From Arcticibacter eurypsychrophilus (lineage in GTDB: Bacteria; Bacteroidota; Bacteroidia; Sphingobacteriales; Sphingobacteriaceae), in assembly GCF_001730525.1 (NCBI RefSeq), contig NZ_MDFN01000002.1:62001-126000 (forward strand): a stretch of 64,000 nt of DNA, written 5' to 3'. The position numbers and the translations under genes are program-made. Positions 1-64,000 of the stretch are shown here, piece after piece. Below the pieces are notes generated by a model. That model had not been told where the DNA came from. It saw only the letters and a program-made list of their open reading frames with translations, and did no database searches. Numbering within the stretch: the stretch's first letter is position 1; each line of letters begins with the position of its first letter.

Positions 1-75
1 AGATGCGGGGATACAACCAACCAGTGTGGCTACGGGAACTCCCAAAAAAGCAAAACTGTTACTTTTTGTACATAA
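1..75 (+). CDS. C-terminal end of an unrecognised protein (partial)
   Basis: Frame 1 is open from the window edge to a TAA at 73-75 and encodes about 24 residues ending in TVTFCT, with Cys at positions 2, 9 and 23. The stop falls four bases before a hairpin that looks like a terminator, which is why this frame is preferred over frame 2, whose stop at 95-97 lies inside the hairpin. No family can be named from so short a piece. It may not be a gene at all. Confidence 0.35.
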   Translation, partial: RCGDTTNQCGYGNSQKSKTVTFCT

Positions 76-78
76 GAG

Positions 79-140
79 AGGCTGTATCGTTGGTTAAGTT
101 AGCATGCCGGAGAGCATGATCGGTACCTATGATACAGCCT
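79..140. terminator. Hairpin between the left-edge gene and the acyl-CoA dehydrogenase
   Basis: A perfect 10-bp inverted repeat, AGGCTGTATC at 79-88 and GATACAGCCT at 131-140, encloses a loop with a second small stem (CATGC/GCATG). The right arm is followed by a T-rich run on the plus strand. The minus-strand gene ends at 155, so it could serve both directions. Confidence 0.55.
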
Positions 141-154
141 TTGAATTTTATTTA

Positions 155-1654
155 TTATGCAAATTTAAGCCACGAGCTATTATCTGAATAGTCGTCAACA
201 ACCTGAACGATATTATCAAACTTAAATGAGCACATCAGGGAGGAGATTTCCTGCTGTACCATGGTGATACAGTTTTCAATCAAGTCTTTCCTGAAACCTT
301 TAGCCTCAAGATCCAATACGTATCCCACTGAAACAATTCTTCCAAGAATCTTACCTAGATCAACAAGCTTACGCTGAGAGATGGTGTTACTAATTGAAAA
401 GCTTAGGTCTTTTTTGAAATGCAAACAAGCTTCGGCTGTTACTTTAAAATCTTTAAGGAAATCAAACAGGTTCAGTTGTTTTTGTTTTTTCATCAGACGG
501 GTAACCATTTCGGCTATCTGCGCATACAGCATTTCGTTAGAGCCTTCAAAGATTTGGAAAGGTCGGCTATCCATAATTCCACGACCACCAATATGGCTGA
601 TGCGGTATCCGTTTGCACCGGAAACCTGAACCAATAACTGGGCAGATTCTTGCATTAAATCAGTTACAACGGCTTTCATACTATTCGCTTCAAGGCCATC
701 GGTTGCCAAGTTGTGCTCAATTCCACTGATCTGGCTACTCTTAGCACACATGGCTGAACAAATGGTAAAGGCAGATTGGATTCGGGCAATCTGATGTTGC
801 ACCTGATCCATGGATAATAAGTTTCCGGCTCCAACCATTCTATTCTTGCAGTGGTTAATGGCTTCGTCCATCATGCGTTTGATAAAGCCCATACCCATTC
901 CTGGGAATTGCATTCTGCTTCGATGTAAAATATCAAGCATCATTTTAATACCTGTAGTCTCCGGTTCTAATTTGAATTTAGAGGGAACTTCAATATCCAA
1001 GGTGTTTAATCCGTAAGGAATCATGTAAAGTCCTAAACTATCATAAAGTTCCTCCACTACTACCTGCTGATTCCTTTGAGCGGTATCGCAGATAAAAAAG
1101 TCGATATCCCTGCTTAGTTCACCATTGTCTATTGATTTCCGACAAGCAATCAACCAATAATCAGCTAAACCGGTAAGTCCTTGCCAATGTTTAGTACCCT
1201 TGATTGCATAGCCGTCATTGATTAGTGTATGGCATGTTTTCATGTTTAAGGCATCGCTTCCAAAGTCGGGCTCAGTGATCATGAGTCCACCCATATTCTG
1301 ATTCATCAGAAAGCGGTCGAAGATCTCCTTTTTTGCGCCTTCGTTTGCATATTTAGAAATAGGTTCTAAAAAAAGAGCAATGTTTATTCCGAATGTCAGT
1401 GAAAGAGGAAGTGATTCGTAGGATGCTGCAGCTAATAAGCCTAAGCATTCTTTTACTTTGCTTCCACGGCCTCCGTATTGTTCAGGAATAGCAACGGCTA
1501 AAGGCACTTTGGACATAATTCCACTCATAACTGAAGGAGGAAGACCTCTTTCAAGGCTGAGTTTGTTTATATCTGCTTTTTCGTGAAATAAATGTCTTAG
1601 TGTTTCTTCGAACTCTTTAATAAACTCTGAAAAACTAGTTGTAGTCAATGTCAT
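155..1654 (-). CDS. Acyl-CoA dehydrogenase family protein
   Basis: Predicted FAD enzyme that oxidises an acyl-CoA thioester to the enoyl-CoA, probably in the cytoplasm. Visible family marks: the TEPDFGSD motif near residue 127, the GYAIKGTKHW strand that follows it, the central helical FPGMGMGF stretch, and FEGSNEML near residue 369, whose Glu370 matches the catalytic base of medium-chain acyl-CoA dehydrogenase (IYEGT). About 499 residues is longer than the usual 380-400, the extra length being a C-terminal helical tail after residue 385. I start at ATG 1654; a TTG two codons upstream is also possible. It stands alone, divergent from the phosphodiesterase gene. Substrate unknown. Confidence 0.9.
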   Translation of the reverse strand: MTLTTTSFSEFIKEFEETLRHLFHEKADINKLSLERGLPPSVMSGIMSKVPLAVAIPEQYGGRGSKVKECLGLLAAASYESLPLSLTFGINIALFLEPISKYANEGAKKEIFDRFLMNQNMGGLMITEPDFGSDALNMKTCHTLINDGYAIKGTKHWQGLTGLADYWLIACRKSIDNGELSRDIDFFICDTAQRNQQVVVEELYDSLGLYMIPYGLNTLDIEVPSKFKLEPETTGIKMMLDILHRSRMQFPGMGMGFIKRMMDEAINHCKNRMVGAGNLLSMDQVQHQIARIQSAFTICSAMCAKSSQISGIEHNLATDGLEANSMKAVVTDLMQESAQLLVQVSGANGYRISHIGGRGIMDSRPFQIFEGSNEMLYAQIAEMVTRLMKKQKQLNLFDFLKDFKVTAEACLHFKKDLSFSISNTISQRKLVDLGKILGRIVSVGYVLDLEAKGFRKDLIENCITMVQQEISSLMCSFKFDNIVQVVDDYSDNSSWLKFA

Positions 1655-1912
1655 ATGCAAAGATAATTATCTTAGTAGTAGGTTATAGGAGTATAAACAA
1701 ATTATTAACGATTTAGTTGTATGAACAGTTAAAATCTTTCATTATAATGTCATTTCTCTGATTAAAGACCACTCATGTGTTTTTAAATTTAAGATTTAAT
1801 GGCATAATATTAATATACATGCTTAAGTGATAAACTTACCTTAGCAACAAATATCAGATACATAGCACCAGCTACTTTGGAGGTTATTATCAGGTACTTC
1901 AATTCGATATAA

Positions 1913-2830
1913 ATGGACATGGTGATCAAAAATAATAATCTTGTTAAAATCCAATACCTAATTCTGCTTACCTTGTTGATGTGTATATCTTATCTTACTA
2001 TGGCACAAGGGAAAATTGATATTGAAGGACACAGAGGATGCAGGGGACTGATGCCTGAAAACACTATACCGGCTATGAAAAAAGCAATGGATTTAGGCGT
2101 TACTACCTTGGAGATGGATATTGCCATTAGTAAGGATCAACAGGCGGTATTGTCACATGATCCTTTTATGTCAGCAGATTTCGTATTGAAACCAGATGGG
2201 CAGCCAGTAACAGCAGCAGAGTCTAAAAGCTTAAAAATTTACGAGCTTAACTATGAGGAGATCCGGAAATTTGATGTGGGAAGCAGGGGTAACGCCAAGT
2301 TTCCGAAACAGCAAAAAATGGCAGCATATAAACCTTTGCTGAGCGATCTAATTGATTCAACTGAGGCTTATGCCAGGAATTTTAATTTACCGACACCTTA
2401 CTATAATATTGAAACGAAGGTTTCTCCGGAAGGAGATGGTATTTATCATCCGGAACCAGAAGGTTTTATGAAAATGCTGATACCTGTCATCTTAAGTAAA
2501 GGCATTGAAAAAAGGGTGATCATTCAATCTTTTGATCCCCGAACACTGGAAATTGTACACCGTGATTATCCGGAAATTAAAACAGCGCTGTTGGTGGAAA
2601 ATAAGGAAGGCCTTGAGATTAACTTAAAAAGACTAAGCTTCAAACCAACAATATACAGTCCTTATTATCTTCTTGTTGACGACCAAACAATCAGGGATTG
2701 CCATAAACAAGAGATTAAAATTATTCCATGGACGGTCAATACGCAGGCTGCTATTGAAGATTTGATCAACAAGGGAGTGGATGGCATTATTACTGACTAC
2801 CCGGATTTGTTAATCCATAAAAACAAATGA
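1913..2830 (+). CDS. Glycerophosphodiester phosphodiesterase, secreted
   Basis: Hydrolyses glycerophosphodiesters (deacylated phospholipids) to glycerol-3-phosphate and an alcohol. The family signature is complete: EGHRG near residues 38-42 with the catalytic His40-Arg41, PENT near 48-51, LEMDI near 66-70 with metal ligands Glu67 and Asp69, and SHDP near 81-84 with the second catalytic His. A hydrophobic segment at residues 13-30 followed by AQG is a signal peptide, so the enzyme should act in the periplasm. Length 305 residues is normal. The stop overlaps the start of the next gene by 4 bp (ATGA), so the two are translationally coupled. Confidence 0.92.
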   Translation: MDMVIKNNNLVKIQYLILLTLLMCISYLTMAQGKIDIEGHRGCRGLMPENTIPAMKKAMDLGVTTLEMDIAISKDQQAVLSHDPFMSADFVLKPDGQPVTAAESKSLKIYELNYEEIRKFDVGSRGNAKFPKQQKMAAYKPLLSDLIDSTEAYARNFNLPTPYYNIETKVSPEGDGIYHPEPEGFMKMLIPVILSKGIEKRVIIQSFDPRTLEIVHRDYPEIKTALLVENKEGLEINLKRLSFKPTIYSPYYLLVDDQTIRDCHKQEIKIIPWTVNTQAAIEDLINKGVDGIITDYPDLLIHKNK

Positions 2831-3822
2831 ATTTGAGAATAGGATTAAAGATACTTGGAGCAGCGATCTTACTCCTGATTGTTGTTTATTTCTGCGGCCC
2901 TTATCCTAAGACTCCATTTTATACGACTCAACTGCCTGTTGTTCCGGAGTTGAAGGATCTTGATGCATACATTACTGAAAAAGAAGGTAAATTAGCTGTT
3001 AAACAAGGAAACGGAGCAAAAGTTATTTGGGCAGACCGTGCGGCTAAAACCCAAACTGAATATGCGGTAGTTTATCTGCATGGATTTGGTTCAAGTCATG
3101 AAGAAGGCAATCCTGTACATCGGGCATTTGCAAAAAAGTTTCACTGCAACCTGTACTTATCAAGGCTGGCAGATCATGGTTTAATTACTAAAGAGCCAAT
3201 GATTGATTTTAGTGCAGAAAGACTTTGGCAATCTGCATTGGAAGCTTATGCAATCGGTAGAAAGCTTGGTAAAAAAGTAATTTTAATGAGTACCTCTACA
3301 GGGGGCACAATATCATTAAAACTAGCAGCAGATTATCCTGAGATCAATAGTCTGATCCTATTATCACCAAATATTAAGATCAATAATGACAATTCCTGGT
3401 TGCTAAATAATCCATGGGGACTACAGATTGCACGACAAATTTCAGGAGGCAACTATTTAAGGTCCCAGATAAAAACAAAAGAATACAGTAAATACTGGTA
3501 TCCATATTATAGGCTTGAGGCCGCTGTTGAGCTTCAGGAACTTATTGAAACGACGATGTTACCTTCCACTTTTAAAAAGGTTAGACAACCAGTTCTTCTT
3601 CTGTATTATTATAAAGATCAGGCCCACCAGGACAATGTGGTAAAGGTTGATGCCATGCTTAACATGTTTAATGAGCTTGGAACGCCAGTTCGTTTAAAAC
3701 GTAAGGCAGCTATTCCAAATGCAGGAAACCATGTAATCGGATCATGGATCAAATCGAAAGATATTAAGATGGTTGAAAGGGAAACAGCACGTTTTGGATC
3801 TGAAATATTGAAGCTGCATTGA
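2827..3822 (+). CDS. Alpha/beta hydrolase, membrane-anchored
   Basis: Serine hydrolase of the alpha/beta fold. The oxyanion region VVYLHGFGSS (residues 81-90) is followed by the nucleophile elbow MSTSTGG (154-160); the first Gly of GxSxG is replaced by Ser, with Ser157 as nucleophile. GNHVIGSW near residue 300 supplies the catalytic His302. An N-terminal hydrophobic helix (6-23) without a clear cleavage site suggests an envelope-bound protein. It overlaps the phosphodiesterase gene by 4 bp, which suggests that both act on lipids, but the substrate (lysophospholipid, monoglyceride or other ester) cannot be read from the sequence. Confidence 0.85.
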   Translation: MNLRIGLKILGAAILLLIVVYFCGPYPKTPFYTTQLPVVPELKDLDAYITEKEGKLAVKQGNGAKVIWADRAAKTQTEYAVVYLHGFGSSHEEGNPVHRAFAKKFHCNLYLSRLADHGLITKEPMIDFSAERLWQSALEAYAIGRKLGKKVILMSTSTGGTISLKLAADYPEINSLILLSPNIKINNDNSWLLNNPWGLQIARQISGGNYLRSQIKTKEYSKYWYPYYRLEAAVELQELIETTMLPSTFKKVRQPVLLLYYYKDQAHQDNVVKVDAMLNMFNELGTPVRLKRKAAIPNAGNHVIGSWIKSKDIKMVERETARFGSEILKLH

Positions 3823-3911
3823 TTTATAATTGATCCGCAGCTCCTCCAAAAGTATTGCGATATGCATCTATCGATATAATCAACCTATCCATCGGCACAT
3901 ATAATTAATTT

Positions 3912-3955
3912 TTTTAAAAGAATAAACTTATCCGACAAAATTTATTCTTTTAAAA
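3912..3955. terminator. AT-rich 15-bp perfect inverted repeat
   Basis: TTTTAAAAGAATAAA at 3912-3926 pairs perfectly with 3941-3955 across a 14-base loop. It lies about 90 bp after the hydrolase stop and 118 bp before the glycosyltransferase operon. Being all A/T apart from one pair, it is a weak but plausible bidirectional terminator; an operator is the alternative. Confidence 0.5.
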
Positions 3956-4072
3956 TTTAGCTGAAGTAATTGTATAGTTATTGAAAAAAAACAACGATAT
4001 CGACTGATAATTTAATTTTCTCCTCATTCTATAGTAACAAGAAGATGGTAGCTTGCCATCCAAAGTTTGATT

Positions 4073-5242
4073 ATGAAGAGGATTAAAGTGGCATTTTTTG
4101 CTGAAATTTTAATAGAAGATTTTGATGGTGCTTCACGTACCATGTTTCAGCTTATAAAAAGAATCAATCCAGAGGATTTTGAATTTCTTTTTATTTGTGG
4201 AGTAGGGCCCGATCAACTTTACGGATTTGAATGCATGCGTATTCCTACTATTACACTGCCGGTTAATCATACTTATAAAATGGCTTTACCTGTTTTTGCG
4301 CAGAGCAGAATTAAGGAAAAGCTGTTAAGTTTTTATCCAGACGTAGTACATATTGCTACACCTTCCCTATTGGGACACTTTGCAATGAAATATGCGCGTC
4401 GGCGACTCATTCCCATTATATCAATTTACCATACCCACTTTATATCTTATATTGATTACTATTTAAAGCATGCCTCATTTCTAATTGGTGCTATTAAACC
4501 TATGATCGCTGAGAGTCAAAGAAAATTCTATAATCAGAGTAACTTAACCTATGTACCTTCAGAAAGCATTTCAGCTGAATTATGTGACATGGGGATTGAG
4601 GGTAGTCGTTTAAAAATATGGAAAAGAGGGTTCGATGCCTCTATTTTCTCACCGACAAAAAAAGACTTAGGTATCATTAGGAAAATTACAGAAAACACAT
4701 TTCCAACTATCCTATTTGCAAGCAGATTGGTTTGGGAAAAGAACCTGGAGACCCTATTTGGTGTTTATGATGAATTAATCAAAAAGAAAATAGACATTAA
4801 CCTTTTAATTGCAGGGGATGGGATAGCTGAAGATGCGTGCAGAGCAAGAATGCCTAAAGCTTTTTTTGTTGGCAAAAAGAATCATGAGGACCTGGCTGTT
4901 TTATATGCTTCATCTGATATTTTTCTTTTCCCTTCTATTTCGGAGACCTTTGGAAATGTGGTGTTAGAGGCAATGGCATCGGGATTACCTTGCGTAATCG
5001 CAGATGGGGGTGGTTCTAAAGACTTCATTGAAGATGGAGTAAATGGTTTGAAATGCGATGCAGAAAACGCAATGGATTACATGAGTAAAATACAGTTACT
5101 GCTGGAAAACGAAATGCTTCGGGAACAGTTTTCAAAGGCGGGATTGGCATATAGTAAACGGTGCAACTGGCAACAACTGGTTCAAACGTATTTTGAAGAT
5201 ATACAATTTCTTTCTGCTGAATCGCTGCAGGTTGCTGTTTAA
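4073..5242 (+). CDS. Glycosyltransferase, family GT4
   Basis: Retaining GT-B glycosyltransferase that moves a sugar from a nucleotide-sugar donor. Seen: an N-terminal Rossmann half opening with KVAFFAEIL and a DGASRT loop, DVVHIATPS, IYHTHF, then the donor domain with FASRLVWEKNLETL, LLIAGDG and the EX7E signature in SETFGNVVLEAMA, followed by GLPCVIADGGG. This resembles the MgtA/PimB-type mannosyltransferases, but the sugar cannot be fixed from sequence. I choose ATG 4073 over an upstream TTG at 4067. First gene of a three-gene operon; the next starts 9 bp after the stop. Confidence 0.9.
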   Translation: MKRIKVAFFAEILIEDFDGASRTMFQLIKRINPEDFEFLFICGVGPDQLYGFECMRIPTITLPVNHTYKMALPVFAQSRIKEKLLSFYPDVVHIATPSLLGHFAMKYARRRLIPIISIYHTHFISYIDYYLKHASFLIGAIKPMIAESQRKFYNQSNLTYVPSESISAELCDMGIEGSRLKIWKRGFDASIFSPTKKDLGIIRKITENTFPTILFASRLVWEKNLETLFGVYDELIKKKIDINLLIAGDGIAEDACRARMPKAFFVGKKNHEDLAVLYASSDIFLFPSISETFGNVVLEAMASGLPCVIADGGGSKDFIEDGVNGLKCDAENAMDYMSKIQLLLENEMLREQFSKAGLAYSKRCNWQQLVQTYFEDIQFLSAESLQVAV

Positions 5243-5251
5243 TGTCCTTCG

Positions 5252-6265
5252 ATGAAGTTTATAAAGGTTTTAATACTGATTTGCGTTATTGTTTCTTTGA
5301 TCATCTTCGTCTATGCCATAGATTATAGATACGTCATCTCTTCTATACAAAAAATTGGATTTAAGTTTATTTATCTAATTGCCATTACAGGTATTGCCTA
5401 TGTTTTGGGTACCTTAAGTTGGAAGTACTGTATGGCTGAGCAGGCTGTAGATATTTCGCTTGTCAAATTATTTTTGATTCGGCATGTGGGTGAAACGGCA
5501 AGTTTACTGAACCCTGCAGGCATATTGGTTGGAGAAACGGTGAAAGCTCATCTTTTACAAGAGCATGGAATTGAAAAAAAAGCGATTCTCTCTTCCATAT
5601 TGGTTTCCAGGGTTATTATGATTGTAACACAGCTCATTTTATTTTCCTTTGCACTCAGCGTTCTTCTATTTAAAAGTTCAACCATTATAAGCTCGCCCAT
5701 TCATTTAGAATTTACATTTACAACTATTGCTATTCTTTTCTTAATTGTCGTTTCTTTATTTGTTTTTAGAAGAAGGTTAAAGATTTTAATGCTGAGAACC
5801 AGGTTTGGTTTAACAGTATATGAGAGAACAATAAAAATCAGATTAAAAATCTTAGAGCTTAAGCAAGATATTGCAAATCTTTTTGAAGATAACAAAAAGA
5901 CTCTTGTACTGGCAATATTTTTTGCGCTGTTACACTGGATTGCAGGTTGTATCGAATTCTATCTTATACTGCAATTTTTAGGTGTTAACATCCATATCGT
6001 ACAAGCATTGCTAGTTGATATGGGTGTCATATTTTTCAAAGCCGCAGGGGTCTTTATTCCAGGACAGGTAGGAATTGAAGAATTTGGCAACAAGATCATG
6101 CTCGCTGCAGTAGGAATAACTGGAGTTGAAATTTGGACTACGGCATCTATACTAAGACGTTCAAGACAACTTACCTGGATAGGGATAGGCTTTATTATCT
6201 ATTGGTTTATGTATCGAATCAGGATTTCAAACTTAAAAACACTGAATGGAAATTCTGTTTATTAG
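5252..6265 (+). CDS. Flippase-like integral membrane protein (LPG synthase TM / UPF0104 family)
   Basis: 337 residues, almost entirely hydrophobic, with about seven to eight predicted membrane helices. Family marks are PAGILVGETVKAHLL near residue 89, which follows a conserved Glu-rich turn, and PGQVGIEEFG near residue 270. Proteins with this domain include the lipid-flipping half of MprF and many uncharacterised flippases. It lies between two GT4 genes (9 bp after the first, overlapping the second by 20 bp), so an attractive inference is that it handles a glycosylated lipid built by them. It lacks the lysyltransferase half of MprF, so it should not aminoacylate lipid. Confidence 0.83.
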   Translation: MKFIKVLILICVIVSLIIFVYAIDYRYVISSIQKIGFKFIYLIAITGIAYVLGTLSWKYCMAEQAVDISLVKLFLIRHVGETASLLNPAGILVGETVKAHLLQEHGIEKKAILSSILVSRVIMIVTQLILFSFALSVLLFKSSTIISSPIHLEFTFTTIAILFLIVVSLFVFRRRLKILMLRTRFGLTVYERTIKIRLKILELKQDIANLFEDNKKTLVLAIFFALLHWIAGCIEFYLILQFLGVNIHIVQALLVDMGVIFFKAAGVFIPGQVGIEEFGNKIMLAAVGITGVEIWTTASILRRSRQLTWIGIGFIIYWFMYRIRISNLKTLNGNSVY

Positions 6266-7424
6266 TCACAAATATCCACCCGCTTTAGGAGGGATGGAGA
6301 AACAGAGCTATGAACTCATTAATGGATTAAAGGCCGATCTTCAAGTGCATAGTATCGTTTATGAAGGAAAGGAAAGCAGGCTGAGTTTCTTTTTAAAGCT
6401 TAACCGGAGGATTCTCCTACTCTGTAAAGAAAATCCAGGTATTTCAATCATACATTTTAACGATGCTTTAATAGGTGCCTGGAGTTTAACACATAAGGGA
6501 TATCCTCATCTTAAAAGAACGATGACAGTGCATGGCCTGGATATAGTTTTCCCTTCCCGAATATATCAACATCTTATACTTCCGAAATTTAACCGCTTTG
6601 ATTTAATTTTTGCAGTAAGCAGGGCTACTGCTGAAGCTTGTATTTTAAGAGGTATTTCAAAAGACAAAGTAGTTGTTATTAATAATGGAGTTGATAACAG
6701 CATCATGCCTTCGCTTTCGAGATCTGATGTACTTATAATGCTTAAAACTAAGTATCACCTGGATTGTACAGGTAAAAGAATACTGGTGGCAATGGGAAGA
6801 CCTGTTAAACGCAAAGGGTTTTCATGGTTTATACAAAATGTACTTCCAAAGTTGAATGAAGACCTTATACTTTTACTTATTGGACCTTCTGTTGACGAAA
6901 AGGCTTGTTTTAAAAATTATCTATTTCAACATACACCGTCAATTATCAGAAGCCCAATAGAGCTCTTTCTAGGCTATCCATCGGACAGACAAGCGATTAA
7001 CATACTCATTGAAAATCCTCGTATTTCAGATAAAGTTAAAAATTTAGGGAAGTTACCATTTTCAGACATCATTCATATTTTAGGGGTTGCAGAAGCCTTT
7101 ATTATGCCCAATATCTATATTAAAGGCGATATGGAAGGATTTGGTCTTGTCGGGTTGGAAGCATCAATGTGTGGTACTAAAGTAATCGCTTCAGGCATAG
7201 AGGGGATTACTGATGCTGTTAAACAAGGGGAAAATGGCATTCTTTTACCAACTAAGGATGCAAATGCATGGATTGGTGCTTTGAATCATATTGTAAAAGA
7301 ACCGGAAGTGGCTGAAAGAATGAGCCGTGATGACATTATAAATTTCACAAAACAGCAATTTAACTGGAAGAAAATGACGGATAATTACCTTTCATACTTC
7401 AATAAACTTAATAAAGAAAAATAG
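6246..7424 (+). CDS. Glycosyltransferase, family GT4
   Basis: A second GT-B enzyme, 392 residues, distinct from the first. It opens with HKYPPALGGMEKQSYEL, a glycine-rich acceptor loop, then VHGLD, a VSRAT turn and VINNGVD at the domain junction. The donor half holds MGRPVKRKGFSWF, LLIGPS and the EX7E motif in EGFGLVGLEAS, followed by GTKVIASG. It begins inside the end of the flippase-like gene (20-bp overlap), so the three are surely co-transcribed. Likely acts at the cytoplasmic face of the inner membrane; donor and acceptor are unknown. Confidence 0.9.
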   Translation: MEILFISHKYPPALGGMEKQSYELINGLKADLQVHSIVYEGKESRLSFFLKLNRRILLLCKENPGISIIHFNDALIGAWSLTHKGYPHLKRTMTVHGLDIVFPSRIYQHLILPKFNRFDLIFAVSRATAEACILRGISKDKVVVINNGVDNSIMPSLSRSDVLIMLKTKYHLDCTGKRILVAMGRPVKRKGFSWFIQNVLPKLNEDLILLLIGPSVDEKACFKNYLFQHTPSIIRSPIELFLGYPSDRQAINILIENPRISDKVKNLGKLPFSDIIHILGVAEAFIMPNIYIKGDMEGFGLVGLEASMCGTKVIASGIEGITDAVKQGENGILLPTKDANAWIGALNHIVKEPEVAERMSRDDIINFTKQQFNWKKMTDNYLSYFNKLNKEK

Positions 7425-7586
7425 AGTCTGTACGCGAAGAATAGAAACTACAGCTTTATTCTAAAAATAAATTGATTTAATCATTGACTACATCCCTAAT
7501 TCAACATAAAGGCCGGCACGTCATTTTTAAAGAAATGATCAATCATACATCCTAACTACTTAAGTATATTGGTTAATTTTTGATCA

Positions 7587-8294
7587 CTAACTATTAAAAG
7601 TAATTATTTCATAATCAGCAAAAACTTCTTTAGGAGTGCCTGTTCGCACAATCGCACCGTTCTCAATACAGATAATTCGTTCTGTCAAACGTAAGATCTC
7701 TGCGGGGTCGTGACTTACAATAATCATGGTAGTCTGCTTAAACTGGTAAGCTTTTTTTATTTCCGTTTGTATGGAGAGACGCATCTTGTAATCAAGAGAA
7801 GAAAAGGGCTCATCTAGCAATAAAATATCGGGCGTTCGGGCAAGGGCACGAGCGAGAGCAACACGCTGTTTTTGTCCGCCAGATAATTTATCAGGTTTCT
7901 GTTTTCGGAAACCAGTTAAACCAAAGAGCTCCAGAAGCTGATCAACCATTTCTTCATCCTTGGTAGTCTGAGCATACCGAATATTCCCCTCTATGGTCAT
8001 ATTTGGAAACAGGGCATAATCCTGAAACATAAAGCCTATATTCCGGTTCTGAGAGGCGACATGGATGCCCTTAAAAGAATCGAACCAGACCTTCTCTCCA
8101 TATTTAATAATCCCCTTATCAGGTTTAGTGAGTCCTGCCAGCATTCGGAGCAAAGTGGTTTTGCCTTCTCCTGAAGCGCCGAACAAGGCAAGAAGTTCAC
8201 CACTGGCAATCTCTGATTTAAATACCAGGTTCATCTTACCACTGGGAGTAATTATCGTTTTTTCGATATCAATATATATTACAGGACTTTCCAT
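7587..8294 (-). CDS. modC: Molybdate ABC transporter, ATP-binding protein ModC
   Basis: ATPase that powers molybdate import. Complete ABC set: Walker A GASGEGKTT, Q-loop FQDYALFP, signature LSGGQKQRV, Walker B ILLLDEP, D-loop SSLD and H-loop VSHDP. At 235 residues it lacks the C-terminal TOBE (Mop) domain found in E. coli ModC (about 350 residues); a stand-alone Mop protein is encoded upstream in the same cluster. Its start overlaps the modB end by 16 bp. Sulfate or tungstate are possible alternative substrates, but the neighbouring ModA and ModE-like genes favour molybdate. Confidence 0.93.
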   Translation of the reverse strand: MESPVIYIDIEKTIITPSGKMNLVFKSEIASGELLALFGASGEGKTTLLRMLAGLTKPDKGIIKYGEKVWFDSFKGIHVASQNRNIGFMFQDYALFPNMTIEGNIRYAQTTKDEEMVDQLLELFGLTGFRKQKPDKLSGGQKQRVALARALARTPDILLLDEPFSSLDYKMRLSIQTEIKKAYQFKQTTMIIVSHDPAEILRLTERIICIENGAIVRTGTPKEVFADYEIITFNS

Positions 8295-8959
8295 TGATCA
8301 TTTTTTCTATTGACACTATAAATTACAGCAAGGAGAACGAAAGAGATACCAAATAGGATAATAGCATACTGATCAGCAAGGGCAAAGTTTAATGCTTGAA
8401 CTTCATCGTAAATAGCGATGGAGGCTACGCGCGTTTCTCCTGGAATATTTCCTCCAACCATCAGCACAATACCAAACTCACCAATACAATGCGCAAAGGT
8501 AAGCGCAACGGCGGTTATAAAAGATGATTTGACATTGGGCAGTAGGACACGAAAGAATGTGGTCGTTTTCGACTTACCAAGCGTATATGAAGCTTCGGAC
8601 AAACTATCGGGTAAAGATCGTAATCCACTAAGGAGAGGCTGCACCATAAAAGGAAGGCTAAACAGAACAGAGGCTAACAGGATCCCGGAAAAAGAAAAGG
8701 CTAGTCTGATATCCAAAGTCTGCGCAAGCCATGCACCAAAGGCATTACGTGGACTATACACCAATAACACATAATAGCCCACTACGGAAGGGGGCAAAAC
8801 CATTGGCATACTAATCAGCGCTTCGACCAGTGGTTTAGCCTTGAATTTGGTGTAGGCTAATCCATAGGCAACAGGCATCCCTAGCAGAACAAGAATAAAA
8901 GTGGTCAGCAAGGCTAATTTTAATGTGATCCAAAGTGTGATTAGAAAATCGATATCCAT
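8279..8959 (-). CDS. modB: Molybdate ABC transporter, permease ModB
   Basis: Inner-membrane channel subunit of the importer. 226 residues with about five to six membrane helices. The cytoplasmic coupling loop carries EASYTLGKSKTTTFFRVLLP (the EAA motif that docks on ModC), followed by the well-conserved FAHCIGEFGIVLMVGGNIPG stretch typical of ModB/CysT permeases. It sits between modA (38 bp upstream) and modC (16-bp overlap), the usual order modABC. Confidence 0.94.
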   Translation of the reverse strand: MDIDFLITLWITLKLALLTTFILVLLGMPVAYGLAYTKFKAKPLVEALISMPMVLPPSVVGYYVLLVYSPRNAFGAWLAQTLDIRLAFSFSGILLASVLFSLPFMVQPLLSGLRSLPDSLSEASYTLGKSKTTTFFRVLLPNVKSSFITAVALTFAHCIGEFGIVLMVGGNIPGETRVASIAIYDEVQALNFALADQYAIILFGISFVLLAVIYSVNRKNDQWKVL

Positions 8960-8997
8960 TAGAACGTTTTGAATGAGGAGCTTTTAATTTTTGCAGA

Positions 8998-9729
8998 TTA
9001 AGGTACAATATATCCATATTTTTCAAATATAGGTTTGCAGGCTGCACTCATCACGAACTTCATAAATTTAGCCGCCCCGGGATTGTACTGAAACCCTTTA
9101 ACCAATACCATAGCCTGTTCAACTGGTTTGTAACTTTTAGGATCAGGCATGATATAGCTTCCTTTCATTTCAGGGGTTTTTACCAGAGAAAGTGCAAGAA
9201 TACCAACTTCTGCATTTCCGGTTTGTGCAAACTGGGCAGCCTGTGAGATGTTATCAGCGAATACTAATTTATCTTTCACCTGATCATATAAATGATAGTA
9301 TTTAAGACATTGAATCGCCCTTTCTCCATATGGAGCTAAGTCTGGTTTTGCTACTGCAATGTGTTTTACTGATTCAGATAGGAGTATATTCATGCTTTTC
9401 ACATCAACAGAATTGCTCCATATTGCCAATTTACCATAAGCATAGGTTTTAACTTCACCTATAACGGCACCCTGCGCTTTAAGTTTTTCAGGAAATATTT
9501 TATCAGCAGCCATGAAAATATCATGAGATGCTCCATTTATAATTTGTTGATATAAAGTACCCGATGACCCAATAGTTAATACAAGGTGTGTTTTAGGATT
9601 CAACTTTACATAGTTAGTTTTGATCTCCTCAAGGATATAGCGAAGATTAGCGGCTGCTGCCACTTTAATGGTTTGAGCTGTTGTATGCAAAGAAAACAAA
9701 ACAAGCAGGCTTAAAAGTATTTTTTTCAT
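8998..9729 (-). CDS. modA: Molybdate-binding protein ModA
   Basis: Periplasmic substrate-binding protein that captures molybdate and hands it to ModB. Residues 1-18 form a signal peptide ending in HTTAQ; the mature protein starts with IKVAAAANL, the first oxyanion-binding strand, and continues with GSSGTLYQQI and DIFMAADK, both typical of ModA. 243 residues is the normal length. The lack of a lipobox Cys means it should be soluble in the periplasm. It follows the outer-membrane barrel gene by 42 bp. Confidence 0.93.
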   Translation of the reverse strand: MKKILLSLLVLFSLHTTAQTIKVAAAANLRYILEEIKTNYVKLNPKTHLVLTIGSSGTLYQQIINGASHDIFMAADKIFPEKLKAQGAVIGEVKTYAYGKLAIWSNSVDVKSMNILLSESVKHIAVAKPDLAPYGERAIQCLKYYHLYDQVKDKLVFADNISQAAQFAQTGNAEVGILALSLVKTPEMKGSYIMPDPKSYKPVEQAMVLVKGFQYNPGAAKFMKFVMSAACKPIFEKYGYIVP

Positions 9730-9771
9730 TTTGATTTTTATAAAGATTAAAACCGAGGGTTAAGGCATTAA

Positions 9772-11043
9772 TTAGTTGACTTCTGGTGTTTTGTATAACT
9801 GTGGTTTAATGGTGAACATGAGGTATGCATATTGAGGAAAATGACTATCTTGAGTTACCTTTTTTAGCGCCCTGGTTCCATCCGTAGTAAAATAAGAACA
9901 ATAGCCAAGCTGAATGGCTGCTTCTTTCGTGAGTTTATAGTTGAACACCAAGTCAAGTTCAGAACCGATATTACGACGCACTTCCAGTTTATCTACTATC
10001 ATTTGTTTTGCCAGTAAGAAGTGATGAAAGGTTAGATCAGCAGATAATTTACTTTTACCGGGATAAGATACTGCAGCAAGATAATCGATCAGTCCAGCCT
10101 TAGGTAAGGTTGCCCAATATTCCATAAACCCATTAAACAAATGATTTACGCCGTATAACTTATTGAAAGTATTATTTTGAGTACTAACTGTTTCAGGAGA
10201 TGTACCGGAAATATAATCTGCACCCAGCGATAACCCGAAGGAACTGCTGAACTTATTATTTACTTTAAAAGCTAATAAATACGCCTTCAAATCTGTAGAA
10301 GCATTACTTTTCCCGGATTGTGCATAGGCAGTCATCAGGAAACTAAGTGGGATAGAATCATTTTTTAATTCTAACGTACCGCCCATGGTATTCCGATGGT
10401 ATAAATTTTTTATCAGTGCTGCTGTGGTTCCTTCCTGAAAGCCTTCCTGCACCCCTAGTAAGGAGAGATTTAAACCATTCAGGATTGTTTTTTTCATCCA
10501 TAAAATGGAGATGTCTTTATACATACCGGTTACATCATACACAGCTTCACTTAAAATATCATTTTTATTGCCATAGCCAAATGCAAGATTTGCTTCAAAG
10601 CTACTGTTGTTATATTTCAACATAGCCAGATCATGTGCACTGCCCGTATTGCTCCATGGTGCAAGACTGAACAACCTTCCATCTTCGTATTGGAGGCCCT
10701 GTCTACCGATCTTCACAGAAAGGCCCTGCATTAACAGTAATTCCGCATAGGCTTCATAAATGCCCAAACTGGCCGTCTGTTTAATATCCGTTGCTCCATA
10801 AATCCGGCTATCCTGCATAGTTAATTGCGCAATGATCGCATTACTTTTATAGTTTGCACCAAGACGGGTACGCTGAAGACCAATGCCTACTGCTTTTAAT
10901 GAATCGGCTAATGGGGATTTAAAACCATTTCTGTATTCAAATCGGGGTCTGAATTCGCCATCCAGAAGGACTTCCTGCCCTTGGCAAGAAAAAGATAAAA
11001 CAAACAGGTAAAGAGTGCAAAATAAAGTGAAGTGTAATTTCAT
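9772..11043 (-). CDS. Outer-membrane beta-barrel protein of the molybdate operon (alginate-export-like)
   Basis: Residues 1-22 are a signal peptide (ending SCQGQ). The rest shows the alternating pattern of a porin-type barrel: GEFRPRFEYRNGF near residue 29, LQRTRLGANY near 56, LTMQDSRIYG near 74, and IGRQGLQYEDGR near 117. The last pattern is common in the alginate-export/outer-membrane channel family. There is no TonB plug. Located between the ModE-like regulator and modA on the same strand, it is a good candidate for the outer-membrane entry pore for the oxyanion; that role is inference from position. Confidence 0.78.
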   Translation of the reverse strand: MKLHFTLFCTLYLFVLSFSCQGQEVLLDGEFRPRFEYRNGFKSPLADSLKAVGIGLQRTRLGANYKSNAIIAQLTMQDSRIYGATDIKQTASLGIYEAYAELLLMQGLSVKIGRQGLQYEDGRLFSLAPWSNTGSAHDLAMLKYNNSSFEANLAFGYGNKNDILSEAVYDVTGMYKDISILWMKKTILNGLNLSLLGVQEGFQEGTTAALIKNLYHRNTMGGTLELKNDSIPLSFLMTAYAQSGKSNASTDLKAYLLAFKVNNKFSSSFGLSLGADYISGTSPETVSTQNNTFNKLYGVNHLFNGFMEYWATLPKAGLIDYLAAVSYPGKSKLSADLTFHHFLLAKQMIVDKLEVRRNIGSELDLVFNYKLTKEAAIQLGYCSYFTTDGTRALKKVTQDSHFPQYAYLMFTIKPQLYKTPEVN

Positions 11044-11106
11044 TGATGATAGGGTAGAATGTATATAATCGATATAAACTTGAAGAGATAACGATAGGTA
11101 AAAAAA

Positions 11107-11439
11107 TCACATATTAATTTCAGCATTTATTTGCTTTACAAATAGGTTTACTTGTTTTTCGATCTGTTGATATTCATTCAGAACTCGAAGGCCAGAGGAA
11201 GTAAGCGTTGCTCCTCCCCCACTTGTTCCTCCCCGCTGTTTAATAATCAGTGGTTCAACGGCAACCGTGTTCATATCATTGATCAAATTCCATGCATGCT
11301 GATACGATATCCCCATAATTTTTGCTGCTGATCGAAGACTTCCATTTTGTTGAATATGCAGTAACAGACTGATCTTAGTTTGATCAAGATAAATCTGTTT
11401 ATCTTTTTTAATTAAAATCCGGCATTCTACTTCAATCAT
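11107..11439 (-). CDS. ModE-like winged-helix regulator (HTH only)
   Basis: 110-residue DNA-binding protein of the LysR-type winged-helix class found at the N-terminus of ModE. Diagnostic pieces are GSLRSAAKIMGISYQHAW near residue 34 (helix-turn-helix) and the Gly-rich wing GGTSGGGATLT near residue 71. E. coli ModE has two Mop/TOBE domains after this point; here they are absent, and a single-domain Mop protein is encoded 4 bp upstream (11444-11656). Likely a sensor-repressor of the mod operon in which the sensing part is a separate polypeptide or missing. Confidence 0.88.
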   Translation of the reverse strand: MIEVECRILIKKDKQIYLDQTKISLLLHIQQNGSLRSAAKIMGISYQHAWNLINDMNTVAVEPLIIKQRGGTSGGGATLTSSGLRVLNEYQQIEKQVNLFVKQINAEINM

Positions 11440-11443
11440 ATAT

Positions 11444-11656
11444 CTATTCGTCTATAGCTATAATAACCTCTGTTGATTTGATAATGGCATAGGCCATGTC
11501 GTCTGCCTTAAGGTTAAGATCAGTGATTGCATCCTTGGAAATAATAGCAGTTATAATATTTCCATTCCCTAAGTCAAGTGTGACTTTTGCTGTTATTAAT
11601 CCTTCATCCACTTTAAGGACCTTTCCTTTTAATTGATTTCTTGCACTTAACTTCAT
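11444..11656 (-). CDS. Mop/TOBE-domain molybdopterin or molybdate-binding protein
   Basis: A single TOBE domain of 70 residues: MKLSARNQLKGKVL, then AKVTLDLGNGNIITAII and SKDAITDLNLKADD, the pattern of clostridial Mop proteins (molbindins), which assemble into rings storing oxyanion. I start at ATG 11656, because the conserved domain begins there; a longer reading from a TTG at 11788 adds residues with no family likeness. Its stop is 4 bp before the ModE-like gene, so the two may together replace a full ModE and supply the TOBE domain that ModC lacks. Confidence 0.87.
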   Translation of the reverse strand: MKLSARNQLKGKVLKVDEGLITAKVTLDLGNGNIITAIISKDAITDLNLKADDMAYAIIKSTEVIIAIDE

Positions 11657-11700
11657 ATAGGTAAACCGTTTTAATTTTACTATAATACAAACCCTATGCC

Positions 11701-11781
11701 ATGGATACCACACAGGATTGTCCTGATTTAGACCGCATTGTAGAGGTGCTGTTAAAAGACAAGGATAGTGTGCAATTCTAA
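11701..11781 (+). CDS. Possible 26-residue ORF antisense to the molybdenum operon
   Basis: ATG at 11701, stop at 11779-11781, in the 128-bp gap between the heme oxygenase and mop genes but on the opposite strand. The peptide starts MDTTQDCPDLDR and has a protein-like composition. No family recognised, no obvious promoter; it may be chance or a gene scrap. Confidence 0.18.
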   Translation: MDTTQDCPDLDRIVEVLLKDKDSVQF

Positions 11782-11784
11782 TTA

Positions 11785-12363
11785 TCAAACTAAGCTGAAT
11801 GTATTGGTCTTATCCACCCACTGGCTAAATTTTGCAAACGTATCATTAGCAGATTGAATCACCATAGCCTCTTCATTCGCTTTTAATGGCTGATCCATAA
11901 ATTGTTTAAAAAGCTGCCACATCGAGTCTGTATTACTTCCATATCCGTCAAAAAAAGACAATCCTGTAACTATAGGAAGATCTATTTGCTGCCGTACCAT
12001 TTTGCTTATAAATTTACCTCCCAAAGTAGATCCTTCGATCACATAAAGGGCACCTAATGCTTGTAAATGATTATTTATTTCTGGCAAATCGTCATTGCTT
12101 GCCAGTGATGGAAGTGCTGTTTCTAATTGATTCAGATCATTAACCAGAGCTGCTGTTTTCCGGCGATCTGCATAATCGGGCAAAAAAGTATAATCAATGT
12201 GTTTATTGATGTTAATTTCCAGACCTCCAAAAAAGCTATAAAACAGCACTAATAACTGTGATAGACTTTCCCGATCATGAATGGATTTCATTGGGACAAT
12301 CAATTTGTTTTCGAGTGACTGATGGCTATTTTTAGTACTAATTTTTATTTTTTCGGAAAGCAT
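11785..12363 (-). CDS. Heme oxygenase (biliverdin-producing), BphO-like
   Basis: Predicted to open heme to biliverdin, CO and iron. The 192-residue all-helical protein has STKNSHQSLE at the N-terminus with His14 as proximal heme ligand, and ALGALYVIEGSTLGGKFI near residue 97, the distal-helix signature including the flexible Gly residues. No phytochrome gene lies nearby in the window, so a role in chromophore supply is not supported; iron recovery or CO/biliverdin signalling are alternatives. It follows the YbaK-like gene by 6 bp and precedes the mop gene by 128 bp on the same strand. Confidence 0.8.
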   Translation of the reverse strand: MLSEKIKISTKNSHQSLENKLIVPMKSIHDRESLSQLLVLFYSFFGGLEININKHIDYTFLPDYADRRKTAALVNDLNQLETALPSLASNDDLPEINNHLQALGALYVIEGSTLGGKFISKMVRQQIDLPIVTGLSFFDGYGSNTDSMWQLFKQFMDQPLKANEEAMVIQSANDTFAKFSQWVDKTNTFSLV

Positions 12364-12369
12364 AAAGAG

Positions 12370-12855
12370 TTATGGATTTGTATCAGTTAATGTGCAAATA
12401 ATGGCCTCTACAACCTGTATCAGATCTGTGGGATTCAATTTAAATTGCAATCCACCTTGACCAGCGCTAATATAGATAGAAGAAAAGTTTAAAGCGTGTT
12501 TATCGAGGTAAACCGGGTACTTTTTTTTCATGCCTATAGGTGAACAGCCGCCTCTGATATACCCCGTTAGGGGGAAAAGCTCTTTCACTGCTACCGTCTC
12601 CACCTTTTTATTACCAGATACACTGGCCGCATTTTTAAGATTGACTTCCAGAGCACCAGGAATAACACACACGAAAACACCTGATTTATCACCCCGGACC
12701 AGTATGGTTTTAAATACCTGCTCAGTAGGCTGCCCTAATTGTTCGGCTATATGGATCGCATTCAGGTGATCTTCATCAACCGGATAGCTGATCAGATCGT
12801 AAGAAACAGGTATTTTATCAAGTATCCGGGCAGCATTCGTTTTATGAGGGTGCAT
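12370..12855 (-). CDS. Cys-tRNA(Pro)/aminoacyl-tRNA deacylase, YbaK/EbsC family
   Basis: Trans-editing enzyme that hydrolyses mischarged tRNA, in E. coli Cys-tRNA(Pro). Seen: EQLGQPTEQVFKTILVRGD near residues 38-56 and VCVIPGALEVNLKNAA near residue 62, then GYIRGGCSPIGMKKKYPVY near residue 97, the most conserved stretch of the family. 161 residues is the usual length for the cytosolic enzyme. It is the first gene of the minus-strand run that goes into the molybdenum cluster and is divergent from the acetyltransferase gene. Confidence 0.88.
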   Translation of the reverse strand: MHPHKTNAARILDKIPVSYDLISYPVDEDHLNAIHIAEQLGQPTEQVFKTILVRGDKSGVFVCVIPGALEVNLKNAASVSGNKKVETVAVKELFPLTGYIRGGCSPIGMKKKYPVYLDKHALNFSSIYISAGQGGLQFKLNPTDLIQVVEAIICTLTDTNP

Positions 12856-12980
12856 TTGTTTGTTTTAATGTCTATAGAAAACCGCTACAACGGAATATTT
12901 ATTATCTTAATTAATTTGAATAACTTAAGTTTATTAAAGCTAAGCTACACAAACAAATATTTAAACTGTAGAGAACAATC

Positions 12981-13526
12981 ATGCTATATCTAGATTTTAT
13001 ACAAATTCCAGTTTTGTTAACAGAACGCTTGATATTAAGACCACTTCGTGTGGATGATGCTGCTGAGATTCATTTATTACGATCCAATGAAAGCGTTAAT
13101 AAATATATAGATCGGGAAGCTTCAACCTGTATAGAGGATGCTGAATCGCATATCCGTATGATTGAAAGTCTAATTAAAGAAAAAAAAAGTGTTACCTGGG
13201 CGATTACATTGAAGGAAAGTACTACTTTAATCGGTACTATCTGCTTTTGGAACTTTAATAGTATGAGCGAAATAGTAGAAATAGGGTATGAAATGCTACC
13301 CGCATCTCAAGGCAAAGGGCTGATGATTGAAGCGGCTAAGATGGTTATTCAATTTGGTTTTGAACAAATGAACGTACAATCTATTACTGCCTTTTCATCA
13401 ACACAAAACTTGAAATCAGTTGCTCTTTTAGAAAAATTGAATTTTAGTGATGCGCATACCTATAGTGTCCTTCAAAATCTGCATGAAAACTTAACTGATA
13501 CAGCCACCTATATCTTAAACAGATGA
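12981..13526 (+). CDS. GNAT-family N-acetyltransferase (RimJ/RimL-like)
   Basis: 181-residue acetyl-CoA-dependent acetyltransferase. It has LTERLILRPLRVDD at the N-terminus, ITLKESTTLIGTICFWN in the central sheet, EIGYEMLP and the acetyl-CoA pyrophosphate loop QGKGLM near residue 110, then SVALLEKLNF, all as in RimJ/RimL enzymes that acetylate ribosomal protein N-termini or small amines. Substrate unknown. The stop overlaps the start of the ion-channel gene by 4 bp. Confidence 0.9.
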   Translation: MLYLDFIQIPVLLTERLILRPLRVDDAAEIHLLRSNESVNKYIDREASTCIEDAESHIRMIESLIKEKKSVTWAITLKESTTLIGTICFWNFNSMSEIVEIGYEMLPASQGKGLMIEAAKMVIQFGFEQMNVQSITAFSSTQNLKSVALLEKLNFSDAHTYSVLQNLHENLTDTATYILNR

Positions 13527-14044
13527 ACCGGAATATATCCATGATTTTGCAGCATATTGCTGTTATAGCCTTGGCTTTGTCGTTTTATTACATTGATGAA
13601 TATGATCTGATTGAACCGGAGAAACATCATATGATATTTCTTACAGTAGCTACGCTTAAAACCATCTATTTCCTAACACATAGTTTCAAAAAGGTTAAGG
13701 ACCTTTCAGTTGTAAATAACTTTTCCTACTTCATGAAAGTCATGTCCATTAACATATCCCTGGTGATATTATCCTATGCTGCAGACTATTTTACGCTGTT
13801 CCAAATATATCCATCCGCATTCACAGGAATCACCACTCCTGGAGATCCTCTAATAACGTTTTGCGATTTTTTTTATTTTAGTGTGACTATTTTTTCAACT
13901 ACAGGATTAGGCGATATCCTTCCTTATTCCCTATCTGCAAAGTATCTGGTATGTCTGGAAGTTATCCTGGCCTTTATCACCATAATTTTTCTCCTGTCTA
14001 ATTTTGCAAACCTGAAAAGCAGTCATAAGGAACAAGAAGATTAA
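13523..14044 (+). CDS. Two-pore-helix ion channel-like membrane protein
   Basis: 173 residues with about four hydrophobic segments (roughly residues 8-24, 34-52, 70-92 and 141-163). Between the last two is a pore-loop sequence, FYFSVTIFSTTGLGDILP, that matches the potassium-channel pattern (T-x-G-Y-G-D) with Leu in place of the filter Tyr/Phe, so selectivity may be relaxed. No cytoplasmic RCK domain is attached. It overlaps the acetyltransferase gene by 4 bp. Most likely an inner-membrane cation channel; confidence in the ion is low. Confidence 0.75.
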   Translation: MNRNISMILQHIAVIALALSFYYIDEYDLIEPEKHHMIFLTVATLKTIYFLTHSFKKVKDLSVVNNFSYFMKVMSINISLVILSYAADYFTLFQIYPSAFTGITTPGDPLITFCDFFYFSVTIFSTTGLGDILPYSLSAKYLVCLEVILAFITIIFLLSNFANLKSSHKEQED

Positions 14045-14048
14045 CAAA

Positions 14049-14600
14049 TTATACCCTTAGACAGGTGTTTTGCAGAATAATAGTATCCACCCATTGTTTT
14101 TGTTTCTCCGGACTATGATAACGAGCGGGAGTATCCAGTTTACAAAACCGGATCCCTTTTTGCAGGCAATGCGTAGAAACAAGCTTCATTTGAGTGCGCA
14201 TATTAGGAATGCCATTAAAAGTTTTCCTCGTGAAATAAACAGCCTTTAATTGAGGCATCATATCTATGATTCCAATGATGTTATTCCATTGCTTCACATG
14301 ACTATCTATAAAAGCATCATCCACATTCTCTTCTTCTCCTTCGGGAATTTCTAAAGCATCAATAACATCAGCAAAGTCTACTTTATATTGCTGCATAAAC
14401 GCCTTCTTGTACTTAAGTTCAGCCTCTTTAAGGTCCTCTACGCCCCAGCATTCCGGTAATAAATGCCATAAAAAGTTTCTTGACCTACCGTAATAAAAAT
14501 CAGGACCGTCAATCGTATCCGGATTAAAAGTACCTAGTATAAGTATTTCAGCTAAAGGGCTAGCCTGGTGTTCCTTAAATTTATTGAAAATAATGGGCAT
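14049..14600 (-). CDS. Uracil-DNA-glycosylase-superfamily protein
   Basis: 183 residues. The N-terminal pattern ILILGTFNPDT, then GPDFYYGRSRNFLWHLLPE, resembles motif A and the following helix of the UDG/MUG superfamily (LGxxPG, then a gap, then NxFW). The central segment KAVYFTRKTF and the C-terminal LDTPARYHSP could be the later motifs (leucine loop analogue). The activating Asp/Asn of motif A would be the Asn-Pro-Asp triplet. Likely base-excision repair or a binding-only relative; assignment is by motif only. Convergent with the ion-channel gene (4 bp apart). Confidence 0.62.
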   Translation of the reverse strand: MPIIFNKFKEHQASPLAEILILGTFNPDTIDGPDFYYGRSRNFLWHLLPECWGVEDLKEAELKYKKAFMQQYKVDFADVIDALEIPEGEEENVDDAFIDSHVKQWNNIIGIIDMMPQLKAVYFTRKTFNGIPNMRTQMKLVSTHCLQKGIRFCKLDTPARYHSPEKQKQWVDTIILQNTCLRV

Positions 14601-14743
14601 ACATGTATGGTGTTTATTTGATCACGAGCCATCCCTTCAAATGTAGAGAGAGCTGAAATGCATTAAAAAGCAAAAGTAATCCTATTCAGCCAATTAGAGC
14701 GTGTTTTAAGCTAAATAGCTTAAAAAATAAACACCATCCACTC

Positions 14744-15854
14744 TCAATTAATAGGCTTCATGATTCGGCTCCACCTAATGTTACTTAAAAACCCTTCGGT
14801 GGGGTCGAGACTCAACCATGTGATCAGCGCTTTACCAACAACATGATCTTCAGGAACATAACCCCAAAAACGAGAGTCAAGAGAATTATGGCGATTGTCA
14901 CCCATCATCCAATAGTAATTCATTTTAAAGGTATAACTATCCGCTTTTTCACCATTAATCCACACTTTATTTCCTTTGACTAGTACCTTATTGTTCTCAT
15001 ACAGCTCAATAGCACGGCGATATAAAACCAATGTAGAGTCATTCAGAGGAACTTTTAACCCCTTTTTAGGTAACATTATGGGACCGTAATTGTCCTGATT
15101 CCATTTAAACTTTTCATTATGAGGGAAAACTGCCTGATCATACGCTCCTGCCATCTCCACAACAGGGGTCACATTTTTAACCCATGCGTACATTTTAAAA
15201 CTATTCAGGTACTGATTTGGAATGATCATTTCATATGAATCCGTATTCCTTTGTTGTACCACATCAATATTCATATCATGTAATACCCTGGGATTAATTG
15301 CAATACCATTGGTAACTACTTCATAGGATGTTTCCGCATCTGCTGCATTGGGTCGTACGGACCCATTTATATAAACCATCCCGTTCACGATCTTTAGCAC
15401 ATCACCCGGTGTAGCCTGGCATCGTTTGATCAGATTTGTCCTTACATCAACTGGTTTATTATAAGAGACGTCAGCCTCATTGGGCTTATTAAAAACTACA
15501 ATATCTCCCTTCACTATATCGGTCAAACCTGGCAAACGGAAATAAGGCAATTTCACGGCATCCCAATACGTCTTAATACTATCTGCTGTGACTGTTGATT
15601 CTAAAAATGGCACTTGTACAGGCGTAAAAGGCATCCGTGCACCGTAGCTAATTTTACTAACGAATAAATAATCTCCACTGAGCAGGGTGCCCTTCATGGA
15701 GTCGGACGGAATGGCATAAGCAGAGAAAAACAGACCCCGAATAATAGTGGAAACGATAATGGCGAATAACAGGGTGTCAATCCACTCACGGGCTTTCGAC
15801 TTTTTTTACTCTGTTATTGTTCGTTTCTTTTTTAAAATGTGCTCTCCAATTCAT
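14744..15854 (-). CDS. lepB: Signal peptidase I (S26), reading frame broken near its N-terminus
   Basis: Membrane serine protease that removes signal peptides. The open frame from 15697 begins one residue after the catalytic Ser, so it cannot be the whole gene. Reading further upstream in the same frame gives KKSKAREWIDTLLFAII, a membrane helix, and AYAIPSDSM with the catalytic Ser, until a stop at 15806-15808. An ATG at 15852-15854 opens the other frame (MNWRAHFKKE...) and joins exactly if one base of the 7-A run (T run 15801-15807 on the plus strand) is dropped, giving a 369-residue protein with Ser52. The Lys of the dyad is in NLIKRC. The paralogue at 54.9 kb is intact. Real mutation, sequencing error and frameshifting or slippage are all possible. 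Confidence 0.8.
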
Positions 15855-15920
15855 ATCTAAAGGTTTTAAACGTCCGGAATATTTTAATTTAGAGCACCTG
15901 ATTCATTGATTGTTACAGGA

Positions 15921-16196
15921 TCATGTCGTTCTCTCTTTTGCATTCAGGAACGCCTCATCCTCTTTTGCATATTCCATGATGGCATCATGAAGGGCAGATT
16001 CCATTTGCACATATTTATCCGGACATACCGATGGATCTGTAATTTTAAACCGCCCTTCTGCATCAATTTGCATGTGAAACCTTAACTTCTCATTTTCATG
16101 CAGCACATATACCTGAAATAACTGCAGCCTTTGTACATTCATCGTATGAAATTCAAATAGCGTCCCGTCTATTTCAGTTTTAAAACTATTTTTCAT
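15921..16196 (-). CDS. Small conserved-looking protein of unknown function
   Basis: 91 residues, acidic and soluble, no signal peptide or membrane segment. It reads as a small beta-sheet (TEIDGTLFEFHTM, VYVLHENEKLRFHMQI, EGRFKI) followed by a C-terminal helix (ALHDAIMEYAKEDE). No family recognised. It sits 23 bp downstream of the start side of the TonB receptor gene's end and just upstream of the signal peptidase gene, all on the minus strand. Confidence 0.6.
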   Translation of the reverse strand: MKNSFKTEIDGTLFEFHTMNVQRLQLFQVYVLHENEKLRFHMQIDAEGRFKITDPSVCPDKYVQMESALHDAIMEYAKEDEAFLNAKERTT

Positions 16197-16219
16197 GCCG
16201 CAAAGATAGCAAACCGCCC

Positions 16220-18469
16220 CTAGAACAAAGTATACCTGACTCCTAAAAAACCCCTTATTCCCTGAAGCGGCGCATAGTTGTACTCAGTATCAAAGGTATA
16301 GTGGTTTGGATTGGTTACAGGATCATTGGCCGTTTTATCAAATGGATCAAAGGGGCGCATAAAAGGATCTTTAGGTACAAAATTAAATAGATTCTTAATG
16401 CCTCCATAAATTTCCATTCCATTTGTAAACTTCCTGGTTAACTGGATATTGGCAAGAGTAAACCAGGGTGAATAAGCTGCCCTGTAATCGTTTTTCTGAA
16501 TAGGCAGACGCATCGGTCCGCTAAATGTACCTGTAAAATCTAGCGTGTACTTTTTCTTATAGGTGTAAGAAAACAGATAATTACCACTCCATTTTGGCGC
16601 GTGCAGCTGAACAACCCTCTCCTCCCCATTTCCCCGGTCTGCTTGCTGATAAACATCTAGAAAAGTTACACCGGCAAGAAGTTGAAGTGGGAAATTAAAA
16701 GATAAATCTGTGTTTAACGAGATGCCCCGGGATACCGCATAGCCGTTTAAATTAGAATAGATGATCTTATTGGGGTCCTGATCAAAATCACCTACAATTT
16801 TATTGGTAAAGTAAGAATAAAATCCAGTCAGGTCGAAGCCTAGATAGTAAGATTCGGAAGGCACTTTTAACACATAATTCAAATTGCTGTTATACGATTT
16901 TTCGGGATTGAGTTCTTCATTTACGATGACTTGCCTGGCACCTGTCAGCGCAGCATGATCCTCTGTAAACAAATTTACAACGCGAAATCCAGTACCAAAA
17001 CTTGCCCTTAACACATTGTTTTTGTCCGGTGACCACTTATATGCCACCCGCGGAGAATGAATAGAGCCATGATAGCGGTCATAATCATACCGATAACCCA
17101 ATAAGAGGGTTTGCTTATCCGAAAACTTCCATTCATCCTGTATGAAAACGCCAGGCAATGGTGTTTTTGCCGGAGCATTATGGAGGCCATCTGCAGACAA
17201 GGTACCCGGTGTATTGTCATCATACCAGGTATAGCGCATGGTTCCTCCCAACAAAAAGCTATGTTTTTTCCCGAAGGTCTTATCCCAGAATAGTTGAGCA
17301 AAGCCAACCTGCTGAGTAGCCATATAGGGTAAAATGCCATAATATGAGTTTTGATTGTGCCAGTTATACGATAACTGAAGCATAATTTTCTCCTTAAAAG
17401 GCAGCTGATATTTGCTGATCATTTCCCATCTCCGGGTATAGATACTCTCCCCATAAATACTATCTGATCCTCTCCATTCGGGATTCCAGTCCATCTGTCC
17501 ACCCCAGCGATCTTCGTTTACATAGCGCAGTGCTACGGTGGCTAATCGCTTATCTTTTCTTGTAAAGTCCCATTTGTTAAATATGGAAATCCTGTTTTGT
17601 AAGGTTACATCTGTAAAACCATCATTATTATTATCTATAGGGTTAGCATAATTGAAATAATTTAAACCAGCCAGACTTATAAACTTTTTTCCTGTAAACT
17701 TTATCGCAGCATCTGCATTATACTCTCCCCATGTGGTTCCAAAAACATCAGCGGTAACCAAAGGCGCTTTAGAAGGACTTTTTGTAATCACGTTAATGAT
17801 CCCTCCCATTGCCTCAGAGCCATATAAAGAAGAAGCCGGCCCCTTAACCACCTCAATACGCTCTACCAGACTGTTCGGAATTCCGGATAAACCATATACC
17901 GTTGAAAGACTGCTTACAATAGGCATTCCGTCAATCAGCACTAAAGTATAAGGCCCCTCCATTCCGTTAATGTGAATATCGCCTGTGTTGCACACGTTGC
18001 AATTCAATTGCGGCCTTATACCATTCACTAATCCAATCGCCTCGAACAAATTGGGTGTGGGGTTCTTTTGAAAAAACTTAGGCGTATAAACTTCTACGGG
18101 AACGGGACTTTCTAAACGGCTTACTTCTTTCATGGTGCCCGTTACCACTACTTCGTTTAACGAGTTCCTGCTTTCCTTCAAGTGCACATGAAGATCTAAT
18201 ATAGAATCAGGCAGTACCTGAAGTCTGAGTTTTAATCGTTCATAGCCTACTGCAGAGAAAATAATTTCATGTAGCCCAACAGGTATTCCAGTTATAAAAA
18301 AGCGACCTAATGAATCTGAAGGCATTGATAAAGAAGTATTTGAAATAGAAACAATTGTTTGCAACGGATTCCTGCCATTCAACACTCTTCCGCTTATTCC
18401 TCCACTTTGAGAGTAAGAATAGAGCACCAATAAGGTAAATACCAATAGTAATAAAATCTTCATACACAT
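16220..18469 (-). CDS. TonB-dependent outer-membrane receptor
   Basis: Outer-membrane active importer. Layout: signal peptide (about residues 1-21), a carboxypeptidase-regulatory-like beta-sandwich (about 22-100, GGISGRVLNG), a plug near 120-230 with GDIHINGMEGPYTLVLIDGM and VKGPASSLYGSEAMGGIINV, and a barrel to the end. Cys residues in NCNVCNTGD at the plug start are shared by many relatives that bring in metal complexes, but the ligand cannot be named. I start at ATG 18469 (ATG 18463 is equally good); the TTG at 18481 is less likely. Two TTAG-N6-CTAA boxes lie just upstream, suggesting metal-dependent control. Confidence 0.92.
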   Translation of the reverse strand: MCMKILLLLVFTLLVLYSYSQSGGISGRVLNGRNPLQTIVSISNTSLSMPSDSLGRFFITGIPVGLHEIIFSAVGYERLKLRLQVLPDSILDLHVHLKESRNSLNEVVVTGTMKEVSRLESPVPVEVYTPKFFQKNPTPNLFEAIGLVNGIRPQLNCNVCNTGDIHINGMEGPYTLVLIDGMPIVSSLSTVYGLSGIPNSLVERIEVVKGPASSLYGSEAMGGIINVITKSPSKAPLVTADVFGTTWGEYNADAAIKFTGKKFISLAGLNYFNYANPIDNNNDGFTDVTLQNRISIFNKWDFTRKDKRLATVALRYVNEDRWGGQMDWNPEWRGSDSIYGESIYTRRWEMISKYQLPFKEKIMLQLSYNWHNQNSYYGILPYMATQQVGFAQLFWDKTFGKKHSFLLGGTMRYTWYDDNTPGTLSADGLHNAPAKTPLPGVFIQDEWKFSDKQTLLLGYRYDYDRYHGSIHSPRVAYKWSPDKNNVLRASFGTGFRVVNLFTEDHAALTGARQVIVNEELNPEKSYNSNLNYVLKVPSESYYLGFDLTGFYSYFTNKIVGDFDQDPNKIIYSNLNGYAVSRGISLNTDLSFNFPLQLLAGVTFLDVYQQADRGNGEERVVQLHAPKWSGNYLFSYTYKKKYTLDFTGTFSGPMRLPIQKNDYRAAYSPWFTLANIQLTRKFTNGMEIYGGIKNLFNFVPKDPFMRPFDPFDKTANDPVTNPNHYTFDTEYNYAPLQGIRGFLGVRYTLF

Positions 18470-18495
18470 ATTTTTAAGCAAACATAAATAAATAA

Positions 18496-18531
18496 TTAGA
18501 TAAACCTAACACCTATATTAGATATATCTAA
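18496..18531. promoter_or_regulatory. Tandem TTAG-N6-CTAA boxes, possible DtxR/MntR-type operator
   Basis: Box 1 TTAGATAAACCTAA at 18496-18509 and box 2 TTAGATATATCTAA at 18518-18531 have the same half-sites and start 22 bp apart (two helical turns). Box 2 extends to a perfect 16-bp palindrome (18517-18532). They lie 27-62 bp upstream of the TonB receptor start. TTAG/CTAA half-sites recall DtxR-family boxes; which protein binds is inference. Confidence 0.4.
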
Positions 18532-18629
18532 TTATCATAACAATAACATAACATTCTGATAATCTATAACCTAATTGGTCTATATGAACGGGCACCCATC
18601 TCTTTTAGAACTTATTAAGCGGGTTTTAC

Positions 18630-18666
18630 TATCTTTGCATCCGCTAATGTTCATATACAATAGCGG
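18630..18666 (+). promoter_or_regulatory. Candidate promoter and 5' hairpin of the CvfB gene
   Basis: TATCTTTG at 18630-18637 fits the Bacteroidota -7 element TAnnTTTG. Three bases later begins CCGCTA (18641-18646), which pairs with TAGCGG (18661-18666). If the start point is near 18641 the mRNA would begin with this stem-loop, about 20 bases before the ATG at 18689. Confidence 0.4.
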
Positions 18667-18688
18667 AAGGATTAAAACCACAATAGCA

Positions 18689-19525
18689 ATGATCGAAATC
18701 GGAAAGTTCAATTACCTTAGAATCGTACAAAAAACAGATGTTGGCGTTTTGTTAACCGATGGCGACACCGAGGTAATGATGCCTTATAATCATGCTCCCA
18801 ATGTGGCTATTCCGGGTGACAACATCAACGTTTTTACTTTCATGAATAAGGAAGGTAAACTACTGGCCACAAACCAAACTCCTTATGCCACTGTAGGTGA
18901 ATTTGCTTTTCTGGAAGTCGTAGATGACTCAGAAGACGGCGCATATCTGGATCTTGGAATTGATAAAGACCTTTATGCCCCTAAACGTGACCAAAAACGC
19001 CCAATGAAAAAGGGTGAAAGTTATGTCGTGTATGTCTACCTGGATGAAAGCAATGGCCGCATGTTAGCTTCTTCCCGTGTATCTAATTATGTAGAAGAAA
19101 AGAACTTTGAATTTGAAGAAGGCGATGAAGTGAGTTTATTGATTTCAGAGCAAACCGATTTAGGGTACAATGCCATCATCAATAACCAATACATTGGCCT
19201 TTTATACCATAATGAAGTGTTTGATAATGTTCAACCTGGTGATGTACGTAAAGGATGGATTAAAAAGATCCGTGTTGAAGGTAAGATTGACCTTACTTTA
19301 CAGCCAACAGGCTATGGCCATATTCTGGACACTAAAGATGTGTTGCTTCAGGAACTAAAAAAGAATAACGGCCTAATCAATCTGGGTGATAAAAGTAGTC
19401 CTGAGGAAATCTACCAACGCTTTAAGATTAGCAAAAATGCATTCCGTAAAAGTGTAGGAGGGTTATATAAAGAAAGATTGGTAACAGTTTCAGACTTTGA
19501 GATTCGTCTTGTTGCTGAAGATTAA
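18689..19525 (+). CDS. S1-like RNA-binding protein, CvfB/YitL family
   Basis: Cytoplasmic RNA-binding regulator with several S1-type OB folds and a C-terminal winged helix. Seen: IEIGKFNYLRIVQKTDVGV and TEVMMPYNHAP in the first S1 repeat, AYLDLGIDKDLYAPKRDQ in the second, LGYNAIINNQYIGLLYHNE in the third, and EEIYQRFKISKNAFRKSVGG as the winged helix, the order known from staphylococcal CvfB. 278 residues from ATG 18689, which I prefer because the longer ORF (from 18575) would cross the candidate promoter and hairpin. The 3' end overlaps the convergent LamG gene by 4 bp. Confidence 0.88.
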   Translation: MIEIGKFNYLRIVQKTDVGVLLTDGDTEVMMPYNHAPNVAIPGDNINVFTFMNKEGKLLATNQTPYATVGEFAFLEVVDDSEDGAYLDLGIDKDLYAPKRDQKRPMKKGESYVVYVYLDESNGRMLASSRVSNYVEEKNFEFEEGDEVSLLISEQTDLGYNAIINNQYIGLLYHNEVFDNVQPGDVRKGWIKKIRVEGKIDLTLQPTGYGHILDTKDVLLQELKKNNGLINLGDKSSPEEIYQRFKISKNAFRKSVGGLYKERLVTVSDFEIRLVAED

Positions 19526-20283
19526 AAATACTTTTTGATTTTATAAATCTGCTCTATTTCAGAATCCGTTAAAGCCCTGTTAAATACGGCGATGAAACCG
19601 ATTTGGCCGACAAAGTTATTTCCCATTTCACCTAAACGGTGTACGGCTCCTACTGTAAAGTCAGATCCACCTGATCCACCATCAAAAATACCTTCTCTAT
19701 ACGAATAAGGATTAGTTTCAGCTCTACTATCCAGCTGACCATTCAAATAAGATCGGATCATTTTACTATCATAAGTAAAACCAGCGAATGACCATTGATT
19801 ATAGACAACAGGATCATTACCAATAGCAGCATCCATACACCATTTCTGTCCTGGAGTTGGTCCACCCACTCCGGATATATGTCCGCATACCTGGTCAGCA
19901 CTATCATGCATGTGTAAATTCAGGAACAGACAGTATTGCCGGAGCTTTTCAGTTTCATTCCACATACCGGCTACAGCCTCACATTGATTATAGCTTTTCA
20001 GCTGCCGTTTCACCCAGGATAAGACAGTAATTTGCGCTTCCGGACCATGTATATTTAAAGCCGGACAGTCCTCCCGTTTGATATAAAAATATTGTCCCTC
20101 TTTCAGATCTGCCGCATTTCTTGTAGCCACATCTTCCTTATCAAATTCAATAGAACCATTTCCTTCAATAAGCACATAATTGTAAGGCCCCTTTGAACAT
20201 AAGGGTTCATTTCCTTCAAAATCCCAATAGCAGATTAACCCGGAAATGTCTTTAAGGATCTGTTTATAATCAGCCATCATCAT
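19522..20283 (-). CDS. LamG / concanavalin-like lectin domain protein
   Basis: 253 residues. A single jelly-roll LamG-type domain fills nearly all of it: LICYWDFEGN at the start, ITVLSWVKRQL, WSFAGFTYDSKMIRSYLNGQ, and GQIGFIAVFNRALTDSEIEQIY at the end, the last being the classic closing strand of the family. Unusually it has no signal peptide, so unlike most LamG proteins it seems cytoplasmic. Ligand unknown. Three ATG codons in a row stand at the start. It ends 4 bp into the CvfB gene on the other strand. Confidence 0.8.
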   Translation of the reverse strand: MMMADYKQILKDISGLICYWDFEGNEPLCSKGPYNYVLIEGNGSIEFDKEDVATRNAADLKEGQYFYIKREDCPALNIHGPEAQITVLSWVKRQLKSYNQCEAVAGMWNETEKLRQYCLFLNLHMHDSADQVCGHISGVGGPTPGQKWCMDAAIGNDPVVYNQWSFAGFTYDSKMIRSYLNGQLDSRAETNPYSYREGIFDGGSGGSDFTVGAVHRLGEMGNNFVGQIGFIAVFNRALTDSEIEQIYKIKKYF

Positions 20284-20469
20284 TTTTATTAAAATAGAAT
20301 GCTCTTTTTGACAAGCATAACCAAGTTAGCTAAAAATTATTTAATTGAATAACACAGAGTTAAATAAAAATATAGACTTAGGAACAGAATTACTCCTCGA
20401 ACTAAAAATCCTTTGATTGGCTACAAAACATAGAACAGACACACTTAAATAAGCATACTAAAAAACAAA

Positions 20470-22332
20470 TCAATAATCAATAAACTCCTGATAAACCTCC
20501 TGCATACAGGCTTTCACATCACGCAGTAACTTTTCATTCCCAGCCTTCGATCCAGGGCTCCGTTTGTAAATCACAGATTTACCAACCGTTTCATAAGATA
20601 GTGCCTGATCGGCGTTGATAACGCCCAATCCATAGTCCCAATTAAAGAAACTAAAGTCCGGCGACTTTGGATGAAGAAGATCCTTGCTCCATACATAAGG
20701 ATTGGAATCCATACCCAACTGATTCAGCAGTGTAGCCGCTATATCCGTTTGATTACCAACTTTTTTGATCTTTACCCCTCTAAACTCCGGTTTAATTACT
20801 TCCCCGAAAAACAAAAGAGGAATCCGGTAGCGTTGCGGATCAGAAATCTCCAAATCACCTTTCGGAAGATAATGACCATGATCTGCTACCATGATAAACA
20901 ATGTGTTCTTATACCAGCTCTTCTTTTTAGCTTCTCTAATAAAGGCGCCCAGACAAGAATCTGCATAATAAGCCGTACTCCTGAACTTATTACCCGTATC
21001 GTCACCAGGGAAATGAGAACGCCCTGGAAGATCAAACGGCTCGTGATTAGTTAACGTTAAAAAAGTACTAAAAAACGGAGCTTGCTGATCAGTTAACTCA
21101 GCTAGCATCTTCGTGTAAACAGGTCCATCATAAGCGCCCCATTTTGAACTCAGATCTAAGTTTGGAAAATCATTCCGATCAATTATTTTCTGGTAGTTAT
21201 GACTCAGCAAATACGATTTCATATTAAAGAACCGGCTTTCCCCTCCATAGTAAAAAGAAGTTGAATATCCCTTTTGTGCAAATGTTGTTGATAAAGCCGG
21301 CAGTTTAACCTGTTTGCTATTTTCCTTCATAATGCTACGTTTCCCTTGTGCAGGAAAAGCGCTCAGAACCGACACCACACCTTTGTCCGTGCGGCTCCCA
21401 GAGGAATACACCTCATTAAAAAACAGGCCCCCAGCAATCAATTTCTCCATCTCAGGATCAATTCCCTTCTCCCCTCCCAAACTCTCTACCACATTTCCGG
21501 TAAAACTTTCCATGATGATAACAACGATATTCGGTTTTGCAACACTTAGAACTTGCATATTAATACCATCAGGTTTAGTGTAAAGCTCCTTAACGATAGC
21601 TTTAGCTTCCGCAGGTTTAAAAAAGCTATATACATTCTTGCTGCTATACCTGGCATTCATAAAATCGTGAATGAGACTCCACTCTGTATTCACAGAAGCA
21701 TAATTCAATAGCGGTTTCAAAGAAAAGTAAGCCATACTCTCATTCATAGGGGCTAATTGCCATCCTCCACGGATAGCTAGAAAATTGAGCCCCATAATAA
21801 ACAGTCCCACACTTATTTTCAAGAATATATTCCCTTGCTTTTCAATCCCCGGCTTTACTAACAACCGAAAAAGAAGCACTCCTCCAGCAATCAGTACCAC
21901 CAATATAAATAGCGTTAAAAACAAAGGAGAGGACACACTGCTGGCTATTGCCTCAGTGGGAGAACCAAATGCAAACTCAAATGCGCGGTAGTTTATTTTT
22001 GTTCCCCATTCCCTGTAGATATTGAAATTTACAACGGTTATAATGGAGAACAGTACAATCAGGAAATACGAATAGATTTTTAATATTCGAAAAGGTAAAC
22101 GGAATCCCCGAATAACCCAGATCAGAACAAACAGTAACAAGGGAACTACACAGATATAGCCAACCATCGATGCATCCATCCATAAGCCATATAAAAATAC
22201 CTGTACTATTTCGATAAAAGAGGTAGATTTTAATTTGTCCGCATTATATAAAATAAACACGAGTCTCTCCAGGAAAAAAAATAAGATCCAGAAAGTAAAA
22301 TAACGTACTAAAAGGGTAAGGTTGCGAAACAT
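20470..22332 (-). CDS. LTA synthase-family sulfatase-fold phosphotransferase
   Basis: 620-residue inner-membrane enzyme. Residues 1-200 hold five hydrophobic helices; the rest is an extracytoplasmic alkaline-phosphatase-like domain with NIVVIIMESFTGN (first metal Glu), GSRTDKGVVSVLSAFP with the nucleophilic Thr, FYYGGESRF, HEPFDLPG and MVADHGHY (Asp-His metal ligands). This is the pattern of LtaS and OpgB-like phosphoglycerol transferases. A Gram-negative host should not make lipoteichoic acid, so the product is probably a phosphoglycerol- or phosphoethanolamine-modified glycan or lipid. It stands alone. Confidence 0.9.
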   Translation of the reverse strand: MFRNLTLLVRYFTFWILFFFLERLVFILYNADKLKSTSFIEIVQVFLYGLWMDASMVGYICVVPLLLFVLIWVIRGFRLPFRILKIYSYFLIVLFSIITVVNFNIYREWGTKINYRAFEFAFGSPTEAIASSVSSPLFLTLFILVVLIAGGVLLFRLLVKPGIEKQGNIFLKISVGLFIMGLNFLAIRGGWQLAPMNESMAYFSLKPLLNYASVNTEWSLIHDFMNARYSSKNVYSFFKPAEAKAIVKELYTKPDGINMQVLSVAKPNIVVIIMESFTGNVVESLGGEKGIDPEMEKLIAGGLFFNEVYSSGSRTDKGVVSVLSAFPAQGKRSIMKENSKQVKLPALSTTFAQKGYSTSFYYGGESRFFNMKSYLLSHNYQKIIDRNDFPNLDLSSKWGAYDGPVYTKMLAELTDQQAPFFSTFLTLTNHEPFDLPGRSHFPGDDTGNKFRSTAYYADSCLGAFIREAKKKSWYKNTLFIMVADHGHYLPKGDLEISDPQRYRIPLLFFGEVIKPEFRGVKIKKVGNQTDIAATLLNQLGMDSNPYVWSKDLLHPKSPDFSFFNWDYGLGVINADQALSYETVGKSVIYKRSPGSKAGNEKLLRDVKACMQEVYQEFIDY

Positions 22333-22374
22333 ATTAACTTATATAATACCATCAGTTCCTTTAGTGTCCAGTTG

Positions 22375-22485
22375 TTAGTTGTGTTCTACCGTCATGGACA
22401 ATCTGATAACTTCTTCTATCTTTTGGGCAATCAATACCTTGCTGAGACAATCAGCCAAGCGAGTACAGATAAAGAAGATTCTCAT
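22375..22485 (-). CDS. Possible 36-residue ORF in the gap upstream of the LTA synthase-like gene
   Basis: ATG at 22483-22485 and stop at 22375-22377, same strand as the enzyme that starts at 22332. The peptide begins MRIFFICTRLADCLSKVL and is mildly amphipathic. No family recognised. It may be a short leader gene or chance. Confidence 0.2.
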   Translation of the reverse strand: MRIFFICTRLADCLSKVLIAQKIEEVIRLSMTVEHN

Positions 22486-22628
22486 AAATTCAAAAAGATG
22501 TGGGCTGCAAATATACATTAACTTAACAGTTTATTAACCTAAAAATCAACACATACCCCAAACCCCAATTTAAAAATAGCAGTAATAGATAAGGATCTTG
22601 CATGCTGATAATGACACGCAAATTCATC

Positions 22629-24041
22629 CTATACAGGAGGGAAAAATTTATCAATAAAATTAACCAAATAGAGCTCTTGAACAGAACGAGTAACAGCCGT
22701 ATACATCCATCTTAAAAATTCCGTATTCATCATTTCATCAGTCAGGTAGCCCTGATCGACAAAAACAGCATCCCATTGTCCACCCTGAGCTTTATGACAC
22801 GTGACCGCGTAAGCAAACTTCACATGAAGCGCATTATAGTAAGGATTCTTCTTCAGTTCTTCCATGCGTTTATTTTTATCCCTGATGTCTGCATAATCCT
22901 TCATCACCTCTTCAAAGAAGCGTTTACCATCCTCTCTCGATAAACCGGGGCCATCTGCATAAATAGTATCCAGTAAAATCTTGCAGTTAAGCGGTTCCTC
23001 ATCCGGATAATCAATAAAATCCAGCACCACATCTGCAAAGCGAAAACCATATAGCTCCTGAATATTACGCACCTTCCGAACCTTTGCAATATCGCCGTTC
23101 GCAATAAACGCATTGCTGGATTCTTCCTTTTCCAGCCAAAAATAATTATTACGCACTACCATTAAGTAATCACCCCCAGAGAGCTCTTCTTCACGCCCAA
23201 GGATCCTATTCCTGATCTGCTGGTTATAATTGTTAGCATTCTTATTCGACCTGCAAATAACGAGTGTATTGTCCATCCCAAACTTACTATAGGCATAATG
23301 CAGACCTTCAGAAAGCTTTTCTCCGGACATACGAAAAACATCAGGGTATCCCGAAACCTTAATTGCAGGAAACTCCGCTTTACCCGTCCGCACCAGCTCT
23401 CTTAAATTAGTCGCATTGTACAGAATGCCCGACTGTTTCTCCTGCCTCACCACATCCGTCATCTCATAATAGTGAACCTGAAGTCGAAATAACTCATTAA
23501 GCAAAGCAGGATTAAGAGCAGGACTAGAATCAGATCCCACAGGAGGAAGCTGAGCAGTATCTCCTACTAGCATCAGCTTGCAGTTTTTTCCCTGATAAAC
23601 ATACGTGATCAGATCTTCCAGCAGACCATTCCTATTGAATCCACCATCTTCATTTGAAATCATCGAGGACTCATCCACTATAAAAACAGTCTCTTCAGCC
23701 ATATTCTGAGCCAATACAAAGTCCATATCTAAGCTTACGGCATTCTTTTTACGATAAATCTTTTTGTGAATCGTAAAGGCTTTCCTACCCGAATAATGAC
23801 TGATCACTTTAGCCGCTCTGCCTGTAGGAGCTAACAAAACTGACTTTAACTTTATCATAGGCAGCACCTTAACCAATGAGGCGATCAACGTTGTTTTACC
23901 CGTACCCGCATAACCTCGCAGCACAAAACATCCCCTTGTTTCATCAACCGACAAAAAATGCTCCAGCTTCTTGAATACTTCAAGTTGCTGACTAGTAGGA
24001 CTTAAGCCAAAGTTTTGATTCAAGAGTTCCGTAACCTTCAT
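22629..24041 (-). CDS. RecD-like ATP-dependent DNA helicase (SF1)
   Basis: Superfamily 1B helicase/AAA protein of 470 residues. Motifs in order: TSQQLEVFKKL (Q-like), Walker A GYAGTGKTTLIASLV near residue 43, VLLAPTGRAAKVI (Ia), Walker B VFIVDESSMIS, LMLVGDTAQLPPVGSD (III), then FAYAVTCHKAQGGQWDAVFV (UvrD-like C-terminal motif V) and YTAVTRS (VI). No N-terminal OB or Viral-exonuclease domain is present, so it is the short RecD2-like form rather than RecBCD. Start chosen at ATG 24041; the earlier TTG at 24101 runs into the divergent gene. Confidence 0.88.
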   Translation of the reverse strand: MKVTELLNQNFGLSPTSQQLEVFKKLEHFLSVDETRGCFVLRGYAGTGKTTLIASLVKVLPMIKLKSVLLAPTGRAAKVISHYSGRKAFTIHKKIYRKKNAVSLDMDFVLAQNMAEETVFIVDESSMISNEDGGFNRNGLLEDLITYVYQGKNCKLMLVGDTAQLPPVGSDSSPALNPALLNELFRLQVHYYEMTDVVRQEKQSGILYNATNLRELVRTGKAEFPAIKVSGYPDVFRMSGEKLSEGLHYAYSKFGMDNTLVICRSNKNANNYNQQIRNRILGREEELSGGDYLMVVRNNYFWLEKEESSNAFIANGDIAKVRKVRNIQELYGFRFADVVLDFIDYPDEEPLNCKILLDTIYADGPGLSREDGKRFFEEVMKDYADIRDKNKRMEELKKNPYYNALHVKFAYAVTCHKAQGGQWDAVFVDQGYLTDEMMNTEFLRWMYTAVTRSVQELYLVNFIDKFFPPV

Positions 24042-24080
24042 AATGAAATGTAAAAATGCTAATTCCTTCCAAAAAACATT

Positions 24081-24088
24081 TAGTTTTG
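24081..24088 (+). promoter_or_regulatory. Candidate -7 element for the DUF3822-rsmD-coaD genes
   Basis: TAGTTTTG fits TAnnTTTG exactly and ends six bases before the ATG at 24094. If used, the transcript would be leaderless or nearly so. Confidence 0.3.
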
Positions 24089-24093
24089 CTGTA

Positions 24094-24933
24094 ATGAACA
24101 ATGTCGGGACACTTCATCTTAAAGATAAAAACTTTCTGCCTGAAAATGCAGATGTGTGTGAACTGCTCATCAAGCTTAGCCAGCACAAACTGTCCTATGC
24201 TATAAGAGATATACAAACGAATCAGCTCTTTGTGATATATGACGCTGTACTTTCAGAAACACCGGAAAACACGCTGGTATCACTGGAAGCGCAGCATGAT
24301 TATCTGAACCTGAAATACAAACAGGTCAAAATTAGCGCAGAAACATTTAATTTCGTCTTTATACCCACAGAGCTTTATACAGAAATAGCAGCGCCAAGTT
24401 ATAAAAACTTTGTGCGAACCACAAAAGCATCTCGCACCCTGATCAATAAGACCGTGGATGGAAACATGCATACCATCAGTTCCGTTGATGAAAGTCTGAT
24501 TGCCCCATTACTAAATAAATATCCTGATGCAGCCGTTTATTCACAGGCCGAAGCACTTATTGAAAGTATCTCCGGTCCCGATAAACAAACAGCAGGACTC
24601 CTTGCAATCATCCAATTCAACTCCGGTACGGTTGAAATAGCCCTACTATCCGAAGGACAATTTATATTCTACAACATATTCAAAACCGATACCGTTGATG
24701 ATTACAACTATTATTTATTGCTAGTCAAGCAACAGTTCAACCTGCAACCCAATACCAATATCTTACTGGCTGGCGAAGTGGAAAAGTATAGTGAATTATA
24801 CCGAAGAACAGCCAAATATTTTAAGAATATAAAGTTCGCAGACAGCACCCGGATCATGAAATATCCGGAATCATTCAAGCTGCTGCCCGCTCATCAGTTT
24901 TACTCTTTACTAAGTATGAGTTTATGCGAATAA
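24094..24933 (+). CDS. DUF3822 family protein
   Basis: About 279 residues from ATG 24094 (an ATG at 24043 adds 17 residues but lies before the candidate -7 element and only 1 bp from the divergent helicase start). Function unknown. It shows an ASKHA-like layout: an N-terminal half with KLSYAIRDIQTNQ and VFIPTELY, then LLAIIQFNSGTVEIALLSEG and TNILLAGEVEKYSELY, reminiscent of actin-like ATPase folds such as pilus protein PilM, without clear catalytic motifs. The stop overlaps rsmD by 10 bp and the set DUF3822-rsmD-coaD is a familiar Bacteroidota arrangement. Confidence 0.78.
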   Translation: MNNVGTLHLKDKNFLPENADVCELLIKLSQHKLSYAIRDIQTNQLFVIYDAVLSETPENTLVSLEAQHDYLNLKYKQVKISAETFNFVFIPTELYTEIAAPSYKNFVRTTKASRTLINKTVDGNMHTISSVDESLIAPLLNKYPDAAVYSQAEALIESISGPDKQTAGLLAIIQFNSGTVEIALLSEGQFIFYNIFKTDTVDDYNYYLLLVKQQFNLQPNTNILLAGEVEKYSELYRRTAKYFKNIKFADSTRIMKYPESFKLLPAHQFYSLLSMSLCE

Positions 24934-25469
24934 TCAGTGGAACACTAAAGGGAATACGATTAAATCCTCCTGCAGGTTTACCTGTACGCCCGACCAAAGA
25001 CATGGCCAAAGAAGCCCTGTTCAATATTCTCCACAATCAATATGATATCGAGGAATTGAAGGTGCTCGACTTATTCAGCGGAACCGGTAGTGTATCTGTA
25101 GAATTTGCCTCCAGGGGAGTACAAGACATTGTATCTGTAGATCTAGACAGGGGATGTTATAATTACCTGCGTAGTGTGGCTAAACAATATGAGCTGGACG
25201 CGATCAAACCACAAAGAGGGGATGTAATTAAGTTCCTTCAACAAGAAACCGACACCTACGATCTGATATTTGCCGATCCGCCGTATGATTTACCACAGAT
25301 TCCCATGATTCCGACTCTTGTGTTTGAAAGAAATTTACTTAAACCAGGAGGAGTACTGATTGTTGAACACCATTCCATGAAAAAAATAGATGAGCACCCT
25401 AACTTTGTCGAACAAAGAAGATATGGTTATTCATCATTTAGTTTTTTTGAACTGAAAGAAGTAGAATAA
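24924..25469 (+). CDS. rsmD: 16S rRNA (guanine(966)-N(2))-methyltransferase RsmD
   Basis: SAM-dependent methyltransferase that modifies G966 of 16S rRNA in the 30S subunit. Seen: MRIISGTLKGIRL, then RPTKDMAKEALFNIL at the N-terminus, LDLFSGTGSVSVEFASRG (SAM motif I) near residue 48, and the catalytic LIFADPPYDLP near residue 113, with GVLIVEHH towards the end. 181 residues is the usual size. Overlaps the DUF3822 gene and is followed 24 bp later by coaD. Confidence 0.94.
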   Translation: MRIISGTLKGIRLNPPAGLPVRPTKDMAKEALFNILHNQYDIEELKVLDLFSGTGSVSVEFASRGVQDIVSVDLDRGCYNYLRSVAKQYELDAIKPQRGDVIKFLQQETDTYDLIFADPPYDLPQIPMIPTLVFERNLLKPGGVLIVEHHSMKKIDEHPNFVEQRRYGYSSFSFFELKEVE

Positions 25470-25493
25470 AGCAAACCACCAAAATCCTTTGTA

Positions 25494-25955
25494 ATGAAAA
25501 TAGCCCTGTTTCCAGGTTCATTTGATCCTCTTACTGTAGCTCATGTAGACATTATTAAGCGTTCAGTTTCCTTGTTTGATAAGGTAGTGATCGCGCTGGG
25601 CACTAACAGTACCAAAAATGCGATGCTTTCTTCCCAAACACGCATCAGTATTCTGGAAGCCGTATTTGCATCCGAACCCAAAGTGGAGATCACATCCTAC
25701 GAAGGTCTAACCGTTAACTTCTGTAAGCAAATTGGCGCTCAATATATGATCAGGGGAATCCGTACCGTGTCTGATTTTGAATATGAAAAAGCCATAGCTC
25801 AAATGAACCATGAACTAGAACCCGAAATTGAAAGTATCTTCATACTCAGCAATCCCGGTTATTCTTATATGAGTTCCACTATCGTACGCGATATCCTACG
25901 CCACAATGGAGACATAAGCAAATTTGTGCCCAAGGAAGCACTCACTTTTTTATAA
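25494..25955 (+). CDS. coaD: Phosphopantetheine adenylyltransferase
   Basis: Fourth step of coenzyme A synthesis: 4'-phosphopantetheine plus ATP gives dephospho-CoA and pyrophosphate. Complete family pattern: ALFPGSFDPLTVAHVDII with the T-x-x-H element (His18), the substrate loop near TNSTKNAMLS, YMIRGIRTVSDFEYE, and YSYMSSTIVRDI near residue 121. 153 residues, the normal length for bacterial CoaD. Its stop is 4 bp from the convergent NUDIX gene, leaving no room for a terminator. Confidence 0.96.
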   Translation: MKIALFPGSFDPLTVAHVDIIKRSVSLFDKVVIALGTNSTKNAMLSSQTRISILEAVFASEPKVEITSYEGLTVNFCKQIGAQYMIRGIRTVSDFEYEKAIAQMNHELEPEIESIFILSNPGYSYMSSTIVRDILRHNGDISKFVPKEALTFL

Positions 25956-25959
25956 ATAG

Positions 25960-26556
25960 TTACTTCAGGATCAAGTCAAGCATATCACGAATCAAAGGAT
26001 ACGTGTTCTTTCGCACAAATTCAAAGTCATCCTTTTTCATCCAGCGGGCTTCAGTAATATCCTCTTCCAGCTGCGGAACAAGCTTTTGTTTTTTAGCCTG
26101 CATAAAAAACCAGCTTGTCTTTTTAAAGATGATCTGTGTTTTTTCCTCATACACATGCCAGGTAGTACAAAGCTTGTTATTGATACGGGTAACCTTCACA
26201 CCACACTCTTCTTCCACTTCCCTACCGGCCGCATCCCTTGTTTTCTCGTTCAGATCCAGCTTTCCTTTCGGTAAATCCCACTTTCCTTTACGAAAAATAA
26301 AGAGGTACTGATCCGTTTCTGATATGACAATACCTCCCGCAGCTTTGATCATCAGAAAGCTTTTCCTGAGTTTCTTAAAATACTTCTTTGCATCGTCTAC
26401 CAAGAGAAGATGAACAGACCGCCCATTCTTTCTGGCCTGTTTGTAAAACTCGCGAAAATCAAACGTTTGAATATCAACAGTTTGAAAATCACCAATTCCA
26501 TTAGGGACAATATCTGAAATGACAAGTGCAGTTTCGTTAATATAAATTCTATACAT
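25960..26556 (-). CDS. NUDIX hydrolase
   Basis: 198 residues from ATG 26556. The NUDIX box is complete: GKLDLNEKTRDAAGREVEEE followed by CGV (pattern GX5EX7REUXEEXGU), preceded by KWDLPKG. An N-terminal portion of about 70 residues (YRIYINETALVIS, with SVHLLLVDDAKKYFKKL) is an additional region that may serve substrate recognition. Substrate unknown; candidates are nucleotide sugars, dinucleotide polyphosphates or oxidised nucleotides. Convergent with coaD. Confidence 0.9.
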   Translation of the reverse strand: MYRIYINETALVISDIVPNGIGDFQTVDIQTFDFREFYKQARKNGRSVHLLLVDDAKKYFKKLRKSFLMIKAAGGIVISETDQYLFIFRKGKWDLPKGKLDLNEKTRDAAGREVEEECGVKVTRINNKLCTTWHVYEEKTQIIFKKTSWFFMQAKKQKLVPQLEEDITEARWMKKDDFEFVRKNTYPLIRDMLDLILK

Positions 26557-26581
26557 CAAGCTTCTTTTTTTCGTTTTAAAC

Positions 26582-26630
26582 AATGCCTCAAATACATTTA
26601 AACGAGGTTTTATAATTTAGGAGAGGCATT
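26582..26630. repeat. 8-bp inverted repeat upstream of the NUDIX gene
   Basis: AATGCCTC at 26582-26589 and GAGGCATT at 26623-26630, 33-base loop, 26-74 bp upstream of the NUDIX start. Could be a leader hairpin or operator; nothing else supports it. Confidence 0.25.
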
Positions 26631-26862
26631 ATTAATGCTGTTATCGATCAGAGTTAAGTTGATGAATCGTTATTAACCCAGTCCTAGACCCTTCAAAAAT
26701 GCACAAATTAAGTTATTAAAAGCTATTTTTTTATTTACTTATTTTAAGCTTATTCAGAAAGCTACTTGATTCCCTATTTAATTGCTCCTTACGTAATAAG
26801 TTTAATTTTTCGAGACTTTGACAGGATTAAAAAGCATATCATTAATTTCTTTCTACTCCTGA

Positions 26863-27036
26863 AATAGAGTCTTTCAGAAAAGGCATTTTTCACCACTTGA
26901 AGTTGTTTACGGAGCTACAGAAGGATTCCCAGCGCCAGATCTGGAAGAAGAACCTCAACTGAATTCTCCAGGAGCAGATGATATTGACCCCGATATGTTT
27001 AAAGACATTGCAGCCAAGCTTGGTATCAAAATTTAA
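26863..27036 (+). pseudogene. Orphan C-terminal gene fragment, unrecognised
   Basis: A stop-free frame after TGA at 26860 runs to TAA at 27034-27036 and has no usable ATG near its start. Its translation looks protein-like, with SPLEVVYGATEGFPAPDLE, an acidic middle, and DPDMFKDIAAKLGIKI at the end. A strong terminator hairpin follows 10 bp later, as expected for a real 3' end. I read it as a decapitated gene. The parent family is not recognised. Confidence 0.4.
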
Positions 27037-27046
27037 GTAAAAATGC

Positions 27047-27075
27047 ATAAGGGGAATCGAAGGAATTCCCCTTAT
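27047..27075 (+). terminator. Rho-independent-type terminator
   Basis: Perfect 11-bp stem ATAAGGGGAAT / ATTCCCCTTAT with a 7-base loop, directly after the stop of the orphan C-terminal fragment. Confidence 0.78.
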
Positions 27076-27170
27076 TATAGCATCTCATTCTCATTTGTGT
27101 TGCCTTACCAGTTTTCTTATTGTGATAATGTATATTCGCTCGTTGATGCCCTGCTTACACGACCTATATA

Positions 27171-27380
27171 ATGACACTAGAAGAGTTTGAAAAGAAGTTT
27201 AAGAAAAGCAAAAAATTCGAGAGCTATTATTACTATATACTTTGCCTGGTGTTTATCGGCTTTGCTTTATTTGAGCTTTTTTCCCTTTTGACGAACCCAA
27301 CGCCAAATCTTACTGGTGTCAAGTATATCGCCTATATAGGTGCTATGCTTATTGGATCAATGACTTATCCGAAGAAATGA
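27171..27380 (+). CDS. Small two-helix membrane protein, unknown
   Basis: 69 residues. A lysine-rich N-terminus (EKKFKKSKKFE) is followed by two hydrophobic segments (about 21-40 and 49-64) and a short basic tail, so both ends should be cytoplasmic. No family recognised. Its stop overlaps the next small gene by 4 bp, so they are probably a pair. They lie in a stretch with gene scraps, which raises the chance of horizontal origin, though base composition is similar to that of the surroundings. Confidence 0.58.
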   Translation: MTLEEFEKKFKKSKKFESYYYYILCLVFIGFALFELFSLLTNPTPNLTGVKYIAYIGAMLIGSMTYPKK

Positions 27381-27661
27381 ATATCCAGGTGCTAAACATG
27401 GCCTGTACAGAATTGTTAAAAAAACCTGTCAGGCTTGAGGACAATAGCATCCAATTCAGGTACCGTAAAAGCTGGTGGAGAATGCCATATGATGTACATG
27501 TATTTGCTGAACGAAACCTAATAGTTATTAACGTTGAGGCCGTTGATACAGTTGACGGAGGCATTATAGATTTCGGCGCCTCAAAGAGGGCTCAAAATAA
27601 GATTTTAAACTTAATAAAAAGCCAGACATTAATAGTGTTCAAACAATTAAAGGGTGAATGA
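27377..27661 (+). CDS. Small soluble protein of unknown function
   Basis: 94 residues, no membrane segment or signal peptide. It seems to form a small alpha/beta domain: RLEDNSIQFRYRKSWWRMPYDVH, the aromatic core, then FAERNLIVINVEAVD and a C-terminal helix NKILNLIKSQTLIVFKQLK. Overlaps the small membrane gene by 4 bp. No family is recognised; a helper or immunity-type pair is possible but not shown. Confidence 0.58.
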   Translation: MNIQVLNMACTELLKKPVRLEDNSIQFRYRKSWWRMPYDVHVFAERNLIVINVEAVDTVDGGIIDFGASKRAQNKILNLIKSQTLIVFKQLKGE

Positions 27662-27715
27662 AAACTCGTTCCTTTTTACTTTAATATTTTCAACTTAGTG
27701 TATACTAATCTATGC

Positions 27716-28627
27716 TTAGTTTTGCTTAATTAATAGTACCCTTTGCATGGCTTTTGCATAACGGTGCCCCATAAGGCGTGCTGATGGAGCATCTAAATGA
27801 GTATGATCTCCAATGTCTTTCACATCCTTGGCATCTATAAACGTATAATTTTTAATCTGCAGATCCGCAATTGCCTTATTTATTAACCCTGCAGCGTGAT
27901 TTACACTATCATTCCCTGCCTTATCTTTTTTATAAATCTGATAATCGGGCAACTGCCCGGCTACAAAAGCGAGGTCAGGAATACCTAAATCCAAGCGTAA
28001 ATTTTCAATAAGTTTTTTTAATCGAATTCCGTATACAGCACTGTTTTGGAAATTACTGTCCGATTCACCCTGATTCCAGATCACTCCTTTTAATACGCCT
28101 TGCTTCATCGCTTCACGTGCACGTTTAATTGCATCATCGTATGGAAAAGTCTTTGTCGGTTTATAATGGGCTCCAGATCGCCAGGCGGCTAATGGAGTAC
28201 CCCCAACAGCAGATGGAATGAGTCCGATAATGTTCGATGTATCTATACTGGCCATATCCTTTCCAAATGTAAAGCCAGGTCCTACCCCAGCCGCAGGCTT
28301 ATCAAAATGCAAGGGATCTTTTGCTAATTCCCATTCCATCTGCTTATTCAAACAGAGCACATGTTGATCAGGCAAGGTATCAACCGGCTCCACTATCCCC
28401 CTACCGGCCATATTAGATTGCCCAATAAGTAAATAGAGTTCGAAATGTTGTCCTGAAGGTGGCTGCGAGACAATTTCTCGTAAAGCCGGTCTTACTATTT
28501 GAGCCCCTACATCCAGATTCAACAAGATACAAAACAGGAGTAATAGCTTTTTATATTTTCTTATTAGGGTTTCAAGACCCTTCTTTGCTGGAAACTTATT
28601 TAACACTATCTGGATCATACAAAACAT
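27716..28627 (-). CDS. SGNH/sialate O-acetylesterase-type carbohydrate esterase
   Basis: Predicted secreted esterase that removes acetyl groups from sugars. The hydrophobic stretch KKLLLLFCILLNLDVGAQ (about 26-43) is a signal peptide, which suggests the true start may be downstream of the first ATG. Family marks: LIGQSNMAGRG with the nucleophile Ser near residue 70, GVIWNQGESD near residue 183, and HTHLDAPSARLMGHRYA near residue 275 with the catalytic Asp-x-x-His-type tail. 303 residues fits the SASA family. It stands alone. Confidence 0.87.
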   Translation of the reverse strand: MFCMIQIVLNKFPAKKGLETLIRKYKKLLLLFCILLNLDVGAQIVRPALREIVSQPPSGQHFELYLLIGQSNMAGRGIVEPVDTLPDQHVLCLNKQMEWELAKDPLHFDKPAAGVGPGFTFGKDMASIDTSNIIGLIPSAVGGTPLAAWRSGAHYKPTKTFPYDDAIKRAREAMKQGVLKGVIWNQGESDSNFQNSAVYGIRLKKLIENLRLDLGIPDLAFVAGQLPDYQIYKKDKAGNDSVNHAAGLINKAIADLQIKNYTFIDAKDVKDIGDHTHLDAPSARLMGHRYAKAMQRVLLIKQN

Positions 28628-28845
28628 ATCGTAAATCTATGCGCAAAAAATGAGATACTAACATTAATTAAACAACTATTTCAATCCGCTAATAATGGTT
28701 TAAATGATACGAATAAGCATGCAATATGATTCTAATATAAGTCCAATTTGGACTACTTTAAGTCGGACTTATACTGCGTAATTATTAATTTGTTTTTGCT
28801 TTGAATTACAGTTATTCTATCTATTAGGCTGCCCTATTTTGATTT

Positions 28846-29055
28846 ATGTTTTTAGTTAAAGAGAACGACCATGCTATTAAAAATAAAAAAAATAACCTCG
28901 AATGGATTGCTTTGGAAGATTTAAAGATCAGGCAAATTACCTTTTAGAGAATTCCCCCATTAACCAATAGCTTTTTCGTCTTTGATACAGAACAGATAGA
29001 CAGTGCACTTTATAGGAAATTCATGCTGTCTTTGGGAAGATTTGAGAAGATTTAG
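28846..29055 (+). pseudogene. Reading frame of 70 codons interrupted by one TAG, unrecognised
   Basis: ATG at 28846 starts MFLVKENDHAIK and stays open to TAG at 28945-28947; the same frame continues after it with RIPPLTNSFFVFDTEQID and ends at TAG 29053-29055. Both halves look protein-like, which suggests a decayed gene with a premature stop. The first half faintly recalls a LytTR domain (FVK...IALEDLKI) but the second half does not fit, so no family is claimed. It fills most of the 485-bp gap between 28628 and 29112. Confidence 0.32.
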
Positions 29056-29112
29056 CAGTTTTTTCGCTCTTAAGAATTTTTAGCGATTACTTTATACAAA
29101 TAATACAGCAAT

Positions 29113-30120
29113 ATGGCGACTATAGATAACAAAGGAATGGTACACGGAACCGCAGGTTCGGTAATCTACCGTGAGTACCGGGGAAAGAATATCATCCAGG
29201 GCAAGGCAAAGGCATTTAAGCAAACCGAAAAAACGATTAGGAGCGCTACCGAGTTTGGACTTTCAAGTTCTTCGGCAGCAATTATAAGGACTGCATTTGA
29301 ACCGGCTTACTTTTTTAAAGATGGAACGGCAGCCTACAGAAGTACGCAATTGGTTTATCTGTCGATACTAAATAGTGCGAGTGGGGAGAAGGGGAAGAGG
29401 GATCTTCATGATGGTGATCTTTCTTTTGTGAACGGAATGGACTTCAATGCAAATAGTAAACTGCAAGAAGTGCTGCAAATGAGCCACTCTGTAAGTAAAA
29501 GCGCAGAAGGAAAGGCAAGTGTTACGCTTGGTTCCTTAAACACTCAAACCAACATCAAAAGGCCGAAGAATGCAAGTGGAGCTTATATGAAACACCGAAT
29601 CAGGCTCATGCTGGTTGCTTTTAACTTCAGGGAGGAGTATTATGAAAACCTCGGCTTTCAGGATTTAGATCTGGAAGGGTATCAAACTATTAAAGGTCAA
29701 GTGATCACTTTTACAGAGAAAGTTCCTGAGGACTGTTTGGCATTGGTAAGCATGTCACTGATGCTATATTCTACGATCAACCAAACGAATGAAGACATCT
29801 TGCTAAACAGCAAAGAGTTCAGTCCCTGCGCCATTATCGGCATTTTTCAATCCGAAAAGCCTTCTGACTACCCTATAAAAGAGGTTGATATGAAACCATC
29901 CAATTATCCGGACAGGGAAGAAAAAATCAAAGAGATGTTCTACAAAGGTAATCTCCTGATGCTTAAGATTGATAATATGATCAACAAACGGGCCATTTTA
30001 ACGGGTATGATGACCGCTGAAAACCGCCTTATAACATCTTCACAAAAGCCAATAACGGATAAACCGATAAAAGGACGGGTATCATTTAAGAAAAAACAGA
30101 CGTTTGGCAGAAATGAATAG
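29113..30120 (+). CDS. DUF6266-like protein of unknown function
   Basis: 335 residues, no signal peptide, no membrane segment. The N-terminus GTAGSVIYREYRGKNIIQG, then KQTEKTIRSATEFG and SSSSAAIIRTAFEP, resembles the opening pattern of a Bacteroidota-only family labelled DUF6266 (Gly-rich start, an Arg/Lys turn, then a run of T/Q residues). The rest is a beta-rich domain with YMKHRIRLMLVAFNF and LALVSMSLMLYST. Function unknown. It follows a decayed frame by 57 bp and is convergent with the AraC regulator. Assignment to the family is by memory of pattern only. Confidence 0.65.
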   Translation: MATIDNKGMVHGTAGSVIYREYRGKNIIQGKAKAFKQTEKTIRSATEFGLSSSSAAIIRTAFEPAYFFKDGTAAYRSTQLVYLSILNSASGEKGKRDLHDGDLSFVNGMDFNANSKLQEVLQMSHSVSKSAEGKASVTLGSLNTQTNIKRPKNASGAYMKHRIRLMLVAFNFREEYYENLGFQDLDLEGYQTIKGQVITFTEKVPEDCLALVSMSLMLYSTINQTNEDILLNSKEFSPCAIIGIFQSEKPSDYPIKEVDMKPSNYPDREEKIKEMFYKGNLLMLKIDNMINKRAILTGMMTAENRLITSSQKPITDKPIKGRVSFKKKQTFGRNE

Positions 30121-30163
30121 ACCGAATTTTCAGAAGGCCGCTTAGCTTCCATCAAATAGCAAC

Positions 30164-30982
30164 CTAATGTTCAATAGTTGTGTTTTCTTCAGTACTTACC
30201 TGTTTTAAGATCCTGCTGACATGGCTTTCGTCCGTCAAGCCAAACTCTGCTGCAATCTGTTTCAGACCATAGTTGCCACTCTTCATGCGTGCTGTTATCA
30301 AACTATTTCGATAGTCGCGCATGTAGTCACGAAGCGTTATTCCGGTATTCCTTTTAAAATAAGGTCCAATGTAATCGGCCGTCGTATTGAAATGTTCAGC
30401 CAACACCATTGCTCTAAGCATTTCAGGTTGATAAATATACTTATGCAGATAACAAAAGAGCGCCTGAATGTCCTTTTTATGGCTCATCGAAATTTTAAGC
30501 TCCGGCATGTTTCTTTGCAGAATGGTTGCGATCGAAAGCATTTGGAGCCAGATCAGATTTTCGTTTTGAAGCTTATCCCCTTTCAAAGAAATAATAACGT
30601 TAACTATTTGAGCTACAGTTTCACGTTCAGGCTCAGTCAGGCTAAAGCCTGATAAATGTGTCTCTCTGCTTTTTATCAAATATTCCAAATGACGCACACT
30701 CCCATAAGCACTTGTATTTTCCTGATATAGATATGAGTCTGTAAACTTGATATAGATAAAGCGGGTGGACGAGTGGATGTCAAAGTAATGTTCTTCTTCC
30801 GGGCCTAATAAAAAGACATCCCCCTCGCGGTAGGGTATCGCTAACTCATTGATGTAGTGGTTACCTGTCCCTTTTTTAATAAAAATGAGTTCATAGTGAT
30901 TGTGTTTATGCACAGGATGCTCCCATTTTTCGCTCTCGAAATCCGAAATGACTAATGGTTTCAACTGACGGTAGCGTTCCAT
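30164..30982 (-). CDS. AraC-family transcriptional regulator
   Basis: 272 residues from ATG 30982 (a TTG lies 5 codons upstream). The N-terminal cupin-like sensor has HPVHKHNHYELIFIKKGTG and YREGDVFLLGPEEEHYFDI; the C-terminus holds two helix-turn-helix motifs, AEHFNTTADYIGPYFKR and LKQIAAEFGLTDESHVSRIL. Probably senses a small molecule and controls the reductase gene 98 bp away on the opposite strand; effector unknown. Confidence 0.9.
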   Translation of the reverse strand: MERYRQLKPLVISDFESEKWEHPVHKHNHYELIFIKKGTGNHYINELAIPYREGDVFLLGPEEEHYFDIHSSTRFIYIKFTDSYLYQENTSAYGSVRHLEYLIKSRETHLSGFSLTEPERETVAQIVNVIISLKGDKLQNENLIWLQMLSIATILQRNMPELKISMSHKKDIQALFCYLHKYIYQPEMLRAMVLAEHFNTTADYIGPYFKRNTGITLRDYMRDYRNSLITARMKSGNYGLKQIAAEFGLTDESHVSRILKQVSTEENTTIEH

Positions 30983-31080
30983 AATGGAAATATACAAAAT
31001 ACTGACAGAGTTTTACAAATGAATCCGACAATATAAGCATCAACTTTGTACATCAATTAAGACAAACAATACACAGTATC

Positions 31081-32130
31081 ATGAAAAAACTAGCATTAGT
31101 GGTTGGCGCAAACGGGGTAATTGGCACGAACCTGATTAACTATTTATTGGAACTCGGCGACTGGGATATTCTTGGTCTTTCCAGGCGTGGAGGTTCAGAT
31201 AGCGGCAAACTCCGGTATATTGCGGTTGACCTCCTCGACCCCGAAAGTTGCCGCCAGCAGCTCAGCAACCTGACTGATGTAAACTACATCTTTTATACTG
31301 CTTTCCAAGACCGCCCGACATGGGCCGAACTAGTGCCACCAAACCTGGCCATGCTGGTAAATGTAGTAGATGCGGTTGAACCTATTGCCCATGATCTCCG
31401 TCATATCAGTCTGATGCAGGGCTACAAAGTTTATGGTGCACATCTTGGTCCTTTTAAAACTCCTGCTAAAGAGAGTGATGCGGGACATATGCCTCCTGAA
31501 TTTAATGTGGATCAGCAAGAATTCTTAGAAAAGAACCAGCAGGGTAAAAACTGGACCTGGTCAGCTATCCGGCCATCTGTTGTCGGAGGTACAGCATTGG
31601 GTAATCCGATGAACCTGGTTTTAGCTATCGCCGTTTATGCTTCTATATCGAAAGAACTAGGTCTACCACTCCGATTTCCAGGAAAACCAGGTGCCTACAA
31701 GAAGCTCATGGAAATGACAGACGCAGGTTTACTTGCGAAAGCAACCGTCTGGGCCGCGACGAACGAGCAGTGTGCCAACCAGGCATTCAACATTACCAAT
31801 GGTGACCTTTTCCGTTGGGAAGAGTTGTGGCCCAAAATTGCAGCCTATTTTAAATTGGAAGTGGCAGCGCCATTGCACATGTCACTGCAAACTGTGATGC
31901 AGGACAAGGAACCTTTGTGGGACAAAATTCAGAAGAAGCACGAGCTTGCCAACGCTGCTTATAATGATGTATCAGCCTGGGCTTTCGGTGATGCTGTATT
32001 TTCGTGGGATTATGATTTTTTTGGCGATGGGACGAAAGCCAGGCGCTTAGGCTTTCATGAATTCATAGACACCGAACAGATGTTTTATCAATTATTTGAT
32101 GAGTTAAGGGTTAAAAAGGTTATTCCTTAA
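31081..32130 (+). CDS. NAD(P)-dependent SDR reductase, PRISE-like
   Basis: 349-residue short-chain dehydrogenase of the extended type. It opens with LALVVGANGVIGTNL, the GxxGxxG nucleotide-binding loop, followed by SRRGG (NADPH-type), YIFYTAFQDR, and LMQGYKVYGAHLGPF with the Tyr that replaces the usual YxxxK. The tail with AIRPSVVGG and FNITNGDLFRW is typical of progesterone-5-beta-reductase-like enzymes that reduce enones. Divergent from an AraC regulator, which is a common pair. Substrate unknown. Confidence 0.86.
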   Translation: MKKLALVVGANGVIGTNLINYLLELGDWDILGLSRRGGSDSGKLRYIAVDLLDPESCRQQLSNLTDVNYIFYTAFQDRPTWAELVPPNLAMLVNVVDAVEPIAHDLRHISLMQGYKVYGAHLGPFKTPAKESDAGHMPPEFNVDQQEFLEKNQQGKNWTWSAIRPSVVGGTALGNPMNLVLAIAVYASISKELGLPLRFPGKPGAYKKLMEMTDAGLLAKATVWAATNEQCANQAFNITNGDLFRWEELWPKIAAYFKLEVAAPLHMSLQTVMQDKEPLWDKIQKKHELANAAYNDVSAWAFGDAVFSWDYDFFGDGTKARRLGFHEFIDTEQMFYQLFDELRVKKVIP

Positions 32131-32338
32131 GCGGCACCTCATGGTAAACTCTTCTGTTGAATAATTCCTCCTCCTCCAATTCTCTCAAAGTCTTGGTAAT
32201 AGGTCATGTCACCTGCCTTGGCCCGGATTAAGGTTATAGTTAAAAAAGATAACGGTTATGTATGGGTTCCTATGGCTTTTTCAACTTCTCAATCATATGG
32301 GTCATGAATACCTAATTAAATCTGGTTGAAAAATCTCT

Positions 32339-32779
32339 TTATTGTATAAATTGATGAGCTATTGTTTTGTACAAGCGAACCGTTTCATCTCGATTACTAT
32401 AGTTAATAAAAACAAAGTTACCTGTCCTCATTCTTATTTTAATGATGGGACTGCTATTTGTTGTTACAAACAATAGCGCATTGCCCATATCGGTAACATG
32501 AAAGTATCCCTTATTCACAGATCCAAACGAATATCCGTTGCTTTTGAATCCTATATGTGGCATTGATTGAATGGAGTCAATACTTTCTATACTTGTGAAA
32601 GGAATTTCTATTCCATACATGCCATGAATATTTATGCTTTTGTTTTTTATTTCTATTGTCGCATCCTGGTTGGAATAAAAGATAAAGACCGCAATAACCG
32701 TTAGAACCGTTAGTAACAGGTACCAATGATTCTTGTTCTTTAGGTCAAATTGATTTTGTTTAAAACCGACTAATTTCAT
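32339..32779 (-). CDS. Membrane-anchored bacterial PH-like domain protein
   Basis: 146 residues. A hydrophobic helix (about 18-38) is followed by a small beta-barrel with IEIKNKSINIHGMYGIEIPF, FGSVNKGYFHVTD and LFVTTNSSPIIKIRMRTGNF, the order of a bacterial pleckstrin-homology domain. Membrane-bound with the domain probably on the outside or inside depending on topology, which I cannot fix. It lies 77 bp after the DUF3887 gene on the same strand and may be the last member of the DUF2089 operon. Confidence 0.6.
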   Translation of the reverse strand: MKLVGFKQNQFDLKNKNHWYLLLTVLTVIAVFIFYSNQDATIEIKNKSINIHGMYGIEIPFTSIESIDSIQSMPHIGFKSNGYSFGSVNKGYFHVTDMGNALLFVTTNSSPIIKIRMRTGNFVFINYSNRDETVRLYKTIAHQFIQ

Positions 32780-32855
32780 GGCTTTGATAAATTTCGAATA
32801 CCTTTTTAAAGGTTATTTAATCTCTTTATTTTACTGAGTTGATTCAGGAAGTAGT

Positions 32856-33221
32856 TTAGGGTGTAACAGCATTCACATAAAAACCGGCTACTTTGTTTTT
32901 CTGGTTGAAATGTAAATACAATACGGGGCCTGATTTTCCAAACGGACAGATATAGGTTGTAATCCCCTTGTCTGCACTAGTAAATTCACTGATCAGCAAT
33001 TTTCCTAATTGATTTTTTAACTGGGTTATTAGTGTGGGAACGTTACTTGCAGGCAAGCTCTTCTTTACTTCGTCTGAGCAAAGTGAATAAAGACTATCTG
33101 CCTGATCAGCATTGTAATAGCTAACAAATTTTGCTGCTAAATTCTTAGTAGTCTGAGTTTCTTGCGAATAACCGTTTATCAGAATAAAAAAGAGGCAAGT
33201 GGTTAGTAAAATAGGTTTCAT
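32856..33221 (-). CDS. Secreted DUF3887 domain protein
   Basis: 121 residues with a signal peptide (1-19, ending INGYSQ) and a small NTF2-like fold: LAAKFVSYYNADQADSLYSL, the helix, then KKSLPASN and ITTYICPFGKSGPVLYLHF. This matches the DUF3887 pattern, found in secreted proteins with a presumed binding role. The lack of lipobox Cys suggests a periplasmic protein. It is 7 bp downstream of the YIP1 gene. Confidence 0.72.
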   Translation of the reverse strand: MKPILLTTCLFFILINGYSQETQTTKNLAAKFVSYYNADQADSLYSLCSDEVKKSLPASNVPTLITQLKNQLGKLLISEFTSADKGITTYICPFGKSGPVLYLHFNQKNKVAGFYVNAVTP

Positions 33222-33228
33222 AAGGCAA

Positions 33229-33786
33229 TTATTTGAAGAAGAAGAATGATTGGATCAAATGATTTAAGCTAACAGATAGTATTTCGGCAAGTATGAGTGC
33301 TATGATAAATCCAATAATGGCTTTGGTTCCTTTAACATTTACGGATATTATAAACCCGTTAAACAGTAAGGCGATCATCCATATTACCGGAAGAAGCACA
33401 ATGATACCGACAGCGATAACTGCATTACTGATATGCCCTGGCTGTATATTATGAAGCAAGGGAATAAAGCCTATAATTGCTACCAGTAGCATGGGCGCAC
33501 GTGATAAAGCTACGGTTCCTGCAATATCAATAAACCGGAATTTTGATTTAGAAAGAATTAACCCTGCAATAAAAAAGATGAGCACTACACATCCCCAGGC
33601 TATTAATTGTTCGAGAGCGAACATAGATAAAGGTGCTTGTAACCCAATATGCGCATCAATTGCACCGTCAAAGTGAGTACTGCTATAAAATGATGCAACA
33701 AGTGTAATGGCCATGAAAATAAAACCAATAACTAGCGCTTTCAGGCCAGCTATATAGGTAAAGGGATTGAATAGTCCTATTTTCAT
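33229..33786 (-). CDS. YIP1-family integral membrane protein
   Basis: 185 residues with five predicted helices. The N-terminal NPFTYIAGLKALVIGFIFM and the inner FRFIDIAGTVALSRAPMLL fit the YIP1 pattern (a conserved P-x-x-A region before the membrane core). Role in bacteria unknown; membrane trafficking relatives exist in eukaryotes. It overlaps the DUF2089 gene by 4 bp (ATGA) and is followed by DUF3887 at 7 bp. Confidence 0.75.
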   Translation of the reverse strand: MKIGLFNPFTYIAGLKALVIGFIFMAITLVASFYSSTHFDGAIDAHIGLQAPLSMFALEQLIAWGCVVLIFFIAGLILSKSKFRFIDIAGTVALSRAPMLLVAIIGFIPLLHNIQPGHISNAVIAVGIIVLLPVIWMIALLFNGFIISVNVKGTKAIIGFIIALILAEILSVSLNHLIQSFFFFK

Positions 33787-34073
33787 AGTTTTGATTTTTC
33801 GTTTTCCTGAAGTTTTACAATGATATCGTCTAATAGGTTTCTTACGGTTGGATAGCTTAAGCCAAGTTGCTGAGCCATTAGTTTGAGGCTACCACTGCTT
33901 TTCACAAAGTCTAAAATGAACTTCTGCTCATCTGGAGCTAAGCGTGCTAATATCGGAAGAGGAAACTTCCCTGAAACTGTAGTTTCGCAGGTACTACATC
34001 CTAAACTAGTTACCTGTAAAGGGGCAGAGCAACTTGGACATAAATCAGGCAATTTTCTTTCAATGTTTAACAT
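33783..34073 (-). CDS. DUF2089 family zinc-ribbon/HTH regulator
   Basis: About 96 residues from ATG 34073; the TTG at 34094 adds 7 residues. Two Cys pairs, LCPSCS and GCSTCE, form a zinc ribbon, followed by FVKSSGSLKLMAQQLGLSYPTVRNLLDDI, a helix-turn-helix close to the sigma-factor region 4 fold. This is the DUF2089 architecture. It starts an operon with a YIP1 protein, whose start it overlaps, and a DUF3887 secreted protein. Likely a DNA-binding regulator of its own operon; that is inference. Confidence 0.8.
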   Translation of the reverse strand: MLNIERKLPDLCPSCSAPLQVTSLGCSTCETTVSGKFPLPILARLAPDEQKFILDFVKSSGSLKLMAQQLGLSYPTVRNLLDDIIVKLQENEKSKL

Positions 34074-34125
34074 TATTAAATAATTAATAAACAATATTAA
34101 ACATTATATTAATTAAATTAAAAAT

Positions 34126-34149
34126 ATTTATTTATTTATTTATTTATTT
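34126..34149. repeat. Tetranucleotide repeat (ATTT)6
   Basis: Six perfect copies of ATTT in the gap between the prenyltransferase stop and the DUF2089 start, lying 53-76 bp upstream of ATG 34073. On the minus strand it reads (AAAT)6. A change in copy number would alter promoter spacing or the UP-like tract of the operon. Confidence 0.85.
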
Positions 34150-34167
34150 GATTAATTGTTGAAGAAC

Positions 34168-35052
34168 TCACCGCATCCATACTAACATTCCAAAATAGAT
34201 CACCATACATATCGAACTGATAAAGACCATTCGCATTGCGTTTTTAAAACTGGCGTAAATTGTATTTTGAACGGTTTTGTAAAACCACCAGGTGAAAAAG
34301 ATGAAGATTGGCGCAATGCAGATTAAAAAGAGATAGAAATTAGTTAAAGAGCCGCTGGATTTCCAATAAAAGAAAGTTAGGATGAGACCAGCAATAAACA
34401 ATCCTCCGGAAAAGAGGAATGAGCCTTTATAGCCCAAAAGTAAGCTCAATGTATGGTCTCCCCGCTTACGGTCTTCCTCATGCTGATAAATCTGGGTAAG
34501 CGGATAAGATGCCCCGATCAGGCAGGAACAGATAGCTCCTGCAATGATCTGATGGCCCAGCGAGCCGGTAAAAGGATCAATATCTACAAGTGCGAAATAG
34601 GTGCTCCAATAAAAAAATATTCCCTGAAAAAAGAAAACCACTAAAAAACTTATAAACGGATACTTCTTTAACCGAATAGAGGGATGGCTGTACATTTTTG
34701 AAATCATTCCATAAATAAGAACAGCAATTGCAAACCACCAGCTGATAAAAAATGACAATACAAAGGCTGCGATCTCGAGCAGTAAAGAAAAATAATAAAG
34801 GCTGAGATCTACTTCTGGTGGCTTTTCTAACAGTGCTATGCTCTTCTCATCCTTGTCAAAATAGCTATTATACCCATTGCTTGCAGGGAAAGCAAGAAAG
34901 TGCCAAATAAAAAATATAAGAAACGCTTGACTCATGTTTACAACTGGAGTCTGACTTAAAGCAAATAAAAATACTGGAAACAAAAAAAAGGAGAACACCA
35001 AACGAAGATGTGCAAGGGCCGAAAGGCTTGGTATAAATTGTTTTGTATCCAT
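34168..35052 (-). CDS. UbiA-like prenyltransferase family membrane protein
   Basis: 294 residues with eight to nine hydrophobic helices. The first Asp-rich motif is recognisable in NSYFDKDEKS (N-x-x-x-D-x-x-x-S-type, near residue 62), and the second region reads MYSHPSIRLKKYPF near residue 136, as in UbiA. Such enzymes attach a prenyl chain to an aromatic acceptor in the inner membrane. The motif D-x-x-x-D is only partly conserved, so activity is uncertain. No quinone biosynthesis gene lies nearby. It is upstream of the DUF2089 operon on the same strand. Confidence 0.78.
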   Translation of the reverse strand: MDTKQFIPSLSALAHLRLVFSFFLFPVFLFALSQTPVVNMSQAFLIFFIWHFLAFPASNGYNSYFDKDEKSIALLEKPPEVDLSLYYFSLLLEIAAFVLSFFISWWFAIAVLIYGMISKMYSHPSIRLKKYPFISFLVVFFFQGIFFYWSTYFALVDIDPFTGSLGHQIIAGAICSCLIGASYPLTQIYQHEEDRKRGDHTLSLLLGYKGSFLFSGGLFIAGLILTFFYWKSSGSLTNFYLFLICIAPIFIFFTWWFYKTVQNTIYASFKNAMRMVFISSICMVIYFGMLVWMR

Positions 35053-35460
35053 ATGATAATTGGTACGCTAAAATAATAATTAACAAATGATTATGCACTA
35101 GCTAGATCTTTATTAAAATTGAAAAATCACTACTATAATTACGCATAGATTTCGTATTTATACGATCACTGGAGAGTAGTATCACGTTAATATCGCTATT
35201 ATTTTCAATCCATCCCTTTATATTTATGAAACCCATGATTTTAAAAATAAATACGTCTTTGTTTGTTCAATTTCGATTTGCTTTCATACTTTTGACACCT
35301 AAGTATATGGTGGTGGATTTAAATAATAAACCAAAAAGAAAGGCTAAAGAAAGTAATTCTGATAATTCCTTATTTAAATCGTTTTTTCATATGAAAGTTT
35401 CTGTGAACCCATCAGAAATAACAACAAACCCCTTTAATTTAAATTCTATACCTTTATACC
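35053..35460. other. Intergenic gap between the prenyltransferase gene and pyrE
   Basis: 408 bp, AT-rich. A plus-strand frame at 35226-35477 overlaps pyrE but has no family likeness and a skewed composition, so I do not annotate it. No clear promoter, terminator or RNA was recognised. Confidence 0.6.
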
Positions 35461-36120
35461 ATGATCAACAAAAGTGAGATTGAGCAGAAAGTTGCTGAAT
35501 TTTTGTTACAAATAAAAGCTATTAAATTACAACCTACCAAACCCTTTACATGGGCGTCAGGGTTAAAATCGCCTATATATTGTGACAATCGCATCACGCT
35601 TTCATATCCGTCCATTAGAACTTATATCAGACAGAACCTGGCTGCATTAATTCAGGAAGAATACGGATCTGTAGGTGTAGTTTGTGGTGTTGCAACCGCA
35701 GGGATTCCTCAGGGTGTATTAGTTGCCCAGGAATTAGGATTACCTTTTGCCTATGTACGATCAGCTGCTAAGGAACACGGAACCGGAAGTTTAATAGAAG
35801 GTGAAATACATGAAGGACAACGTGTAGTTGTCGTGGAAGATCTGATTTCTACAGGTAAAAGCAGTTTACATGCAGTGGAAGCGTTACGCGCTGCGGGATG
35901 TGATGTGGCTGGCATGGTTGCCATCTTTAGTTACGGTTTAACTGAAGCAACAGAAAACTTTAAAAACGCTAAATGTAAATTCTCTACTTTATCTAATTAT
36001 AATGCGCTGATTGAATATGCATCTGAACATACCTATATCAGCAAGGAAGATGTTGAACTTTTAAGAAAGTGGAAGACCAATCCAAATGATTGGAGTGGCT
36101 CTATTTCTGAATCATTGTAA
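35461..36120 (+). CDS. pyrE: Orotate phosphoribosyltransferase
   Basis: Fifth step of UMP synthesis: orotate plus PRPP gives OMP. The PRPP motif VVVVEDLISTGKSS near residue 119 is intact; the flexible-loop region is seen in VRSAAKEHGTGSLIEGE, with the catalytic Lys in the hood before it, and FTWASGLKSPIYCDNR is the N-terminal signature. 219 residues, as usual. Followed at 9 bp by an SRPBCC protein, so probably co-transcribed. No pyrimidine attenuator was recognised upstream. Confidence 0.96.
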   Translation: MINKSEIEQKVAEFLLQIKAIKLQPTKPFTWASGLKSPIYCDNRITLSYPSIRTYIRQNLAALIQEEYGSVGVVCGVATAGIPQGVLVAQELGLPFAYVRSAAKEHGTGSLIEGEIHEGQRVVVVEDLISTGKSSLHAVEALRAAGCDVAGMVAIFSYGLTEATENFKNAKCKFSTLSNYNALIEYASEHTYISKEDVELLRKWKTNPNDWSGSISESL

Positions 36121-36129
36121 AAGACGAAA

Positions 36130-36528
36130 ATGACAGTTTTTGAAAGTAAAACAAGCATCAACAAACCTGTAGCGGATGTTTTTGCTTTTCTTAAAGATTT
36201 CAATAATCATCAGCAACTGATGCCTGATTCTATTTCCGAATGGGTATCTACGACGAATGATGCTAGTTTTGCAATCAAAAACATGTCCCGGCTTTCGTTG
36301 AAGATCTCTAACCGGATTCCCAATATTAGTGTCATCATTATTCCGGCTAGTGAAGTTCCCTTCAATTTAGAAATGCGCTGGGTAGTAACCAGCCTTGACA
36401 AGGATAGTACTGAAGCTATACTTACTGTATCTGCTGAGTTGAATATGATGATGAAAATGATGGCAAGTGGCCCATTAAAAAAGCTTACTGATTTTCAGGT
36501 AACTGAGCTCAAAAAGGTATTGATTTAA
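36130..36528 (+). CDS. SRPBCC-fold (START-like) protein
   Basis: 132 residues. Opens with FESKTSINKPVADVFAFL, the strand-helix start of the SRPBCC fold, followed by FNNHQQLMPDSI and the long sheet of a helix-grip domain (SNRIPNISVIIIPAS), ending in the C-terminal helix LTDFQVTELKKVL. Binds a small hydrophobic ligand in relatives; nothing here names it. Closely follows pyrE, which is common in Bacteroidota. Confidence 0.75.
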   Translation: MTVFESKTSINKPVADVFAFLKDFNNHQQLMPDSISEWVSTTNDASFAIKNMSRLSLKISNRIPNISVIIIPASEVPFNLEMRWVVTSLDKDSTEAILTVSAELNMMMKMMASGPLKKLTDFQVTELKKVLI

Positions 36529-36676
36529 TTACATTCCTACTCTTCTTAATTTTAACGAGCTAACCAATTCATTATAAGGATCTCCTATTCTTATTAAGCC
36601 AAATAAGCATATACCATCCCTTTAACTTGTTAAAAAATAGACTTTTAGTCATTTCAATTTAAATTTAACAGACAAT

Positions 36677-36708
36677 ATTTCATATTGGACGTAACTATTT
36701 CACATTGG
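36677..36708. promoter_or_regulatory. Direct repeat upstream of clpB
   Basis: ATTTCATATTGG at 36677-36688 and ATTTCACATTGG at 36697-36708, one mismatch, starts 20 bp apart, 41-72 bp upstream of the clpB start. No CIRCE element is present. May be a stress-control site; nothing further supports it. Confidence 0.28.
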
Positions 36709-36748
36709 CAGCTGTTTTGTCCTTAATGAATACAAAACAACAACAATA

Positions 36749-39373
36749 ATGAATTTTAACAACTATACAATTAAAGCCCAGGAAGCCGTGCAAAAAGCTT
36801 CTGAAATAGCTACTGGAAATCAGCAGCAGGCGATTGAAAATGCGCACCTGTTAAAGGGTTTGCTCTTAGTTGATGAAAACGTTGTTAATTTCCTGCTGAA
36901 GAAACTCAACGTGAATGTCAACCGTCTGAATACTGTACTGGACGCGGAAATACAAAGTTATCCTAAAGTCACTGGAAGTAATGTTTACCTTTCTGCGGAC
37001 ACCAACAACACTTTACAAAAGGCACAAGGTTATCTTAAAGAGTTCAAAGATGAATTTATATCTGTTGAACATATTCTGTTAGGACTTTTAGCTAACTCCG
37101 GTAAGGTGAGTTCTATGCTGAAAGATGCCGGCGTTACGGAAAAAGATCTTAAAAAAGCGATTGTCGACTTAAGGGGCAACAATAAAGTAACTGACCAAAA
37201 TGCGGAAGCAACTTTTAATGCGCTGAATAAATATGCGCGTAATTTGAATGAATATGCCGAATCGGGTAAACTGGATCCAGTTATAGGTCGTGATGACGAG
37301 ATCAGAAGGGTAATTCAGATTCTTTCTCGTCGTACTAAAAACAACCCCATTCTAATTGGGGAACCCGGTGTGGGTAAAACTGCTATTGCTGAAGGAATTG
37401 CCTTCCGGATTATAAAAGGTGATGCGCCAGAAAGTTTGAAATCTAAAACTGTTTATTCCCTGGATATGGGGTCCCTGGTAGCAGGAGCAAAATATAAAGG
37501 GGAGTTTGAAGAACGACTTAAAGCCGTGATTAAGGAAGTAACCCAAAGTGACGGAGAGATCATCTTATTTATTGATGAGATCCATACCCTGGTAGGTGCC
37601 GGAGGTGGAGAGGGTGCCATGGATGCAGCAAATATTTTGAAACCGGCATTGGCTCGTGGGGAACTTCGTGCAATTGGAGCAACTACCCTAAACGAGTACC
37701 AGAAATATATTGAAAAGGATAAAGCGCTGGAACGCCGTTTCCAAAAGGTGATGGTGGATGAACCGGATACCGCGGATGCTATATCTATTTTAAGGGGATT
37801 GAAGGAGCGTTATGAATCGCATCATAAGGTGCGGATCAGAGATGAGGCTATTATTGCGGCTGTTGAACTTTCACAACGGTATATCTCGGATCGTTTTCTA
37901 CCGGATAAGGCCATTGACCTGATGGATGAAGCGGCTTCTAAATTGCGACTGGAAATGGATTCTGTGCCGGAAGCTGTGGATGAGATTGAACGCCGGATTA
38001 TGCAGCTGGAGATTGAACGGGAAGCGATTAAAAGGGAGAATGATACCAAGAAGGTGCAGGAACTGAGTGAAGAGATTGCAAACCTTTCTGCTGAACGCGA
38101 TTCGTTAAGAGCTAGCTGGCAGGGCGAAAAAGACCTGGTTGATGGAGCCAACAACCTGGTAGAGCAGATTGAAAATTATAAGCTCGAAGCGGAACAGGCA
38201 GAACGTGCTGGTGATTATGGCCGTGTTGCGGAGATCCGTTATGGAAAGATTAAAGAAGCTCAGGATAAAATTGAAGTGTTAAAGGCTGAGCTTGCTGAGA
38301 AACAGGTGGATAGCAGGATGCTGAAAGAGGAAGTTACGGCTGATGATATCGCGGGTGTGGTATCGCGCTGGACTGGCATCCCGATTACTAAAATGGTGCA
38401 AAGCGAGCGGGTTAAACTGCTTCATCTGGAAGAGGAACTGCATAAGCGGGTGGCTGGACAGGATGAAGCGATAGAGGCTATTTCGGATGCGATACGTCGT
38501 TCCCGTGCGGGTTTACAGGATAAAAACAGGCCTATTGGATCCTTTATTTTCCTTGGAACTACGGGTGTGGGTAAAACTGAACTGGCTAAGGCTTTAGCTG
38601 AGTACCTGTTTAATGATGAATCATCCATGGTCAGAATCGATATGAGTGAGTACCAGGAACGTCATGCGGTTTCCCGTATGATTGGGGCGCCTCCGGGATA
38701 TGTGGGCTATGAGGAAGGGGGACAGCTTACTGAGGCAGTGAGAAGGAAGCCTTACAGTGTGGTTTTGCTGGATGAGATTGAAAAAGCCCATCCGGATGTG
38801 TTTAACATCTTGTTGCAAGTGTTGGACGATGGTCGTTTAACGGATAATAAAGGCCGGGTGGTAAATTTCAAAAACACGATTATCATCATGACTTCCAATA
38901 TCGGTTCGCACTTGATCCAGGAAAACTTTAGCTTGCTGATTGATAGTAACCGGGATGAGATTGTGGCAAAAACGAAAAACCAATTGTTTGAATTGCTGAA
39001 ACAGACTATTCGTCCTGAGTTTTTAAATAGGATTGATGAGTTGATCATGTTTACTCCGCTAAACCGGAAGGAACTGAGAGATATTGTTACCCTGCAATTT
39101 AGACATGTACAGGATACCCTGGCTGAGATGGGGGTTACGATAGAGGCTTCTGATGAAGCGCTGGATTGGCTTTCACAATTGGGATATGATCCTCAGTTTG
39201 GAGCACGTCCGTTGAAAAGGGTAATTCAAAAACGAATTTTAAATGAGCTTTCAAAGGATATCCTATCGGGTAAAATTGATAAAGACAGTCACATTTTACT
39301 GGATGTATTTGATCAGAAATTTGTGTTCCTAAACAAAGAGCTTTTAGAAAAGAACGAACCGGCGCAAGTATAA
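36749..39373 (+). CDS. clpB: ClpB disaggregase (Hsp100)
   Basis: ATP-driven chaperone that, with DnaK, dissolves protein aggregates in the cytoplasm. Complete domain set in 874 residues: N-domain; AAA1 with GEPGVGKT (204-211) and [12 protein letters not shown]; coiled-coil middle domain about 400-530; AAA2 with [20 protein letters not shown] near 600 and [13 protein letters not shown]; sensor-2 [12 protein letters not shown] near the end. The middle domain distinguishes it from ClpA and ClpC. It stands alone with its own terminator at 39399. Confidence 0.98.
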
Positions 39374-39398
39374 TTAAACATGTTTAGAGTTTTAGAGT

Positions 39399-39435
39399 AA
39401 AACAAGCTGTCTCTTTGTAGGAGACGGCTTGTTTT
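39399..39435. terminator. Bidirectional terminator between clpB and gmhB
   Basis: A 15-bp stem, left arm AAAACAAGCTGTCTC at 39399-39413, right arm 39421-39435, one G-T pair, 7-base loop. T-rich on the right and A-rich on the left, so it can stop both convergent genes; the gmhB stop is 4 bp beyond. Confidence 0.85.
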
Positions 39436-39438
39436 GTT

Positions 39439-39930
39439 TTAAGCGATCAGGTGAAGTACCTCCCCGATTGGTTGATTGGAATCAATGAGTATTCCGGTAA
39501 GACCTGCTCCTTCTCCTGCTTCGATATCGCGTTCGCGATCGCCAATGAAATAGGATTTGGAGGCGTCAATATTAAAACGTGCTACTCCTTTTTCAAGCAT
39601 GAGTGAGTTGGGTTTGCGACAAAGACATCTGCCGTTATAATCCGGGTGATGCCGGCAATAATAGACTTCACTGATATGAATTCCATGTTTCGTGTAGGCG
39701 GCTCGTAAAGCGTCATGCATTTCAGCTAACGTTTCTTCAGTATACCATCCTTTAGCAGTTCCGCCCTGATTCGTAATGATAATCAAAAGATATCCACGAT
39801 CTTGCAGTGCTTTCAGGGGTTCAAAGTTATGTTCCAAAATATGAAAGTCTTCCATCTTGCATACGTAATCTCCCATTTCCTGATTTAAAACACCATCGCG
39901 GTCCAGAAAAACAGCCTTATTTTTTTCCAT
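39439..39930 (-). CDS. gmhB: D-glycero-beta-D-manno-heptose 1,7-bisphosphate 7-phosphatase-like
   Basis: HAD-superfamily phosphatase of the GmhB/histidinol-phosphatase class, 163 residues. Motif I VFLDRDGVLNQE with Asp10 and Asp12, motif II IIITNQGG near residue 51, and motif III/IV FIGDRERDIEAG near residue 127. The Cys/His cluster YYCRHHPDYNGRCLCRKP near residue 90 matches the zinc site of GmhB. Acts in the heptose branch of lipopolysaccharide synthesis if the name is right; the near relative acting on histidinol phosphate is an alternative. Confidence 0.86.
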   Translation of the reverse strand: MEKNKAVFLDRDGVLNQEMGDYVCKMEDFHILEHNFEPLKALQDRGYLLIIITNQGGTAKGWYTEETLAEMHDALRAAYTKHGIHISEVYYCRHHPDYNGRCLCRKPNSLMLEKGVARFNIDASKSYFIGDRERDIEAGEGAGLTGILIDSNQPIGEVLHLIA

Positions 39931-40066
39931 TGGGCAAAACTACAATTCCTTTTTATCTGATTTGGGTCCTGGAATCAAATTATCACGATTAAAAGAAGTT
40001 TTTTTCTCTTTTTTGCGATTAATCATAATACTTTTGTGGCAAAGTCATTTCAGTAATATATAAACC

Positions 40067-42115
40067 ATGTCAGAGATTAAACCAGAGAAAGAGTTCAAGC
40101 CTTATATTGCTGCCGGCGAGCGGGTGGCGGAATTTACAGTCAAGTCTATCCTTCTGGGTGCCATATTTGGTGTCATCTTCGGAGCGGCAACTGTATATCT
40201 GGCGCTGAAAGCAGGACTTACGGTGTCTGCTTCTATTCCAATTGCTGTTCTTGCCATTTCGATAGGAAGGAAGTTTTTTAAGACGACCATACTGGAAAAT
40301 AATATTATTCAGACTACCGGTTCTGCGGGTGAGTCTATTGCCGCAGGGGTTGTGTTTACCCTTCCTGGATTTCTATTTCTATCTGCAGGCAGTAACGGAG
40401 AGGGTTTCTTTTCGTACTGGCCTATTTTTATCCTGGCTGCTTTAGGTGGAATTCTGGGAACATTGATGATGATCCCACTGCGCAAATCATTGATTGTAGA
40501 TGAACATGGTACTTTGCCTTACCCGGAAGGAACGGCTTGTGCTTCGGTATTGATTGCCGGAGAAAAGGGTGGCGATTTTGCTAAGACCGCTTACCAGGGA
40601 TTGGGATTTGCTTTTGCTTATGCGATTTTGCAGAAGGTGTTTCACGTGATTGCAGAGAGTCCGGCATGGGTTACGGAACAAAGTAACCGTTATTTCCCTT
40701 CCGCTACGGTGAATGGGGAAATCACCCCGGAATATATGGGGGTTGGTTATATCATAGGTCCAAAAATTGCTGGCGTACTGGTTGCGGGTGGTGTTTTGGC
40801 ATGGTTGGGTTTAATTCCCTTGCTGGCTACATTGGTTCCCCAGGAAACTACAGCACTTCAGCTGATTAAATTGGGTTACTTAAAAGATCTGGCCACTCCT
40901 GGTGGTGCGGGGTCATGGGATCCGATTACGAAGACGTTCGCTGATTATGCAGGGGCGCTTTACCGGGCTTACATCCGACAGATTGGTGCTGGTGCGGTTG
41001 CAGCCGGAGGGTTTATTACCTTGATAAAAACGATTCCAACCATTATATCTTCTTTTAAATCGAGTTTGGGTTCGATTAAAGCCGGCGGAGATGTGGCCGT
41101 TGTTAAAAGAACCGAAGATGATCTTTCTTTTAAAGTTGTCATATTTGGAAGTTTGGCATTAGTTGCCCTGATGATGATTTTACCTCAGGTGCCTGGTGAT
41201 ACCTTCTTTAATAAATTTATTATCGGTGTCCTGGTTATCGTCTTTGGTTTTTTCTTTGTTACGGTTTCCAGCAGGATTGTTGGTTTGATCGGTTCGAGTT
41301 CAAATCCTATCTCAGGGATGACCATTGCTACGTTGATGGCCACTTGTCTGGTTTTTATCAGTGTAGGCTGGACAGGCAAGTTATTTGAACCTATGGCCTT
41401 GGTAGTGGGTAGTATGATCTGCATTGCTGCTGCAAATGCAGGAGGTACATCTCAGGATTTAAAAACGGGTTATATTGTGGGTGCTACTCCGCGTTATCAG
41501 CAGCTTGCGCTGTTTATTGGGGCGATTGTATCTGCAGTAGTAATTGGACTTACCTTATCTATTTTGGATCGTCCAACTGCAGCCATGCAGGCTCAGGGAA
41601 TTATGCATGCGATTGGTACAGATGCATATCCTGCACCTCAGGGAACTTTAATGGCCACTTTGATTAAGGGATTATTGTCCTTTAATCTGGATTGGCAATT
41701 TGTATTGGTTGGTGTTTTTCTGTCGATTACCATGGAGCTTTGTGGAGTAAAATCACTTTCTTTCGCTGTTGGTGCCTATTTACCTTTATCGACTACGTTG
41801 CCAATTTTTGCAGGTGGTGCGATTAAAGGAATCGTGGATATGAAGAACAAGAAGAAGGGCGTTGTTGAAGATGATGAGCTTGGAAAAGGAAGTTTATTTT
41901 CAACTGGATTAGTTGCTGGAGGAGCGTTAATGGGCGTTATATATGCCTTCTTTATGGCTTTTGAAACTACTTCCGTACCTGTTGGTAAACTGAACATTGA
42001 GCCTTCTTTGGTAGGAAGCCTGGGTGAAGGGGGTTATCAGCTGATGGGATTTATCTTCTTTGTGATTATGGGTATTGCATTGTACCGCATTGGTATTTCA
42101 AAAAATAAAGAATAA
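40067..42115 (+). CDS. OPT-family oligopeptide transporter
   Basis: 682 residues with about sixteen hydrophobic helices. The OPT signature GTLPYPEGTACASVL lies near residue 147, and FKPYIAAGERVAEFTVKSIL is the N-terminal segment common to the bacterial branch. Gly-rich TTGSAGESIAAGVVFTLPGF near residue 85 is also conserved. Imports small peptides or metal-peptide complexes by proton symport; substrate unknown. It stands alone, with a hairpin at 42135 behind it. Confidence 0.92.
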   Translation: MSEIKPEKEFKPYIAAGERVAEFTVKSILLGAIFGVIFGAATVYLALKAGLTVSASIPIAVLAISIGRKFFKTTILENNIIQTTGSAGESIAAGVVFTLPGFLFLSAGSNGEGFFSYWPIFILAALGGILGTLMMIPLRKSLIVDEHGTLPYPEGTACASVLIAGEKGGDFAKTAYQGLGFAFAYAILQKVFHVIAESPAWVTEQSNRYFPSATVNGEITPEYMGVGYIIGPKIAGVLVAGGVLAWLGLIPLLATLVPQETTALQLIKLGYLKDLATPGGAGSWDPITKTFADYAGALYRAYIRQIGAGAVAAGGFITLIKTIPTIISSFKSSLGSIKAGGDVAVVKRTEDDLSFKVVIFGSLALVALMMILPQVPGDTFFNKFIIGVLVIVFGFFFVTVSSRIVGLIGSSSNPISGMTIATLMATCLVFISVGWTGKLFEPMALVVGSMICIAAANAGGTSQDLKTGYIVGATPRYQQLALFIGAIVSAVVIGLTLSILDRPTAAMQAQGIMHAIGTDAYPAPQGTLMATLIKGLLSFNLDWQFVLVGVFLSITMELCGVKSLSFAVGAYLPLSTTLPIFAGGAIKGIVDMKNKKKGVVEDDELGKGSLFSTGLVAGGALMGVIYAFFMAFETTSVPVGKLNIEPSLVGSLGEGGYQLMGFIFFVIMGIALYRIGISKNKE

Positions 42116-42134
42116 TTAAATTAAAATTGTATTG

Positions 42135-42173
42135 AAACAAGCCCGGGTGTTGAATCACTTGGACTTGTTTTTT
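42135..42173 (+). terminator. Terminator after the OPT gene
   Basis: AAACAAGCCC at 42135-42144 pairs with GGACTTGTTT at 42161-42170 (one mismatch), with a small inner GTG/CAC stem, followed by T residues. It ends about 20 bp after the OPT stop. Confidence 0.7.
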
Positions 42174-42335
42174 ATAGGCTCTTTTGTTAGCTTCAATAGT
42201 TTGTATTGTTTTTTTCGTATGATCAATTTTGGACATTAAAATAAAATTGTTAATTTTTGAATAATAATAAATCTCCTTCACAAGAGGCGATGATCATCGT
42301 ATGAAATTTATATAGCACTCTTTAAATTCGACCAT

Positions 42336-42902
42336 ATGAAGAGAAACAAATTTATTGCTTCAATTTTAGCATTCGCATCTGTACCGTTCCTTTCTTATTC
42401 GCAAACACAAAATACTTTTCAAAGAAAAGATAAGGGATTTAAAGTTAATTCCGGAGAGGGAAGGATACATGGTCATATCAAGTTGAAAGGGGTGAACTCC
42501 AATGTATTGGATGTGAAAATATCCGGCAATGATACAAATGGAGATTTGGCCATATTTGAACAGACTTCGCTTTCTCCAAGCAGAGGAACGCCTTTACATA
42601 TTCATCCTTTGCAGGACGAAATATTTTACGTTATGGACGGTTCTTATCATTTTAAGGTTGGGGAAGAATTGTTCGATTTAACTATTGGCGACAGTATATT
42701 TTTACCTCGGAAAGTTTCTCATGCATGGACACAAGTATCTGAAAAAGGAAAATTGATAGTAACATTTCAGCCTGCAGGAAAAATGGAAAACTTTTTCCTA
42801 ACGATGTCCACTCTTGATCATGATCCAAGTATTGAAGAGGTTGCAAAAATATTTGCGACTAATGAAATGCTGGTAGTTGGACCGCCATTAAAAATTGATT
42901 AG
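42336..42902 (+). CDS. Secreted cupin-domain protein
   Basis: 188 residues. Residues 1-23 form a signal peptide ending SYSQ. One cupin barrel follows: motif 1 THHIHP-like HIHPLQDEIFYVMDG near residue 87 with two His and a Glu as metal ligands, and motif 2 GDSIFLPRKVSHAWTQ near residue 121 with the last His. Metal-binding and probably enzymatic, but substrate unknown. Standing alone after the OPT gene. Confidence 0.84.
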   Translation: MKRNKFIASILAFASVPFLSYSQTQNTFQRKDKGFKVNSGEGRIHGHIKLKGVNSNVLDVKISGNDTNGDLAIFEQTSLSPSRGTPLHIHPLQDEIFYVMDGSYHFKVGEELFDLTIGDSIFLPRKVSHAWTQVSEKGKLIVTFQPAGKMENFFLTMSTLDHDPSIEEVAKIFATNEMLVVGPPLKID

Positions 42903-43010
42903 TAGATTTTCATAATAGAGTCTTCTACTTTTGTAAAAAGTCGAGTAAATTGAAGATGCGGAGTGAATATTTGATTGATATTAGCTTCAAAATTTAGGTT
43001 TTGAGGTTTC

Positions 43011-43100
43011 TTATTTGAATACGTTCAATCGTTTTTGAAGAAGTTTTTTCTGATCTTTAACATGAAGCAAACCTGCAATTTTTCCCTGCTCGGTGTTCAT
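43011..43100 (-). pseudogene. Possible C-terminal gene remnant in the gap 42903-43304
   Basis: On the minus strand a 29-residue frame (ATG 43098-43100 to TAA 43011-43013) starts MNTEQGKIAGLLHVKDQKK. It is preceded in frame by GGITIE and a stop, so the upstream part of any gene is missing. It looks protein-like, hence a remnant is suspected. Nothing else was recognised in this 402-bp gap. Confidence 0.22.
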
Positions 43101-43304
43101 TTCAATAGTTATACCGCCTTAAGAAATAATATTTGATTTTATTTTAAAAAAATATTTGATTGGATAAGCCTCCCTGTTTGATCAACAAGTCACTTTTTAA
43201 CTTTATATACCTTCAAACTCTGGTAAAATGGCTTGCATTGCGTGTTTAAACGCTTGATAATCAGAATTCTTTTCAGTTGATTTGTCAACATAAACCAGAT
43301 TATA

Positions 43305-43790
43305 ATGAAAAGAATAATACTATTTGGCCTTTCGGGTCTCTTTCTGCTCATGGCCTGTGAAAAAAAGACCAGTAAATCTCAAAATAGTTTTTTAGTACGA
43401 TTAAAGCAAACACAGGATACGGTTAATATTTTCCAAAACCAAATTCTGAAGGACAGGGTTATTACTAATCTGAATAAATATGTCCGCGATAATGCCTTAA
43501 CGTTTAAAGACTGGAACTTTAAAGTAGAAAATATTATAGGGGATCAGGTTAACTTAAAAAGTACTATTCCTGGCGACTCCAGTATTTACGGTGTTAAGTT
43601 TGCCATAGAGATTCCAACAACTGAATCAAAGATAAAGACTGATGTATCGAAGCTAAAGGTGGGAGATTTAATTGAGATGAATGGCAATATGGCTATGGCT
43701 ACTGAAGATGGCAGAGTGTCTATGAATACTTATTTTGCCTCTGATTCAACGAACATTATCAGGTTAATGCCTACTGAAATTAAATTATAA
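43305..43790 (+). CDS. Putative lipoprotein, unknown function
   Basis: 161 residues. Lipobox LLMAC at residues 14-18 gives a lipidated Cys18, so it is an envelope lipoprotein. The mature part has FLVRLKQTQDTVNIFQNQ and KFAIEIPTTESKIKTDV with a small beta-sheet. No family recognised. It stands alone and has a terminator behind it at 43852. Confidence 0.72.
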   Translation: MKRIILFGLSGLFLLMACEKKTSKSQNSFLVRLKQTQDTVNIFQNQILKDRVITNLNKYVRDNALTFKDWNFKVENIIGDQVNLKSTIPGDSSIYGVKFAIEIPTTESKIKTDVSKLKVGDLIEMNGNMAMATEDGRVSMNTYFASDSTNIIRLMPTEIKL

Positions 43791-43851
43791 TCAGTAAGAT
43801 TTTAGTAGCGCAAACATATTTAGGGATTAGTTTAAAAAAATATTCTATTAA

Positions 43852-43884
43852 AGAGACTGCCTGATGAGGCAGTCTCTAATTTTT
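43852..43884. terminator. Terminator between the lipoprotein and CsbD genes
   Basis: AGAGACTGCCT (43852-43862) pairs with AGGCAGTCTCT (43867-43877), 11 bp, 4-base loop, then a T-tract on the plus strand. The CsbD gene ends at 43884, so it may serve both. Confidence 0.85.
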
Positions 43885-44069
43885 TATAACCCTTTTAACC
43901 AAGTAACAACTTCGTCGCGTGTTTTACCTGTCTTAGATTGAAGGCGTCCGTATAACTCATCCTCTTGTCCTTCCTGATACGTCAAATCATCATCAGAAAG
44001 ATCGCCATATGCTTGTTTTACTTTACCTTTAATTTCATTCCACTTGCCTTTTAATTCTAGCTTGTCCAT
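43884..44069 (-). CDS. CsbD-family stress protein
   Basis: 61 residues. The whole protein is the CsbD domain: [28 protein letters not shown], then [21 protein letters not shown] and a short basic end. Highly charged, no membrane segment. Relatives are induced in stationary phase or envelope stress; the mechanism is unknown. It lies 64 bp downstream of acs on the same strand but is probably separately made. Confidence 0.9.
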
Positions 44070-44133
44070 TATATTATGCTTTTAATTAGATATCAGTAGA
44101 ATAACAAGGAAGCAAAAAAATTGTTCAAAATAT

Positions 44134-46047
44134 TTAAAAAGCACCATTTTTTATGTCTTCTATTATATCTGGATCCAGCAGCGTACTGGTATCTCCAAGA
44201 TTACCCGTCTCCCCTTCTGCAATCTTTCGAAGGATTCTTCTCATAATTTTACCTGAACGTGTTTTAGGAAGACCTGTCACAAATTGAATTTTATCCGGCT
44301 TGGCTATAGCGCCTATCAAGCGGGTAACGGTCTTTAAGATATCTTTCTTCACGAGCTCCTTGTCGTTGTGCGTAGAAGAGCCTAAAATAACGTAGGAGTA
44401 GATTCCCTGACCCTTGATAGCATGAGGATAACCAACAACGGCACTTTCTACAACATCGGCATGCATATTTATCGCGTTCTCTACTTCTGCTGTACCGATC
44501 CGGTGTCCGGATACATTCAATACATCATCAACACGTCCGGTAATTTTATAATAACCATCCTCGTCCCTCATACATCCATCTCCTGTAAAGTACAAGTCTT
44601 TATATGCGGAGAAATAAGTTTGACGGCATCGTTCATGGTCGCCATAAGTGGTGCGCAACATACCAGGCCAAGGGTATTTGATACATAGATTTCCGTTAAC
44701 TCCATTTCCCTTAATGATCGCTCCGCTTTCATCTACCAGGCAGGGTTGAATTCCGGGAAGAGGTAAAGTGGCATAACCCGGTTTTGTGGGTGTAACTCCG
44801 GCAATTGGACTGATCATAATCCCTCCGGTTTCGGTTTGCCACCAGGTATCTACAATAGGGGCTTTCCCTTTCCCTATCTTTTCATCAAACCAATGCCATG
44901 CCTCCTCGTTGATTGGCTCTCCTACGGAACCTAATTTAGTAATCGAGCTGAGATCTTTCCCGTTTAAAACATCGTTACCAAAACTCATTAATGACCGAAG
45001 AGCGGTAGGCGCTGTATATAAAATATTTACTTTATATTCATCCACAATATCCCATAAACGGTCGGGACCCGGCCATGTTGGGATTCCTTCAAAGAGCAGG
45101 GATGTGGCACCCTGACTTAAGGGTCCGTAAACAATGTAAGTATGTCCGGTGATCCAGCCAATATCTGCCGTACAGAAATATATTTCTTCGGGCTGGTACT
45201 GAAAGACATTGGCAAAGGTATATCCAGCATAAACCATGTATCCTCCACAGGTATGTACGATGCCTTTTGGTTTTCCGGTAGAACCAGAAGTATAGAGGAT
45301 AAATAACACGTCCTCGGCATCCATTTCTTCGGCCGGGAAATCATGTTTACCCATGGTTTCTACCTTTTTAATTTCATCTTCCCACCATACGTCCCTGCCT
45401 TTAATCATGGATACGGGTGTGCGGCTGCGGGTTAAAACAACTACTTTGGTTACGCTCTTGCATTGTACAAGGGCATCATCAATGACTTCTTTTAAAGAAA
45501 TGTCTTTGGGACCGCGGAATCCTCCATCGGCAGTGATTACTAAAGAACAATCTGCATCATTTATCCTGTCGGCGATGGATTGAGCAGAAAAACCACCAAA
45601 GATGACGGAGTGGATAGCACCGATACGGGCGCATGCCAGTACAGCAATAGCCAGCTCTGGAACCATAGGCAAATAGATACAGACACGGTCACCTTTTTTT
45701 ACTCCATTATTTTTCAACACATGTGCAAACTGACAAACTTTATCATACAACTGCTTGTAAGTCAATATGCGATGTGCTTCATCGGGATCATTGGGCTCCC
45801 AGATAATTGCCGGTTTATCTCCGTTTAATGCGAGATGCCGATCCAGACAGTTTTCAGTAATATTTAGTTTTGCTCCTTCATACCATTTTATTTCCGGGTC
45901 TCTGAAGTTCCATTTGACGACGTTATTCCATTTTTTTCTCCATTGGAAATTCTCGGCTATTTCGGACCAGAACTTTTCAGGATGGGAAACACTATAATTG
46001 TATACTTCGGTATAATTTTCAAAAGAAGAAACTTTTAATGATCTCAT
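44134..46047 (-). CDS. acs: Acetyl-CoA synthetase (AMP-forming)
   Basis: Activates acetate to acetyl-AMP and then acetyl-CoA. 637 residues, the usual length. Seen: the adenylation P-loop YTSGSTGKPKG near residue 250, DTWWQTETGG near 405, FTGDGCMRDEDGYYKITGRVD near 490, and the C-terminal catalytic Lys in RSGKIMRR near residue 600, the site that is acetylated in other bacteria. Operon: MHS permease (47825) then a small DUF6814 membrane protein (46309) then acs, all minus strand, gaps 1 bp and 28 bp. Propionate is a possible alternative substrate. Confidence 0.96.
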   Translation of the reverse strand: MRSLKVSSFENYTEVYNYSVSHPEKFWSEIAENFQWRKKWNNVVKWNFRDPEIKWYEGAKLNITENCLDRHLALNGDKPAIIWEPNDPDEAHRILTYKQLYDKVCQFAHVLKNNGVKKGDRVCIYLPMVPELAIAVLACARIGAIHSVIFGGFSAQSIADRINDADCSLVITADGGFRGPKDISLKEVIDDALVQCKSVTKVVVLTRSRTPVSMIKGRDVWWEDEIKKVETMGKHDFPAEEMDAEDVLFILYTSGSTGKPKGIVHTCGGYMVYAGYTFANVFQYQPEEIYFCTADIGWITGHTYIVYGPLSQGATSLLFEGIPTWPGPDRLWDIVDEYKVNILYTAPTALRSLMSFGNDVLNGKDLSSITKLGSVGEPINEEAWHWFDEKIGKGKAPIVDTWWQTETGGIMISPIAGVTPTKPGYATLPLPGIQPCLVDESGAIIKGNGVNGNLCIKYPWPGMLRTTYGDHERCRQTYFSAYKDLYFTGDGCMRDEDGYYKITGRVDDVLNVSGHRIGTAEVENAINMHADVVESAVVGYPHAIKGQGIYSYVILGSSTHNDKELVKKDILKTVTRLIGAIAKPDKIQFVTGLPKTRSGKIMRRILRKIAEGETGNLGDTSTLLDPDIIEDIKNGAF

Positions 46048-46075
46048 TTCAATGCGGTATTAATGTATATTAAAA

Positions 46076-46309
46076 TTAAACGGAGTCAATCTCCTTACTA
46101 TATTCGCCCTTAAAAGCGTAATATCCAAATAAAATAAACCCAATTATAATGGGAATAAAAATGGTTATAATAACTAACCAGAACACGTAATCTTCGGGAT
46201 GGACCACAGTTGATCCAAGAACGGTTATGCCCTTGTAAAAGAGAAATACAGCCAGTAAAATCCCTGCTAAAAGCCATATAATGCCAAGGTATTTTCTTAG
46301 TGAGTTCAT
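46076..46309 (-). CDS. Small membrane protein, DUF6814 family
   Basis: 77 residues with two hydrophobic helices (about 8-27 and 40-65) and short charged ends. This matches the small membrane protein called DUF6814 that I associate with MFS permeases in Bacteroidota. It lies 1 bp after the permease stop and 28 bp before acs. By analogy with YjcH (DUF485), a small two-helix protein between acs and actP in E. coli, it may help assemble or regulate the permease; the analogy is inference. Confidence 0.72.
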   Translation of the reverse strand: MNSLRKYLGIIWLLAGILLAVFLFYKGITVLGSTVVHPEDYVFWLVIITIFIPIIIGFILFGYYAFKGEYSKEIDSV

Positions 46310-46310
46310 T

Positions 46311-47825
46311 TTAATCGTTTGCTGTATTGTAAGTACTTTTGTTAATATAGACCATTCCGATAATTAAACAGATGGTGGCAACGCCAATCGGGTACCAAAG
46401 ACCATCAAAGGGTGTAGCTCCTGGAAGGGAGGTCAGACTTATGGCAATGAATGGGGTAAGTCCCCCGAAAACCCCATTTCCGATATGGTAGGGCAATGAC
46501 ATAGAGGTATAACGAATATTTGTTGGAAATAGCTCAACTAGGAAAGCGGCGATAGGGCCGTATACCATGGTTACAAATAAAACCTGCACAAATACCAGGC
46601 CCACCAACATCCAGAAAGATCGGGTAGAAAGATCAACTTCTGATTTTATTACTGCTTGTTGTTCAGGCAATTGGGAAGATATTTTACGACTGACTGTTCC
46701 ATCGGTATAATGCGTTTCCGTCGTTCGGGTTACTTTATTTTCACCGCTCTCTGTTTTACTTATTTCATTTTTAATTTGCAATTGAGCAGGCATTTCGGTT
46801 TTTACACTCAGGTCAGACAAGGCATACATTTGTTTGTATATGGGTCTATAAAAAAGGATACCGCATAACATGCCTGCCATCATAATATTTCGCCTGCCAA
46901 TCGTATCAGACCACCCTCCGAATACAACAAAAAATGGTGTGGCAACGAGCAACCCTATAGCGATCACATAGTTGGATTGTACGAATTCAATATTCATGGT
47001 TTTCTGAATGAATGAAAGAGCGTAAAACTGACCGGTATACCAGATAACACCCTGTCCTGCTGTTGCTCCAAATAAAGCAAGAAGAACCATTTTTAGATTT
47101 TCTTTCCGTCCGAATGACTCTTTTAAAGGGTTTTTAACGGTCTTCCCTTCGGCCTTAATTTTAGCAAACAAAGGCGATTCGTGCATTTTCATCCGGATCA
47201 CAATGGAAACGATGACCAGCAAGGAAGAGAGGAGAAATGGGATTCGCCAGCCCCAGCTGTTAAAAGAATCGACCCCAACGACATGTCTGGTCAAAAGAAT
47301 CACACCAAGCGATAAGAACAGACCCATTGTGGCTGTGGTTTGAATAAAACTAGTGTAGAAACCTCTTTTATTGGCAGGAGCATGTTCTGCAACGTAGGTA
47401 GCCGCGCCACCGTATTCACCGCCTAATGCTAAACCCTGTACTAATCGTAGAAATAATACCAGGATGGGCGCGCCATAGCCAATGGTAGCAAAGCCGGGAA
47501 TGAGGCCGATGGCAAAGGTTGATCCACCCATAAGCACAAGCGTAAGCAGGAAAGTGTATTTACGGCCGATGAGATCTCCTAGTCTGCCAAAAACTAATGC
47601 TCCAAAAGGACGGACAATAAATCCGGCAGCAAAAGTGGCTAACGTGGAAAGGAATGCGGCTGTAGGATTAGCCAGTGGGAAAAATTGGGTAGAGAGAATA
47701 GTCGCCAAACTTCCGAAGATGTAAAAGTCATACCATTCGATAAGTGTCCCCACAGAAGACGCGGTGATAACACTCCATAGTTTGCTTTTGCCTTCAACAG
47801 GAACCAGCATCTTAGAATCATTCAT
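46311..47825 (-). CDS. MFS permease of the metabolite:H+ symporter (MHS/ProP/ShiA) type
   Basis: 504 residues with 12 predicted helices. Family marks: FGSLATILSTQFFP, RPFGALVFGRLGDLIGRKYTF near residue 72, and LALGGEYGGAATYVAEHAP near residue 132, typical of MHS carriers for organic acids, betaine and similar compounds. A hydrophilic insertion of about 65 residues (roughly 335-398, VTRTTETHYTDGTVSRK) separates helices in the C-terminal half. With acs downstream, acetate or another short acid is the likely substrate, but this is inferred from position. Confidence 0.92.
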   Translation of the reverse strand: MNDSKMLVPVEGKSKLWSVITASSVGTLIEWYDFYIFGSLATILSTQFFPLANPTAAFLSTLATFAAGFIVRPFGALVFGRLGDLIGRKYTFLLTLVLMGGSTFAIGLIPGFATIGYGAPILVLFLRLVQGLALGGEYGGAATYVAEHAPANKRGFYTSFIQTTATMGLFLSLGVILLTRHVVGVDSFNSWGWRIPFLLSSLLVIVSIVIRMKMHESPLFAKIKAEGKTVKNPLKESFGRKENLKMVLLALFGATAGQGVIWYTGQFYALSFIQKTMNIEFVQSNYVIAIGLLVATPFFVVFGGWSDTIGRRNIMMAGMLCGILFYRPIYKQMYALSDLSVKTEMPAQLQIKNEISKTESGENKVTRTTETHYTDGTVSRKISSQLPEQQAVIKSEVDLSTRSFWMLVGLVFVQVLFVTMVYGPIAAFLVELFPTNIRYTSMSLPYHIGNGVFGGLTPFIAISLTSLPGATPFDGLWYPIGVATICLIIGMVYINKSTYNTAND

Positions 47826-47980
47826 ACTTGAGTTTATATTTGTTTAGTGGGCATTAAATTAGACATATTAAAGAACAGTATAGAAATAAATCTATAAAAA
47901 GTGTGAAATAGTAATCTTCTGTATAAAACCTATATAAAAATACTGGTTTACAGAAGTTTGAAATATTTAGGTAAATAATA

Positions 47981-48011
47981 TTGCTTGTTAAATTAATTCT
48001 TATGATATTTG
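47981..48011 (+). promoter_or_regulatory. Candidate promoter of the rpmB operon
   Basis: TTG at 47981-47983 and GATATTTG at 48004-48011 lie 20 bp apart; the second element matches TAnnTTTG at seven of eight positions. The ATG of rpmB is at 48059. Confidence 0.38.
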
Positions 48012-48058
48012 CAAACTCTTAAAGAGGCTGATTTTACAATAAGATACACAACATAGTC

Positions 48059-48292
48059 ATGTCGAGAATTTGTGATTTAACAGGAAAAATGGCAATGAAA
48101 GGTTTTAACGTTTCTAACTCAAACGCTAAAACTAAACGCAGATTTTATCCTAATTTGAAAGTAAAGAAATTTTACATCCCTGAAGAAGGCCGCTGGATTA
48201 CGCTGAAGGTATCAACCTCAGCAATCAAAACTATTAATAAGAACGGAATCAGCGCCGTGATTAGTAAATTCCTTAAACAAGGATTCATTTAA
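48059..48292 (+). CDS. rpmB: Ribosomal protein L28
   Basis: 77 residues, strongly basic. MSRICDLTGKMAMKGFNVSNSN is the N-terminal signature, and RRFYPNLKVKKFYIP follows; it binds 23S rRNA in the 50S subunit. The short spacing to rpmG (20 bp) and DUF4295 (31 bp) indicates one transcript. Confidence 0.98.
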   Translation: MSRICDLTGKMAMKGFNVSNSNAKTKRRFYPNLKVKKFYIPEEGRWITLKVSTSAIKTINKNGISAVISKFLKQGFI

Positions 48293-48312
48293 TAAAGTAA
48301 AGAAATAAAAAA

Positions 48313-48495
48313 ATGGCTAAGAAAGGTAACCGTGTTCAGGTGATTTTAGAATGCACTGAACATAAAGCTAGTGGCGAACCTGGGATGTCTCGTTATATCA
48401 CCACAAAAAACAAGAAGAACACTACTGAACGTTTAGAATTAAAGAAATTTAATCCGTTCCTTAGAAAGGTAACTGTTCATAAAGAAATTAAATAA
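48313..48495 (+). CDS. rpmG: Ribosomal protein L33
   Basis: 60 residues: [18 protein letters not shown], then [20 protein letters not shown] and [13 protein letters not shown]. 50S protein near the E site. Only one of the four Cys that mark zinc-binding L33 is present (Cys at residue 14), so this is the zinc-independent type. Second gene of the rpmB operon. Confidence 0.98.
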
Positions 48496-48526
48496 TCCAG
48501 GTTTGTACCTGATTAAAATATAAAAG

Positions 48527-48691
48527 ATGGCAAAGAAAGTAGTTGCAACCCTTAAAACAGGAAAAGGCAAAGAATATTCTAAGGTAATCACGATGGTTAG
48601 ATCTGAAAAGACTGGCGCTTACACTTTTAAAGAAGCTATTGCTCATAACGACCACGTTAAAGATGCTCTTGCTGAAATTAAAAAAGTATAG
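48527..48691 (+). CDS. DUF4295 family small protein
   Basis: 54 residues: MAKKVVATLKTGKGKEYSKV, then TMVRSEKTGAYTFKEAIAHND and a helical KDALAEIKKV end. Basic and small like a ribosome-associated protein. Conserved in Bacteroidota between rpmG and ftsY, as here (31 bp after rpmG, 86 bp before ftsY). Function unknown; association with the ribosome is inference from position and charge. Confidence 0.92.
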   Translation: MAKKVVATLKTGKGKEYSKVITMVRSEKTGAYTFKEAIAHNDHVKDALAEIKKV

Positions 48692-48719
48692 TAATCATAT
48701 TCCTTTAAAAACTGTAAGG

Positions 48720-48754
48720 AGCCGTCCCGATTTATATCAGGAGGGCTTTTTTTG
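48720..48754 (+). terminator. Terminator after DUF4295
   Basis: Stem AGCC-G-TCC / GGA-G-GGCT (one mismatch) around 48720-48747, then seven T residues. It separates the ribosomal protein genes from ftsY, whose ATG is at 48778. Confidence 0.72.
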
Positions 48755-48777
48755 TATAGTCAGCACATTTCATCATC

Positions 48778-49740
48778 ATGGGATTATTCGATTTTTTTAA
48801 AAAGAAGGAAACCACGCCGATCGAGCAGGAAGCTTTAGATAAAGGCCTGGAAAAGACTAAAAATGGTTTGTTCTCCAAACTGACAAAAGCAGTAATTGGG
48901 AAATCTACTATTGATGACGAGGTGCTCGATAACCTGGAAGAAATATTAGTTACCTCTGATGTAGGTGTTTCCACTACGCTTAAAATCATTGAGCGGATTC
49001 AGGAACGGGTTGCACGTGACAAGTTCTTTGGCGCTTCTGAATTAAATAACCTATTAAAGGATGAGATTCAGCAGCTTCTTGCAGAGAATAACAGCAATGA
49101 TTTTGAGAAGTTCGAATATGGCAACTATAAGCCGTATGTGATTATGGTGGTGGGTGTAAATGGGGTTGGAAAAACAACCACGATAGGAAAATTGGCTCAT
49201 CAGCTGAAGGCTTCAGGAAATAAGGTGGTACTTGGTGCTGCTGATACGTTCAGGGCAGCAGCTGTAGATCAGCTGAAATTGTGGGGCGAGCGGGTTGGTG
49301 TACGTGTGGTAGCCCAACCAATGGGATCTGATCCCGCTTCGGTGGCTTATGATACACTTCAATCTGCAGTAGCTAACGGCGATGATGTAGTCATTATTGA
49401 TACAGCTGGACGTTTGCATAACAAAGTGGCTTTGATGAATGAGCTGACGAAGATTAAAACAGTGATGCAGAAAGTAGTGCCTAATGCTCCTCATGAGATT
49501 CTGCTGGTTTTGGACGCTTCTACCGGACAAAATGCAATTGAACAATGTAAGCAGTTTACTCAGGCTACTGATGTAAATGCACTGGCACTGACGAAACTAG
49601 ATGGAACAGCAAAAGGTGGTGTCGTAATTGGAATTTCAGATCAGTTTAAAATTCCGGTTAAATATATTGGTGTTGGTGAAGGGATTGATGATTTACAGCT
49701 ATTTGACAGGAAAGAATTTGTAAACAGCCTGTTCAAATAA
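48778..49740 (+). CDS. ftsY: Signal recognition particle receptor FtsY
   Basis: GTPase that docks SRP-ribosome complexes at the inner membrane. 320 residues, short N-terminal A domain (about 40 residues, charged). NG domain complete: VGVNGVGKTTTIGKLA near residue 125 (G1), AADTFRAAAVDQL (G2), VIIDTAGRLHN (G3), LTKLDGTAKGG (G4) and GVGEGIDDLQLF (closing loop). It is followed 20 bp later by rimO. Confidence 0.97.
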   Translation: MGLFDFFKKKETTPIEQEALDKGLEKTKNGLFSKLTKAVIGKSTIDDEVLDNLEEILVTSDVGVSTTLKIIERIQERVARDKFFGASELNNLLKDEIQQLLAENNSNDFEKFEYGNYKPYVIMVVGVNGVGKTTTIGKLAHQLKASGNKVVLGAADTFRAAAVDQLKLWGERVGVRVVAQPMGSDPASVAYDTLQSAVANGDDVVIIDTAGRLHNKVALMNELTKIKTVMQKVVPNAPHEILLVLDASTGQNAIEQCKQFTQATDVNALALTKLDGTAKGGVVIGISDQFKIPVKYIGVGEGIDDLQLFDRKEFVNSLFK

Positions 49741-49760
49741 TTTGCTAAGAAGGGAACGAT

Positions 49761-51095
49761 ATGATAACAAAGATTGCAAGTAAAAGAGGATTAATTAAGA
49801 AGCCTAAAGTGAATGTAATCACGCTGGGTTGTTCTAAAAATATATACGATTCGGAAGTACTAATGGGTCAGTTACGGGGTAACATGATCGATGTGGTGCA
49901 CGAAGCTGATTCCGTTTCTAAGGATGATATCATTGTTATCAATACCTGTGGCTTTATTGATAATGCCAAACAGGAATCTATTGATACCATATTACAGTAT
50001 AGTGAGTTGAAAGCACAGGGAAAGGTTGCGAAAGTGATTGTCACTGGTTGTCTGTCTGAACGTTACAAGCCTGAACTTCAGGCTGAAATAACAAATGTAG
50101 ATGCCTACTTCGGCACCAATGACTTAAAAGATATTTTGTCTAGTCTGGGTGCTGATTATAAGTATGAGTTATTGGGTGAACGTCTTTTAACGACTCCCTC
50201 ACACTTTGCTTATTTTAAAATAGGTGAAGGTTGTAACCGTCCATGTTCTTTCTGTGCTATCCCTTTGATGAGGGGTAAACATGTTTCCAAGCCGATTGAA
50301 GAGTTGGTAAATGAAGCAAAATTGTTGGTTCGTAATGGCACAAAGGAACTTATTCTTATTGCCCAAGATCTTACTTATTATGGTCTTGACATTTATGGTA
50401 AGCGGAATCTGGATGAGCTGTTACGCCATCTTTCTGACGTAAACGGCGTAGAATGGATCAGGTTGCAATATGCTTATCCTTCTGGTTTTCCAATGGAAAT
50501 TCTGGATGTGATGAATGAGCGTGATAATATCTGTAAATATCTGGATATGCCTTTACAGCATATTAGTGACTCGATGCTAAAATCAATGCGAAGGGGTATT
50601 ACCAAACAGAAAACGCTGGATTTGGTTAGCGCTATCCGTGACAAGGTGCCTGAAATTGCTTTGCGTACTACTTTGATTTGTGGGTATCCTGGTGAAACAG
50701 AGGCTGACTTTAACGAGATGAAGGATTGGGTAGAAGAGACCCGTTTCGACAGATTGGGTTGCTTTACCTACTCTCACGAGGAAAAAACGCATGCTCATGT
50801 GCTGGTTGACGACGTTCCCGCAGAACTCAAGGAACAACGAGTTGAGGAAATCATGAATATTCAACAGGAGATCTCATTGGAGAAAAACGTGGAGAAAGTG
50901 GGCAAAACCTTTAAAGTTTTGGTTGATAAAAAAGAAGGTGAGTATTTTGTGGGCCGTACGGAATTTGATTCCCCTGAAGTAGATAATGAGGTTCTATTGC
51001 ATGCAGAGATTAATTATGCCACTATTGGTAGTTTTGTTCAGGTCAATATTGACCGGGCTGATGACTTTGATTTATATGGAAGTATTGTCAAATAA
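49761..51095 (+). CDS. rimO: Ribosomal protein S12 methylthiotransferase RimO
   Basis: Radical SAM enzyme that adds a methylthio group to Asp89 of ribosomal protein S12. N-terminal [4Fe-4S] Cys set in LGCSKNIYDSE, INTCGFI and VTGCLSERY; radical SAM motif CxxxCxxC in GEGCNRPCSFCAIP near residue 155; TRAM domain at the C-terminus (TFKVLVDKKEGEYFVGR). 444 residues is normal. Together with ftsY, it follows the rpmB operon. Confidence 0.97.
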   Translation: MITKIASKRGLIKKPKVNVITLGCSKNIYDSEVLMGQLRGNMIDVVHEADSVSKDDIIVINTCGFIDNAKQESIDTILQYSELKAQGKVAKVIVTGCLSERYKPELQAEITNVDAYFGTNDLKDILSSLGADYKYELLGERLLTTPSHFAYFKIGEGCNRPCSFCAIPLMRGKHVSKPIEELVNEAKLLVRNGTKELILIAQDLTYYGLDIYGKRNLDELLRHLSDVNGVEWIRLQYAYPSGFPMEILDVMNERDNICKYLDMPLQHISDSMLKSMRRGITKQKTLDLVSAIRDKVPEIALRTTLICGYPGETEADFNEMKDWVEETRFDRLGCFTYSHEEKTHAHVLVDDVPAELKEQRVEEIMNIQQEISLEKNVEKVGKTFKVLVDKKEGEYFVGRTEFDSPEVDNEVLLHAEINYATIGSFVQVNIDRADDFDLYGSIVK

Positions 51096-51143
51096 AGCAA
51101 TACATCTTCGAGTTATAAAAAATAGCTCTATTTTCGCCTTAGG

Positions 51144-52745
51144 ATGAAAGCAACATACATCGAATATCACGAAACAAATAGTTTTTCATCTACCGCTCTG
51201 AGCTATCTGGCTGGGGATTCTAAAATCCAGCCTTTCATTTCTCATTTCCCGACTATAGCTAATTTCGGTCATCTAATTGAGTCCCGACGGGTTACTACAG
51301 ACAGAAAAGTGCTTAGAGATGTACTGACTAGGCAGTACTCAGAAACATTAGATTCTGGCTTGCCATCTCAGTTGAAGGTAAATGAAAACATTGAGCTTCT
51401 TTTAAGAGACACTACTTATACGATTACTACGGGACACCAATTGAACATCTTCACCGGTCCCCTCTACTTTATATATAAAATAGTAACGACAATAAACCTT
51501 TCCAGGGAATTGAAGCAGGCTTATCCGGATAAGGATTTCGTACCCGTATATTGGATGGCTACAGAGGACCATGACTTTGCAGAAATCAACCATGTTAAGC
51601 TGTTTGGTAAAAACATCAATTGGGAACTAAATGCGAGTGGTGCGACAGGCCGTTTAAACCCAGAAACCATTGCTGAAGCGTTAAAGGCTTATCAGAGTAC
51701 ATTGGGGATCTCAAAGAATTCTGAAAGACTGACCGCTATCATTGAAGAGGCTTATTTGCATCATGATACGCTAGCATCTGCTACCCGCTACTTAGTTAAT
51801 GCCCTCTTTTCTAGCTACGGGTTAGTTATCGTTGATGCAGATGAGAAGGACTTTAAAGCGCAGTTTACGTCTGTTATTGAAGATGATATTTTTAACAAAG
51901 TAAGTTCAGCAGCAATTACGAAAGCGACTAACAAGCTTAAAGAAGCAGGTTTTGATCCTCAGGTTAATAGCAGAGATATCAACTTCTTTTACATGAAGGA
52001 TAATTTGCGAGAACGTTTGGTGGAGGAAAAGGGTGTTTATTACCTATTAAATTCTGAGATTCGTTTCAATGCGGAAGAACTGAGAAATGAAATCAGGGAT
52101 TATCCGGAACGCTTTAGTCCTAATGTAGTAATGCGACCTCTTTATCAGGAAATCATACTTCCTAATCTGGCTTACATAGGTGGTGGATCTGAACTGGTAT
52201 ATTGGTTGCAATTGGAGCAATGTTTTGATGCGTTTAAGGTGGATTTCCCTATTTTGCTTCTTCGCAACTCGGCTATGATTACGGACGAGTCTTTTGGTAG
52301 TAAACTATGCCGGCTTCATATCCCTGCTAAAGATATATTCAAGAGTACAGAAATCTTACAGAAAGAATGGGTATTAAGAAATTCGCAGAATGTCTTGAAT
52401 TTATCGGATGAACGAAAAGATTTTCAGTCTGTGTTTGAGAAAATTAAGCTTAGAGCTTATAAAATTGATCCGACATTGGCCCCAAGTACGGAAGCAGTAA
52501 AAGCAAGATTGTATCATACGCTTGAAAATCTGGAGAAGAAATTCCTAAAGGGAGAGAAAAAGAATCATGAAGGTGCACTTTCTCAAATAGAGGGCCTGCG
52601 CACTAAATACTTTCCGGGGAACAGTTTACAGGAAAGGTCTGAGAATTTCGGTTTATTCTTTGTTAAATATGGAGATGATTTTATAGCAGAACTGGTCAAG
52701 CGTTTCAAACCTCTTGATTTTAAATTCACTATTATTGAGCCTTAA
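51144..52745 (+). CDS. bshC: Bacillithiol biosynthesis cysteine-adding enzyme
   Basis: Last step of bacillithiol synthesis: joins cysteine to GlcN-malate. 533 residues. Rossmann-like core with TITTGHQLNIFTGPLYFIYK near residue 92 and MATEDHDFAEINHVKLF near residue 140, the latter holding the conserved His-Asp; a coiled coil follows near 440-500. The last 25 bp of the gene recur in almost identical form at 53264-53288, just upstream of the next gene. Confidence 0.96.
   Translation: MKATYIEYHETNSFSSTALSYLAGDSKIQPFISHFPTIANFGHLIESRRVTTDRKVLRDVLTRQYSETLDSGLPSQLKVNENIELLLRDTTYTITTGHQLNIFTGPLYFIYKIVTTINLSRELKQAYPDKDFVPVYWMATEDHDFAEINHVKLFGKNINWELNASGATGRLNPETIAEALKAYQSTLGISKNSERLTAIIEEAYLHHDTLASATRYLVNALFSSYGLVIVDADEKDFKAQFTSVIEDDIFNKVSSAAITKATNKLKEAGFDPQVNSRDINFFYMKDNLRERLVEEKGVYYLLNSEIRFNAEELRNEIRDYPERFSPNVVMRPLYQEIILPNLAYIGGGSELVYWLQLEQCFDAFKVDFPILLLRNSAMITDESFGSKLCRLHIPAKDIFKSTEILQKEWVLRNSQNVLNLSDERKDFQSVFEKIKLRAYKIDPTLAPSTEAVKARLYHTLENLEKKFLKGEKKNHEGALSQIEGLRTKYFPGNSLQERSENFGLFFVKYGDDFIAELVKRFKPLDFKFTIIEP
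52721..52745 (+). repeat. Left copy of a 25-bp direct repeat (3' end of bshC)
   Basis: Includes the last codons and stop of bshC. The right copy at 53264-53288 differs at one position (G to A). Confidence 0.9.
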
Positions 52746-52818
52746 TTAGCTTCAAAATAGTATTGGATTTTAACTAAATCTAATGCTGCTCTCTTTACTG
52801 CACTTAGTGTGGATGTCA

Positions 52819-53069
52819 TTCTTAAATGTTGTTTAATTTATCATTATTGACTTAATAAGCTTTTAAAAATTCTACTTATTAGATTTAGCCTGACTCTCGT
52901 TCTTAAGAGTTGATTTTAAATTTACCAGTATAAGATTAGCTAGCTTCGAATTATTCAATGTGATTAGATTTATGCTGGTTCTTATTCTTAAGAGTTGATT
53001 TCAAAATTTACCAGTATAAAGATTAGCTAGCTTAAGAATATTCAATAAGATCAGATTTAGCATTTATTA
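52819..53069 (+). repeat. Three tandem imperfect 81-85 bp units in the bshC-dehydrogenase gap
   Basis: Unit starts at 52819, 52900 and 52985, each beginning TTCTTAA. Units two and three are similar throughout (TTGATTT, TTTACCAGTATAA, GATTAGCTAGCTT, ATTCAAT, AGATTTA); unit one is weaker. No ORF longer than about 17 codons. Part of the 545-bp gene-free stretch 52746-53290. Confidence 0.75.
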
Positions 53070-53168
53070 TATTTCTAAAAAATTGATTCGGTATTCATTA
53101 CAAGAACCATTTTTAGTAAACTTGGTTACTTTTGATATAAGCTTTTATAAGCCTATTGATATAAAATT

Positions 53169-53206
53169 AAAAAGAGGCTGTTTCAACCTATGAGGCAGCT
53201 TTTTTA
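53169..53206 (+). terminator. Terminator-like hairpin in the gap after bshC
   Basis: AAAAAGAGGCTG near 53169-53180 opposes GAGGCAGCTTTTTT near 53192-53205, imperfectly, with a T-run. A second stem GGACTCTT/AAGAGTCC (53215-53222 and 53237-53244) follows. Confidence 0.5.
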
Positions 53207-53263
53207 GTATCTAGGGACTCTTCCCTATTTTAAAAGAAGAGTCCTTCTTTAAATGTTAATTAT

Positions 53264-53288
53264 TAAATTCACTATTATTGAACCTTAA
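53264..53288 (+). repeat. Right copy of the bshC 3'-end repeat
   Basis: 24 of 25 bases match 52721-52745; ends 2 bp before the ATG of the dehydrogenase gene at 53291. Confidence 0.9.
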
Positions 53289-53290
53289 GT

Positions 53291-54379
53291 ATGAGTTCCT
53301 TCATTTTTCAGGAAAACAAATTAAGAGCCTTTACAGAATCTGTATTTCATGCAATGGGCTGCAGTCGGGAACATGCTGTTCTTGCTGCTGATGTATTAAT
53401 AACCTCTGACCTGCGAGGAATCGATTCGCATGGAGTAGCAAGACTAAGCGGTTATATCCGTCTCTGGAAAAAAAAACGGATTAATCCTAATCCAAATATC
53501 AGAATTATTCACGAAACAGCAAGTACTGCAACTGTAGATGGTGACGGCGGATTAGGGTTAATTGTAGCTCCATTCGCAATGAAACTGGCTATGGAAAAAG
53601 CAGAGAAATATGGCTCGGGTTGGGTTTCTGTACGAAATTCCAATCATTTTGGTATAGCTGGTTATCATGCGATGCAGGCTGTGAGTAAAGATATGATTGG
53701 CATTGCGATGACTAATGCGAGTCCGCTGGTTGCTCCTACATTTACGACAGAACGTTTACTGGGTACAAATCCGATGTGTTACGCATTCCCTGCAGGTAAA
53801 TATCCCCCGGTAGTCGTGGATATGGCAACCGCAACAGCGGCCAATGGAAAGTTGGAAATAGCACAGCGGGAAGGTAAACATATTCCTGAAGGTTGGGTTC
53901 AAACCAACACAGGATTGCCAACTTCTGATGCACATGCACTTAAAACTGGAGGGTCACTATTACCTTTAGGAAGTGATCGCGATCATGGCAGTCACAAAGG
54001 TTTTGGATTAAGTGCAACGGTGGATATTCTTACTTCTATTTTATCTGGTGCTAATTATGGTCCATGGGTCCCTCCTTTTGTTGCTTTTTTAGATCCACTA
54101 CCCGATTTGCCAGGTGAAGGAATTGGTCATTTCCATGGCGCAATGCGTATTGATGGCTTCAGACCTACTGCCGATTTTAAATCACACATGGATCGCTGGA
54201 TTGAACGTTTTAAAGCCGCAGTTCCAATAGATCCAAATCAACCGGTAATTATACCAGGAGAACCAGAAGCAGAAGCAGAAAAGATCCGACGTGTTGAAGG
54301 GATTCCTTTATCTGAACCCGTAGTGAAAGACTTGGAAGCTTTAGCTGAATTGCTTGGAATAGAGAAATTGCAAAAGTAA
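53291..54379 (+). CDS. Malate/L-lactate dehydrogenase family (Ldh2/Mdh2-type) oxidoreductase
   Basis: NAD(P)-dependent dehydrogenase of the non-Rossmann malate/lactate/ureidoglycolate family. LRGIDSHGVARLSGYI near residue 44 carries the catalytic His, then WVSVRNSNHFGIAGYHA near residue 115 with the second His, and GTNPMCYAFPAG, HKGFGLSATVDIL near residue 236. 362 residues is typical. Substrate undetermined among malate, lactate, ureidoglycolate and related 2-hydroxy acids. Promoter not clear: the right copy of the bshC repeat sits directly in front. Confidence 0.92.
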   Translation: MSSFIFQENKLRAFTESVFHAMGCSREHAVLAADVLITSDLRGIDSHGVARLSGYIRLWKKKRINPNPNIRIIHETASTATVDGDGGLGLIVAPFAMKLAMEKAEKYGSGWVSVRNSNHFGIAGYHAMQAVSKDMIGIAMTNASPLVAPTFTTERLLGTNPMCYAFPAGKYPPVVVDMATATAANGKLEIAQREGKHIPEGWVQTNTGLPTSDAHALKTGGSLLPLGSDRDHGSHKGFGLSATVDILTSILSGANYGPWVPPFVAFLDPLPDLPGEGIGHFHGAMRIDGFRPTADFKSHMDRWIERFKAAVPIDPNQPVIIPGEPEAEAEKIRRVEGIPLSEPVVKDLEALAELLGIEKLQK

Positions 54380-54590
54380 TATCGAATTATAATTAATACT
54401 TTCCCTTTCGCTTTAAAGGAATTATCACTCAGCGACTGCACAGCGTTGGGATCAAGATATAGCTGGAAGAATCCAACCTTCTTGATTTGTTAATAGTTAT
54501 TATTTTATTCAATTTAAAAATTAGATAGAAAAATATTTATATTGAATAATACTCTTTTGGAGGATTTAAAGGGATTAGGTTTGAAAGCAA

Positions 54591-54706
54591 TATTCTATCC
54601 ATGCAGAATAAATTGATTCAATATTAATTCGATGGAATATTATTTCATATCTCCTAATTGGAGATATCTATCTAAATAACTAATGCATTAGTTATTCGGA
54701 TAGAAT
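54591..54706. repeat. Nested inverted repeats downstream of the dehydrogenase gene
   Basis: Outer arms TATTCTATCC (54591-54600) and GGATAGAATA (54698-54707) enclose ATATCTCC/GGAGATAT (54647-54654 and 54660-54667) and a perfect 22-bp palindrome centred on 54685/54686 with half-site AATAACTAATG (54675-54685). No ORF. Part of the 503-bp gene-free stretch 54380-54882. Confidence 0.65.
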
Positions 54707-54751
54707 ACAAGAAAGGGGTTGTTTTGAAAATCAAAACAACCCCTTTCTTGT
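54707..54751. terminator. 20-bp perfect hairpin, terminator-like
   Basis: Left arm 54707-54726 pairs perfectly with 54732-54751 (arm begins ACAAGAAAGGGGTTG), loop about 5 bases. It is 328 bp after the dehydrogenase stop and 132 bp beyond the lepB stop on the minus strand, so it can serve both convergent genes. Confidence 0.75.
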
Positions 54752-54882
54752 ATCTTTATAACAAAGGTTACAGTGCTTTTTATTTAGTACTGGCAATTCC
54801 CTAAAACTCCAGCTATATAAATTGCCTAAATCTATTTATAAAAATCATTTATTAACCTTAACAAACCAGCAACAAATAAAAT

Positions 54883-56319
54883 TTATTTAATGCCCATAAA
54901 CAATCTGTCCCAACGAATTTTACTTAGGAAAGTACCATTTGTATTCCAGCTCATCCAAACAAATAAAGCCTTACCAACGATATGATCTTCCGGAACAAAT
55001 CCCCAAAACCGGGAATCAAGTGAGTTGTCTCTATTATCTCCCATCATCCAATAATAATTCATTTTAAAAGTATATGAATTAGCAGGCTGACCGTTAATAC
55101 TGATTTGATTATGGTTGATTACCTCTACCTTATTTCCTTCATAAACTTCAATTGCTCTTTTGTAAAGTGGAATATTTGTACTGTCTAGCTTAACTGTCCA
55201 GCCCTTTTTAGGTATAATTATTGGCCCAAAGTTATCTACATTCCATTTAAAGGCAGGATCTTTAGGAAAAATCTCTGTATCATACATAGACGCGGATTGA
55301 ATGTAAGGTTTCACCTCCTTTACATTTGCCCAAGCTTTAATTTCCAAAGCCTGACCTTTAGTCATATTAAATAAATAATCAACGTCAGACCGTCGCTGTG
55401 CATCGATATTCATGTCCGTTAGCTTCTGTGGATTAAAATCAGTACCATCCGAAACTACCGTATTGTACTTTTGAGCAAACTTAGGATTAACACCCTTTTT
55501 ACCATTCACGTATACCTGGGCATTTATAATCCTTAAGGTATCTCCACCAATAGCAATACAGCGTTTGATATAATTTTCGCGCTTATCAACCGGACGATTA
55601 AAGGGAGCATCCGCTTCCATAGGATAATTGAATACCACTACATCATTACGTTCAATTTCCTCTAGTGCGGGAAGTCTTCTGTATTTTAACACTAATCCAT
55701 CCCAATAAGCTTTTGTACCAATAAGAGGCATGGTATGGTGTGCAAAAGGAAAGGCAATAGGGGTCATCGGAATTCGTGCACCATAATTCACTTTACTCAC
55801 AAAAAGAAAATCTCCTATCAAAAGCGATTTCTCCATGGAACCTGTAGGAATAGTATATGCTTCCAAAAGAAAACTACGGATAAGGGTTGCAGCCACTACT
55901 GCAAAGATAATTGCGTCACCCCATTCTCTTGCTGCAGATTTTCTATAAGGATATTTTATATGAAATTCCTCTGTTGCAGACTGTCCACGATAGATTGTAT
56001 TCCGATCAAAACCCCAGTAAGGGAAAATCACAAAGGACAAAAGCACAGCACCTGCATGTTCCGGAAAAGAAGTCTTACCGTAACTTTTTGCAAAATCAAC
56101 AATCAAACCCAATGCTACAATTAAGTTTATAACGGGAATTAACAGCAGAATAATCCACCATAGAGGTCTTCCTGTAATTTTCAGAACAACAATCATATTA
56201 TAGACGGGAATGAGAGCTTCCCAACCTTTACGATTGGCTTTTTCAAAGAGCATCCACATTCCGACCAATGTTGAAATGGTTAGAATACCTATTACTAACC
56301 AAATTCCAGTACTTTCCAT
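54883..56319 (-). CDS. lepB: Signal peptidase I with N-terminal membrane extension
   Basis: 478 residues from ATG 56319; the TTG at 56346 would overlap dapB. N-terminal third: a DUF5684-like region with three helices ([25 protein letters not shown]). Peptidase part: [20 protein letters not shown] membrane helix, AYTIPTGSM with the catalytic Ser, and the general-base Lys in ENYIKRC, then [15 protein letters not shown] (Box E) and GKALFVW. Cuts signal peptides at the outer face of the inner membrane. Last gene of the parA-parB-DUF5683-dapB-lepB operon. An N-terminally shorter paralogue with a broken frame lies at 14.7-15.9 kb. Confidence 0.95.
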
Positions 56320-56329
56320 GTAATTATTA

Positions 56330-57073
56330 TTAATTATTAAAATCAAATATACTTTCTACCGAATAGAAACCTTTTTTATTTTTAAGCCATTCAGCCGCGA
56401 TTACAGCACCCAACGCAAAACCAGCCCTACTATGTGCAGTATGCTTCAGCTCAATTTCATCCACTTCCGAACTATAGATCACCGTATGTGTTCCAGGAAC
56501 GTCTTCAATTCGTAGCGACTCTATCAATAACTGGTTAGGTTGATTAATAACTTGTTTTCCTTCGTCAACCACATTATTAATCCATTCACTTTTACGATTA
56601 AGACCTTCTAAAATCCCCTCCGCAATTGTTATTGCCGTACCACTTGGTGCGTCAAGCTTTTGTATGTGATGTATTTCTTCTACCTGCACATCGTATTGAG
56701 AATAGGGATTCATAATTTTAGCCAGCATCTTATTTACAAAGAAGAAGATGTTTACGCCAATACTGAAGTTAGAGCCATATAGTAAGGTATTGTTACCTGA
56801 AATACAAAGATCTTTTACTTCCTGCAGTTGATTGTACCAACCCGTCGTCCCCACTACTATAGGAAGTTGGGCATCAAAACAGGCGTTGATATTTTGCATT
56901 ACAGAATGAGGCGTGCTAAAATCAATCGCCACATCTGCTTTTTGAAGATTCTCTTTGGTGAGTAAATGAAGACTGTTCTCGTCTATTTTTAATACTATTT
57001 CATGATTACGATTTTCAGCAAATTGCTCGATAATACGTCCCATTTTACCATAACCTAAAAGAGCTATCTTCAT
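56330..57073 (-). CDS. dapB: 4-hydroxy-tetrahydrodipicolinate reductase
   Basis: NAD(P)H-dependent step of lysine and diaminopimelate synthesis, 247 residues. Nucleotide-binding loop [13 protein letters not shown] at the start, [14 protein letters not shown] near residue 49, IVVGTTGW near residue 72, and [15 protein letters not shown] near residue 130 with the catalytic Lys and substrate-binding loop. Supplies meso-diaminopimelate for the cell wall. Between DUF5683 and lepB; 10 bp from the lepB start. Confidence 0.97.
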
Positions 57074-57098
57074 TGAAATATTTTTATGTTAATATACA

Positions 57099-57791
57099 TT
57101 ACAGAGCAAAGCAGATTTTTATCCCCGGTACCGGAACCAAAGAGGCATTAACTGGAAAACTTTGTAAAGATGGTTTAATTTTAATGGCTAATTCATCTGA
57201 TATATCCCACCGAAAAAATTTGGCGTCTACATAAGCATCAATGATATTTATCGCATATACGCCCAATCCAGCTAATACACTTAAATCGCGGCTTCTTCTA
57301 TAATAATTACGCCCACTCAGTAGAGCGGCCTTATCCAGGTTAGCATATAGAGGATTCTGTGTTTCCGGTTGGTCTTCAGCTCGAAGTTCCCTGTATTGCA
57401 GTTCAGTTAAAATATCCTTATAATAGCGTTGATTAAATTCAAATACCAATCCAGCACCTACCAAACCTCCATAAATAAAAGGAACTTTCCACCATCTTTT
57501 ATTATTGATTTGACCCCAACCAGGTACAATTGCAGATCTTCTGGCAGCCTGACCAGGCATTCTTTCGATAGCAAGGCGTGCAGAATCCTTTACTACCGAT
57601 GCTTTCCCTGATCCAAGTCCTTTTCCCTTTACAGAAACAACAGTATCTTTCTGAACAGTAGTTTTAGGCATCTTAGAATCAGGATTAGACATAGCTGAGT
57701 CTACTTTAACAACAACTGTATCCGTTTGTGCAAACACGGATAAGGTGAATGTCATAATCCCTATAAACAGAAAATATTTTAAAGAAATCAT
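57099..57791 (-). CDS. DUF5683 domain protein, exported
   Basis: 230 residues with a signal peptide (about 1-22, ending FAQ). A Lys/Ser/Val-rich mature start is followed by PGQAARRSAIVPGWGQINNK and RWWKVPFIYGGLVGAGLVF, the hallmark of DUF5683, with further hydrophobic segments. The Pro-Gly-Trp-Gly-Gln pattern resembles small outer-membrane or periplasmic proteins. Function unknown. Conserved as the gene between parB and dapB in Bacteroidota. Confidence 0.84.
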   Translation of the reverse strand: MISLKYFLFIGIMTFTLSVFAQTDTVVVKVDSAMSNPDSKMPKTTVQKDTVVSVKGKGLGSGKASVVKDSARLAIERMPGQAARRSAIVPGWGQINNKRWWKVPFIYGGLVGAGLVFEFNQRYYKDILTELQYRELRAEDQPETQNPLYANLDKAALLSGRNYYRRSRDLSVLAGLGVYAINIIDAYVDAKFFRWDISDELAIKIKPSLQSFPVNASLVPVPGIKICFAL

Positions 57792-58694
57792 TTACCAGTC
57801 TAATAATTCAAGTATACGGCTCAGATCATCATCTGACATAAAAGGAATTTCAATAGAACCTTTTCCTTTTCCCTGAACTCTTAAACGCACATTAGTAGCA
57901 AACTTAGATGCCAGATCGTCCTGGATCTTTTGAAACTGAAAAGAAACCGGCTCAACCTTCCCTGCACCTGTTTTGGGAATTCCCATTTGCTGTATAGCAC
58001 GAACAAGCTCTTCAGCCTTACGAACAGAAAGTCCATTTTTCAGAATCTCTTTGTGAACATAGAGTTGTTTGTCGACCTCTTCCAGTCCAAGAATTGCTTT
58101 GGCATGTCCCATCGAAATATTATTATCACGGATAGACGCCTGCACTACAGGTGGCAACCGCAATAAACGAATATAATTAGTCACCGTCGACCGGTTTTTA
58201 CTCACACGATCGCTAAGCTCTTCCTGTTTTAAATTGCACTCTTCAATCATCCGTTGAAAACTTAAAGCTACCTCAATAGCATTCAAATTTTCCCGTTGGA
58301 TGTTTTCAATAAGTGCCATTTCCAGCATTTGCTGGTCATTAGCAGTACGGATATAAGCAGGAATCTCTGTTAGACCAGCAATCCTGGAAGCTCTAAGACG
58401 CCTTTCACCTGATATTAACTGATACGAACCTGAACCTGATTTCCTAACGGTAATTGGCTGGATCAAGCCTTGTGTGCTAATAGAATCAGCAAGCTCCTGA
58501 AGTGAAGCCTGATCAAATTCAGACCTGGGTTGAAATGGATTTACTTCTATTTGACTAATGCGTATATGAGCTATATTACCCGGGGAAGTCACTCCATCAG
58601 TAGCAGGTGCCGAACGCATAGGCATTATGCGGTCACTATCATCCAATAGCGCACTTAATCCCTTCCCTAACCCTGTTTTTCTTATCTGGCTCAT
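57792..58694 (-). CDS. parB: Chromosome partition protein ParB
   Basis: CTP-dependent DNA clamp that loads at parS and works with ParA. 300 residues. ISQIEVNPFQPRSEFD near residue 47, GERRLRASRIAGL near residue 97 (CTP-binding box), ENIQRENLNAIEVA near residue 135 and the helix-turn-helix with SDRVSKNRSTVTNYIRLLRL; basic C-terminal dimer domain. The gene abuts DUF5683 (1 bp) and overlaps parA by 4 bp. No parS site was found in the window. Confidence 0.97.
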   Translation of the reverse strand: MSQIRKTGLGKGLSALLDDSDRIMPMRSAPATDGVTSPGNIAHIRISQIEVNPFQPRSEFDQASLQELADSISTQGLIQPITVRKSGSGSYQLISGERRLRASRIAGLTEIPAYIRTANDQQMLEMALIENIQRENLNAIEVALSFQRMIEECNLKQEELSDRVSKNRSTVTNYIRLLRLPPVVQASIRDNNISMGHAKAILGLEEVDKQLYVHKEILKNGLSVRKAEELVRAIQQMGIPKTGAGKVEPVSFQFQKIQDDLASKFATNVRLRVQGKGKGSIEIPFMSDDDLSRILELLDW

Positions 58695-59497
58695 GAATTA
58701 ACTATTGCTTTTTTAACGCCTTTTCCACTAACAAGACCATTTTTCTTGATAATCTCTCTAGCTAAATTAAGATAATTAATGGACCCTTTGCAATTTGCAT
58801 CGTGCATGATCACAGAGATCCCATAACTGGGAGCCTCACTCAGACGCGTATTACGCTGTATAATCGTGTCAAAAACAAGGTCATGGAAATGAACTTTTAC
58901 CTCTTCAACTACCTGATTAGAAAGCCTTAATCTAACATCATACATCGTTAACAGTATGCCTTCAATTTCAAGATTAGGATTCAGTCTGGTTTGCACGATC
59001 TTGATGGTGTTCAATAGTTTACCAAGCCCCTCTAAGGCGAAATACTCACATTGAACAGGAATGATCACGGAATCAGCTGCTGTTAAAGCATTAATGGTAA
59101 TCAACCCTAAAGAAGGAGAACAATCAACGATAATGAAATCATAATCATCCCTGATCTTGTCCAGCACAGCCCGCATCTTAAACTCGCGGTCAGTAAGATT
59201 GATCATCTCTATTTCTGCTCCTACCAGATCGATATGCGCAGGTAATAGATCCAGATTAGGCGTTTGAGTAGCCTGAATGGCATCATGCGGATCTACATCA
59301 TTAATAATGCACTCGTATATACTTGATTTTATTGTACGTGGATCGAAACCAATACCGGATGTGGAGTTGGCTTGTGGATCTGCATCTACCAGCAACGTTT
59401 TATATTCCAGCACAGCTAAACTAGCTGCAAGATTTATGGATGATGTGGTTTTGCCGACGCCTCCTTTTTGATTAGCTAAAGCTATAATCTTACTCAT
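58691..59497 (-). CDS. parA: Chromosome partition ATPase ParA (Soj type)
   Basis: 268 residues. The deviant Walker A NQKGGVGKTTSSINLA at residues 9-24, VDADPQANST (Asp, Walker A') near residue 38, DFIIVDCSPSLG (Walker B) near residue 120, and EGILLTMYD near residue 168. No N-terminal HTH, so the chromosomal, short Soj type. First gene of the partition operon, starting just after a 168-bp intergenic region shared with the divergent FMN reductase gene. Confidence 0.97.
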   Translation of the reverse strand: MSKIIALANQKGGVGKTTSSINLAASLAVLEYKTLLVDADPQANSTSGIGFDPRTIKSSIYECIINDVDPHDAIQATQTPNLDLLPAHIDLVGAEIEMINLTDREFKMRAVLDKIRDDYDFIIVDCSPSLGLITINALTAADSVIIPVQCEYFALEGLGKLLNTIKIVQTRLNPNLEIEGILLTMYDVRLRLSNQVVEEVKVHFHDLVFDTIIQRNTRLSEAPSYGISVIMHDANCKGSINYLNLAREIIKKNGLVSGKGVKKAIVNS

Positions 59498-59665
59498 TCC
59501 TTATCCCTGTTCTAACCTTTTATTTACAATTACTTACTTGGAAAATAGATTTTTAAATCCTTACTTTTGCCCTTTGTCTCGTTTTCTTATCAATCGCCTA
59601 AGATACGAACTTTAAACAATTTAATAAGATAGGCTAGTATCTCGTTTTAAACATATTACCGAAAG

Positions 59666-60190
59666 ATGATCACTATTATTGCCAGCACGAACCGTATAAA
59701 CAGCTATAGCCTCAAAACCGCTCTATATTACCAAAAAGTGATGAAACAAATGGGACAGGAGGCCTCCATTTTATCTTTGGAAAAGTTGCCGGAAGATATC
59801 ATTCACGCGGATATGTACAGTAAGATAAAACCCAAAAGCTTCGAGCCCTTCCAGCAGATTATCACCAACACTCAGAAGTTTATCTTCATCATTCCAGAAT
59901 ATAACGGAAGTTTCCCTGGCATCCTAAAGATCATGATTGACGCCTGCACTTTCCCTGATAGCTTTAGCGGCAAAAAAGCATGCCTCGTAGGTATCTCAAC
60001 AGGCAAATATGGTAATATCAGGGGTATTGACCATTTCACAGGTATTTGTCACTATCTAAATATGGAAGTGCTGCCTTTAAAAATTCACATCCCTCTCATC
60101 AGTAAAGAACTTGATGATGAAGGAAACGTTTTTCAGGCGGATACACTTAAATTTACAAATCAACAAATCAGTCGATTCATTGCTTATTGA
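59666..60190 (+). CDS. NADPH-dependent FMN reductase family protein
   Basis: 174 residues with a flavodoxin-like fold. Opening TIIASTNRINSYSLKTALYY is the phosphate-binding loop, and IIPEYNGSFPGILKIMIDAC near residue 76 the flavin-binding loop with the conserved Glu-Tyr-Asn-Gly. Transfers electrons from NAD(P)H to a flavin or to quinone-like acceptors. Divergent from the parA operon; substrate unknown. Confidence 0.87.
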   Translation: MITIIASTNRINSYSLKTALYYQKVMKQMGQEASILSLEKLPEDIIHADMYSKIKPKSFEPFQQIITNTQKFIFIIPEYNGSFPGILKIMIDACTFPDSFSGKKACLVGISTGKYGNIRGIDHFTGICHYLNMEVLPLKIHIPLISKELDDEGNVFQADTLKFTNQQISRFIAY

Positions 60191-60326
60191 TAGAACAATC
60201 ATAAAGATGTCATTCCGTGAAAGGTCGATTCTTCTGTAATTGTGAGTACGACTGATTTTAGAAAATAAGTCAAAACTTCAACCCGAAACATTCAATACAT
60301 AAAATAAGCTGAAGTTTTAAAGGGAA

Positions 60327-61070
60327 TTAGATTTGCAGAAGCTTTTTTAATTTCACATAACCAGTCTTACTTACCGGCAGTTTATCCCCCGACTTTAAGA
60401 TCACTTTATACGCATCCTTTTCATAAGGAACCAATCCTGTGATATGAGAAACCTGCACGATAAACGAACGATGGACCCTCACAAACTGCCTTTCATCCAG
60501 ATTATTCTCAAAAAATTGCATGGTTTTATTCTTTAAAAAAGTACCGTCCGGTGTATTTATCTTTACATAATCATCATACGCTTCCAGAAATATGATATCA
60601 CTTGCCGGGATGATCTTAATCGTACTTCCTGCTTTGACTACAATACGTTCATTATAAATTGGCGAAGCGACACTATTATCCAGTAAAGACTGCACATGCA
60701 GCTTCGTTTCTTCCAGATGTTGCTTTTCTAACCATTTATCAACCGCTTGTTTAAACCTGACTTTGGCAAAAGGCTTCAGCAAATAATCGACCGCATGCGT
60801 TTCGAAAGCCTTGATCGCATACTCATCAAAAGCAGATGTAAATATAACAGCCGGACGAGGATCAACAAGCTCAAGCATTTCAAAACCGGTTATTTTAGGC
60901 ATTTGAATGTCCAGGAATATAAGATCAGGTTGAAACAAGCCAATGGCCTTAACGCCCTCGAAACCATCATTACATTCAGCAACCACTTCAATATCCGGGT
61001 AGTCTTCCAAATATTCCTTTACCACTTCTCTTGCTAATGGTTCGTCATCTATTAAAATTGCCCTTGTCAT
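60327..61070 (-). CDS. LytTR-type response regulator
   Basis: 247 residues. Receiver domain 1-115: IDDEPLAR with the acidic pair, LDIQMPKITGFE with the phosphoacceptor Asp54, VIFTSAF (Thr) and LLKPF (Lys). LytTR DNA-binding domain at about 145-247: IVVKAGSTIKIIPASDIIFLEAYDDYVK, FVRVHRSFIV and KLPVSKTGYVKLKKLL. Start overlaps the kinase gene by 4 bp. Controls envelope-related genes by analogy; targets unknown. Confidence 0.95.
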   Translation of the reverse strand: MTRAILIDDEPLAREVVKEYLEDYPDIEVVAECNDGFEGVKAIGLFQPDLIFLDIQMPKITGFEMLELVDPRPAVIFTSAFDEYAIKAFETHAVDYLLKPFAKVRFKQAVDKWLEKQHLEETKLHVQSLLDNSVASPIYNERIVVKAGSTIKIIPASDIIFLEAYDDYVKINTPDGTFLKNKTMQFFENNLDERQFVRVHRSFIVQVSHITGLVPYEKDAYKVILKSGDKLPVSKTGYVKLKKLLQI

Positions 61071-62104
61071 AGTTGCGGAATTTTTACTGTTGTTGTAAAA
61101 ATATCATTTTCTCCTTGTGTTTCAAGTAAATCAGTACGTGCAAAGAGCAAATAAAGTCTTCTTTTTATTCCTGTAATTCCAAAGCCAGTACCGCTTTTAG
61201 GCCTTACTGTATGTACATCATAAGGGTTACGTATCACTATCACCAAATAACGATCAACACAACGCGCTTCTATACTGATGGTTACCTGTCCGGTAGTGTC
61301 ATATAAACCAAATTTAATTGCATTCTCAACAAGCGGCTGAAGCAACATAGCGGGCAAAACTAATTTTCCACAATTATCTTCCAGCACGATCTCTGTATTT
61401 AAACGATGACCAAAACGCACCTTTTCAATATCCAGATACAACTGCAGATGCTGAAACTCCTCTTCCAGCGAAACCACTTCATTTTCTACTTTGCGTAAAG
61501 TACCGCGTAGAAAATCAGAAAGCTGATAAATCATTGTACGGGCCTCTTCAGGACGGCGACCAATCAAAGCACTGATCGAATTCAAACTATTAAACAAAAA
61601 ATGAGGTTGAAGCTGCTGTCTGAGATTAAAAAGCTCAGCCTCTCTGGCCAGCTTTTCGGCATCCTGTTTTCTTTTCTCATTTGCTTTCTGCTCTTGTTGC
61701 GTGTACCATAACATACTAATCAGTGCCGTTCCACAAATCAGCAGAAAACCTATACTGCCTCTCACCAATAAGGATGTGTTCAACACCCTGGCATAAAAAG
61801 CTTCACCGTGTAGCATATACAAAAGCGTCCATCTGGAAAGAAACAGCCACATACCGGTTAGCAATACACACCATGCCACCACATTCAGGTATTGTGCTTT
61901 TCCTGGTTGATAAAACCTCAAGGTATTACTTACAACCAGAGAAGCGAGCAGCAAGAGCACGTTACTGATTAATGCATCTGTAACGGATACTTCAAGGTTG
62001 AAGCCCAACATGTAAAGGGAAGCCGCATGCATAGAAATCCACACCAACCAGGCTGCCCCGATATAAGAAATAATGCGCGTTGATGAGAATAAGGATACTG
62101 ACAC
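61067..62104 (-). CDS. Sensor histidine kinase, LytS/YehU type
   Basis: 345 residues with four membrane helices in the first 135 residues, a short charged coiled linker, and the His_kinase domain with LQPHFLFNSLNSI (His168). The ATPase part has PLVENAIKFGLYD (N box) and GTGFGITGIKRRL (G boxes). It starts at GTG 62104 as no ATG is well placed. The end overlaps the regulator by 4 bp, and the LiaF-like gene lies 9 bp upstream. No extracellular sensor loop of size, so it may sense within the membrane or through its partner. Confidence 0.94.
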   Translation of the reverse strand: MSVSLFSSTRIISYIGAAWLVWISMHAASLYMLGFNLEVSVTDALISNVLLLLASLVVSNTLRFYQPGKAQYLNVVAWCVLLTGMWLFLSRWTLLYMLHGEAFYARVLNTSLLVRGSIGFLLICGTALISMLWYTQQEQKANEKRKQDAEKLAREAELFNLRQQLQPHFLFNSLNSISALIGRRPEEARTMIYQLSDFLRGTLRKVENEVVSLEEEFQHLQLYLDIEKVRFGHRLNTEIVLEDNCGKLVLPAMLLQPLVENAIKFGLYDTTGQVTISIEARCVDRYLVIVIRNPYDVHTVRPKSGTGFGITGIKRRLYLLFARTDLLETQGENDIFTTTVKIPQL

Positions 62105-62113
62105 AATTACAAA

Positions 62114-62947
62114 TTAATAGCTTCGAATATCAATTCCTCCAAATATCGAAGTTCCCCTCAATATAAGAACCTTATTGTCGGCCAAATTGATAGACTGTAC
62201 CAAAGGCCGTTTATCCTCTATCCCGCCAAAAATAGCAGCCAGATCAGAAGAAACTTTCCATTGCGGAGGAACAATCAATTTAGTTCCACCAAATACCTGG
62301 GTAATATCAATCACAATAGTACCATTTATATCGGCCTGAGTAAGATTGATTTCTGCCCCACCCATTATCGTAACGATTTCACCACCTAAAAAATTCTTAG
62401 AAACAATGTTCTTTTTGATACCTCCAAAGATAGATACCGTATCCAGATAGTCCTCTGCTCCCCCAGTATGTTGTTCCTTCTGATCAGAAGACGATTCCCC
62501 CGTTTCTTTTTCAAGTATAATAGGCTCACCATCCTCCTCTGTAGGAACACGTTTATCCCATACAATAGGGTCTTTCACTACTTTTATATCTTTGTTTAAA
62601 AATTGCTTGCTAAACTTCTTTTTACCTAAAATCAGATAAAGACCAATTGCCATAACCAACACAGGAAATACAAAGTTACCCAGATCTACTCCAGGGATAA
62701 TCCTGGCTACCAAGAAGACCACTCCTATTACAATTAATATGACAGAAGTTGGATTTCGATAATTTTGACGGTTACCAGTAAAAATACCAACTGCAATCAA
62801 AATCATTGGCCAGCTCGTTAGCCAATCGGGTATGAGCACGCCAAGTGATCTTACCAGAAGTACAACACCTATGAACAAGAAAATTAGTCCAGCCCACTTT
62901 TTCCCGGAACCTTGTCTTTTATTATATATGGGATTTGAGTTTTCCAT
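62114..62947 (-). CDS. LiaF-like membrane protein of the kinase operon
   Basis: 277 residues. Four hydrophobic segments up to about residue 110 (KKWAGLIFLFIGVVLLVRSLG, SWPMILIAVGIFTGN, SVILIVIGVVFLVARIIPG, FVFPVLVMAIGLYLILG) and a beta-rich C-terminal domain with SIFGGIKKNIVSKNFLGGEI, VTIMGGAEINLTQADI, VFGGTKLIVPPQWKV and IFGGIEDKR, the repeated FGG pattern of LiaF/DUF5668 proteins. LiaF restrains LiaS in Firmicutes; here the next genes are a LytS-type kinase and a LytTR regulator, so an analogous inhibitory role is plausible but not shown. Confidence 0.8.
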   Translation of the reverse strand: MENSNPIYNKRQGSGKKWAGLIFLFIGVVLLVRSLGVLIPDWLTSWPMILIAVGIFTGNRQNYRNPTSVILIVIGVVFLVARIIPGVDLGNFVFPVLVMAIGLYLILGKKKFSKQFLNKDIKVVKDPIVWDKRVPTEEDGEPIILEKETGESSSDQKEQHTGGAEDYLDTVSIFGGIKKNIVSKNFLGGEIVTIMGGAEINLTQADINGTIVIDITQVFGGTKLIVPPQWKVSSDLAAIFGGIEDKRPLVQSINLADNKVLILRGTSIFGGIDIRSY

Positions 62948-63298
62948 TTGTTATTCTTTTTATCAAATATATACCGATGCAGGCATCCCGGCAACAGCTA
63001 TTAGGCTGAACATAACGAAAACTCGGTAAACAGCGGTAAAGGGTCGGTGAAAATTTATTATTTGATATTATTTCACTTCTGAAATTTAGTAAAAACAAAT
63101 GTTAATCTATAAAGCAATCAAACATTTAAGATATGCTAGAATTCTTATTGAATATATTAGATGAATTCCATATGTATTTTATCGCCCATTCCACATACTC
63201 GTATAGTCATAATTATAGTTGCTAGAGCTAGGTGTATTTGCTATAGTATACCTCAATATATATGGAAAGCATGGTTTATGATAAAAAAGAAGGCACTT
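62948..63298. other. Gene-free gap upstream of the LiaF-like operon
   Basis: 351 bp, AT-rich, should hold the promoter of the 62947-60327 operon; none was clearly recognised. A minus-strand frame ending at TAA 63179-63181 has a protein-like C-terminus (NYNYDYTSMWNGR) and stays open past the right end of this gap, but shows no start; it may be a gene scrap. Confidence 0.5.
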
Positions 63299-63630
63299 AA
63301 ATAGAAAGAGGTGGTGTCATCATGTATGGTGATGCGCCAGTCTTAAATTCAGCGACTGCTGCTCTTCAAACTGCTGTATCTGAAGATCGTCAGCCATTGA
63401 CTTATGGTGGTTCTAATACTGCTCATAATGGTGGTTCATTAAAATACGCGAGAGTTGAGTATGCCGGTCAGATCATTACTACAAACAATAAAGAACACGA
63501 TGCTTTTTCATCTTATTCAGTAGGAAGTGGTACCGTTTTGGAAAAGTTAGTTTCTTAGAAAGGTAGTGATTAAGGTTTTGAGTTCTATGCAGTACTGTAA
63601 GTGGAAAAACTTATGCAATGCTAGAGCAAC
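63299..63630 (+). pseudogene. Fragment of a Bacteroidota surface-protein (beta-helix-type) gene
   Basis: A frame open from about 63299 to TAG 63556-63558 gives ERGGVIMYGDAPVL, then PLTYGGSNTAHNGGSLKYAR and VEYAGQIITTNNKEHDAF, ending VGSGTVLEKLVS. This is the GGSN..DNSGSLKYVRIEYAG repeat motif of long secreted Bacteroidota proteins. After the stop the likeness goes on (KGSD, stop, GFEFYA), then shifts frame (STVSGKTYAML), up to the IS remnant. It lacks both ends and has two stops and one shift, so it is a decayed gene. Confidence 0.55.
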
Positions 63631-64000
63631 CGGTCGAGCAGCGCAGTAGCAATAACCTCATCATCAAGTTGTTTACTCCAATCTTTAGGTTTTTTATTTG
63701 TCGTGATCACAATTGATGTAGATTCATAGATCTGGTTAATAAAGTTAAAGAAAGCTACAGCCATATTCTTTTCCAGGGCGAATAGCATGATGTCATCAAT
63801 CACAATCAGATTAGCTTTGAGAAGCCTTTTATATTCATTCTGCTGCGTTTTTAAATATTCTTTTGTCTTGAACATGTTGACCATGTCATCCATCTTGCTG
63901 AAGTAAGCATCGTATCCCGCTTTAACAGCATCCCTGTAGAGTCCTGCCGCTAAAAACTTTTCTCGTTCTGCTTTGGGTCATCATGCCTGTTCTCAGGGAT
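63621..64000 (-). pseudogene. istB: IS21-family istB-like ATPase, decayed and cut by the window edge
   Basis: The helper ATPase of IS21-type elements. The open frame (63621-63893) has LIVIDDIMLFALEKNMAVAFF with Walker B, SIVITTNKKPKDWSKQL and ATALLDRLL, where the frame meets TAG in place of the usual Tyr, followed by His-Cys as in the family. Upstream the frame continues as LAAGLYRDAVKAGYDAYFSK; the Walker A region near 63950-63990 needs a one-base shift and reads as a degraded GxxGxGK (Gly codons turned to Arg). The element continues beyond 64000. Confidence 0.75.

Follow-up and report, generated by a model that had tools for sequence, protein, structure and literature searches.

A diverged tandem array, probably grown from the 3' end of bshC, lies between bshC and a dehydrogenase gene

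In the 64,000-nucleotide stretch of DNA analysed here (the window), bshC and the dehydrogenase gene that follows it, ldh, are held about 545 bases apart by inserted DNA at a junction where, in four of five genus relatives, the two genes nearly touch. We read the insertion as a minisatellite-type tandem array that would have arisen from the bshC 3' end in an ancestor shared by the genome of the window (G000) and a sister species (G004), and we put the probability of this reading, with its age and its origin from the bshC end taken jointly, at roughly three in four. An earlier reading of the window, made from the letters alone (the sequence-only reading), had proposed that this DNA was gained, either by site-specific integration or by duplication, perhaps as a small element of its own. 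The gain has stood, as has duplication as one of the two options named, and the proposals of integration and of an independent element have not; the array is an ordinary class of small genome change and not a recognisable mobile element.

The locus contains a direct repeat of the bshC 3' end. A 25-bp copy of 52721-52745 had been described at 53264-53288, with one mismatch and two bases ahead of the ldh ATG (53291); we recovered both the repeat and its distance from the start codon as described, and the likeness extends to 27 of 29 identical positions (93%; Table 1). This is the sole pair of 25-mers in the 64-kb window with at least 24/25 identity at a spacing of 30-1000 bp, and five random sequences generated from a first-order model of the window contained no such pair. 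The 518 bp between the copies (52746-53263) do appear to be gene-free, with zero ORFs of at least 60 aa, and the names given to the two genes agree with their Pfam matches. The two hairpins that had been noted ahead of ldh are also present.

Table 1. Features of the bshC/ldh junction, in positions of the window
Feature	Position	Strand	Description	Basis
bshC	51144..52745	+	intact, 533 aa, bacillithiol biosynthesis BshC	ORF; Pfam PF10079 and PF24850
Putative first unit (unit 0)	52714..52827	+	last 32 nt of bshC and the following 82 nt; exceeds the internal units by about 28 nt	model R2 (52714-52825)
Direct repeat, left copy	52720..52748	+	bshC 3' end and stop codon	repeat search
Internal unit 1	52828..52908	+		alignment and shuffle tests; unit model
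Internal unit 2	52909..52993	+		repeat search; TRF; shuffle tests; unit model
Internal unit 3	52994..53080	+		repeat search; TRF; shuffle tests; unit model
Stretch without detectable repeat unit	53081..53170	+		shuffle test
Hairpin 1	53171..53205	+	15 pairs, T-run at end, terminator-like	folding (z -3.8); minus-strand terminator-like site at 53189-53175
Hairpin 2	53213..53246	+	11 pairs, terminator-like	folding (z -2.6); A-U to U-A in G004 keeps the pair
Direct repeat, right copy	53263..53291	+	last base is the A of the ldh start codon	repeat search; single copy in four relatives without the insertion
ldh (Ldh_2, malate/L-lactate dehydrogenase-type)	53291..54379	+	362 aa	ORF; Pfam PF02615

We compared G000 (4.69 Mb in 93 contigs) with five other genomes of the genus (G001-G005). 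In four of them (G001, G002, G003 and G005), bshC and ldh lie 2-8 bp apart, with 2 bp between the bshC stop and the ldh ATG in G002, G003 and G005 and 8 bp in G001, and the matches from the bshC side and from the ldh side overlap by 27-29 bases, which amounts to a single copy of the repeat. Because four of the five relatives thus have near-touching genes and one repeat copy, we take about 543 bp to have been gained between bshC and ldh, and the insertion to be both real and derived. The sequence-only reading had predicted that relatives without the inserted DNA would be found, and had named a gap shared by all relatives, without the right copy, as the outcome that would speak against it; the prediction was borne out, and the gap is absent from every relative except G004.

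G004 is the closest relative by DNA match (88.4% identity in bshC, 93.3% in ldh) and has the gain in common with G000, both junctions there corresponding to those of the window. Its array is split by contig ends: contig C90 stops inside the repeats, and contig C94 opens with about 200 bp of multi-copy sequence (C94:1-204, L108). A search gave seven further matches to it in G004, two of which are short, on C104, C110, C79 (two), C118 and C145 (two), and no match in the five other genomes of the genus. We read this opening sequence, which at several of these places adjoins what looks like transposase-type coding sequence, as the end of an insertion-sequence-like stretch within the G004 array.

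About 335 of the 518 bp in the window consist of a diverged tandem array with units of 81-87 bp. TRF reports 2.1 copies with a period of 85-87 bp at 52878-53061, and a model of the unit raises the count to three internal units, preceded by a first one that overlaps the end of bshC; the "three tandem repeats" of the sequence-only reading were therefore right in substance. As in minisatellites, the units are longer than 20 bp and stand head to tail, both by TRF and by the model, and their number differs between relatives: four of them have none, and G000 has three internal units. In G004 three internal units are followed by the beginning of a further one and, past the insertion-sequence-like stretch, by half a unit, the total being inexact as the array lies on two contigs. 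The units are 83% alike in the two longest blocks, with a mean column identity of 75% over six units, and the threshold given in the available part of a survey of variable segments is 90% (PMC2884548), so the array is a decayed one that falls below the definition of that survey.

The last unit ends at 53080, and in the 182 bp from there to the right copy of the direct repeat no unit is detectable. A fourth unit at 53081-53168 was considered and is not supported, as 369 of 1000 shuffles score as well; a decayed unit within 53081-53170 is possible but likewise not supported. When we ran TRF over 438 kb of the 4.69-Mb genome (the window and 19 further stretches, a 9% sample), only one other array with a period of at least 30 was found, consisting of two copies of a different, 98-bp unit with 99% identity (L134, on contig C6 of G000, 13715-13912).

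The first bases of the units delimited by TRF, TTGATTTTAAATTTACCA, resemble the end of bshC, TTGATTTTAAATTCACTA, and we therefore tested whether the array starts inside bshC. Since the answer would be circular with a profile of all eight copies (R1), we built a second model (R2) that was restricted to the six internal units, of which G000 and G004 supplied three each. In whole-genome searches that scored the best 150 of 3851 and of 4044 first-look candidates, the best match to R2 outside its training units was the bshC 3' end, both in G000 (E 0.0017, the next match having E 0.032) and in G004 (E 2.2e-4, followed by the half unit on C94 at E 4.6e-4), and no other copy of the array unit stood out in G000. 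R2 also matched 52714-52825 at E 3.8e-5 in a search of 106 kb.

We also searched with an HMM of the first 34 columns alone, the part that would correspond to bshC coding sequence. Its top non-training place in 438 kb of G000 was 52714-52737 (E 6.4), and in 25.5 kb from the four relatives without the insertion its top three matches were the bshC 3' ends of G003, G005 and G001 (E 0.75, 1.3 and 20, respectively); the bshC end of G002 was not among the 12 matches listed, and the full-length internal HMM did not set the bshC ends of the relatives apart from chance. The alignment of units 1 and 2 to 52700-52790, which comprises the bshC end and the DNA just after it, scored higher than 1000 of 1000 shuffles, and for unit 3 the alignment was equalled by 12 of 1000. 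When the bshC coding part alone was compared with the whole segment, its score was reached by 7 of 1000 shuffles in one scoring and by 27 of 1000 in the other, and also by 3 of 312 other segments of the window. The coding-part evidence is thus weak taken singly, and the case rests on place and register. Collectively, the matches of R2 and of the 34-column HMM to bshC 3' ends argue that the array starts inside bshC, the end of which would be its first unit, and that it multiplied from this 3' end together with about 50 bp; that the units derive from the end of bshC is, on these comparisons, well supported but not beyond doubt. The spacer of about 50 bp resembles neither the start of ldh nor anything else found, and the idea that it is a copy of the ldh start was dropped, with 956, 959 and 925 of 1000 shuffles as good in G000, G004 and G005, respectively.

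We also surveyed bshC loci of other genomes, taking the best 80 of 580 that were confirmed (one of these, L021, may come from the G003 genome itself). In 38 of the 80, bshC is followed by an ldh homologue, with a gap, extrapolated from the alignment, of at most 11 bp in 21 and of at least 35 bp in 17; the remaining 42 have no ldh match within the examined stretch. None of the 17 wide gaps (one partly masked) contains a comparable copy of the bshC end, and the best two, L069 and L071, are marginal: over their 17 and 11 bases, respectively, 5 and 2 of 200 shuffles did as well. In Pedobacter segetis (L038), a 325-aa ORF lies between bshC and ldh (5604-6581), so we take the junction to have acquired a gene elsewhere. 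A 178-aa ORF found between the two genes in L061 (5782-6318) looks like a small alpha/beta hydrolase.

The outer geometry of the window's junction, with bshC intact, its 3' end directly repeated and the site single-copy in relatives, is also what would be expected had a tyrosine-recombinase element entered the bshC 3' end, left the 25-bp copies as attL and attR, and later been deleted down to 518 bp. A scar of this kind, however, has no need of internal repeats carrying the same bshC-end sequence, and here each internal unit opens, in register, with a probable diverged copy of the bshC 3' end. Nor is there a recombinase or other element gene between the repeats, given that the segment lacks any ORF of at least 60 aa, and the tyrosine-recombinase family PF00589, the type covered by our search, has no match on the 200,829-bp contig of the window (C22), its six matches in G000 (five of them over the cut-off) all lying on other contigs. 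A search of phage and plasmid sequences with the segment gave no match at E 1e-5, and the wide-gap loci of the survey, with nothing comparable to the repeated bshC end, also speak against integration. We therefore consider a scar improbable.

The segment could also be taken for a non-autonomous, MITE-like transposable element with a long target-site duplication, as it is non-coding, about 0.5 kb in length and flanked by a direct repeat. We found no inverted repeat pair in 52600-53400 that could provide terminal inverted repeats, and dispersed copies are also lacking: searches with the 518-bp segment returned no second full copy in G000 or G004, only pieces of about 40 bp or less, and a family search of 151 genomes, with four candidates scored per genome, gave nothing longer than about 56 bp outside G000 and G004. 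A MITE-like origin is accordingly very hard to credit, and the same observations, with those on genes, PF00589, phages and plasmids, leave the small independent element of the sequence-only reading unsupported.

Each of the two hairpins at the right end of the segment combines a stable stem-loop with a T-run, as judged by folding and sequence, and both are probably transcription terminators; a pattern scan reported a single terminator-like site, on the minus strand. Four stem pairs differ between G000 and G004 and all stay paired, in what is a small sample of two sequences: in hairpin 1 two G-U pairs are changed to A-U, and in hairpin 2 one G-U is changed to G-C and one A-U to U-A. Hairpins of the first type recur in the family, as 16 of the 151 genomes searched (G000 and the genus included, four candidates scored per genome) had a match to the segment and 17 of the 22 matches outside the G000/G004 locus fall on hairpin 1. 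The hairpin motif is present at six of eight family places inspected, the pattern failing to match in L162 and L163, and a stricter hairpin 1 pattern found only the site of Table 1 in G000. We also note a long palindrome at 54709-54749 of the window (two 19-base arms around 3 bases), which lies between the convergent ldh and signal peptidase genes and is probably a two-way terminator.

A scan for sigma-70 promoters found none, with a model that does not cover Bacteroidetes promoters, for which the available part of PMC6847099 gives the elements TTTG/TANNTTTG. Two plus-strand candidates for such elements are present, both weak; one of them, TTTA-21-TATTATTG, has its -7 box in the right copy, and this TATTATTG box resembles the Bacteroidetes -7 element TAnnTTTG. 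The right copy might conceivably have been retained as the promoter and translation start region of ldh, with the array having a role in splitting a closely packed gene pair, a proposal that we regard as a long shot; if it were true, repetition of a gene end would be a route to operon splitting and to new promoters. The TTC and ACT codons of the right copy, considered as a sign that it arose after the internal units, do not decide the point, since G002 also has them; rows for the right copy that were out of register in the junction comparison were left out of account.

Aligned with G004, the segment differs at 51 of 278 sites in its left half and at 18 of 219 in its right half, as against 63 of 184 fourfold-degenerate sites in bshC (34%) and 37 of 175 in ldh (21%). 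Divergence is therefore lower in both halves than at the fourfold sites of the adjacent genes (Fisher p = 0.0002 for left versus bshC and 0.0004 for right versus ldh), and the neutral divergence that the sequence-only reading had named as a second outcome counting against it was not observed. The lower divergence may reflect constraint, although alignment bias in AT-rich non-coding DNA flatters identity and the two genes differ in rate. The slower change of the right half is the less telling as a sign of constraint because ldh itself differs less from G004 than bshC does.

These differences, together with the folding of the whole segment, which is better than 100 of 100 shuffles (z -3.3) chiefly through the hairpins, and with the preservation of pairs by the stem changes, would fit a functional non-coding unit under selection, such as a small RNA or a leader controlling ldh, and a unit of this kind would be compatible with an array origin. 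We nevertheless think it unlikely: all 11 Rfam matches are below the gathering score, the repeat units have no common structure (0 pairs), the insertion-sequence-like stretch lies within the G004 array, the sigma-70 scan, within its limits for Bacteroidetes, yielded no promoter, and the slower change may itself be a product of alignment bias.

The preferred reading, a tandem array grown from the bshC 3' end, would require that about 50 bp of DNA with no identifiable source came to adjoin a duplicated bshC end, and that replication slippage or unequal recombination between the direct copies then multiplied the unit of bshC end plus spacer. The internal copies would subsequently have decayed, with the first copy kept by coding. 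The right copy would be the last copy; its function upstream of ldh may have preserved it, or conversion may have renewed it, or it may stem from a later event. Also weighing against the array, 53081-53262 is without a demonstrated repeat origin, and the right copy matches bshC at 24/25, much better than the internal units do, which a single-step array does not predict. As the two hairpins, both probable terminators, now stand between the genes, the closely packed pair has likely been split, with ldh expressed on its own; the array would thus probably have split an operon.

The locus illustrates how a tandem array can begin at the 3' end of a gene and separate genes that almost touch in the remaining genus relatives, because junctions without the array, the longer array of the sister genome, and internal copies that have decayed to differing degrees can be compared side by side. 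The att scars of tyrosine-recombinase elements likewise have a duplicated gene 3' end, an intact gene and a site that is single-copy in relatives, and all of these are shared by the bshC/ldh array; it differs from them in that neither a recombinase nor an element gene was found and that the repeated sequence recurs inside the segment. Direct repetition of the 3' end of an intact gene therefore need not mark an integration site, and it is advisable to check for inner copies. Intrinsic terminators consist of a stem-loop followed by a T-rich run, an arrangement that the two stem-loops between bshC and ldh share. The closest parallel is with the small variable segments with short direct repeats that, according to the available part of PMC2884548, are frequent in bacterial species and are partly ascribed to replication slippage, those flanked by repeats making up 10-18% of such segments. 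As described there, these segments resemble the insertion studied here in being short, intergenic and present in only some relatives, in containing tandem units of more than 20 bp, and in having a direct repeat of less than 30 bp at their flanks; the bshC/ldh array differs in that its units are less alike than the 90% asked for in that survey, that the comparison is between species, and that its first unit would lie inside the 3' end of a gene.
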